Below, piece after piece: positions 1 to 33,669 of a stretch of 33,669 nucleotides of DNA. Positions within the stretch are counted from its first letter, which is position 1; the number at the start of each line of letters is the position of its first letter. The notes beneath the pieces are model-generated. The model saw only the letters and a list, made by a program, of their open reading frames with translations. It did not search any database and had not been told where the DNA came from. Source of the DNA: Lachnospiraceae bacterium (lineage in GTDB: Bacteria > Bacillota > Clostridia > Lachnospirales > Lachnospiraceae); assembly GCA_018056425.1 (NCBI GenBank), contig JAGPFR010000027.1, positions 1 through 33,669 on the forward strand. The letters are read 5' to 3'. The position numbers were made by a program, and so were the translations under genes.

Positions 1-109
1 GTATTCCCAGAGTTTCATCGATATTATCGAGTTCATCCTGAGCCTTGGGAGGAAAAATCTCAAAAGAAACAACCTGTTCTTTGTTTTTATATATGTCGGT
101 AAGTTTCAT
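1..109 (-). CDS. metF: Methylenetetrahydrofolate reductase, N-terminal part (cut by window edge)
   Basis: Only the first 36 codons are inside the window. The reading starts MKLTDIYKNKEQ and then has VSFEIFPPK, the strand-1 motif of MetF, whose Glu takes part in catalysis. MetF reduces 5,10-methylene-THF to 5-methyl-THF with a flavin, feeding methionine synthesis in the cytoplasm. The ATG at 107-109 is preceded by GGAG (reverse complement of 117-120), which supports this start. It is divergent from the ammonium transporter. The family call rests on one short but distinctive motif. Confidence 0.8.
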   Translation of the reverse strand, partial: MKLTDIYKNKEQVVSFEIFPPKAQDELDNIDETLGI

Positions 110-144
110 TTTATTCTCCGGAAAATTTATTTACGACAATTGAT

Positions 145-173
145 ATAATACCGCCAAACCGCATAAACAGCAA
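145..173 (-). promoter_or_regulatory. Sigma-A-type promoter for metF
   Basis: On the minus strand TTGCTG (173-168) and TATTAT (150-145) are separated by 17 bases, about 36 bases upstream of the metF start codon. This is a good housekeeping-type match. No operator was recognised next to it. Confidence 0.55.
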
Positions 174-221
174 GTTTGAAGGCAGTTATAAAATTTCTTT
201 AAAAAATATTTTTATTTTTTC

Positions 222-250
222 TTGACAAAAAAATCACACTGTCATAATAT
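222..250 (+). promoter_or_regulatory. Sigma-A promoter for the ammonium transporter
   Basis: TTGACA (222-227) and TAATAT (245-250) have an exact 17-base spacer, preceded by an A/T-rich tract (190-220) that could act as an UP element. Transcription would start near 257, leaving a leader of about 150 nt before the amt start codon at 410. Confidence 0.8.
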
Positions 251-260
251 ACGCACATAA

Positions 261-344
261 GATTTTTACATTTGATGGCAATGGCGTCACAGATTTCTTT
301 CTGTGACGCCTTTTTTGTTTTCAAAAATGCCATATGTAAAAATC
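261..344 (+). promoter_or_regulatory. amt leader RNA: terminator nested in a long-range stem
   Basis: The leader holds a 10-bp GC-rich hairpin, GGCGTCACAG (283-292) with CTGTGACGCC (301-310), followed by six T. It is enclosed by a second stem: GATTTTTACAT (261-271) is fully complementary to ATGTAAAAATC (334-344), and ATGGCA (275-280) to TGCCAT (328-333). The whole structure lies between promoter and ribosome binding site, so it is a candidate transcription attenuator for nitrogen-dependent control of amt. The structure is seen directly; the role and any ligand or protein partner are inferred. Confidence 0.6.
283..316 (+). terminator. Intrinsic terminator inside the amt leader
   Basis: A perfect 10-bp stem with an 8-nt loop is followed by TTTTTTG (311-317). 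It sits about 25 nt after the predicted transcript start and 94 nt before the amt start codon, so it cannot be a gene-end terminator for any visible gene. Confidence 0.75.
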
Positions 345-409
345 ACACATACAAAGTGATCGTGTTTTCGGCCGGAATGCATCCCTTTGTGATCAGAGGA
401 GGAAAGATT

Positions 410-2179
410 ATGGCACAAGAAATAGTAAGTTTCGTCACAGACGAAGTATACGGCGTGTGGTTTTTGATCGGCGCCGCACTGGTATTTTGGATGCAGGCCG
501 GATTTGCAATGTGTGAGGCCGGATTTACAAGAGCCAAGAACGCAGGCAACATTATCATGAAGAACCTGATGGACTTCTGTATAGGAACCGTAATGTGGTT
601 CATCTGCGGTGCATCACTCATGCTCGGAGATAATATCCTGAACGGATTTGCAGGAGGCTTCAGCTTCGATGTATTCACAAGTTACGGAAATTTCGATTAT
701 TCCGCATTCGTTTTCAACCTTGTATTCTGTGCGACAACCGCTACTATCGTTTCAGGATCCATGGCAGAAAGAACCAAGTTCTCAAGCTACTGTATATACT
801 CGGCGATAATCAGTGCTATCATCTATCCTATTGAAGCACACTGGACATGGGGCGGCGGATTTCTCGCACAGTGGGGATTCCACGATTACGCAGGTTCCAA
901 CTGCATTCACATGGTCGGCGGTATCTGCGCATTCATCGGTGCATGGATGCTCGGACCCAGGATCGGCAAGTTCGAAAGAGACAAGAGCGGTAAAGTTACC
1001 AAAGTAAACGCATTTCCCGGACATAACCTTGTAATCGCAGCACTCGGCGTATTTATCCTTTGGCTCGGCTGGTACGGATTCAACGGTGCGGCAGCAACCG
1101 ATCTCCCCACTCTCGGATCCATCTTCCTTACCACAACCGTAGCTCCCGCAGTTGCAACCGTTGTATGTATGATCTTCACCTGGGTTAAGTACGGAAAGCC
1201 CGATGTTTCAATGTGCCTCAACGCTTCACTTGCAGGTCTTGTAGCGATCACCGCACCCTGCGACGTAACCGATTGCGCAGGCGCAGCCATCATTGGTGTG
1301 GTAGCCGGACTTCTCGTAGTATTCGGTGTATGGTTCAACGATAACGTAACTCATGTAGACGACCCCGTAGGTGCTGTTGCCGTTCATATGCTCAACGGTA
1401 TCTGGGGTACCATCGCAGTAGGTCTCTTCGCAACCGAGACCGCTCCCGGATTTGCAGGTGCAGGAATTACCGAAGGTCTCTTCTACGGCGGCGGATTCGC
1501 ACAGCTCGGAAAACAGTTCGGCGGTATGTTCGTAACAATAGCCTGGACAGTAGTAACCATCCTTATCGCATTTACTCTTATTAAGAAGACGATTGGTCTT
1601 CGTGTTACCGAAGAAGAAGAGATCCAGGGTCTCGATGTTAAGGAGCATGGTCTTCCTTCAGCTTACGCAGGCTTCTCCATCATGGATACCACAAGCATGA
1701 CCATGGATATCAATGAGAATACCAACCTCGGATCCGATTCCTATGAGGAAGCTTCCGAAGCTAAAAAGAACGCAGCTGTTCCTGTTGTTAAAGAGCCCGA
1801 AACTCTTATCCCCGAAATGGCAACCGGAATTTATAAGGTAGTCATCATTGCAAAGCTTTCACGTTACGATACTCTCCGTAAGGCTATGAACAAGCTCGGT
1901 GTAACCGGTATGACCGTAACCCAGGTAATGGGATGCGGAATCCAGAAGAGTGCAGGCGAGAGATATCGTGGAGTCGAGATCGATGCTACACTCCTTCCCA
2001 AGGTTAAACTCGAGGTTGTTGTAAGTGCCATCCCTGTTGACAAGGTAATCGAAACAGCCAAGAAAGCTCTCTACACCGGACATATCGGAGACGGTAAGAT
2101 CTTCGTATACAACGTACAAAAGGTTGTTAAGGTCAGAACCGGTGAAGTGGATTTCGATGCATTACAGGATGTTGAGTAA
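410..2179 (+). CDS. amt: Ammonium transporter (Amt) with C-terminal PII signal domain
   Basis: Integral membrane NH4+/NH3 channel of the Amt/MEP/Rh family, 589 residues from the ATG at 410, which follows a strong GAGGAGGAAAG site at 397-407. Residues 1 to about 400 are the channel: an N-terminal WMQAGFAMCEAGF segment, the pore twin histidines in HMVGGICAF (His167) and AVHMLNGIWG (His326), and eleven or so hydrophobic segments. A charged linker (about 400-470) leads to a full PII/GlnK domain (about 473-582) with the T-loop (MGCGIQKSAGERYRGVE, Tyr519 at the uridylylation position) and the C-terminal GDGKIFVYNVQKVVKVRTGE signature. PII proteins normally act in trans to plug Amt when nitrogen is sufficient; here the regulator is covalently attached. 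The reading frame stays open upstream to 272, but that region is the leader hairpin. The gene is monocistronic and ends in a terminator. Confidence 0.93.
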   Translation: MAQEIVSFVTDEVYGVWFLIGAALVFWMQAGFAMCEAGFTRAKNAGNIIMKNLMDFCIGTVMWFICGASLMLGDNILNGFAGGFSFDVFTSYGNFDYSAFVFNLVFCATTATIVSGSMAERTKFSSYCIYSAIISAIIYPIEAHWTWGGGFLAQWGFHDYAGSNCIHMVGGICAFIGAWMLGPRIGKFERDKSGKVTKVNAFPGHNLVIAALGVFILWLGWYGFNGAAATDLPTLGSIFLTTTVAPAVATVVCMIFTWVKYGKPDVSMCLNASLAGLVAITAPCDVTDCAGAAIIGVVAGLLVVFGVWFNDNVTHVDDPVGAVAVHMLNGIWGTIAVGLFATETAPGFAGAGITEGLFYGGGFAQLGKQFGGMFVTIAWTVVTILIAFTLIKKTIGLRVTEEEEIQGLDVKEHGLPSAYAGFSIMDTTSMTMDINENTNLGSDSYEEASEAKKNAAVPVVKEPETLIPEMATGIYKVVIIAKLSRYDTLRKAMNKLGVTGMTVTQVMGCGIQKSAGERYRGVEIDATLLPKVKLEVVVSAIPVDKVIETAKKALYTGHIGDGKIFVYNVQKVVKVRTGEVDFDALQDVE

Positions 2180-2216
2180 TTTCTTTATCAGGAATATCTT
2201 TCCTACCTTGTAAAAA

Positions 2217-2250
2217 GTCCCGGCAGGCTGCAAAGCCTGCCGGGACTTTT
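2217..2250. terminator. Bidirectional intrinsic terminator between amt and the fatty-acid operon
   Basis: A perfect 13-bp stem (2217-2229 with 2234-2246, loop GCAA) has T-rich tracts on both strands: TTTT at 2247-2250 for the + strand, and the A run before 2217 for the - strand. It ends amt and the convergent lipid operon. Confidence 0.9.
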
Positions 2251-2251
2251 A

Positions 2252-3901
2252 TTATTTACCTGCCATATCGGCTTTGCGTATCGCCGCCCTGCATATCTTT
2301 CCGTTAGTTGTCCTCGGAAGATCTTTTACGAATTCAATTCTTCTGGGATATTTATATATCGCAGCTCTTTCTTTTACGAAATCCTGAAGTTCGTTTTTTA
2401 ATTTAGTGCTTCCCTCGTATCCTTCATTAAGTATGATACTTGCCTTTACTATCTCTCCTCTGTTACCGGAAGGATAGCCTGTTACCGCACATTCAAATAC
2501 CGAAGGATGCATCATCAGGATATCTTCCACCTCCGATGGTCCGATCCTGTATCCGCTGGATTTAATGACATCATCGTTTCTTCCTATAAAAAAGAAATAT
2601 CCGTCCTTATCCTTTTTGGCTTTATCCCTGGTGTGATAAACTCCGCCTTCCCAAACCTGCTTATACAGATCCGGCAATCCGAGATAACCTTTGAACACTC
2701 CCAGAGGAATGCTTCCCGAGTCAGGAACTATTACAATCTCCCCTTCTTCACCGCACGGAACCGGAGTTCCGTTTTCATCAACAATTTCGATGTGATACAA
2801 AGGGGATGCCTTGCCTATGGAGCCTTCGGGAGAACTGCTTCCAACAGGTATGCAGATCTGCAGTGCGGTCTCCGTCTGTCCGAATCCTTCCCGTATTCCT
2901 ATTCCCGTAACTTCAGTAAATTTGGCCGATACTTCCTTGGGCATCGGTTCACCCGCGGTAGATGCATATTTAAGCGAGCTAAGATCATAGGATTTAAGAT
3001 CTTCCAATAAGAAGTATTTATATATCGTGGGCGGTGCGCAGAAAGTATTGACCTTCTCTTCCTCGAGAAGATGAAGCATATCCGCCGCATAGAAATTATC
3101 GTAATCATATACGAGGATTGCGGCGCCCATAAACCACTGACCGTATAGTTTACCCCATGCGGACTTTGCCCATCCCGAATCAGCTACCGTAAGATGCAGA
3201 TCACCGTCCGTCATTCCGTGCCAGTTCTTTGCAGTATAGATATGTGCTATGGGATATGAGTGATCATGGATGACAGCTTTGGGTGATCCGTTTGTCCCTG
3301 ACGTAAAATAATACAGCATATCATCCGTCACCTTGGTTTCCACTCTGGCAAGTTTATCGGATGATCTTTCTATTAGTTCATTAATATCCCCGGCATCACC
3401 GTATTTGTCACCGACAACAAGCTGAAGAGCTTTCGTTCCCGAAACTGCTTCTTTTACCCTGTCGCATATATTATCGGAATTAACACATATGACCGCCTTT
3501 GCACCGGCCGCCATGATGCGTTCCCTTATGTCTTCTGCGGAAACCATATGTGAAGTGGGAACTGCAACAGCCCCTATCTTATGAATAGCCAGGATAAGAA
3601 TCCAGTATTCATATCTTCTTTTTAAAAGAAGCATCACGGGATCTCCCTTTTTAATCCCCAGTGAAAGCAAAGCATTTGCAGCCTTATCACTGTATTTTTT
3701 CAGATCACCGAATGTAAGGACCGTTCTTTTCCCGGATGTGCTTCTGTGAATAAGTGCGGTTTTATCCGGGGTTTCGGATGCCAGGACGTCAACAACATCA
3801 TATGCGAAATTGAAATTCTTCTCACAGGAAGTTTCTATTCCGGTAACCGTCCCGGAGGCATCTTTTATTTCCTTATAAAATCTTTCATATATTAATGACA
3901 T
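2252..3901 (-). CDS. AMP-forming acyl-CoA synthetase (medium-chain/acetyl-CoA synthetase-like)
   Basis: A 549-residue member of the ANL adenylating superfamily. It activates a carboxylic acid as acyl-AMP, then transfers it to CoA (known for the family). Visible motifs in order: the P-loop-like YYFTSGTNGSPKAV (about 192-205), GEPMPKEV, a GFGQTET motif, YHTRDKAKKDKDGYFFFIGR with the hinge region after it, and the C-terminal PRTTNGKICR, whose Lys is the usual adenylation lysine. The overall look is that of the acetate/medium-chain acyl-CoA synthetase branch, but the exact chain length cannot be read. An AAGGA site precedes the ATG. It is the last gene of the fatty-acid operon, 10 nt after accA, which suggests a lipid role such as activating exogenous or branched acids for priming or incorporation. 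That role is inferred. Confidence 0.85.
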   Translation of the reverse strand: MSLIYERFYKEIKDASGTVTGIETSCEKNFNFAYDVVDVLASETPDKTALIHRSTSGKRTVLTFGDLKKYSDKAANALLSLGIKKGDPVMLLLKRRYEYWILILAIHKIGAVAVPTSHMVSAEDIRERIMAAGAKAVICVNSDNICDRVKEAVSGTKALQLVVGDKYGDAGDINELIERSSDKLARVETKVTDDMLYYFTSGTNGSPKAVIHDHSYPIAHIYTAKNWHGMTDGDLHLTVADSGWAKSAWGKLYGQWFMGAAILVYDYDNFYAADMLHLLEEEKVNTFCAPPTIYKYFLLEDLKSYDLSSLKYASTAGEPMPKEVSAKFTEVTGIGIREGFGQTETALQICIPVGSSSPEGSIGKASPLYHIEIVDENGTPVPCGEEGEIVIVPDSGSIPLGVFKGYLGLPDLYKQVWEGGVYHTRDKAKKDKDGYFFFIGRNDDVIKSSGYRIGPSEVEDILMMHPSVFECAVTGYPSGNRGEIVKASIILNEGYEGSTKLKNELQDFVKERAAIYKYPRRIEFVKDLPRTTNGKICRAAIRKADMAGK

Positions 3902-3911
3902 TTTTTTATCC

Positions 3912-4706
3912 TTAATAAGAGCGGCATCCTATCTTTCTGAACTTCTGATATCTGCTTTCCGTAAGATCTTCCATGCTCATTCCGGACAGCAGGGATACTT
4001 CCTCTTTAAGATCAGAAAGCAGTTCCTTCATGCGATTCTTTCTGCAGACCTTATCTATCAGTCCGAGTCCGAGAAGTTTTTCTGCGGTAAGATTTAAAGC
4101 ACCCGCAACCTCCGCCGCTCTTCCCGGATCTTTCCATAATATATTGGCGCAGCTTTCCGGTGATACGACGCTGAAATATGCATCCTCCATCATCCATATA
4201 CGATCCGCATGGCACAGAGCAAGCGCGCCTCCGCTTCCGCCCTCTCCTATGACCACAGAAAGGATCGGCGTTTTAAGATCTGACATCTCGAAAAGATTCT
4301 CCGCGATCGCTCTTCCCTGCCCGCGTTCTTCCGCATCGATCCCGCAGAAAGCACCGGCAGTATCAACGAAGCAGATCACGGGTCTCTTAAACTTCTCTGC
4401 CTGTTTCATAAGTCTGAGCGCTTTCCTGTATCCTTCAGGATGTGCACTTCCGAAATTCCTGAATATCCTGTCCTCGGTATTTTTACCCTTCTCTATTCCT
4501 ATAACGGTAACCGGACGGTTTCCGAGAAAACCAACACCTGCGATCACCGCTTTATCGTCACCATACAGTCTGTCGCCGTGGAACTCCGTAAAATCCGTAA
4601 TAAGAGCATCGATATAATCCGTAGCTGTCAGTCTCTTGTCGGATCTTGCTTCGAGTACGATACCGTAATCATCATTTGTATCAATAGAATTCTTAAACAC
4701 CTGCAT
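3912..4706 (-). CDS. accA: Acetyl-CoA carboxylase carboxyltransferase, alpha subunit
   Basis: 264 residues, the compact Firmicute form. With AccD it moves the carboxyl group from carboxybiotin to acetyl-CoA to make malonyl-CoA. Characteristic segments are [15 protein letters not shown] near residue 36, [17 protein letters not shown], the [20 protein letters not shown] motif, and the oxyanion-hole region [13 protein letters not shown] followed by YSVVSPE-type sequence (here [17 protein letters not shown]). The gene starts 16 nt after accD. A GGAG lies directly against the ATG, a cramped ribosome binding site, so translation may depend on coupling with accD. It is one of four acetyl-CoA carboxylase genes in this operon. 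Confidence 0.95.
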
Positions 4707-4722
4707 CTCCGTTTGTTAAAGA

Positions 4723-5556
4723 TCACATACCATGTATTTTAAGAAGCTTTGCGATATACGCTTTCTGATCGCGGCGTGACACTATCGCATCGATAAATCC
4801 GCATTCAAGAACCCGCTCCGCCTTTTGAAAATCCTTCGGAAGCGATCTGTTAAGACTTTTTTCTATAACTCTGGGACCGGCAAATCCTATCCTTGCTCCG
4901 GGTTCCGCAAGTGTAATATCTCCGAGCATCGCAAAGCTTGCATCCACTCCTCCCGTAGTCGGATTGGTCAGAAGAACAATATAAAGATTTCCTGCATTGG
5001 AGTGACGTTTTACCGCCGCGGAGACCTTGGACATCTGCATCAGGGATATCATTCCCTCCTGCATCCTCGCGCCTCCCGATACGGTTATGCCAATAACTGG
5101 CAGATTACGAAGAGTTGCATATTCAAAAACTGCCGCGATCTTCTCTCCGACCACAGCACCCATGGAGCCCATCATAAAATTCGAATCCATGGAATAGATA
5201 CATACCTTATGTCCGTCTATATCTGCTTCTCCGCAGATAACTCCTTCATTCTCCCTGCTCTTTTCCATTGCAGTGCGAAGCTTATCATCATATTCGGGGA
5301 ATCCGAGTGTGTTAACGGATTTTATATCCCTGTTCATTTCCACAAAGCTTCTTCTGTCAGTCAGCATCAGGATCCTGCGTCTTGCCCTCACCTGGAAATA
5401 ATGGCCGCAGTCGGGACATACAAAATTGTTATTCCTGATCCTGGTAACAGTATTTTTCCTGCCGCACTTCCTGCATGCGACTTTTCTGTCACGGCTTCCG
5501 GTGCCCGAATTTTCCAATTCGTTATTAGCCTTTAAGAATAATCTCTTTAATTCCAT
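4723..5556 (-). CDS. accD: Acetyl-CoA carboxylase carboxyltransferase, beta subunit
   Basis: About 277 residues. The N terminus carries the four-cysteine zinc ribbon typical of AccD (CRKCGRK ... CPDCGHYF, about residues 28-52). It is followed by the crotonase-fold carboxyltransferase core with MGSMGAVVGEKI and the GGARMQEGMISLMQM motif, then a NPTTGGVDASFAMLGD segment and AEPGARIGFAGPRVI. It pairs with AccA. I place the start at the ATG ending at 5556, just past the accC stop; a GTG two codons upstream (5562) overlaps the accC stop and is an alternative. The close packing with accC and accA fits stoichiometric production of the complex. Confidence 0.95.
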   Translation of the reverse strand: MELKRLFLKANNELENSGTGSRDRKVACRKCGRKNTVTRIRNNNFVCPDCGHYFQVRARRRILMLTDRRSFVEMNRDIKSVNTLGFPEYDDKLRTAMEKSRENEGVICGEADIDGHKVCIYSMDSNFMMGSMGAVVGEKIAAVFEYATLRNLPVIGITVSGGARMQEGMISLMQMSKVSAAVKRHSNAGNLYIVLLTNPTTGGVDASFAMLGDITLAEPGARIGFAGPRVIEKSLNRSLPKDFQKAERVLECGFIDAIVSRRDQKAYIAKLLKIHGM

Positions 5557-5558
5557 TT

Positions 5559-6887
5559 TCACAGAACCTTTTCACAAATGTCAGATTCGTAATTTCCTAC
5601 TATGAATCCCTCATTTTCAAGAATCTTCATATGCATTTCCCTGTTATTCTCAACGCCTACAAGTACGAATTCCGAAAGCGCGCTCTTCATCTTGCGTATC
5701 GCACCGTCCCTTGTATCTGCACAGACTATAAGCTTGCCGAGCATGGAATCATAAAAGGGAGTCACTTCACAGTTTTGATATAAAGCGGAATCAAACCTTA
5801 CATCGACACCTCCGGGAATATGCAGCATCTCAACCTTTCCTACCGCAGGTGTAAAGTTATCGGAATATTCCGCGCAGATCCTGCACTCGATCGCATGCCT
5901 CTTTCTTCCGATGTCTTCCTGCGAAAAAGAAAGCGTAATTCCCGCTGCAGTCCTTATCTGCCATTCAACTATATCTATGCCGCACACGGGTTCCGTGACC
6001 GAGTGTTCAACCTGGAGCCTCGTATTCATTTCCATAAAATAAAACTCTTCGCCCTTCACGAGAAACTCTACGGTTCCGACAGTCACATATCCGACTTCCG
6101 AAGCAAGCTTTCTTGCGGCATCGTACATGCGCTCCCTTGTCGTTTCACTTAATACGGGTGCAGGACATTCTTCTATCAATTTCTGGTTTCTTCTCTGAAC
6201 ACTGCAATCCCTGTCACCCAGTATCAGCACATTTCCGGCTGCATCCGCAAGGATCTGAATCTCGACATGCTTAACATGCTCAAGATATTTTTCCATGAAG
6301 ATTCCGTCATCTCCGAATGAATTAAGCGCTTCCTTTTGCACCTGTGAAAAACTGCACTCTATCTCGCTTTCGGAACGTATGATACGGATTCCCTTGCCTC
6401 CGCCTCCTGCTCTTGCTTTCAGGATTACCGGAAGACCGATTTTTTCCGCCTGTTTTTTTGCATCATCCGCATCCTTTAATATCCCGCTTCCGCTTGCAAC
6501 GGGAACATCGCACTTCATTGCAATGCTTCTTGCGACTTCCTTCTGTCCCATCTTCTCCATGACAGTTGAAGACGGTCCGATAAATACCAGTCCTTCTTTT
6601 TCACATGCTGCCGCAAACGCAGGATTTTCCGAAAGCATACCGTAACCGGGATGAACCGCTTCGGCTCCAGTCTTTTTGGCAACCGTAATAATAGCGTCTA
6701 TGTTAAGATAGCTGTCTTTTACCAGAGGACCCCCGATGCAGTAAGAACCATCTGCCATTTCCGCATGGAGGGCGTCCTTGTCCGCTTCCGAATAAACGGC
6801 AACGGTCTCTATTCCCATTTCTTTGCAGGCCCTTATTATCCTGACTGCAACCTCACCGCGATTGGCAATGAGAATTCTGGAAAACAT
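5559..6887 (-). CDS. accC: Acetyl-CoA carboxylase, biotin carboxylase subunit
   Basis: 442 residues from the ATG at 6885-6887. This start gives the classic MFSRILIANRGEVAVRII N terminus; AAGGAG lies within the last codons of fabZ, whose stop is one base upstream. The ATP-grasp enzyme carboxylates biotin on AccB using ATP and bicarbonate. Visible motifs: VHPGYGMLSENPAFA, the glycine-rich ATP loop KARAGGGGKGIRII, VEIQILAD, DRDCSVQRRNQKLIEE, and MNTRLQVEHSVTE with the catalytic region, then the biotin carboxylase C-terminal domain. Length and motif order match the family, with no missing catalytic residues noticed. Confidence 0.96.
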   Translation of the reverse strand: MFSRILIANRGEVAVRIIRACKEMGIETVAVYSEADKDALHAEMADGSYCIGGPLVKDSYLNIDAIITVAKKTGAEAVHPGYGMLSENPAFAAACEKEGLVFIGPSSTVMEKMGQKEVARSIAMKCDVPVASGSGILKDADDAKKQAEKIGLPVILKARAGGGGKGIRIIRSESEIECSFSQVQKEALNSFGDDGIFMEKYLEHVKHVEIQILADAAGNVLILGDRDCSVQRRNQKLIEECPAPVLSETTRERMYDAARKLASEVGYVTVGTVEFLVKGEEFYFMEMNTRLQVEHSVTEPVCGIDIVEWQIRTAAGITLSFSQEDIGRKRHAIECRICAEYSDNFTPAVGKVEMLHIPGGVDVRFDSALYQNCEVTPFYDSMLGKLIVCADTRDGAIRKMKSALSEFVLVGVENNREMHMKILENEGFIVGNYESDICEKVL

Positions 6888-6888
6888 G

Positions 6889-7323
6889 CTACTCTCCTTT
6901 CTTATTATCAACTATTGCAAAGGAAAACTCTCCGCTCATGCATTTCTTACCGTCAACGGATACTTCTCCGCTGAGCCTGTACAAAGGATGACAGCCTCTT
7001 TCTATCTTCACATCGATTCTTATCCTGTCTCCCGGAACGATCTGCTTTCTGAAGCGGACCTTATCGAGTCCCGTATACACCGGAAGCACGTTACCCGAAT
7101 TCATCCTGTCTTTAAAAAGAATACAGGCTGACTGCGCCATCATCTCACACTGGATCACGCCGGGCACGATCGGGTTATCGGGAAAATGTCCTTGAAGAAA
7201 AAACTCATCTCCGCGAACATTGTAATAACCCGTTGCACTTCCGTCTTCATTTAATACGACTTCATCAACAAGAAGCATCGGCTCTCTGTGAGGAAGTATT
7301 TCTTTTATCTCTTCTCTGTTCAT
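6889..7323 (-). CDS. fabZ: 3-hydroxyacyl-[acyl-carrier-protein] dehydratase
   Basis: 144 residues with the single hot-dog fold of FabZ. It dehydrates 3-hydroxyacyl-ACP to trans-2-enoyl-ACP. Diagnostic motifs are LPHREPMLLVDEV near the N terminus, GHFPDNPIVPGV with the catalytic His, and the following QCEMMAQSA with the catalytic Glu. It sits between accB and accC, a common arrangement in Firmicute fatty-acid operons. No fabA or second dehydratase is present in the window. An AAGG precedes the ATG by seven bases. Confidence 0.95.
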   Translation of the reverse strand: MNREEIKEILPHREPMLLVDEVVLNEDGSATGYYNVRGDEFFLQGHFPDNPIVPGVIQCEMMAQSACILFKDRMNSGNVLPVYTGLDKVRFRKQIVPGDRIRIDVKIERGCHPLYRLSGEVSVDGKKCMSGEFSFAIVDNKKGE

Positions 7324-7332
7324 AGCCTGACC

Positions 7333-7758
7333 TTATCCGATAACAAAAAGTGTCTGATGATATTCGACAAGCGAACCGTTCTCCGCCATGATCTTCAGCA
7401 CGGTTCCGTCTGCACTCGATCTGACTTCATTCATCATCTTCATCGCCTCGATCGAGCAGAGGACATCACCTTTTTTAACATTGTCTCCTTCTTTTACCGG
7501 AGTTTCATTTGAATAGAATACTCCGAGAAGAGGCGCTTTTATCTCGGTTCCGGTTACTTCTTCGGAAGCCTTTTGCCCCAAAGAATCCGTAAAACTTGGT
7601 GCAGCGATCTGCTTTGCATCTGCCGCAGGTGATACCTGTTGAATTACCTGCGCCTTTACTTCACGTTTTAAAGTAAGCTTAAGTCCTTCTTCCTCAACGC
7701 TCAGTTCAGACAGATCCAGCTTCTCAAACAAATTTGCATATTCCTGTAATGAGCTCAT
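7333..7758 (-). CDS. accB: Biotin carboxyl carrier protein of acetyl-CoA carboxylase
   Basis: 141 residues. The N-terminal 40 residues are a charged assembly region, followed by an Ala/Pro/Ser-containing linker (about 41-70) and a C-terminal biotinyl domain (about 72-141) with the biotin attachment site SIEAMKMMNEV, Lys107. It carries carboxybiotin between AccC and AccA/AccD. Its ATG overlaps the fabF stop codon in an ATGA arrangement, so translation is probably coupled to fabF. Confidence 0.96.
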   Translation of the reverse strand: MSSLQEYANLFEKLDLSELSVEEEGLKLTLKREVKAQVIQQVSPAADAKQIAAPSFTDSLGQKASEEVTGTEIKAPLLGVFYSNETPVKEGDNVKKGDVLCSIEAMKMMNEVRSSADGTVLKIMAENGSLVEYHQTLFVIG

Positions 7759-9008
7759 AATTGTCCTCTTTCGCGATCAGATTTTTTTAACGCGATCACA
7801 GCATTGTGCCCGCCAAAGCCAAGTGAATTGCTGATGGCATATTTTATATCCGCCTTAACCGCCTTATTCGGAGTGTAATCAAGATCACATTCCTCATCAC
7901 GTTCTTTGTAATTGATGGTCGGAGGAATAATGCCGTTTGCAAGTGCAAGGACGGATGCAACAGCTTCAACAGCACCGGTTGCGCCCATCATGTGACCTGT
8001 CATCGACTTGGTAGAACTTACGTGAAGATCGTATGCTCTGTCTCCGAATACTTTCTTAAGAGCCTTTGTCTCCATCGCATCATTTAAATGAGTTCCGGTT
8101 CCGTGAGCATTTACATAGATCTCATCGGTATCCGTTATTCCGGCCTCTTTTACAACGGACTTTATCGCCCTTACCGCACCGTCACCTTCAGGATCGGGAG
8201 CAGTGATGTGATATGCATCGGAGGTATTGGCATATCCCACCACTTCGGCATAGATCTTTGCTCCCCTTTTTAAAGCATGTTCATATTCTTCGAGAAGAAG
8301 TATTCCTGCTCCCTCTCCCATTACAAAGCCGCCCCTTCTCTTGTCGAAAGGAAGACTTCCTTCATCGGGGTTATCCGACAGATTAAGTGCCTGACAATTA
8401 ATGAATCCCGCCATCGCAAGTTCATTGATCGATGCTTCGCTTCCGCCGGCGATAATCGCATCTGCATATCCGTGCTTAATACTTCTGTATGCTTCTCCGA
8501 TGGTATGAGTTGAAGTTGCACAGGCTGTAACAACGGGAAGACTCGGTCCTTTAGCTCCGAATCTGATGGATACGGCACCTGTTGCCATATTGCTGATCAT
8601 CATCGGAACAAAGAAAGGCGAGACCATCTCAGGTCCCTTCTCATCCAGTTTTCTCGTTTCCTTTAAAGTTGAATTTATACCGCCGATTCCGGATCCTATG
8701 TATACTCCGAAACGTTCTTTGTCAATATCGCTTTCAAGAATACCGCTGCTTTCTACGGCCTGCTTTGCAGCAGCCATTGCATACTGCATATACAGATCGG
8801 ACTTTCTGATCTCCTGAACGGTATCAAAATATTCCTTGGGTTCAAAATTCCTGACTTCCGCGTCAAGATTTACCTTAAGACCGGATGCGTCAAATCTCTT
8901 AATATGATCTATTCCGCAAACGCCTTCTGTAATACTATTCCAAAAACTATCAATATCATTTCCAACAGGCGTGATTACCCCCATTCCCGTTACAACAACT
9001 CTACACAT
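7755..9008 (-). CDS. fabF: Beta-ketoacyl-ACP synthase II
   Basis: 417 residues using the ATG at 9006-9008, which gives the family start MCRVVVTGMGVITPVG; it overlaps the end of fabG by eight bases, with GGAGG upstream inside fabG. The condensing enzyme elongates acyl-ACP with malonyl-ACP. The Cys-His-His catalytic set is visible: Cys in VVTACATSTHT, His in VNAHGTGTHLND, and His in STKSMTGHMMGATGAVE. This is the only ketoacyl synthase in the operon; no FabH-type (Cys-His-Asn) enzyme was found, so initiation must be encoded elsewhere or done differently. Confidence 0.96.
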   Translation of the reverse strand: MCRVVVTGMGVITPVGNDIDSFWNSITEGVCGIDHIKRFDASGLKVNLDAEVRNFEPKEYFDTVQEIRKSDLYMQYAMAAAKQAVESSGILESDIDKERFGVYIGSGIGGINSTLKETRKLDEKGPEMVSPFFVPMMISNMATGAVSIRFGAKGPSLPVVTACATSTHTIGEAYRSIKHGYADAIIAGGSEASINELAMAGFINCQALNLSDNPDEGSLPFDKRRGGFVMGEGAGILLLEEYEHALKRGAKIYAEVVGYANTSDAYHITAPDPEGDGAVRAIKSVVKEAGITDTDEIYVNAHGTGTHLNDAMETKALKKVFGDRAYDLHVSSTKSMTGHMMGATGAVEAVASVLALANGIIPPTINYKERDEECDLDYTPNKAVKADIKYAISNSLGFGGHNAVIALKKSDRERGQL

Positions 9009-9741
9009 ACATTCCTCCGTCAACTTTGATCACTTCACCGGTTATATATCTGGATGCGTTACCCGCAAGGAATAATGCAAGTTCTGCGACATCCTCCGGT
9101 TCACCCAAAACCCCCAGGGGGAGAGATTCTGCGATTGCCCGGGTCATTTCTTCATCAAGTGCCGCAGTCATTTCGGTTGCAATATAACCCGGGGCAATGG
9201 CATTACATCTTATATTTCTTTTTCCGTATTCTCTGGCAACGGTTTTGGTAAAACCTATAATGCCCGCTTTGGAAGCGGCATAATTGGCCTGTCCTTTATT
9301 ACCCATAAGACCGACAACCGAGCTGATGTTTATTATGTTTCCGCATCTGTGTTTGACAAAGCTTCTTATGAACGCTCTTGTCACATACATGCATCCCTTA
9401 AGGTTTACATCAATTACATCGTCTATATCGGAATCCTTTAATGCCGGAAGAATGTTGTCCCTTGTTATCCCCGCATTGTTTACCAAAATATCTATACGGC
9501 CGTAATCCGCAAGGATCATTTCTGACATTCTCGATACTTCTTCGGGATTTCTTACATCGCATACATACAGCCTGGCATCACTTCCGAGACTTTTAAGTTG
9601 TGCCAGGGTCTGCCTTGCGGCATCGGATTCCGAAGTTGCCATTATTGCAACGTCCGCTCCGTTTTCGGCAAACTTAAGTGCAATAGCTTTTCCTATTCCT
9701 CTTGTTCCGCCTGTTATAACGGCATTCTTATCAGACAGCAT
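9001..9741 (-). CDS. fabG: 3-oxoacyl-[acyl-carrier-protein] reductase
   Basis: 246 residues, classical short-chain dehydrogenase/reductase. It reduces 3-oxoacyl-ACP to 3-hydroxyacyl-ACP with NADPH. The Rossmann motif is ITGGTRGIGKAIA (about 9-21), the NNAG motif is in LVNNAGITRDN, the catalytic Ser is in INISSVVGLMG, and YAASKAG gives the YxxxK pair. The C terminus YITGEVIKVDGGMYV is typical of FabG. The start codon directly abuts the fabD stop; GGAGG at the end of fabD is the ribosome binding site. Confidence 0.96.
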   Translation of the reverse strand: MLSDKNAVITGGTRGIGKAIALKFAENGADVAIMATSESDAARQTLAQLKSLGSDARLYVCDVRNPEEVSRMSEMILADYGRIDILVNNAGITRDNILPALKDSDIDDVIDVNLKGCMYVTRAFIRSFVKHRCGNIINISSVVGLMGNKGQANYAASKAGIIGFTKTVAREYGKRNIRCNAIAPGYIATEMTAALDEEMTRAIAESLPLGVLGEPEDVAELALFLAGNASRYITGEVIKVDGGMYV

Positions 9742-10665
9742 TTACTTAAGTTCCTCCAAAACCTTCTTCAATGATTCCCTGTTATCAACATTTAATATCC
9801 TTACATCCTTAAGTGTTCTTTTTACGAAACCCGATAAAGTAATACCGGGACCGCACTCAATGAACGTATCCACTCCGTCATCTGCCATACGTTTGATTAT
9901 CTCCTCCCATCTGACGCTGCCGGAAACCTGCTCCGACACATTTCGGATTATCCCTTCTTTGTCGGAAGGATAAGGAGATGCACTCAGATCGGAATAAAGT
10001 GTTTTTGAAGCGGATTTAATGTTATATCTTCCGCTTTCAAGTTCTTCCAATAAACCTGCGGATGCGGATTCCATATATGGAGTATGGAACGCGCCTCCGA
10101 CGGGCAGATTAATGAATCTTACTTTTCTTGCTTCAAGCTCAATGCAAAAAGAATCCATCTTCTCTTCGCTTCCCGATACAACAATCTGACCGGGGCAATT
10201 GTAATTAACCGGATAAACGCCCTTCTCTTTACATAGTTCTTCCAGCTCTCCGGTATCCATGCGAAGGACCGCAGCCATTTTGCCCTTTACCTTCTCTGCA
10301 GCATTCTGCATGAGTTTTCCTCTGACCGTAACAAGATTAAATGCATCCTCATTACTCAGTACTCCGCTCACTGCAAGACCTGCGATCTCACCGAGCGAAA
10401 AACCCGCAACGCAGTCGGGCATGATGCCTTCTTTTTCAAGCGCGATAACTGCCGCCATGTCAGCCAGAAAAACGCAGGGCTGTGTGTTGACAGTCTGTTT
10501 TAATTCATCACCGCTTCCTTCAAACATCTGCTTTAAGGTACCCGGGCAGAGCCCCTCGGCAGCGTCAAAAAATGACTTGACCTCCGGTACATCTTCATAC
10601 AATTCTTTTCCCATTCCGGGATACTGGCTGCCTTGGCCCGCCAGCAAAAATGAAAATTTGCTCAT
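9742..10665 (-). CDS. fabD: Malonyl-CoA:ACP transacylase
   Basis: 307 residues. It moves malonyl groups from CoA to ACP. The family N terminus MSKFSFLLAGQGSQYPGMGKE is present in essentials, as are TQPCVFLADMA, the active-site serine (Ser90), Arg115 in TVRGKLMQNA, and His194 in GGAFHTPYM. The nucleophile motif reads VAGFSLGE, where most FabD proteins have GHSLGE; the residue before the serine is Phe rather than His. AAGGA precedes the ATG. It lies between fabK and fabG, the usual order. Confidence 0.94.
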   Translation of the reverse strand: MSKFSFLLAGQGSQYPGMGKELYEDVPEVKSFFDAAEGLCPGTLKQMFEGSGDELKQTVNTQPCVFLADMAAVIALEKEGIMPDCVAGFSLGEIAGLAVSGVLSNEDAFNLVTVRGKLMQNAAEKVKGKMAAVLRMDTGELEELCKEKGVYPVNYNCPGQIVVSGSEEKMDSFCIELEARKVRFINLPVGGAFHTPYMESASAGLLEELESGRYNIKSASKTLYSDLSASPYPSDKEGIIRNVSEQVSGSVRWEEIIKRMADDGVDTFIECGPGITLSGFVKRTLKDVRILNVDNRESLKKVLEELK

Positions 10666-10722
10666 AACATTTCCTTATAAGAATATCTCAGACTGCTCCG
10701 CCTGGGGTTGAAGGGGGGTGAA

Positions 10723-11679
10723 TCAGGGGATAGGGGTCCCAATCAGTGAATAGGCTTCACTGCAGATTCCTGTAATGATTTCCTCGCAGGTTCCCTCGCT
10801 GTTTACAAGGCCTGCGATCTGTCCGCACATGCACGAACCGTTTTTGACATCACCATCTATCGCTGCTCTTCTGAGAGCGCCTGCTCCCATCTTTTTCAGA
10901 TCTTCGGGTTTAGTCTCAGGGTCCTGCTCAAGTTTGTTAAACTCTCTGGTCATCCTGTTTTTGAGTGCGCGGACCGGATGTCCCAGAGATTTTCCGGTCA
11001 CGATCGTGTCACGGTCGCGCGCGGATAATACTTTTTCTTTATAATTCTCATGAACTCTGCATTCTTTTGCCGTAAGGAATCTGGTGCCCATCTGCACTCC
11101 CGAGGCTCCCAGCATAAAAGCAGCAGCCATTCCTCTTCCGTCGGCGATCCCACCCGCTGCAATGACCGGTATGTTAACCGCATCAACAACCTGGGGAACC
11201 AGTGCCATGGTGGTCGTCTCGCCCACATGTCCTCCGGATTCACATCCTTCGGCAACAACAGCGCTTGCACCCATCTCTTCAACCATCTTTGCAAGTGCGA
11301 CGCTGGCAACAACGCAGATAACCTTAACTCCGGCCGCCTTTAACTTCTCCATATACTTGGCGGGATTTCCGGCGCCGGTTGTTACAACCTTTATATGTTC
11401 GCTGCAGACTACATCAACGGCTTCATCAATATACGGACTCATGAGCATCAGATTGACTCCGAATATCTTATCCGTAAGTTCCTTAGCCTTTACGATCTGT
11501 TCCCTGAGCTGCTCTCCGTTGGAATTCATGGCAGCGATCAGTCCGAGACCGCCTGCTTCGGATACGGCTGCCGCAAGATAAGCATCTGCGATCCATGCCA
11601 TTCCTCCCTGAATAACCGGGTATTTAATCCCAAGCAATTCGCAGACCGGACTTTTTTTCATGAGATATTCTCTATCCAT
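10723..11679 (-). CDS. fabK: Enoyl-ACP reductase II, FMN-dependent
   Basis: 318 residues using the ATG at 11677-11679, which overlaps the acpP stop as TAATG. FabK is a flavoprotein of the nitronate monooxygenase-like TIM-barrel family that reduces enoyl-ACP with NAD(P)H, replacing FabI. Motifs: CELLGIKYPVIQGGMAWIAD at the N terminus, GVNLMLMSP, VVAEGCESGGHVGE with the conserved His, AAGGIADGRGMAAAFMLGA, and GVQMGTRFLTAKEC for phosphate/FMN binding. FabK enzymes are known to be insensitive to triclosan. No FabI-type SDR enoyl reductase is present. A second possible start is the Met six codons further in. Confidence 0.93.
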   Translation of the reverse strand: MDREYLMKKSPVCELLGIKYPVIQGGMAWIADAYLAAAVSEAGGLGLIAAMNSNGEQLREQIVKAKELTDKIFGVNLMLMSPYIDEAVDVVCSEHIKVVTTGAGNPAKYMEKLKAAGVKVICVVASVALAKMVEEMGASAVVAEGCESGGHVGETTTMALVPQVVDAVNIPVIAAGGIADGRGMAAAFMLGASGVQMGTRFLTAKECRVHENYKEKVLSARDRDTIVTGKSLGHPVRALKNRMTREFNKLEQDPETKPEDLKKMGAGALRRAAIDGDVKNGSCMCGQIAGLVNSEGTCEEIITGICSEAYSLIGTPIP

Positions 11680-11900
11680 TACTGTTCCTCGATGAACTTG
11701 GCAAGTTTTTCGATTGATGTGATTTCCTGTGAAAGCTCGATCTTGCAATCAAGCTCTTCCTGAAGCTGCATTACAAGCTCCATAATGTCGAGTGAATCAA
11801 GTCCTATCTCCGAAAAGGTATCTGTTGCTTTGATCTCGGAAGGATCCTTATCAAGATACTCGGCAATAACACGGATGATTGTTTCGGTAACGTCTTTCAT
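11679..11900 (-). CDS. acpP: Acyl carrier protein
   Basis: 73 residues, acidic, with the phosphopantetheine site FSEIGLDSLDIMELV; Ser36 is the attachment serine in the invariant DSL motif. It carries all intermediates of the fatty-acid cycle. AAGGAG precedes the ATG. It is the first gene of the operon, 44 bases from the -10 element of the promoter at 11944-11972. It overlaps fabK at the stop codon, so fabK translation is probably coupled to ACP. Confidence 0.96.
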   Translation of the reverse strand: MKDVTETIIRVIAEYLDKDPSEIKATDTFSEIGLDSLDIMELVMQLQEELDCKIELSQEITSIEKLAKFIEEQ

Positions 11901-11943
11901 TTTTTGTTCTCCTTTTTGAGTTGTTTATCTAAAGCCCTTAAAG

Positions 11944-11972
11944 GATATACCCGGGTGTTACCCCCGGGTCAA
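11944..11972 (-). promoter_or_regulatory. Fatty-acid operon promoter with palindromic operator in the spacer
   Basis: On the minus strand TTGACC (11972-11967) and TATATC (11949-11944) are 17 bases apart. The spacer is largely an inverted repeat, ACCCGGG (11949-11955) against CCCGGGT (11963-11969), strikingly GC-rich in an A/T-rich intergenic region. It does not resemble the FapR or FabT consensus sites I know. A repressor or a MerR-type activator binding here would control the whole operon; the divergent MerR-family gene is an obvious candidate, by position only. Confidence 0.6.
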
Positions 11973-12047
11973 GATTAATTTATTATCCTAAAAAACGTCA
12001 GATACGTCCTCAAAATACATATTTCATCCCAAATGGAAGACAATAAT

Positions 12048-12077
12048 ACAAAAAACCTTGGGGTCAGCCCCAAGGTT
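12048..12077 (-). terminator. Intrinsic terminator-like hairpin, minus orientation, upstream of the acpP promoter
   Basis: AACCTTGGGG (12054-12063) pairs with CCCCAAGGTT (12068-12077) around a TCAG loop. On the minus strand the stem is followed by TTTTTTG (12053-12047). It lies upstream of the acpP promoter in the divergent region, so it may insulate the operon from antisense transcription of the regulator gene, or end a short leader started further upstream. On the + strand the T tract is weak. Confidence 0.55.
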
Positions 12078-12081
12078 TCCT

Positions 12082-12110
12082 TTGCTTTTCAAACGCATAT
12101 CATTTAAAAT
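12082..12110 (+). promoter_or_regulatory. Possible promoter for the MerR-family gene
   Basis: TTGCTT (12082-12087) and TAAAAT (12105-12110) are 17 bases apart, 44 bases before the start codon at 12154. The match is moderate and the region is A/T-rich, so this is tentative. Confidence 0.35.
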
Positions 12111-12153
12111 ATCCGTGAGTTAAATTCTTTTTGTTTGTTTATTTGATATATTC

Positions 12154-12996
12154 ATGGGTCAGAACATCTCAGTTAAAAACAGTGAATACACTCTTCAGGT
12201 GTCGGAGTTTGCTTCCCTTTGCAATACCACAAGAGACACACTGAGATATTATTATGAGCAGGATATCCTCGTTCCCTGGAAAAATCCCAAGAACGGATAT
12301 CACTACTATTCTTCCGCACAGATCGGGTCATTCTTCTTTATCACAACTCTCAGACAGTCAGGCTGTTCCATATCCGAGATCGGTAAGATAGTCCACAATC
12401 TTTCAAGAGACGGTATAGAGGAACTTGCCAATATCAAGATAAGGGAAATGCAGCATGAAGCATTCCTTATCACCAAGAAAATTTCAGCTCTTCAGCTCGG
12501 AATGTGGATCCTCGGAAAATATAACTCTCATAAGCAGGGTGTTCCTTTCGTGGATGTAATGCCTCCCATGAGCGTATTTTCAAGTCCCATAAGCGATAAG
12601 GATTCATCATTCCACACGGGTGATATCGCGGCAGATATTTCCGCGCACATCACACAGACCTCCAGGAATGATTCTCTCCCGATGTTTCCTGCCGGCGTTA
12701 CGATAGATTACGAGGATCTGAAAGCGGGCAAATATGTCTACAATAAGATCATCAGTCTTTCATTTCTGCCTGCGGATAATATAGGGACATTTCCTCTTCC
12801 GGGAAACAAGGCAGTCCTGTGCTATCACGACAACAATTCAGCGGATATTGAAAAGAGTTACCGCAAAATGCTTTCCTTAATAAAGAAGAATAATTTCAAA
12901 GCAGTATCCGATCTGTATTCGATAAGTCTGTTCAATCTGTATGATGACGCAAGGAACCACACCTATTTCAAGTATCTGTTCATTTGCGTTGAATAA
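12154..12996 (+). CDS. MerR-family transcriptional regulator with effector-binding-like C terminus
   Basis: 280 residues. Residues about 13-80 form a MerR winged helix: LQVSEFASLCNTTRDTLRYYYEQDIL followed by NGYHYYSSAQIGSFFFITTLRQSGCSISEIGKIV, matching helix-turn-helix and wing. A helical dimerisation segment follows (about 85-125). The remaining 150 residues contain repeated alternating strands (AGVTIDYEDLKAGKYVYNKI, AVLCYHDNN) and look like a GyrI/BmrR-type small-molecule-binding domain, although identity is low. No clear Shine-Dalgarno precedes the ATG, which is unusual here. It is divergent from the fatty-acid operon and 20 nt upstream of a sensor kinase gene, so it could regulate either. 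No metal-binding cysteine cluster typical of metal-sensing MerR proteins is seen. Confidence 0.82.
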   Translation: MGQNISVKNSEYTLQVSEFASLCNTTRDTLRYYYEQDILVPWKNPKNGYHYYSSAQIGSFFFITTLRQSGCSISEIGKIVHNLSRDGIEELANIKIREMQHEAFLITKKISALQLGMWILGKYNSHKQGVPFVDVMPPMSVFSSPISDKDSSFHTGDIAADISAHITQTSRNDSLPMFPAGVTIDYEDLKAGKYVYNKIISLSFLPADNIGTFPLPGNKAVLCYHDNNSADIEKSYRKMLSLIKKNNFKAVSDLYSISLFNLYDDARNHTYFKYLFICVE

Positions 12997-13016
12997 AAAA
13001 CTGTCAGGTAAAGATC

Positions 13017-15794
13017 ATGTCCGAAAAAAAGCTGTTAAATTTCAAAAAGCACATCACCAGTCACAGAGTATTCAGATTCATGCTGTCACTCTTCGGAGGA
13101 GTGGCCGTTCTCATCCTCCTGTTCATTGGAATAACCTGGGCAGGATTTGACCGGGAGGATACCATCATCAGATGGTCAGGTGTATATGAGGGGACCTGGG
13201 AGAGAGTATTTCCCGACGGAACCAGAGTTGTACAGGACCTTCCCATACTTGCAAATCCCGGAGAACTCGGGGTTTTTGCCGTCGAGTCCGTTCTTCCGGA
13301 CAATATAAGCGAAGGTACGATTTTTTGTATCTTTGCATATAATGATTCGTTCATTTATGTGGACGGTCAGTTAAGAGCATCCTTCACAAATGAAAACAAT
13401 CCTCTCCCGGGACTTAACGAAAAAACCGTATTTCTACAGGTCCAGCTCTATCCCACCGATGCAGGCAAGACCATCCGCATCGAAAAAATAATGACTGACA
13501 GCCAGCAGGAAGGATTCGCCACTATTTTCTACGGTGATTCACTCGGTGTCTTCATGGAAGTCATGAAAATGGCAGGTATACAGTTCGTGCTCTCATTTAT
13601 GCTGTTTTTCTTCTCCCTGGCTCTTGTCATTTTCTCCCTTTTCCTTATCGGAAAATACGACGAATGGAAAATGCTCCTTTCGATCGGCTTCGGCTTTGCA
13701 CTTGTTACCTTCTGGCTCCTCGTCGACAGTCTCATCCCTCAGTACATCACCGGACTCTATTACGTGGACGGAGTATGGGGCTATCTTCTTGTTACCATAA
13801 TGATCGCACCTTTCCTGTACTTCATGAATGAGACGCAGAAAAGGCGTTATGAAAAAGTATTCATTGCAATACTCATCGTATTGTTCTTATCATTTTCCGT
13901 AATAACATTTCTCCACGCTTCGGAAATCTTTGATTTCAGATATTCGACCGTTATCATCAACACGATCATATCCATTGCCATCATTTGTCTTCTCACAACC
14001 ATCGGAATAGATATCACAAACGGATATGCCAAAGAGTATATATATGTTCTTATCGGAATGATCGGGCTCTCGGCAGGAAGCCTTGTTGAAGCAGTTATCA
14101 TGATCCTTATCACCGACAGGATCGACGGCCTGTATATTCTGATCGGTTTGTACTTCATGATCCTGATGATGCTGTTCCAGACCATCAGACAGATGAGACT
14201 CAGCAGGGACCGGATACTTGAAGCTGTCCGTGCAAACAAATATAAATCGGAATTTCTGGCCAATATGAGCCATGAGATCAGAACGCCCATCAATGCGATC
14301 ATGGGTATGAACGAGATCATTCTTCGCGAAAATATTTCCAAGGAGGTAAGAGAATGTGCTTCCAATATAAAGAGTGCAAGCGATTCGCTCCTGTCACTTA
14401 TCAATGACATTCTTGATTTCTCCAAGATAGAAGCGGGAAGAATGGAACTTGTCGAGGGCGATTATTCCCTTTCCTCTCTTACCATTGATGTCGTTAAGAT
14501 GATAGAGATAAAAGCTTCGCAGAAGTTTCTTGATCTTGACTTAAGTGTTCAGCCCGATCTTCCGGACGCCCTGTTCGGCGATGAAAATAAGATCAGACAG
14601 ATCATGATCAATCTCCTGAACAATGCCGTTAAATACACCGATAAAGGAAGTGTATCGCTAAGCATCACCGGAAAGGCAAGTGAAAAAACCGTCAGCCTTG
14701 AGATCAAGGTCAGTGATACCGGTATAGGGATCAAAGAAAAAGATCTGGACAAGCTTTTCGAAAAATTCAGCAGAATCGACGAGAAACGCAACAAAGACAT
14801 TGAAGGTACAGGTCTCGGTCTTGCAATCTGTGCGGGAATGGTCAAGTTCATGGGTGGAACCATTGAAGTCGATTCCACGTACGGCAAGGGCTCCGTATTT
14901 ACGGTCAAAATAGATCAGAGCGTCAAGTCATCCGATCCCATCGGCAATATCGAAGACAAGTACAACAGAGAAAACTTCGTCCTTGTGGACGATGACTTCA
15001 CCTACACCGCACCTCTTGCTTCAATCCTGGTCGTTGATGACAACAAGATGAACATCGAGGTCGTAAAGGGTCTTCTCAAGGATACCCTGATTCATATCAA
15101 GGAAGCCTTCAGCGGACGCGAAATGCTTGATATGATTGCACATAATCATTACGACATCATTTTCCTCGATCATATGATGCCGGAAATGGACGGAATCGAA
15201 GCACTGGAAAAGAGCCATGATCTTCCCGTTAACAAATGCAGTGATTCACCCGTTATAGCTCTTACAGCCAACGCCATCAAGGGTGCGAAAAAAGAATACA
15301 TCGACGCAGGTTTTACGGATTACCTGAGCAAACCCATTAAAAGGGACGAGATGCTTGGCATGATCCTCCAATACCTTCCCGAGGGCATGGTAACCAAGTC
15401 TCCTAAAGCTGCCAGCAAACCCGTGATTCAGGAGCCCACATACCTGAAAGCAGCGGACGTTCTATCCATTGATTATATCGATAAGAACTCTGCAATGAAA
15501 TATTGCAACAACGATGAAAGCTTCTATGAAATGATCTGCGGTATCTATGTTGAGGATCACGATGACAATGTGTCCAAGATAATCGAGCAATACGAAAAAG
15601 CAGATTGGAAAGAATACGGAGTTCTTCTCCATGCACTGAAATCCAATTCAAGAAATATCGGAGCGGATAACCTGTCGGAACTTGCCAAGCAAATGGAATA
15701 TGCATCCAATGAAAAAAAAGAAGATTTCATAAGAAAGCATCACGAAGAAGTACTTGAAGCGTACGAGAAAGTAGTTAACAAACTAAAAAAGTAA
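13017..15794 (+). CDS. Hybrid sensor histidine kinase with receiver and HPt domains
   Basis: 925 residues. A transmembrane helix (about 21-43) is followed by an extracytoplasmic beta-rich domain (about 45-180) and seven or so hydrophobic helices (about 185-392), resembling the 7TMR-DISM sensor arrangement. The cytoplasmic part has a HisKA domain with FLANMSHEIRTPINAIMGMN (His419), a HATPase domain with NKIRQIMINLLNNAVKY, DTGIGI and GTGLGLAI, a receiver domain with ILVVDDNK and FLDHMMPEMDG (Asp718), and a C-terminal HPt domain with LLHALKSNSRNIGA (His872). The chain therefore carries a complete His-Asp-His relay and should pass phosphate to a separate response regulator that is not adjacent. 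It starts 20 nt after the MerR gene, so the two are probably co-transcribed. A strong terminator follows. Confidence 0.92.
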   Translation: MSEKKLLNFKKHITSHRVFRFMLSLFGGVAVLILLFIGITWAGFDREDTIIRWSGVYEGTWERVFPDGTRVVQDLPILANPGELGVFAVESVLPDNISEGTIFCIFAYNDSFIYVDGQLRASFTNENNPLPGLNEKTVFLQVQLYPTDAGKTIRIEKIMTDSQQEGFATIFYGDSLGVFMEVMKMAGIQFVLSFMLFFFSLALVIFSLFLIGKYDEWKMLLSIGFGFALVTFWLLVDSLIPQYITGLYYVDGVWGYLLVTIMIAPFLYFMNETQKRRYEKVFIAILIVLFLSFSVITFLHASEIFDFRYSTVIINTIISIAIICLLTTIGIDITNGYAKEYIYVLIGMIGLSAGSLVEAVIMILITDRIDGLYILIGLYFMILMMLFQTIRQMRLSRDRILEAVRANKYKSEFLANMSHEIRTPINAIMGMNEIILRENISKEVRECASNIKSASDSLLSLINDILDFSKIEAGRMELVEGDYSLSSLTIDVVKMIEIKASQKFLDLDLSVQPDLPDALFGDENKIRQIMINLLNNAVKYTDKGSVSLSITGKASEKTVSLEIKVSDTGIGIKEKDLDKLFEKFSRIDEKRNKDIEGTGLGLAICAGMVKFMGGTIEVDSTYGKGSVFTVKIDQSVKSSDPIGNIEDKYNRENFVLVDDDFTYTAPLASILVVDDNKMNIEVVKGLLKDTLIHIKEAFSGREMLDMIAHNHYDIIFLDHMMPEMDGIEALEKSHDLPVNKCSDSPVIALTANAIKGAKKEYIDAGFTDYLSKPIKRDEMLGMILQYLPEGMVTKSPKAASKPVIQEPTYLKAADVLSIDYIDKNSAMKYCNNDESFYEMICGIYVEDHDDNVSKIIEQYEKADWKEYGVLLHALKSNSRNIGADNLSELAKQMEYASNEKKEDFIRKHHEEVLEAYEKVVNKLKK

Positions 15795-15802
15795 TATCGT
15801 AA

Positions 15803-15835
15803 AAGAAGAGGCAGCTATTACTGCCTCTTCTTTTT
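15803..15835. terminator. Bidirectional intrinsic terminator
   Basis: AAGAAGAGGCAG (15803-15814) pairs with CTGCCTCTTCTT (15821-15832) with a 6-nt loop and T-rich tracts on both sides. It ends the sensor kinase (+) and the permease remnant (-), whose stop codon lies inside the T tract. Confidence 0.85.
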
Positions 15836-16262
15836 AATTTCCCGAGCTTTTGTAAAACTTTATGCTGTATCTCCAAAACGCATATGCGAGGATATACATC
15901 ACGATTCCCAGAACGGGAGTGAGATACATAAAGATTCCGGGATATAATGACATGTCTTCTTTTCTCAATATAAACTGTGCGGGAAAATAATTAACAAATG
16001 CAAAAGGCACCACAAAGGTCATGCAAAACTGTATTGCCTTGTGGAATATGCTTATGGGATATCCCGCAAATTTTCTGGCGTTCCAGTAGAACACTTCCTT
16101 CAGGCTGTTTGTCTCCAGCAGATAAATATTAAGCGAAGCAAGGAATAAAAAAATGGCTCCCTGGATAAGAACTCCTCCGATTATGGAGAAGATATAATAA
16201 ACGATTCTCCATGGTGTCCATACCACTCCTATCTTTGCCGCAGAGAGAATAAAGAGCAGTAT
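15834..16262 (-). pseudogene. ABC-2 family permease, C-terminal remnant
   Basis: The - frame is open from the stop at 15834 up to at least 16262 and encodes about 140 residues with four hydrophobic segments. The sequence has the features of the last half of uncharacterised ABC-2 permeases (COG3694/DUF990-type, normally about 260 residues): a FLFLASLNIYLLETNSLKEV stretch, KFAGYPISIFHKAIQF, VVPFAFVNYFPAQFIL, and the terminal FWRYSIKFYKSSGN. The N-terminal half and any partner ATPase are missing. A GTG at 16224-16226 could start a 130-residue product but has no convincing ribosome binding site. Family-like sequence seems to run to about 16255-16262 and then meets an unrelated + strand gene. The gene is therefore truncated by deletion, or the join is an assembly artefact. 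Confidence 0.65.
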
Positions 16263-16516
16263 ACAGCGAGCTCTTCGACTATTACAAAAAAGAAAAGAAC
16301 ATCCTGCTTCTCGGTATCCTCGAGAACATGGGAGTTGAAAAAGAGATCAAACACAACATCTTATCCGAAGCACAGAAATCGACCAATTACGGAGAGATCA
16401 TCCAGAAGCTCAAAAACGTCAAGACCATGGAAACGAACGAGCCCCGCTTAAATCCCGGAGACGATTATATAATCCCTTCCAATTCGGGAGCCATCATACT
16501 TGGAGAAGAAAAATGA
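16253..16516 (+). pseudogene. 3' remnant of an unidentified gene upstream of the cyclic-nucleotide-binding gene
   Basis: The + frame opens directly after the TAA at 16250-16252 and reads RAVYSELFDYYKKEKNILLL and on through to the stop at 16514-16516. It looks coding from its first codons (charged, amphipathic, regular codon use) but has no start codon or ribosome binding site until an internal ATG at 16328. The last section is PRLNPGDDYIIPSNSGAIIL. I do not recognise the family. Its stop overlaps the next start as ATGA, so it was the upstream gene of the operon and has lost its 5' part and presumably its promoter at the junction near 16253-16262. Confidence 0.6.
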
Positions 16517-16998
16517 CTAAGTACACGGATAAGTTAAAAACATTTCCTTTGTTCGGAAAACTCTCCGACGCTGATCTTGATGATTTTGCTTCGCTTCTCG
16601 AAGAAGTGAAGGTGCCCGCAGGAACAAATGTGATCACGGAAGGCGAGACCGGATCGGATATGTATTTCCTTATTGAAGGAAATGTCGACATTATTAAAAC
16701 AACCATCTTCGGTGACAGTTTTATATGTGCGAGTCTCGGAAGCAAGGACGGTTGCGTATTCGGCGAGATGGCTCTTCTCGACAGCGATGAAAGATCCGCA
16801 ACAGTCAAAGCAAGAACAGGTTGTGTGGCACTCAGGATATCCAGAAATGATTTCGACAAATATGCCGAGTCACATCCTTCCGCAGGTGTATCGCTCCTCA
16901 AATTCATCGGTATCAATCTCGTGCGAAACATCAGACGTGAAAACGAAAATCTGAACCTTGTCTATCAGGCACTGATAGAAGAAATAGAATCAAATTAA
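16513..16998 (+). CDS. Cyclic nucleotide-binding domain protein
   Basis: 161 residues, almost entirely one Crp/cAMP-kinase-type beta-barrel. The N-terminal helix contains LFGKLSDADLDDFASLLEE, the barrel has GTNVITEGETGSDMYFLIEGNVDI, and the phosphate-binding cassette is CVFGEMALLDSDERSATVKA (about residues 81-100, with Glu85 and Arg94 in the positions that contact ribose and phosphate). A C-terminal helix (about 130-160) follows. There is no helix-turn-helix and no kinase domain, so it is a stand-alone sensor rather than a Crp-type regulator. The start overlaps the preceding stop (ATGA). It is 38 nt upstream of the hydrolase/ATP-grasp fusion gene, suggesting it senses a nucleotide for that enzyme. 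The bound nucleotide cannot be deduced. Confidence 0.88.
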   Translation: MTKYTDKLKTFPLFGKLSDADLDDFASLLEEVKVPAGTNVITEGETGSDMYFLIEGNVDIIKTTIFGDSFICASLGSKDGCVFGEMALLDSDERSATVKARTGCVALRISRNDFDKYAESHPSAGVSLLKFIGINLVRNIRRENENLNLVYQALIEEIESN

Positions 16999-17036
16999 TA
17001 TCTGCTTTTCACAAGAATATTTGGGGGTATGTATTA

Positions 17037-19517
17037 ATGTACAGAGTTGATGAACTTCTTTTAATCGAGCTTCTGACCTATATGCCGGGAAGCGCTCCTC
17101 TGATCTCAATCCTGGATGCGGAAGGAATGACGGTGGGAGATTATCTCCGGCAAATAGATCTGAATGCGCTGGATAACGAATACACATATTCCACACAGAT
17201 GAACGGATTTGATTTCAGGAATATCATCATGGCCATCCTGAACAATCCTAATGTTTCCGATTCGCGTATTCTCGAATCCCATCTCGACATGGCATACGGT
17301 GCAGGCGGCGGAATCTCAATCGTTGTCGTCAACGAAAAAGAAGAAGCTGACGAAAGCGGAAAGCACGAAGCGGTTGTTGCATTCAGGGGAACCGCCGACA
17401 GAGAGTGGACTGATGATTTCGAAGGTGCGGGACAGGTCGATTCTCTTCAACAGATAAATGCTCTCGAATGGTACAAGCAGGCATATGACAGAAACGATCT
17501 CGAAAAATACTTTGTGACCGTCATAGGTCATTCCAAGGGAGGAAACAAAGCAAAATATATCACCATCTTAAATGACACACCTGACAGATGTGTTTCTTTT
17601 GACGGACAGGGATTCTCCGATAAGTTCATCGATCATTACAAAAAGAGGATCATTGCACGTCAGTCCCTGATCACCAACCATAATATCGATTACGACTACG
17701 TCAACATTCTCATGAACGATATCGGGGAAAAGACGTATTATATCGGATATGATTACGGAAAGTACGGTTTTTCCGAATCACACGCCCCCAATACTTTCTT
17801 TGATTTCGGTGAGAACGGAGAATACAGCATCCGCATCAACCCGAACGGTCAGCGTCCCGAGATGCAGATCGTCGATCAATTCATCAACAGCATGATCCGT
17901 TCCGCTGTCAGTGAAAAAGAAAGCGAAGAGACCAACCGTCTTGTGGGAATGATCGTAGAGCGCGGATTTGCTCTTTCCAACGGCGGAAACATTACCGATT
18001 TCATCGCATTCCTGTGTGATATGATAGGTGACCCCAAGTATTCGGACAACGTTGCTTATCTCCTTGCATATTGCATTCTTTACTCGCGCAAAAATCCCAA
18101 CCTTCTCGAATCATTCAGAAGCATCATGACCGCTTTTAACGCACTTGATATTCTGAAAGTCATAGATATGGTTGACGACCTTATCAGTTCGAGAAAGCTC
18201 AACGCACTCCTCGGCCTTACAGATTTCCTTGTTGTTCACGTTAACAGGCCCATCGCAAAGAGCATCAGGAATATCGCCAGGAAAAAATATGATGTTGACC
18301 TGAAGCCCGAGCAGATCGGAAGCATCCTTAAGATCGCAACTCTCACAAGACAGATGATAGGATCTCTCGAACTTAATATGGACGGATCGGACCTTACCGT
18401 TGAAGATGTTGCCATTACCGACGATGAACTCAAGGAATTCGTCCTTCCCGGAAACCTCAACATAGTCGTACTTGCCGGAGGTCTCTCCAACGAAAGAAAC
18501 CTTTCACTCAAGACCGGCGTCACCGTTTCCGACATTCTCAGAAACCGCGGAAACAATGTTATCCTTCTTGATTCCTTTATGGGATATAACGAAACTGAAG
18601 AACTTCTTCCCGATGACGTATTTGCAGATCCCTATAAATATTCCCTCAATCCCGGCGATATCCCTAATGAGATCCCCGATCTGTGGGCAACAAGAAAGCG
18701 CAGAAAAGATCAGTCCGATGCATACTTCGGCCCCAATGTTTTGCAGATCTGCAGACAGTCCGATCTTATCTTCATAGCGCTTCACGGAGCGGAGGGTGAG
18801 AACGGTAAGGTTCAGGCTGCATTTGATCTTCTCGGACTCGATTACACGGGATGCGATTATTTCTCATCTGCGGTATCTTCCAATAAAGCAGCGGCTAAAC
18901 AGCTGATGCGAACTCTCGGAGTTCCCGTACCGGACGGATATACGATCAAAAAAGGCTCAGTGATCCCGAATCCCGAAGATCACGGCCTTACATTCCCGGT
19001 TATCGTCAAGCCTAATAACGGCGGAATCGGTGTGGGCATATCCATAGCAAGTGACATAACCGCATATGAAAAAGCAGTAAGAAATGCGTTCCGATGGGAT
19101 ACCGAGATCCTTATAGAAGAATACTTTACCGGAAGGGAATTTGCCGTATGCACCGTTGAGGGCAAAGCACTTCCCGTTCTCGAAAAACTCCCGCTCGAAA
19201 CAGCAGATAAAGAAAAAGGCCTCACCATGAGCGGTGAAACCGCAAATAAATGTCCTGCGGAGATCCCCGATGAGCTTGCCAAGGCCCTTCAGAAAGCAGC
19301 CGAGGATGCTGCCTTTGCTCTCGGAGTAAATGCATATGCGAAGATGGACTTTATCGTAGCAAACGATCTTAAGAGTTTTGTCTGTCTTGAGTGTGATTCG
19401 CTTCCTCAGCTCTATCCGGATTCACACCTGGTAATATCGGCAAAGGCCGCCGGAAGAAGCTTCGGCGACCTCTGTGATAAGATTATGGAAATGAGTCTTG
19501 TCAAAAAGTTCGGATGA
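17037..19517 (+). CDS. Mbeg1-like alpha/beta hydrolase fused to a divergent D-Ala-D-Ala-ligase-like ATP-grasp domain
   Basis: 826 residues; GGGGG at 17023-17027 precedes the ATG. Residues 1 to about 290 resemble Mbeg1-like lipase-fold proteins (DUF2974): AVVAFRGTADREWTDDFEGA, the nucleophile elbow VIGHSKGG (Ser166), a CVSFDGQGFS segment (possible Asp189) and ESHAPN (possible His249). About 290-465 is helical and unrecognised. About 474-826 is an ATP-grasp domain with D-Ala-D-Ala ligase architecture: VVLAGGLSNERNLSLKTG (Glu486), ALHGAEGENG (His583), NKAAAKQLMRTLGVPVPDG, VIVKPNNGG (Lys658), LIEEYFTGREF, and a metal site Asp771, Glu785, Asp787. Several substrate positions of true ligases are replaced: no EGSSVG serine, no YDY-K omega loop, Lys769 for the usual Arg, ECDSLPQ for the usual E-x-N-x-LPG. 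No signal peptide is seen, so it is probably cytoplasmic. It probably does not make D-Ala-D-Ala; the product is unknown. Confidence 0.82.
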   Translation: MYRVDELLLIELLTYMPGSAPLISILDAEGMTVGDYLRQIDLNALDNEYTYSTQMNGFDFRNIIMAILNNPNVSDSRILESHLDMAYGAGGGISIVVVNEKEEADESGKHEAVVAFRGTADREWTDDFEGAGQVDSLQQINALEWYKQAYDRNDLEKYFVTVIGHSKGGNKAKYITILNDTPDRCVSFDGQGFSDKFIDHYKKRIIARQSLITNHNIDYDYVNILMNDIGEKTYYIGYDYGKYGFSESHAPNTFFDFGENGEYSIRINPNGQRPEMQIVDQFINSMIRSAVSEKESEETNRLVGMIVERGFALSNGGNITDFIAFLCDMIGDPKYSDNVAYLLAYCILYSRKNPNLLESFRSIMTAFNALDILKVIDMVDDLISSRKLNALLGLTDFLVVHVNRPIAKSIRNIARKKYDVDLKPEQIGSILKIATLTRQMIGSLELNMDGSDLTVEDVAITDDELKEFVLPGNLNIVVLAGGLSNERNLSLKTGVTVSDILRNRGNNVILLDSFMGYNETEELLPDDVFADPYKYSLNPGDIPNEIPDLWATRKRRKDQSDAYFGPNVLQICRQSDLIFIALHGAEGENGKVQAAFDLLGLDYTGCDYFSSAVSSNKAAAKQLMRTLGVPVPDGYTIKKGSVIPNPEDHGLTFPVIVKPNNGGIGVGISIASDITAYEKAVRNAFRWDTEILIEEYFTGREFAVCTVEGKALPVLEKLPLETADKEKGLTMSGETANKCPAEIPDELAKALQKAAEDAAFALGVNAYAKMDFIVANDLKSFVCLECDSLPQLYPDSHLVISAKAAGRSFGDLCDKIMEMSLVKKFG

Positions 19518-19526
19518 TGTTTTTGT

Positions 19527-20435
19527 TCATCCCTTGAAATCGATATGACCTCCTACCATACGCTCGGCATCGGTCATAACATGACCGGCTGCATTATTGT
19601 AGGTATACGTCTGAACATTTCTTATCAGATCATCAAGAGTATGTGATGTAACAGTCACGTACTCTTTTTCTTCGGAAAGAACCTCATCGGGATCATCGCT
19701 TCCGATACGCTCTCCGGCTTCTTTTCTCTCGGCTCTTGCCTCTTCGCGTTTTTTCTCGATACGTTCTTTTTCAGCTTCCTTATGTGCTTTCTTTTCCTCG
19801 GCCTTCTTCTGAGCTTTCTTTTCTTCCGCTTTATGCTCTATGCGCTCTTTTTGAAGCTCCCGGGATTTTTCGATGGTGGCAAAGAATGATTCGTTTCCGC
19901 TGTCATCAACCGAAATACCAAAATTCCTGACAGCCGCTCCGCTGCTGGTCAGTGAATTCTTAGCCTCCAGGAGTTTGGCCTGAGACATGGCAATAATGCC
20001 TTCATACTTGTTGCGGTAATCCTCATCGGTCGCCATGCGCTCAAGTTTTTCTTCATCTATAAGCACGACCGGTTTATTGGCATTACCGTATGCTGCCGCA
20101 TTCTGCCTGACCTGAGCCATCATATCCTTGCTGACGACTATGAAATTCATGTTTCCGAATTTTGCTTTCAGCTTTTCATAGTAATCCGCTGCAGTGTCGG
20201 ACAGCTTAACGTCACCGACCGCATAGCCGTATTCAGTCTTACGGGGAATAAGGCTGCTTGTTTCTTTTAACGGATTCCAGGCTTTTATTTCGACCTTAGA
20301 TTTTGATACGCCGGTCTTTCCCGAAGATTCACTTTTTCCGGTTTCTGTGGTTTTTGCCGAATCGATACGAGATTGTCCTGTTTTCCAGGCTTCGGCATTC
20401 TGCTGATATGCAGAGATCTCATGAATACCCGCCAT
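19527..20435 (-). CDS. DUF6033-like protein with charged coiled coil
   Basis: 302 residues, function unknown. The N terminus MAGIHEISAYQQNAEAWKTG is followed by a Ser/Thr/Lys-rich low-complexity part (about 20-48), then KVEIKAWNPLKETSSLIPRK and a conserved-looking section (about 65-190) with LSDTAADYYEKLKAKFGNMNFIVVSKD and KPVVLIDEEKLERMATDE. Residues about 190-245 are a Glu/Lys/Ala/Arg-rich coiled coil. The tail is neutral with YVTVTSHTLDDL. This pattern fits DUF6033 proteins common in Lachnospiraceae; I recall the family by its look, not by alignment. No signal peptide or membrane helix. AAGGAGGT (20444-20451) is a near-perfect ribosome binding site. It is monocistronic and convergent with the fusion gene. 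Confidence 0.7.
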   Translation of the reverse strand: MAGIHEISAYQQNAEAWKTGQSRIDSAKTTETGKSESSGKTGVSKSKVEIKAWNPLKETSSLIPRKTEYGYAVGDVKLSDTAADYYEKLKAKFGNMNFIVVSKDMMAQVRQNAAAYGNANKPVVLIDEEKLERMATDEDYRNKYEGIIAMSQAKLLEAKNSLTSSGAAVRNFGISVDDSGNESFFATIEKSRELQKERIEHKAEEKKAQKKAEEKKAHKEAEKERIEKKREEARAERKEAGERIGSDDPDEVLSEEKEYVTVTSHTLDDLIRNVQTYTYNNAAGHVMTDAERMVGGHIDFKG

Positions 20436-20443
20436 AATTTTCT

Positions 20444-20530
20444 ACCTCCTTGTAGTATTAAACGGTTAAAGTGCCCTGACAAAAATCCGTTTCGTCCGCC
20501 TGCGCGTGGGCATAATATGGGCACTTTCAG
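20444..20530 (-). promoter_or_regulatory. Structured 5' leader of the DUF6033-like gene
   Basis: On the minus strand AAAGTGCCC (20527-20519) and GGGCACTTT (20476-20468) form a perfect 9-bp closing stem. Two smaller hairpins can fold between them: CGC-GCAG-GCG, and one closed by GAC/GTC with a U-rich loop. The outer stem begins within a few bases of the predicted transcript start and ends 16 bases before the ribosome binding site. A three-way-junction leader that could expose or hide the Shine-Dalgarno is plausible. It does not match the riboswitch consensus sequences I know. Confidence 0.4.
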
Positions 20531-20538
20531 TTATCCGT

Positions 20539-20567
20539 ATTATATATCGGCAGCCGTCCGGATAATC
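20539..20567 (-). promoter_or_regulatory. Promoter of the DUF6033-like gene
   Basis: A perfect TATAAT lies at 20544-20539 on the minus strand, with a weak GATTAT at the -35 position 17 bases away. The -10 box is flanked by an inverted repeat, TTATCCG (20531-20537) and CGGATAA (20559-20565), a possible operator. Confidence 0.5.
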
Positions 20568-20592
20568 TTTATATCTTTTTTTATATAATGTG

Positions 20593-20621
20593 TTGACATA
20601 CTTCATCTGTCGTAGTATATT
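20593..20621 (+). promoter_or_regulatory. Strong sigma-A promoter of the former padR operon
   Basis: TTGACA (20593-20598) and TATATT (20616-20621) are exactly 17 bases apart. The spacer ends in GTCGTAGTA, a motif repeated twice more just downstream (20629-20661), so the promoter is overlapped by regulator sites. Confidence 0.75.
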
Positions 20622-20628
20622 TACCCCA

Positions 20629-20661
20629 TCAGACATAGTACGACAGTCGTAGTACGTCTGA
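20629..20661 (+). promoter_or_regulatory. 33-bp near-perfect palindrome at the transcription start (probable PadR operator)
   Basis: Centred on 20645, TCAGAC plus ATAGTACGAC on the left mirrors GTCGTAGTAC plus GTCTGA on the right, with two mismatches in 16 paired positions. It lies right after the -10 element of a strong promoter and in front of a gene whose first 18 or so codons are those of a PadR regulator, which usually autoregulate. The site fits an operator; which protein binds it now is unknown because the regulator gene is deleted. Confidence 0.6.
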
Positions 20662-20756
20662 CGTGGTACTAAAAACAAACCTGACGAGGCAAGTGAGCGG
20701 TCCGGCCGGCCGCAGTACCATGTAAAACCAAGAAACCTATTAACAGGAGGAAGAAA

Positions 20757-20843
20757 ATGGTAGAGATCAGCAGTGATGTGATCCGCGGTTACAACGATAC
20801 AATGATTCTCTGCATGCCGGAAATATCGAAATTAAGGATATGA
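20757..20843 (+). pseudogene. PadR-family regulator, N-terminal stub
   Basis: The ATG at 20757 follows a strong AGGAGG (20745-20750). The first 18 codons read MVEISSDVIRGYNDTMIL, which is the characteristic N terminus of PadR regulators (helix 1 of the winged helix). The sequence then departs from the family and stops after 28 codons. The point of departure (about 20811) coincides with the start of DUF4097-like sequence in another frame. This is a deletion fusion: most of padR is gone, while its promoter, operator and ribosome binding site remain. The stop overlaps the next ATG as ATGA. Confidence 0.7.
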
Positions 20844-21067
20844 CCGCAGATAAAGCAACCATAAGTGCGGATGCCGGAAACATCGATCTTAAAGATTGTT
20901 CGATCGAATTATTCTACGCAGATGCCGATGCCGGAAACATCGAAACTCATGGCTGCACCATAGGCAGCGGAGAAGTTAAGACCGATCTCGGAAATATCGA
21001 TCTTGGCGGAGACATCGGAGATGTTCAGACACACACATCTCTCGGAATCGTAAATGTAGATAACTGA
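20840..21067 (+). pseudogene. DUF4097-like protein, C-terminal fragment
   Basis: The frame reads from about 20813 (HAGNIEIKDM) into an ATG at 20840 and on for 75 residues. It shows the repeated short-strand pattern of DUF4097 beta-helix proteins: SADAGNIDLKDC, ADADAGNIETHGC, KTDLGNIDLGG, HTSLGIVNVDN. Full-length members are typically about 250-350 residues, so only the last repeats survive. PadR genes are frequently followed by a HAAS/DUF1700 gene and a DUF4097 gene; a deletion from within padR to within the DUF4097 gene explains this arrangement. The fragment could still be translated by coupling to the padR stub. Confidence 0.7.
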
Positions 21068-21087
21068 ATGATAATATAAATGTGATC

Positions 21088-21138
21088 AAAAGGGACGCAT
21101 CTTTCGGCATGGATCTTCTGCCTATAGATGCGTCCCTT
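21088..21138. terminator. Terminator between the DUF4097 fragment and the secreted-protein pseudogene
   Basis: AAGGGACGCATCT (21090-21102) pairs fully with AGATGCGTCCCTT (21126-21138); a smaller GGCA/TGCC stem sits in the loop. On the minus strand the stem is followed by TTTT, ending the gene at 21149; on the + strand it lies 20 bases after the DUF4097 stop. Confidence 0.75.
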
Positions 21139-21148
21139 AGTTATCCGG

Positions 21149-22356
21149 TTATTTCCTGATCCTTATATCCGTAAGAGCCACCTGATCCCCTGTGACTGAA
21201 ACGTATATATTCTTATTATTATCGCGAATGGTAGTAATATTGGTAATGGAGATACCACCATTTTCGGTTTCTGTGATGATCTTATTTTTCATCCGTGAAA
21301 ACCTTACCATACATTCAAATCCTTTTCTGTTAAGTTTCTTCCAGTTCTCCCAGGTTGTAAACTCCTTACCTTTATTCACCTCATTCCTGTTCTCGGAAGA
21401 ATCTCCCCCTCCCTGTGCCTCGCCGTCCAATCGGATCATTGCATATTCCTTATACCCTCTTCCCATGACGGTTCCGTCATCCGAGGTATAAAGCAGAATA
21501 AAGGGACAATGCCATACAAGATTGGCAGACGGAAGACTCATTGTGTGGAAAATAAGTCTCATACCGTCCTTTACTTTAACTCCCTGTGTGTAATCACTTC
21601 GGTTACTGTCAATCTGGACATTGGGTATATCACTCTCAAGCCTGTTTATATAACTGATTTCTTCGGATATTCTGGGTATTTCTTCTTCAGGCATCTTCTT
21701 GCCGGTTTTTTCAACCTCGATGGATGAAATATGACAATTCTCACCTGTAAGTCCGATGTATGCATATTTGGAACTGTCCGGAAGTGCGATCACAACTTCG
21801 GACATATAACCCTTACCTTCCAGCTTGACATATACATGGTCACGGTTTCTTGCAACCTCTACGAAATATGTCTCATCTTCATCCTGCCTGATCTCCTCAA
21901 TGGAGATAAGCTTCATATTTCGTGCCTCCGAACATACAAAATGTCCGTCAAACCATATTTCTCCAAATTCGGAATATCTGGTATCTTTAATCGCCCTGTC
22001 AGTATCATGTACTCTTTCATCGAGAGAATCGAATAGGATAACCGCAGGACCCGAGAAAGGATTCTCTTCATCCAAAGGACTTGCACTGAAAGCGATTATC
22101 TTTTTCTCAGGTCTGATCCTTATTCCGTATGATATGGCACTCCTGTATTCTTCACAGGTAAATTCATTCTTAAATATCGTATCTACATTTTCCGTCTCTT
22201 CCTTCATCTGATAATCAACATCACTGTCGATCAGCTGAAGCATGTAACTCGTATATTTCCCGCGAATACGGGCATATATAACAGACAGGAGGAAAGAAAA
22301 ACTCCCGCAACCATCTGCGCAATCCGTCTTCCGGTTTTTCTATTTATTACGATCAT
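21149..22356 (-). pseudogene. Secreted protein of unknown function, interrupted by a frameshift after the signal peptide
   Basis: A well-formed start (ATG 22354-22356, GGAGG nine bases upstream) opens MIVINRKTGRRIAQMVAGVF, then a hydrophobic run ending LYMPVFAGN: a signal peptide with a VFA/G cleavage site. That frame stops at 22231. One extra base in the AAA run (22256-22258) would join it to the long frame as FAGKYTSYMLQLIDSDVDYQ, giving a mature protein of about 370 residues down to 21149. The body is beta-rich and includes FSASPLDEENPFSGPAVILF, EIWFDGHFVCSEARNMKLI and SLPSANLVWHCPFILLYTSDDG. I do not recognise a family. It may be a true frameshift or a sequencing indel. The gene is 15 nt downstream of the small membrane protein gene, so they form an operon. 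Confidence 0.55.
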
Positions 22357-22371
22357 TAACGATATCCTCCG

Positions 22372-22899
22372 TTAACTATCCTGATACTTCTTAAGCACTA
22401 CCTTGATCTCAGGCATTGCATTTATGATCATTGAAAACAGAAAATAAGAAAAGCCTTCACCCTCTGAAAGCGTGGAGGCCGCGTTTGCCACATCCCTGAA
22501 CTGGGGGCCTCCGAGAAGAAGCCACTGGAAGATGGTGCCAAGAACGCCTGCAACACCGGCTATGGACAGTATATACCAGAAAAAATTAGCTTTCTTCTTG
22601 TGAAATTCATGCTTTATAAAATGCGACGTGCCAATGGCAATGATTACACCGATAACGGTATAGTATATGGAAAAATTGTTGAACAATGAACTGAATACAT
22701 TAGTCAGGACAGCCGTTATAAGTCCGGGCAGCATACCGGCAAGTGCGGCAACAAATATGCTTCCTGCACAATCCAGATAAAGCGGTATACCCGACAGATC
22801 GGTCAGATATGCCATAAGCACGTTGACCGTTATTCCGCCAATGATCGCCACAAATCTATAAATGCTGTTTTTTTCGATTCTCGGCTTATTGATTCTCAT
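22372..22899 (-). CDS. Small integral membrane protein, ECF-transporter S-component-like
   Basis: About 175 residues with five or so transmembrane helices. The segment AYLTDLSGIPLYLDCAGSIF followed by VAALAGMLPGLITAVLTNVF and FNNFSIYYTVIGVIIAI resembles the membrane domain of ECF S-component-like proteins and of related membrane-anchored sensor proteins. The C terminus (IINAMPEIKVVLKKYQDS) is short and cytoplasmic, with no attached catalytic domain. GGAGG lies at 22904-22908, so the ATG at 22914 is upstream of it; I take the ATG ending at 22899 as the start, though the spacing is short and the ATG at 22902 is possible. It is followed 15 nt later by the secreted-protein pseudogene. Substrate unknown. 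Confidence 0.6.
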   Translation of the reverse strand: MRINKPRIEKNSIYRFVAIIGGITVNVLMAYLTDLSGIPLYLDCAGSIFVAALAGMLPGLITAVLTNVFSSLFNNFSIYYTVIGVIIAIGTSHFIKHEFHKKKANFFWYILSIAGVAGVLGTIFQWLLLGGPQFRDVANAASTLSEGEGFSYFLFSMIINAMPEIKVVLKKYQDS

Positions 22900-23078
22900 C
22901 ATTCCTCCGTACATACAAAAAATGCCCGGACGAAATTCCTGCTAAAACAGCAAAAATCCGCCCCGGACACACTTAGATATCTGTCTATTCGGCTTAAAAC
23001 AGAAAACCGTATGAAATTTCGATACTATGGTACACATTCCCAGCTTCCCGCCTCAAAAACCGTCAGTGCATACTACAT

Positions 23079-23104
23079 ATGCTTATAGCATACGCTATAA
23101 GCAT
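23079..23104. repeat. Perfect 11-bp inverted repeat in a 276-bp intergenic region
   Basis: ATGCTTATAGC (23079-23089), loop ATAC, GCTATAAGCAT (23094-23104). On the + strand it is followed by TTTTTC, but no + strand gene ends here. It may be an operator or a stem-loop in the leader of the minus-strand gene at 22899. The rest of 22915-23161 shows no gene; it has several CCCGGAC copies and an A/T-rich stretch. Confidence 0.5.
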
Positions 23105-23156
23105 TTTTCTTGTGACAAAATGGTGTATTTTGGCGGTTTTAGGGGTTTTTTAGCCT

Positions 23157-23184
23157 AAAAAGTCCCGGACACAGAGTCCGGGAC
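23157..23184 (-). terminator. Terminator after the ABC permease gene
   Basis: GTCCCGGAC (23162-23170) and GTCCGGGAC (23176-23184) form a perfect 9-bp stem, followed on the minus strand by five T (23161-23157). It lies seven bases after the permease stop codon. Confidence 0.88.
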
Positions 23185-23190
23185 CTGAAA

Positions 23191-25782
23191 TCAGCAGATA
23201 TCCTCTTTTAATACATCTATTATCTCGTCGTTTTTAATCTTATTCATGCTCATCAGCATGCTTAAGCCGATGACTCCGAAGACTGCGGCTATCACGACCG
23301 GATACATCCTGTAATTGGGGACGAATGCGAACAGATTGCCCCTCATTCTGCTGTACATAAGATAGCTCAGGAGTATCGATATCGGAATTCCGAAAAGAAC
23401 TGCCTTAATACCGTACAAAAATGTCTCCAGTCTGATCATCTTCTTAAAACCGTGCGCATCCATTCCGACGGATCTGTACATTGCGAATTCTTTTCTCCGA
23501 AGGAGTATTCCGGTTGAGATCGTGTTGATGATATTGGCTACGGCAACAAGCGTCAGAAGAGTGGTAAATCCGTACATGCTGACCTTGAGTATCAAAGTGA
23601 CCGTATTCATGATAACAAGGGTCTGGGTAAGATCTGCGCTGTAATAGTACTCATACTTACCTTCTGCAAACAGATCCTCTATAGCCTGTTCAACTTCTTC
23701 CGCATTATCCGTTTCTATGCCAAATGACGCAACAAGTCTCTCATCCGGAAGTACCTTTACAGCACTCTTATAATACATTGATTCCGGTACGATAAGTACA
23801 ATACTCTCTTTGGGTAAAAGCTCGTAAGCATAACTTCCGCCCTCATAGGGGATAAGATCACCGACTTCCACTGCGGGAGGATTTCCCATAGCCTCATCGT
23901 AGTAAAGGGACTGTCCAATGATACTCTCATTAAAGATAGGTTTGTCAGAGGATTTATGGAAATACGAATTGATCATAAGTCCTCTTAAGACATCACCGAA
24001 ATACTTGTCTTCCGGCAATCCGTTTCGTGAAAGGATCTCTCTGAAATCATCGTCTTCAATTGCCAAAACTGCCATGGCATTTATGTCAAGCCCTTTGTAA
24101 TCATCCGTTCTGAAAGAAGGATTCGTTATGGACGCATTGGCAAGTACAATCTCTTCTACTTCTCCGTCAGCTCTGACCCCGGGTTTAAATTTGTAAGATA
24201 CGAAATCACAGATATACATATCTTTAATTCCGTCAATCCCCGCAAGGTCTTCTTTCAGCATATCCTTTTGGTCATAATAGCAGGAAGCACTTACCTGATA
24301 AGGTGCATCGTAATCATATTTATTCACCTTATCCACGCTTTCGCAGAAATAATCTATGGTAAGAAACAGTATGACCGATACGGTTATGGAAAAAGAAATA
24401 ACCTTGGATTTAAATCCGTTTCTTTTGATATTCTTGAGAGCAAGTTCTCCTTCATATCCGAGAATCTTACGAACAATAGGATTTGTTCTGAGACTTCTGG
24501 CTTTAAGTTTCACGGTATTAGTCTCTCTCAATGCATCTATCGGCATTACCCTTGATGCCTTTACGGAAGGAGCAAGGAGCGAGATCAGAATGGTAAGTCC
24601 CGAAATAACGACCACCGCCAGAAATACTGTGGGAGAATAGACCACAGGGATTCCCCCGGTCATTTTATCCCCGCCGTTTACCATTCCGGATTCAAGCATT
24701 TTGGATCCCAGCACAAGGAGCGTGATCTTGGTTCCTAAAATACCTGCAAGTATTCCCAGAGGAATTCCGATAACTCCGAGCACAAGTCCTTCAAAATAGA
24801 CCGAAAACCTCTTCTGCTTTCCCGTTGCACCGACGCTTGCAAGCATTCCCAGATATCTCATTCTCTCGGCCAGTGACATTCCGAATGAATTAACTATCAG
24901 GATAACCGAGGTGGCAACCACTATTGTCAGTCCTATCAGCATCATTGAAAAGAAAGAAGCGAATCCGCCCATTCCTTTTTCAAAAGAAAAACGTGTTACT
25001 AACAATTCACTATTCTTACTGATATGTTCGATGCCGTATAAACTTACTATGTCATTGATCTGACTGTTCGCAGTATGATCACATTTTTTAAGAGTAAACG
25101 TGATCATTGTATTATCCTGTTCGGGGAAATAGCCTTCATCAAGACCTCGTAAAATATCGTATCCTCTTGTCGGATAATTTCCGTTCAAAACAGCGGTAAT
25201 GGTGCAGGTTACGGTATCAATCGTTTCAAATGACTCTTCGGAACGGTAATTTCCGGCCCAGTAAGTAACATTGCCGTCCGCGTCTATAGAGTATCTGTTT
25301 CCCTCTTCAAAGGTAATGGTATCGCCGATTGACAGATCAAGTCCGTTATCATCCAGAAATTTCCGTTCCACTGCAACTTCAGATGATGATGTAGGAAGTG
25401 TACCTTCATATTCATCCGTGACTTTAGCGGTTAAAAAAGAGGTATCACCATGTACAATATTTCCTATTCTGAATCTGTCCTCTCCTTCACGGCTTAGCCT
25501 GACGGCACTTATAACAGAATCAGTGTCCATAAGTCCCACCGACTCAATGCGGGGATCTTCTTTTAATGCTTTAAACTGCTCTTCGGTCACTTTGTAGCAT
25601 GCCGCATGAACATTACCATTCATGTGAATTTCTACATCTCCGAAAAAATCAATCGCAGAAAACGCTCCCAGAAGCATGGCGGTTATCAGAGATGTTGCCA
25701 TGACTATGCCGAGAATCGTGACCACGGTACGTTTCATGTTTTCCCTCAGATGCCTGAGAGTGAGCCTGGCCATTATGTTCAT
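23191..25782 (-). CDS. FtsX-type ABC transporter permease
   Basis: 863 residues, a tandem FtsX permease. The N terminus MNIMARLTLRHLRENMKRTV leads into a first transmembrane helix (about 17-40), then a large extracytoplasmic domain (about 45-275), three helices (about 280-310, 330-355, 385-410), then LALKNIKRNGFKSKVISFSI starting the second half with a fourth-helix/ectodomain/three-helix repeat and an RRKEFAMYRSVGMD motif typical of FtsX/MacB permeases. The start overlaps the ATPase stop as ATGA. The linked two-component system upstream suggests a peptide-antibiotic or signal-peptide efflux/sensing role, comparable to BceAB or Vex/VncRS loci, although the topology (two FtsX units) is unlike the 10-helix BceB single-ectodomain plan. 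The substrate is unknown. Confidence 0.9.
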   Translation of the reverse strand: MNIMARLTLRHLRENMKRTVVTILGIVMATSLITAMLLGAFSAIDFFGDVEIHMNGNVHAACYKVTEEQFKALKEDPRIESVGLMDTDSVISAVRLSREGEDRFRIGNIVHGDTSFLTAKVTDEYEGTLPTSSSEVAVERKFLDDNGLDLSIGDTITFEEGNRYSIDADGNVTYWAGNYRSEESFETIDTVTCTITAVLNGNYPTRGYDILRGLDEGYFPEQDNTMITFTLKKCDHTANSQINDIVSLYGIEHISKNSELLVTRFSFEKGMGGFASFFSMMLIGLTIVVATSVILIVNSFGMSLAERMRYLGMLASVGATGKQKRFSVYFEGLVLGVIGIPLGILAGILGTKITLLVLGSKMLESGMVNGGDKMTGGIPVVYSPTVFLAVVVISGLTILISLLAPSVKASRVMPIDALRETNTVKLKARSLRTNPIVRKILGYEGELALKNIKRNGFKSKVISFSITVSVILFLTIDYFCESVDKVNKYDYDAPYQVSASCYYDQKDMLKEDLAGIDGIKDMYICDFVSYKFKPGVRADGEVEEIVLANASITNPSFRTDDYKGLDINAMAVLAIEDDDFREILSRNGLPEDKYFGDVLRGLMINSYFHKSSDKPIFNESIIGQSLYYDEAMGNPPAVEVGDLIPYEGGSYAYELLPKESIVLIVPESMYYKSAVKVLPDERLVASFGIETDNAEEVEQAIEDLFAEGKYEYYYSADLTQTLVIMNTVTLILKVSMYGFTTLLTLVAVANIINTISTGILLRRKEFAMYRSVGMDAHGFKKMIRLETFLYGIKAVLFGIPISILLSYLMYSRMRGNLFAFVPNYRMYPVVIAAVFGVIGLSMLMSMNKIKNDEIIDVLKEDIC

Positions 25783-26474
25783 ACCGCACTCACCTCCACT
25801 CTTCCGGAGTCCTTGGTGATCCTGCCGTCTTCAATTGTGATGATGCGGTCTGCGGAAAGTGCGATCCTTTCATCATGAGTTATTATAATCACCGTCTGAT
25901 TGTTCTCTTTGTTAAATTTCCTAAGAAGCGCCACTATTTCCTTACTGTTTTCACTGTCAAGGTTTCCGGTAGGTTCGTCAGCAAGAAGAAGCGCAGGATT
26001 ATTCATAAGAGCTCGCCCTATGGAAACCCTCTGCTGCTGTCCTCCGGATAGCTGATTGGGAAGATGCTTAAGCCTTTCCTTAAGCCCGAGTTTTTCCAGA
26101 AGATCTTTCAAAAGCTTTTTATCCGGCTTCTTACCGTCCAGAAGAAGCGGAAGTGTCATATTCTCTTCAACGTTAAGGATCGGGATCAGATTATAAAACT
26201 GATATATCAGACCGATCTGTCTTCTCCTGAAGATTGCGAGTTTGGTTTCATTCAGTTTGCTGATATCCGTACCCGCGATATTAACCACACCGGAAGTCGG
26301 AGAATCCACACCTCCGAGAATATGAAGCAGTGTTGACTTGCCTGATCCCGAAGGACCTACTATTGCAACAAACTCTCCCTGTTCCACTTCAAAAGAAACA
26401 TTATCAAGAGCATCAACCTTGGTCTCTCCATTTCCGTAGACCTTGCAAAGGTTTTTAATCTCAAGTATTTTCAT
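25779..26474 (-). CDS. ABC transporter ATP-binding protein (MacB/LolD type)
   Basis: 231 residues from the ATG ending at 26474, which follows AGGAG; upstream in-frame Met codons lie in the intergenic region and lack a site. Motifs: MKILEIKNLCKVYGNGETKV, Walker A VGPSGSGKST, Q-loop in LIYQFYNLIPILNVEEN, signature LSGGQQQRVSIGRAL, Walker B LLLADEPTGNLD and the H-loop in VIIITHDERIA. This is the standard partner of FtsX-type permeases. It hydrolyses ATP at the membrane for the permease next door, with which it overlaps by four bases. Confidence 0.95.
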   Translation of the reverse strand: MKILEIKNLCKVYGNGETKVDALDNVSFEVEQGEFVAIVGPSGSGKSTLLHILGGVDSPTSGVVNIAGTDISKLNETKLAIFRRRQIGLIYQFYNLIPILNVEENMTLPLLLDGKKPDKKLLKDLLEKLGLKERLKHLPNQLSGGQQQRVSIGRALMNNPALLLADEPTGNLDSENSKEIVALLRKFNKENNQTVIIITHDERIALSADRIITIEDGRITKDSGRVEVSAV

Positions 26475-26537
26475 TCCAAAAACTCCTTTCTCAAACGCGC
26501 AGTATCTTACTGCCTGAGAACAGGTTAACAATATCAC

Positions 26538-26577
26538 ATTACAATACGGTGACTAATATTATTACAATTTTGTAATA
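26538..26577 (-). promoter_or_regulatory. Repeated ATTACAAT sites upstream of the ABC transporter genes
   Basis: The 100-bp gap between kinase and ATPase genes has ATTACAAT at 26538-26545 and again at 26561-26568, 23 bases apart; the second is half of a perfect palindrome, ATTACAATTTTGTAAT (26561-26576). OmpR-type regulators usually bind spaced direct repeats, so this is the likely target of the response regulator, giving the transporter its own inducible promoter. No clear -35/-10 pair was fixed. Confidence 0.45.
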
Positions 26578-27576
26578 TTAGACGATCGTCTTATAGAACC
26601 TGACAAAGAATGTACTTCCTTCGCCCTTATTGCTCTCGACTATGATGTCTCCATGCTGGGAAGTCATGATTGTTCTGGCAAGAGCAAGTCCGATACCGAC
26701 ACTGTCCTTAGATGCATTCTTGCCTTTATAGAATCTTTCAAAGATATGAGGAAGATCGGACTCATCGATTCCGCATCCCGTATCGGAAACAGCAATCTGG
26801 GTATAGAGATTCGTCTCGGATGTTTCGATGCGGAGAAGTCCTCCTTCATCCATATGCTCGATGCAGTTTTTGATGATATTCTGGATTACCTCAAGAGTCC
26901 AGTTTTTATCGCAGGTTATATCAATATCAGGCCCCGTGATATTCTTTGCGATGTCCTTAAGTTCCATCTGTATCTCAAAAGGCTTAAGTGCATCCGACAC
27001 AAGGACCGAGCTTTTTATGTCTTCATTCTTTAAGAGTACGGTCCCCGCATCCAATTTAGACAATTTAAGCAAAGTCTGAATAAGCCAGTTCATTCGTCCA
27101 AGCTGACTTGACTGTGTTTTAATAAACTCTTCCCTCTTTGCCGCATCCTCCTCGTTCAGCAGAAGATCGTTCATCACCATCATTGATGTGAGCGGTGTTT
27201 TAAGCTGATGTGATATATCCGCTATCGCATCTGCCAGCATCCTTTTATCATCAGCAAGAAGTTCTTTTTGAAATTTTAATGTGGTGGTCGCTTTATAGAT
27301 ATTGGTCTTTAGAATAGAAAGCTCTCCCTCTTCCTGATCAGTAATATCCGGAACATCATTACCCGAGAGAACCTTGGACAGATATGTATTCAGATCATCT
27401 ATATCCTTATATCTTTTTCTTGTATACAGGGCAAAAACAATGCATATTAATGTCCCTGTCAGAAGAACAGTGCATCCCGCCACAGGTCCCCCAAAGCAAA
27501 ACCCGATTACAGCGGATACTGCAACTGTGATGCAGGTGATAATTATCATCTTAAAAAAATCTTTATTCTTGATCAT
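26578..27576 (-). CDS. Sensor histidine kinase, two transmembrane helices, short extracytoplasmic loop
   Basis: 332 residues. Two adjacent helices (about 9-28 and 31-51) leave almost no extracytoplasmic domain, the intramembrane-sensing architecture. A helical linker leads to the H-box DAIADISHQLKTPLTSMMVM (His123). The HATPase domain follows with LEVIQNIIKNCIEHM (N-box), SDTGCGIDESDL, GIGLALARTIM and KGEGSTFFVRF. Intramembrane kinases next to ABC exporters usually read the transporter's activity. The gene starts nine nt after the response regulator and is followed by the transporter genes. Confidence 0.93.
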   Translation of the reverse strand: MIKNKDFFKMIIITCITVAVSAVIGFCFGGPVAGCTVLLTGTLICIVFALYTRKRYKDIDDLNTYLSKVLSGNDVPDITDQEEGELSILKTNIYKATTTLKFQKELLADDKRMLADAIADISHQLKTPLTSMMVMNDLLLNEEDAAKREEFIKTQSSQLGRMNWLIQTLLKLSKLDAGTVLLKNEDIKSSVLVSDALKPFEIQMELKDIAKNITGPDIDITCDKNWTLEVIQNIIKNCIEHMDEGGLLRIETSETNLYTQIAVSDTGCGIDESDLPHIFERFYKGKNASKDSVGIGLALARTIMTSQHGDIIVESNKGEGSTFFVRFYKTIV

Positions 27577-27585
27577 AACAAACCT

Positions 27586-28293
27586 TTACTTCTCGATCAC
27601 ATATCCCATTCCGCGAACCGTTTTAATGATCTTCGGATCTGCGGGATCTTCTTCTATTTTATCCCTAAGTCTTTTGATATATACGGTAAGCGTATTATCG
27701 TTAACAAACTCTCCGCTTACATCCCACATATCCTCCAGAAGTTTATTTCTGGACATGACGATTCCTCTGTTATTCACAAAATCAAGAAGAAGTCTGTACT
27801 CCAGCGCGGTAAGTTCTATATGCTTTTCTTTTCCGCTCTCCTTATCGGACAGATATACCTTAGCTTCCGCTGTATTGATGATCATGTTTTCGATTTTGAT
27901 GGTGTTGTCCGCAGTCGCAGAAAGATCCTTCGATCTTCCGCTTCTTCGAAGCACGGTTTTCACCCTGGCCATCAGTTCTCCGACTCTGAAAGGTTTGCAG
28001 ATATAATCATCCGCTCCCATCTCGAGTCCCATTACCACATTGACCTCAGCGTCACTTGCTGTCAGAAATATCACCGGAACATCTTCTTTTTCTTTGATGA
28101 ATTTGCATACATCATATCCGTTCCCGTCGGGAAGATTGATATCGAGAATACACAGATCATATTCACCCGTTTTCCATGCATTAAGGGCATCTGCTTTCGA
28201 CTTGTAGAGGCAGGCCGAATATCCCTCTTTTTCCAGAGAATACTTTAGCCCCATTCCGATGGCATCATCATCTTCAAGCAAAAATACTTTCAT
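27586..28293 (-). CDS. OmpR-family response regulator
   Basis: 235 residues from the ATG ending at 28293, preceded by AGGAG; longer in-frame readings upstream run through the stem-loop region and are unlikely. The receiver domain has KVFLLEDDDAIG (acidic pocket), CILDINLPDGNGYD with the phosphorylated Asp51, FLTASDAEVNV and YICKPFRVGEL (conserved Lys). The C-terminal winged helix contains ELTALEYRLLLDFVNNRGIV and VNDNTLTVYIKRLRDKIEED, both hallmarks of OmpR/PhoB DNA-binding domains. It is paired with the following kinase and probably regulates the transporter genes through the repeats at 26538-26577. Confidence 0.95.
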   Translation of the reverse strand: MKVFLLEDDDAIGMGLKYSLEKEGYSACLYKSKADALNAWKTGEYDLCILDINLPDGNGYDVCKFIKEKEDVPVIFLTASDAEVNVVMGLEMGADDYICKPFRVGELMARVKTVLRRSGRSKDLSATADNTIKIENMIINTAEAKVYLSDKESGKEKHIELTALEYRLLLDFVNNRGIVMSRNKLLEDMWDVSGEFVNDNTLTVYIKRLRDKIEEDPADPKIIKTVRGMGYVIEK

Positions 28294-28310
28294 ATATACT
28301 CCTAACTTCT

Positions 28311-28373
28311 GACAAGGGGACATACATCTTGCGTCAGGTGTTTTACTGACGCAAGGTGTACGCCCCCATTGTC
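28311..28373 (-). repeat. 63-nt imperfect stem-loop between the GH31 gene and the response regulator
   Basis: The segment folds on itself almost end to end: 28311-28336 is complementary to 28347-28373 with a 10-nt loop, one bulge and three mismatches. In the minus-strand RNA two of the mismatches become G-U pairs, so the RNA made in the direction of the genes folds better. There is no T tract after it. The 3' end of the structure is about 18 nt before the response regulator start codon. Confidence 0.6.
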
Positions 28374-28382
28374 TGCCGGTTC

Positions 28383-30299
28383 TCAATACTTAATAACTGT
28401 AAGGTCGTTCATATCCAGATCTTCAACATGCCTTGCAGGTTTGGCTAAAGGCAGTTCTTTTCCGGGTCTTATAAACACAAGTACCTCATTAAGATCAGCT
28501 TTAATGTAATGATCTCCACTTTCAAGAACTTCGGTATCATAGTCCGAATAGCTTCTGAATCTGATCATCTTCATATTCTCGGGAAGATAAACATATCTTC
28601 CCGTAGCATTCTGTTCATGTACCGGTGCGATCATTATGCTCTCACCCACAAGAAGCTGATCCTCAACCTCCCTGCACCTGTCATCACCTCTGTAATCAAA
28701 CCACAGAGGTTTCATGTACATATCATTATTCTCTGCAGCATTCATAAATGCATTGCTTATGTATGGAACAAGAGCATATCTGAGTTCTACCAGATTCTTG
28801 AAATCACTTTTTCTGTTAAAACGGTATAATTCCTGATCTCTTGTTCCGATCGCGGAATGATTTCTGAAAAGAGGAGTAAAGATTCCAAACTCCACCCATC
28901 TCATCATCAGATCTTCCGTGGTGTTTCCGCCGAATCCCCCGACATCAGCTCCGGCAAATAAAAATCCGTTCATGCTGAGAGCGGGCATCATCTGAATATT
29001 TAAGAGAAGGTGACTCCACCTTGCCATATTATCACCGGTCCATATACCTCCGTATCTGTGCATTCCGGTATATGAAGCTCTGGAGAATAGAAGTATCTTC
29101 TTATCGGGAGCAAGTCTTTTGAATGCCTCCGATGCAGATCTTGTCATATTAACACTGTAGAGATTATGAACTTTGTCGTGTCTGACTTTTCGTCCGTCAA
29201 GATTATGATAAAAGCTCTTGTAATCCTCGGGATTATTATCTATCGATCCCAATACATCCTTGAATTCAAAGAATCCCCAGATATCAAGTTCTTTCTTTTC
29301 AAGCTCTTTAACATGCTCGAACACTTTGGCAAGATGATCCTCGGAATAGAAGATGGCAGGCTCGTTCATATCGTTCCAAAAGCCTTCCAATCCGGCATCA
29401 AGAAATACCCTGTAATTATCACCGAACCATTTTCTGACATCTGAATTCAGGAAATCAGGAAAATGAACCTTGCCGGGCCATACGGCTGCTACCAGATCTT
29501 TTCCGTCTTCTTTTTTACAATAGTATCCCTTTTTCTTGCCCTCTTCATAAATATCGTAGCCTTCTTCGATCTTTACACCGGGATCCACATTGGGAACAAG
29601 GCGGATACCTTCCGCCTTCATTTCCTTGACGAATTCAGGGAAATCGGGGAATCTTTCGGGATTAATGGTAAACACCTTGAAATCCTGCATGTAATCTATA
29701 TCCATATAGATCATATCAAGAGGGATTCCCAATTCTTTGTAACGCGCTGCAACTTCTCTGATGTCATCCGCAGTCTTATATCCCCATCTGCTCTGTCCGT
29801 ATCCGAAAGCCCACATGGGAGGGATATAACTCTTGCCTATCAGTTCTCTGAACGCACGAACAATCTCAACAGGTGTTTTTCCTTCTATAACATAAAAAGT
29901 GGTGTCATTATATTCGGGATGAATACTCATGACATTCATGTCAGTATATCCGATGTCAAAAGTCACACTTCCGGGATTATCTATAAAGATACCAAAACAA
30001 TCCGAACCATCATCAACGATCAGGAAATTTTGTGAAGCATACAGTGAGGTTTTGTTTTCATCATGAGCAGGATCATCTGCATTGTTGCTCACGTAGATCC
30101 AGCCTCTTTTATTGATACCGCGAATTGATTCGCCGAGTCCGAATACCATGTCCTTCTCATGAAGATCATATATAAAAGTCTGAGAATCCATGTCATACTT
30201 AAATCTTTCAGGTATACCCACCAGCTTAGGGATATCACATACAACAGCACCTGTTTCATAAGGTGTTCCAAACTCATATTTTCTGATCTGATCTGTCAT
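28383..30299 (-). CDS. Glycoside hydrolase family 31 (alpha-glucosidase-like)
   Basis: 638 residues using the ATG ending at 30299, which has GGAGG eight bases upstream; the further in-frame Met at 30362 lacks a site. GH31 enzymes cleave alpha-linked glycosides with retention. An N-terminal beta domain with VFGLGESIRGINKRGW precedes the barrel: PPMWAFGYGQSRWGYKT, LDMIYMDIDYMQDFKVFT, the catalytic nucleophile in GFWNDMNEPAIF, SRASYTGMHRYGGIWTGDN, and the acid/base region FLFAGADVGGFGGN followed by PLFRNHSAIGTRDQE. No signal peptide, so it acts on imported oligosaccharides in the cytoplasm. No sugar transporter adjoins it. The exact linkage cannot be read from the sequence. Confidence 0.93.
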   Translation of the reverse strand: MTDQIRKYEFGTPYETGAVVCDIPKLVGIPERFKYDMDSQTFIYDLHEKDMVFGLGESIRGINKRGWIYVSNNADDPAHDENKTSLYASQNFLIVDDGSDCFGIFIDNPGSVTFDIGYTDMNVMSIHPEYNDTTFYVIEGKTPVEIVRAFRELIGKSYIPPMWAFGYGQSRWGYKTADDIREVAARYKELGIPLDMIYMDIDYMQDFKVFTINPERFPDFPEFVKEMKAEGIRLVPNVDPGVKIEEGYDIYEEGKKKGYYCKKEDGKDLVAAVWPGKVHFPDFLNSDVRKWFGDNYRVFLDAGLEGFWNDMNEPAIFYSEDHLAKVFEHVKELEKKELDIWGFFEFKDVLGSIDNNPEDYKSFYHNLDGRKVRHDKVHNLYSVNMTRSASEAFKRLAPDKKILLFSRASYTGMHRYGGIWTGDNMARWSHLLLNIQMMPALSMNGFLFAGADVGGFGGNTTEDLMMRWVEFGIFTPLFRNHSAIGTRDQELYRFNRKSDFKNLVELRYALVPYISNAFMNAAENNDMYMKPLWFDYRGDDRCREVEDQLLVGESIMIAPVHEQNATGRYVYLPENMKMIRFRSYSDYDTEVLESGDHYIKADLNEVLVFIRPGKELPLAKPARHVEDLDMNDLTVIKY

Positions 30300-30423
30300 A
30301 AATTCAGCCTCCGAATTGCTTTCACGGATCTTGTCCGATTTGCGATAAGTATACCTTATCAATTTTTCACTTACAACAGATTATGTGCTTCGCACAGGCT
30401 TTGATAAACTTCGTTATATGGTT

Positions 30424-31359
30424 TCATTCTTCTTTTTCCGTTTGCTCAAGCGACTCTTTAAGTCTCGGAAGACTTACCCCCAGTTCATCCGCTTCACCGA
30501 CTATTTCCTTCACCGCATATCCGGCTTTGAAACCGTTATGAGCAAGTGCTTCGTAGGCCATGCTTTTCGGAGAATATAAAGTCATTTTCAGAAGACCGGC
30601 CATGGCACGTGGAGGAAGCAAAGCCAATAACCTCACTGAAAGGTCGGGCGTTACATTTTTAGCCTTAAGATAGGGAATCATCTCCCTTATATTTTCAAAC
30701 ATTCCCGTCAAAGCTTCCTTACTGTCAGCCACGTTCTTAAAGCTTCCTGCCTTTATAACCTCCGCCTCCATAGCGGCATTTGCCACATAATGATTGATCA
30801 AAAAATTCTGTATATCGTGTTTTTCACTAGTCTTAAAACCGGAGGATGCAAACAGGTCAAGAACCATTCTTTCCCGTGCATCGGGCGCTTCTTTCTTTAT
30901 CCCTATCTGAACTCCTTTAAACAGATTTCCGTACAGTTTGGTTCCGTCATATCCTCCGCCCGCTCCGGGAAAACCGACCACAATCTGATCTTTGGGGATC
31001 GGCATCATTGCATCATATGGGTCCTTTCCGAAATTGTTAAAAAATAAAACAGTTGAATCACCGACTCTCGGTGCCAAATATTTGGCAGCTTCTTTAACCT
31101 GTTCGGGATTTATGCTGAAGAATATAAGATCGTACTTTTCTTCCGGATCGATCTCTTCTATGAAACTTACATCAAAGCGCTCCTGTACTGTTTTTCTCTT
31201 CTTTCTTCTTCCGTCAGAAATCTTAAGGTCAACATAGGGTCCATACTGCACGCTTCTCCCCTCCCTGACATAAAACACTACAGTATGCCCCGCCTTTTCA
31301 AACGCCCATGCATACTGTGTTCCGATAGCTCCCCTTCCGAAAAATAAAATTTTCATCAT
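30424..31359 (-). CDS. Ketopantoate reductase-family oxidoreductase
   Basis: 311 residues with the ApbA/PanE plan: an N-terminal Rossmann domain starting MMKILFFGRGAIGTQYAWAF, then HTVVFYVREGR, and a helical C-terminal domain with NHYVANAAMEAEVIKAGSF. PanE reduces 2-ketopantoate to pantoate with NADPH for CoA synthesis. This protein diverges from classical PanE in places (GFPGAGGGYDG in the middle), and no other pantothenate genes are nearby, so it may act on another 2-keto acid or lactone. AGGAG precedes the first of two adjacent ATGs. The divergent TetR gene and the two palindromes between them suggest direct repression. Confidence 0.78.
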   Translation of the reverse strand: MMKILFFGRGAIGTQYAWAFEKAGHTVVFYVREGRSVQYGPYVDLKISDGRRKKRKTVQERFDVSFIEEIDPEEKYDLIFFSINPEQVKEAAKYLAPRVGDSTVLFFNNFGKDPYDAMMPIPKDQIVVGFPGAGGGYDGTKLYGNLFKGVQIGIKKEAPDARERMVLDLFASSGFKTSEKHDIQNFLINHYVANAAMEAEVIKAGSFKNVADSKEALTGMFENIREMIPYLKAKNVTPDLSVRLLALLPPRAMAGLLKMTLYSPKSMAYEALAHNGFKAGYAVKEIVGEADELGVSLPRLKESLEQTEKEE

Positions 31360-31381
31360 CTGTTCTCCTTTTAATGAATAT

Positions 31382-31399
31382 GTGTTGATTTATCAACAC
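31382..31399. promoter_or_regulatory. TetR-type operator 1
   Basis: GTGTTGATTTATCAACAC, two 8-bp arms around a 2-bp centre, 23 bases upstream of the reductase start codon, where it would block that gene's transcription or overlap its promoter. The same arms recur at 31462-31477. Confidence 0.75.
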
Positions 31400-31461
31400 G
31401 TGTCTGTTATCGTCATCTTAAAGACATCTCATTCCCAAAACAATGAGTAAAATCCGAATTA

Positions 31462-31477
31462 TGTTGATTAATCAACA
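31462..31477. promoter_or_regulatory. TetR-type operator 2
   Basis: TGTTGATTAATCAACA, a perfect 16-bp palindrome 36 bases upstream of the TetR start codon, sharing the TGTTGAT half-site with operator 1. This spacing suits autorepression; the AT-rich TATACA at 31483-31488 may be the -10 box of the regulator gene. Confidence 0.75.
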
Positions 31478-31512
31478 CATCATATACATTTGTTCATTTG
31501 AAAGGACTGTTT

Positions 31513-32061
31513 ATGGACAGAAGAATAGAAAAAACAAGGCAGCTGATAATGACTACCTTTATGGATCTTGTCAGGGAAAAAGGATTTGAGAAGACAACGA
31601 TCCGCGACATATCCGAAAGAGCAGATATCAATCGCGGAACCGTTTACCTTCATTTTGTTGATAAATATGACATATTGGAAAAGTGTATAGATAAATATTT
31701 AGAAGAACTTACAATTCATTGTAAGAACGAACCGCAGATAAAGCTTAAAAAAGATGCTCTCCCCGGAATGTTTTCTTACATGGAAGAAAACAAAGAACTC
31801 TACAGCCTCTTATACAAAAACGATAAGGCCGGAATCTTTCGCAGCAAACTTCACGAAATCATAAGTGCTCAGATTGATGCAGCATTTACCAAATTCCCCA
31901 AGGAAATGGTTGCGTCCAAAGATATCACGACCGAGTTTCTATCCAACGGTTTTCTGGGTGTAACCGAATGGTGGCTCAGGGAATCATTTCCGTACACTTC
32001 AGAAGAAATGGCAGCACACCTTTTTACTTTGTTTAAGCCTTATACCAAATATTTGAAATAA
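31513..32061 (+). CDS. TetR-family transcriptional repressor
   Basis: 182 residues using the ATG at 31513, with AAGGA six bases upstream; a TTG at 31498 is less likely. The N-terminal helix-turn-helix is clear: RRIEKTRQLIMTTFMDLVRE followed by KGFEKTTIRDISERADINRG and TVYLHFVDKYDILEKCID. The C-terminal ligand domain is all-helical, with GVTEWWLRESFPYTSEEMAAHLF, which resembles the TetR_C_7/YfiR-like group. It probably represses itself and the divergent reductase through the paired palindromes. The inducer is unknown. Confidence 0.9.
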   Translation: MDRRIEKTRQLIMTTFMDLVREKGFEKTTIRDISERADINRGTVYLHFVDKYDILEKCIDKYLEELTIHCKNEPQIKLKKDALPGMFSYMEENKELYSLLYKNDKAGIFRSKLHEIISAQIDAAFTKFPKEMVASKDITTEFLSNGFLGVTEWWLRESFPYTSEEMAAHLFTLFKPYTKYLK

Positions 32062-32080
32062 GCATGATTAAAAAATCGAA

Positions 32081-32400
32081 TAAGCATCTAATCCTGTAAA
32101 TCCGTGAGCTTTCGATGCCTTTTCGCATGCTTGCCTATCCCAAAAGCATCAATTTCCTAGGATTTGCGAACGTTCGATGCCTTTTCCCGCTCCGGCCATC
32201 TCTAAAAGCATCAACTTCTGAGGATTTGCGAGCTTTCGATGCTTCTTCGCTTGCTTCGCTATCCCAAAAGCATCAATTTACGTAGATTCGCTAGCTTTCG
32301 ATGTTTCTTCACTTACTTCCCTATCCAAAAAGCATCGATTTACGTAGATTTGCTAGCTTTTGATGCCGCCAAAAATTAGGCAGACAAAAATAGCATCAAT
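32081..32400. repeat. 62-bp imperfect tandem repeats, five copies and a partial sixth
   Basis: Units start at 32081, 32143, 32205, 32267 and 32329, each 62 bp, with a partial copy from about 32391. Each begins AAGCATC and has TTCGATG about 33 bases later, so each unit can form a stem (GCATC with GATGC) and neighbouring units can pair in the alternative register. Conserved inner parts include ATTTGCGAGCTTTCGATG and CTTCGCTATCC. Copies differ at several positions, so the array is not recent. It fills the space between the TetR and methyltransferase genes; 62 is not a multiple of three and no frame is open through it. Confidence 0.85.
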
Positions 32401-33151
32401 TCTTTCTTGCTATCGCAGTAAACTCTCCGGGAAGTTTCTCATTCTCCCACGAGGGATGCTCATCAAACCTCTCCAGGGTAAATCCGTTCCTGATGATAGA
32501 ATTGATGATCTCGCTGATGGTGTACTTCCTATAATGGCACTTCGGAATCTGCTTTCTGATCTCCTCATCGTAAAATCTTGCGTGCGCCATCTCTCCTTCA
32601 AAGATGTCTGTCGAGAAATAGCTCATGGTAGGTTGCTGAAGCCCCAGGATATCCGAGATCTTGGTGAACGGGTGAAAGTCGCTGCAGATCATCTTTCCAC
32701 CGGGGTTAAGCAGTCCGTTCATAATACTCATGAAAGCATCTATGTCATGAAAATAATGAAGGATCCCGCCTTCCATGAATACCACATCAAAGCATCCGGC
32801 ATATCTGTCCATATCAATCTTCATGATGTCACAAACTTCATATCCGATCTTTACGCCCGCAGCCTCAGCTGTTTCGACAGCGTATTTCTTATTATCTTCG
32901 GAAATGTCAAAGACCGTAACATCGGCTCCGAGGATTGCAAGAGGTACTGCCTTCTTTCCGCATGAACCGCAAATATTTGCTACCTTAACACCGTCAAAAG
33001 AATCAAAATAAACCGCATGCTGTTTCAGCATCTTCTTAGGATTTTCTTTATCCTTTGTCGCTCTTTCTTCCGGTGTTCCTGCAGTTCTTACCCAGAAATC
33101 GTAAGCATCAAATTCCCAGGCTTTCTTATGCTGCATGCTGTAATCTTCCAT
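32396..33151 (-). CDS. SAM-dependent class I methyltransferase
   Basis: 251 residues from the ATG ending at 33151, with GGAGG six bases upstream. The Rossmann-fold core has VANICGSCGKKAVPLAILGAD (motif I, with GSCGKK instead of the common GxGxG), VTVFDISEDNKKYA (acidic residue that binds the SAM ribose), VCDIMKID, FDVVFMEGGILHYFHD and LNPGGKMICSDFHPF. The N terminus EFDAYDFWVRTAGTPEERA is typical of a group of uncharacterised methyltransferases. Substrate unknown. The stop codon lies within the partial sixth copy of the 62-bp repeat. A decayed gene ends 42 nt upstream. Confidence 0.88.
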   Translation of the reverse strand: MEDYSMQHKKAWEFDAYDFWVRTAGTPEERATKDKENPKKMLKQHAVYFDSFDGVKVANICGSCGKKAVPLAILGADVTVFDISEDNKKYAVETAEAAGVKIGYEVCDIMKIDMDRYAGCFDVVFMEGGILHYFHDIDAFMSIMNGLLNPGGKMICSDFHPFTKISDILGLQQPTMSYFSTDIFEGEMAHARFYDEEIRKQIPKCHYRKYTISEIINSIIRNGFTLERFDEHPSWENEKLPGEFTAIARKN

Positions 33152-33193
33152 CCGTATCCTCCGCTGAATTTCAAAAAACAATTCTCTGATATC

Positions 33194-33633
33194 TCATCTG
33201 ATTCTCTGAAACTGCTTTCCGAAATTATTCATATAGTAATCATACTCTTCGTTCCTTGCAAAAAATAAACGCACTGTATGCATTCTTTTTTTCATTTCGC
33301 AAAAGTGAAAGATGATTGCTTCCGCACAAAACACTGAATCTGTGATCCTCAAATAATACAATGAACGGAGCATTCGCAGAAGGGAGCATACTGCATTATC
33401 TTTGCATATATCTTATCGAAATAATCTTTCTTAAGAACCTTGTCTCAAACATCTGAGTCCAGTTGTGCCAGTAACCTTCCTGATCTTCGTTAAATGTCCT
33501 ATATTTTCCTCTGGGCTATGATTACTGTATAATCCTTCGTCGATTTGATTGAAAAATTAAACCTGTTCTTTGACAACTGAAAATCGCCAAAAAAGTCTGG
33601 TTTACTCTTGCAACGGACTCTGTTAATGTCCAT
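33194..33633 (-). pseudogene. Decayed gene of unknown family with about four frameshifts
   Basis: No single frame is long, but successive frames on the minus strand give one continuous protein-like sequence. From the ATG at 33633: MDINRVRCKSKPDFFGDF to DYTVIIAQRK; shift near 33504-33507 to YRTFNEDQEGYWHNWTQMF and ETRFL; shift near 33427-33433 to KKDYFDKIYAKIMQYAP; shift near 33376-33385 to NAPFIVLFEDHRFSVLCGS and NHLSLLRNEKKNAYSAFIF; shift near 33260-33265 to ARNEEYDYYMNNFGKQFQR and the stop at 33194. The reconstructed protein is about 145 residues. I do not recognise it. Its 3' end is 42 nt before the methyltransferase start, so the two were probably co-transcribed. The rest of 33634-33669 shows nothing certain. 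Confidence 0.6.
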
Positions 33634-33669
33634 ATACGATTACTATCTGCAGGATAGGAGCAGATATGA

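What the first reader, a model, noticed from the sequence alone, without database searches (positions are those of the whole stretch)
17037..19517. Lipase-fold hydrolase fused to a non-canonical D-Ala-D-Ala-ligase-like ATP-grasp domain
One 826-residue chain joins an Mbeg1-like hydrolase (GHSKG elbow, Ser166) to an ATP-grasp domain of Ddl architecture. The nucleotide and metal residues look intact (Lys658, Asp771, Glu785), but positions known in Ddl to bind D-Ala are changed: EGSSVG is NNGGIGVG, the YDY-K omega loop is absent, the Arg before the metal Asp is Lys769, and E-x-N-x-LPG is ECDSLPQ. It may build or edit an unusual peptide or ester, with one domain making and the other cutting a bond. 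With the cyclic-nucleotide-binding gene directly upstream it is the best candidate here for an undescribed system.
Basis: partly seen in the sequence, partly recalled or inferred. Interest (0 to 1): 0.75.

Follow-up and report, generated by a model that had tools for sequence, protein, structure and literature searches.

The report
Lipase fused to repurposed wall ligase
In some gut bacteria, including wall-less ones, a lipase-type enzyme is fused to a cell-wall ligase that has lost its wall-building residues but kept its ATP site, and it travels with a cyclic-nucleotide-binding protein and an ion channel as an apparently undescribed three-part module.

Summary
In detail: one 826-residue protein joins an Mbeg1-like hydrolase to a Ddl-type ATP-grasp domain without the D-Ala-binding residues. 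It occurs in 15 of 31 genomes of the window's genus, 15 of 160 of the order of wall-less Anaeroplasma and one Bacteroidota genome.

The hydrolase half has relatives in type VII secretion loci (WXG100 genes found in 3 of 7 relative loci fetched); the fusion has the Ddl domain where five such relatives have an 86-108-residue tail. The ATP-grasp domain descends from MurF-linked Lachnospiraceae Ddls. The window's genome has a separate Ddl near a MurF-like gene.

The fusion belongs to a module: RCK channel, cNMP-binding protein, fusion. In this window the channel is a 3' remnant. In two Anaeroplasma genomes the channel-cNMP pair lies apart from the fusion but is kept. Six ATP/metal residues are intact in 25 of 25 fusions from channel-bearing lineages and decay in one clade without the channel, while the lipase residues stay.

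Best reading: an intracellular lipase controlled by an ATP-binding former ligase, working with the channel. Function is untested.

The parts
17037..19517 (+). fusion gene, 826 aa: Mbeg1-like hydrolase + helical middle + Ddl-derived ATP-grasp domain
17037..17906 (+). hydrolase domain, residues 1-290; Ser166 (17532-17534), Asp220 and His249 invariant
   Evidence: triad assignment by analogy with TslA S164/D224/H251 (PMC10730906, passages)
17907..18440 (+). middle part, residues 291-468 (helical by inference); shared to about residue 455 with hydrolase-only relatives
18453..19499 (+). Ddl-derived ATP-grasp domain, residues 473-821; Lys658, Gly loop 662-667, Asp771, Glu785, Asp787 kept; D-Ala-binding residues replaced
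16513..16998 (+). cNMP-binding protein, 161 aa, phosphate-binding cassette GEMALLDSDERSATV present
16214..16513 (+). 3' remnant of the RCK channel gene (residues 294-393 of 393), not a working gene in this assembly
16261..22255 (.). block collinear with relative L041 (less a 1.8-kb stretch at 20814); both edges lie inside genes (channel; HD-domain gene), so rearranged or chimeric here

Best explanation
The protein is an intracellular lipase-type hydrolase, of a kind also found in type VII secretion loci, in which the C-terminal tail has been replaced by a Lachnospiraceae D-Ala-D-Ala ligase. That ligase lost its D-Ala chemistry but kept its Mg-ATP site. It is the effector of a three-part module with a 2TM-RCK ion channel that lacks the K+ filter and with a small cyclic-nucleotide-binding protein. 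Proposed working: the small protein senses a cyclic nucleotide (cAMP is the likeliest), the ATP-grasp domain reads Mg-ATP, and together they set the activity of the lipase domain and/or the channel at the membrane. Shown here: domain make-up, ancestry, loss and retention of residues, purifying selection, and co-inheritance with channel and cNMP protein. Inferred: phospholipase activity, intracellular location, ATP sensing rather than ligation, cAMP as ligand, and physical coupling to the channel.
For: Ancestry: 25 fusion C-domains form one clade (SH-aLRT 100) inside MurF-linked Lachnospiraceae Ddls, on a stem of 0.87 changes per column (quick method, SH-aLRT only). Of 18 stand-alone relatives fetched, 17 have the MurF-like gene next door; two of those neighbours were family-scanned and pass the MurF cut-off. 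Residues: DdlB S150, S151, K215, N272 and G276 are kept in 31 of 31 Ddls compared (13 canonical, 18 MurF-type); the 22 fusions keep none of them, except K215 in one; K144 and E180 are kept in all 53. Wall-less hosts: the fusion is the only Ddl-N protein in 3 of 3 Anaeroplasma/Acholeplasmatales genomes tested; these have 0, 1 and 1 Mur-ligase-type matches, and the two matches are FolC. Module: channel and cNMP gene stand upstream in 19 of 21 Lachnospiraceae loci; the other two have no upstream sequence. The 15 of 31 genus genomes with the fusion are the same 15 with a channel match, a remnant in the window's genome. In the Anaeroplasma order 9 of 160 genomes have the channel, all among the 15 with the fusion. 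In 7 of the 9 the three genes are contiguous; in 2 the channel-cNMP pair lies on another contig, with other genes beside it. ATP site: K617, K658, E694, D771, E785, D787 and four loop glycines are kept in 25 of 25 fusions of channel-bearing lineages. In 6 orphans D771 is kept in 1 and E785 in 2, while S166, D220 and H249 stay in 6 of 6. dN/dS 0.017-0.10 in eight pairs. Hydrolase kinship: about 38% identity over residues 4-460 (L080) and 21-453 (L110) to proteins beside WXG100 genes. A class III cyclase domain occurs in 17 of 17 channel-bearing genomes searched.
Against: The orphans form one clade (86/88), so channel loss and site decay may be a single event; the independent-pairs test is uninformative. 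The Minthosoma fusion keeps the ATP site without a close channel. A seventh nucleotide-side residue, E701, is Gln in both Anaeroplasma proteins (kept in 23 of 25), and on the substrate side E486 and H583 are still kept in 23 and 22 of 25, so the contrast between the two sides is modest and residual ligation is possible. In Lachnospiraceae, co-occurrence is expected from linkage alone. The cyclase domain is also in 4 of 6 orphan and 4 of 6 fusion-less genus genomes. Only 3 of 7 hydrolase-relative loci fetched showed WXG100 genes by scan. Completeness of the Anaeroplasma-order genomes is not told, so absences are soft. The window's own channel is a remnant. No structure could be predicted, and no solved relative of the hydrolase was found.
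Confidence: 0.45

Rival explanations
1. A bifunctional make-and-break enzyme: the ATP-grasp half ligates a new amino-acid or peptide substrate and the hydrolase half cleaves the same bond (the first reader's idea; glutathionylspermidine synthetase/amidase, recalled, is an analogue). The product could be a ligand of the channel.
For: Six ATP/metal residues are complete in 25 of 25 fusions of channel-bearing lineages, and the DdlB E15 and H63 equivalents are kept in 23 and 22 of 25. R255 became Lys in 19 of 22, keeping the charge. The ligase half is under strong purifying selection.
Against: S150 and G276 equivalents are gone in 22 of 22 fusions and K215 in 21 of 22. In the two Anaeroplasma proteins, whose genomes have channel and cNMP genes, the E15, H63 and R255 equivalents are lost while six ATP/metal residues stay (E701 is Gln). 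The hydrolase relatives are lipase-like, not amidases, by annotation.
Confidence: 0.25
2. An anti-phage or programmed-death module: the cyclic-nucleotide sensor triggers a channel and a phospholipase, both membrane-damaging.
For: Patchy distribution (15 of 31 in the genus; 15 of 160 in the Anaeroplasma order) and presence in three phyla; the cNMP protein's closest PADLOC models are Pycsar TIR effectors. In three genomes a class III cyclase gene lies about 5-11 kb from the fusion or its operon.
Against: That PADLOC match covers only the cNMP fold. Fusion and channel match no PADLOC model. The three-gene unit itself holds no cyclase; flanking genes were scanned only in part. No match in the phage and plasmid records or viral contigs searched.
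Confidence: 0.15
3. A secreted antibacterial effector of a type VII secretion system.
For: The hydrolase half plus the middle part is shared with proteins in loci with WXG100 genes (3 of 7 relative loci); an Anaeroplasma gene beside the fusion is homologous to the accessory gene of those loci (E down to 3e-13).
Against: The tail of five such relatives is replaced by the Ddl domain in the fusion. No WXG100 or EssC-type gene among nine neighbours of the fusion scanned in the window. The hydrolase-only loci read here show no channel-cNMP pair by eye.
Confidence: 0.08
4. An ordinary D-Ala-D-Ala ligase for peptidoglycan that happens to be fused to a hydrolase.
For: Ddl domains and ancestry.
Against: Catalytic residues lost; below the TIGR01205 cut-off (185.1 against 245.65); a canonical Ddl near a MurF-like gene is present in the same genome; the fusion is kept in three genomes with no Mur ligase found.
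Confidence: 0.02

Closest known systems
D-Ala-D-Ala ligase (Ddl), MurF-linked Lachnospiraceae type; reference E. coli DdlB
   Same: Domain order, ATP/metal residues (K97, K144, E180, D257, E270 equivalents), about 38-46% identity to the 18 stand-alone Lachnospiraceae enzymes fetched.
   Different: S150, S151, K215, Y216, R255, N272 and G276 equivalents replaced; fused behind a hydrolase; the window's fusion is not beside a Mur gene; kept in three genomes without Mur ligases.
TslA-type type VII secretion lipases (PMC10730906; abstract and passages seen)
   Same: N-terminal lipase domain with Ser-Asp-His order and similar spacing (S166/D220/H249 against S164/D224/H251); some relatives of the hydrolase lie beside WXG100 genes and lipoprotein-like genes.
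   Different: The C-terminal tail is replaced by an ATP-grasp domain; channel and cNMP partners; TslA itself was not fetched or aligned.
2TM-RCK channels (MthK; plant CASTOR/DMI1, PMC6697748, passages seen)
   Same: Pore region followed by an RCK domain; PDB matches MthK E 9e-5 and CASTOR E 0.0025. GN of the filter region is shared with the CASTOR filter ADS(A)GNHA.
   Different: Filter region reads GNDY in 28 of 28, not TVGYG; the CASTOR filter Asp265 is not at the matching place; cNMP partner protein.
cNMP-binding proteins of the CRP/Pycsar-effector fold
   Same: Phosphate-binding cassette GEMA..D.D.RS in 28 of 28.
   Different: Stand-alone 160-aa protein; only the cNMP domain was found by Pfam; highly conserved C-terminal tail.

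Membership tests
D-Ala-D-Ala ligase (Ddl) | Ddl N and C domains over the curated Pfam cut-offs | tested here: met
   62.9 against 34.6 bits and 82.3 against 24 bits
D-Ala-D-Ala ligase (Ddl) | NCBIfam family cut-off (TIGR01205, 245.65 bits) | tested here: not met
   185.1 bits; the canonical Ddl of the same genome scores 277.9
D-Ala-D-Ala ligase (Ddl) | Ser150/Tyr216 pair, Arg255, Gly276 of DdlB | tested here: not met
   window I664/T730, K769, Q791; role of Ser150 and Tyr216 from PMC7691350 (passages), roles of the others recalled
D-Ala-D-Ala ligase (Ddl) | ATP/metal residues | tested here: met
   K617, K658, E694, D771, E785 kept in the window; N272 is Asp787; roles recalled
D-Ala-D-Ala ligase (Ddl) | Makes D-Ala-D-Ala | not testable with these tools
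   needs purified protein
TslA-type type VII lipase | N-terminal lipase domain with Ser-Asp-His | tested here: met
   the assignment of the Asp is by spacing and invariance
TslA-type type VII lipase | C-terminal helical export domain | tested here: not met
   tail replaced by the ATP-grasp domain
TslA-type type VII lipase | WXG100-type partner genes nearby | tested here: not met
   none among nine neighbours of the fusion scanned in the window; flanks of the other loci were not scanned one by one
2TM-RCK channel (partner gene, from relatives) | RCK/TrkA-N domain after the pore region | tested here: met
   the two membrane helices are read from the alignment to MthK, not predicted
2TM-RCK channel (partner gene, from relatives) | TVGYG potassium filter | tested here: not met
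   GNDY in 28 of 28
Pycsar | Dedicated pyrimidine cyclase beside the effector | tested here: inconclusive
   none inside the three-gene unit; flanks only partly scanned; a class III cyclase is elsewhere in the genomes and 5-11 kb away in three; PADLOC match only through the cNMP fold

The most novel reading that the evidence does not exclude
A new kind of cyclic-nucleotide signalling module: a cell-wall ligase turned into an ATP gauge, grafted in place of the tail of a type VII-type lipase, so that an intracellular phospholipase and an unusual cation channel answer to cAMP and ATP together. It has moved between Lachnospiraceae, wall-less Mollicutes and, in part, Bacteroidota.
Probability: 0.3. 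Interest if true: 0.82.

Novelty: new variant of a known kind. Interest (0 to 1): 0.62.

Why it matters
It shows an essential cell-wall enzyme turned to another use and kept in bacteria that have no wall, where D-Ala-D-Ala has no known use. The module gives a definite partner set (channel, cNMP protein, lipase/ATP-grasp), and a natural comparison: a clade without the channel whose ATP site has decayed while the lipase residues stay. That makes the question of what the ATP-grasp half does directly testable. It also warns that a Ddl family match in a wall-less bacterium need not mean D-Ala-D-Ala synthesis.

Tried and rejected
A profile of the hydrolase domain found no solved relative at E 0.01 or better. 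Phage, plasmid and viral collections gave no relative. The idea that the fusion is the peptidoglycan Ddl was rejected (see rivals). The idea that the stand-alone relatives share the new function was rejected: the 18 fetched keep the Ddl residues tabled as the canonical enzymes do, and 17 of 18 have a MurF-like gene next door. A statistical test of channel loss against loss of the metal site was attempted and is uninformative, since the orphans are one clade. Relative divergence of the two halves does not separate orphans cleanly from the rest, because Anaeroplasma is as high. Literature: (Mbeg1-like; DUF2974; ATP-grasp with Ddl, fusion and lipase; ion channel with cNMP-binding, ATP-grasp, operon and rumen; pseudoenzyme with ATP-grasp and regulatory domain) gave no paper that I recognised from the listings as describing the fusion or the module. 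I saw passages of three papers only; the library is open-access PMC only.

Rows left out: of the window plus 25 loci, four (L039, L043, L053, L058) were not put in alignment A1 because of an uncertain start or a cut end; L135 and L136 hold only part of the fusion and were not counted for the ATP-grasp sites; seven near-identical fusions were dropped from the tree; L136 was left out of the tree; L048 was left out of the cNMP alignment. Of the stand-alone Ddl-type matches only 18 were fetched. The channel-bearing set of 25 counts the window, whose channel is a remnant.
Full report
1. The observation. Window 17037-19517 encodes one 826-residue protein with an Mbeg1-like hydrolase segment and both Ddl domains. 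The omega-loop stretch is not deleted; its YDYxxKY residues are replaced.

2. Distribution. A scan of one genome per species, by exact short peptides and so a lower bound, found 25 loci: Lachnospiraceae (21, most with rumen or omasum in the record title), two Anaeroplasma, another Acholeplasmatales genome and Candidatus Minthosoma (lineages). In the window's genus 15 of 31 genomes carry the fusion, in one of them split over two contigs. In a sample of 397 genomes of the family, 22 match the hydrolase half; only the two genus members sampled, G000 and G027, have the fusion-type full-length match, and one weak match (G265) lies in a 1382-aa frame that I did not examine. In the order of Anaeroplasma 15 of 160 genomes carry the fusion: 13 complete, one cut by a contig end (G578), and one that stops 35 bases before its contig end (G616). 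Another 13 of the 160 have a weak match, mostly of stand-alone Ddl size, so not every member of that order need be wall-less.

3. Where the two halves come from. The C-domain of the fusions is one clade inside the MurF-linked Ddls of Lachnospiraceae (quick tree, SH-aLRT only). The neighbour of the stand-alone enzymes fetched is a MurF-like gene in 17 of 18 cases (two checked by family scan and over the MurF cut-off). All 31 Ddls compared keep DdlB S150, S151, K215, N272 and G276, and 30 of 31 keep R255 and Y216; the 22 fusions keep none of S150, S151, Y216, R255, N272 and G276, and K215 in one. K144 and E180 are kept in all 22, D257 and E270 in 21 of 22; N272 is Asp in all 22. The hydrolase half plus the middle part is 38% identical to three proteins of 538-559 aa over most of residues 4-460, and 36% to a fourth over residues 4-392. 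WXG100 genes over the Pfam cut-off were found in 3 of the 7 relative loci fetched (L080, L110, L111), with an FtsK/SpoIIIE-type ATPase in L110 and a relative of it in L111; the other four loci were not scanned for them. At the point where five such proteins continue with an 86-108-residue tail, the fusion continues with the Ddl domain. The published lipase TslA has the same order, N-terminal phospholipase A with S164/D224/H251 and a C-terminal export domain (PMC10730906, passages); here S166, D220 and H249 are invariant in 14 of 14 hydrolase domains aligned, though one further paralogue, L110:2562-4193, lacks the His region. That these form the triad, and that the activity is phospholipase A, is inference. 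TslA itself was not aligned.

4. Not peptidoglycan. The window's genome has a separate Ddl that passes the family cut-off (277.9 against 245.65); a gene whose best match is MurF, below that family's cut-off (224.7 against 288.6), lies two genes before it. In three Anaeroplasma/Acholeplasmatales genomes the fusion is the only Ddl-N protein, and Mur-ligase-type matches number 1, 0 and 1; the two matches are FolC. Mollicutes have no wall (established knowledge). The other genomes of that order were not tested for Mur ligases.

5. The module. In Lachnospiraceae the order is channel, cNMP-binding gene, fusion: both upstream genes are found in 19 of 21 loci, and the other two have no upstream sequence, in several different outer neighbourhoods. 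The 15 genus genomes with a channel match are exactly those with the fusion, the window's genome having only the remnant; linkage alone could explain that. In the Anaeroplasma order all 9 genomes with the channel are among the 15 with the fusion. Seven have the three genes side by side. Anaeroplasma bactoclasticum and a related genome have the channel-cNMP pair on another contig, with other genes beside it, so the set is kept without close linkage. The channel has an RCK domain and its pore region reads GNDY in 28 of 28, not TVGYG. The cNMP protein keeps its phosphate-binding cassette in 28 of 28. A class III cyclase domain occurs in 17 of 17 channel-bearing genomes searched, but also in 4 of 6 orphans and 4 of 6 fusion-less genus genomes, and not in Minthosoma.

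6. What the ATP-grasp half does. In 25 fusions from channel-bearing lineages (the window counted, though its channel is a remnant) six ATP/metal residues and four loop glycines are invariant; a seventh, E701, is kept in 23. On the substrate side E486 is kept in 23, H583 in 22 and K769 in 22. In six genomes of the Anaeroplasma order with no channel match, D771 is kept in 1 of 6 and E785 in 2 of 6, while the hydrolase residues are kept in 6 of 6. These six form one clade (86/88), so this is probably one loss followed by decay. The independent-pairs test has no power. Minthosoma, with no close channel, keeps the ATP site: a case against a strict rule. Divergence of the C-domain relative to the hydrolase is 1.44 among orphans, 1.21 among trio members of the same order and 1.03 among Lachnospiraceae, but also 1.47 between Anaeroplasma and Lachnospiraceae. 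In eight Lachnospiraceae pairs, which share sequences and have dS near or above 1 in most, dN/dS of the C-domain is 0.017-0.10. So the domain is under selection there. ATP binding is what is best preserved; I favour a regulatory ATP-binding role over ligation, without strong confidence.

7. The window itself. The block 16261-22255 is collinear with relative L041, minus a 1.8-kb stretch at 20814 that holds most of a PadR-type operon there. Both edges of the block fall inside genes, the channel and an HD-domain gene. No other copy of the channel was found in the genome, which is about 91% complete. Either the strain has lost its channel by rearrangement or the contig is chimeric.

8. Verdict. 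Real, recurrent, and part of what appears to be an undescribed three-gene module built from known domains. It fails defining tests of both a Ddl and a TslA-type secreted lipase. Mechanism unproven.

Noticed in passing
window 16214-16513 and 22255: The channel gene is cut to its last 100 codons and an HD-domain gene is cut at the other edge of a 6-kb block; true rearrangement or chimeric contig.
   Followed up: partly
L059:7274-7984 and L055:304-822: Gene directly before the Anaeroplasma fusion is homologous to the accessory gene of hydrolase loci with WXG100 genes, some of which look like lipoproteins by eye; in L059 no lipoprotein signal is seen by eye, so it may be an intracellular inhibitor.
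   Followed up: partly
G563:C79, G569:C62, G584:C5: A class III cyclase gene lies on the same contig as the fusion, about 5-11 kb away, in three genomes of the Anaeroplasma order.
   Followed up: no
L110:2562-4193 and 5009-6637: Two lipase-like paralogues close together in a WXG100 locus, one lacking the His249 region.
   Followed up: no
cNMP protein, window 16888-16995: Its C-terminal tail is highly conserved from Lachnospiraceae to the Anaeroplasma order (RN.R.EN.NL.L.YQALI.EIE), perhaps a contact surface.
   Followed up: no
L118:1860-3971: Minthosoma encodes a 703-aa protein with a weak match to the channel (24%), perhaps of the larger CASTOR-like kind.
   Followed up: no
window 19527-20435: A DUF6033 gene follows the fusion on the opposite strand here, with homologues near the fusion in five other loci.
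   Followed up: no
L043:6402-7497: The channel gene of this relative is in two pieces in different frames.
   Followed up: no
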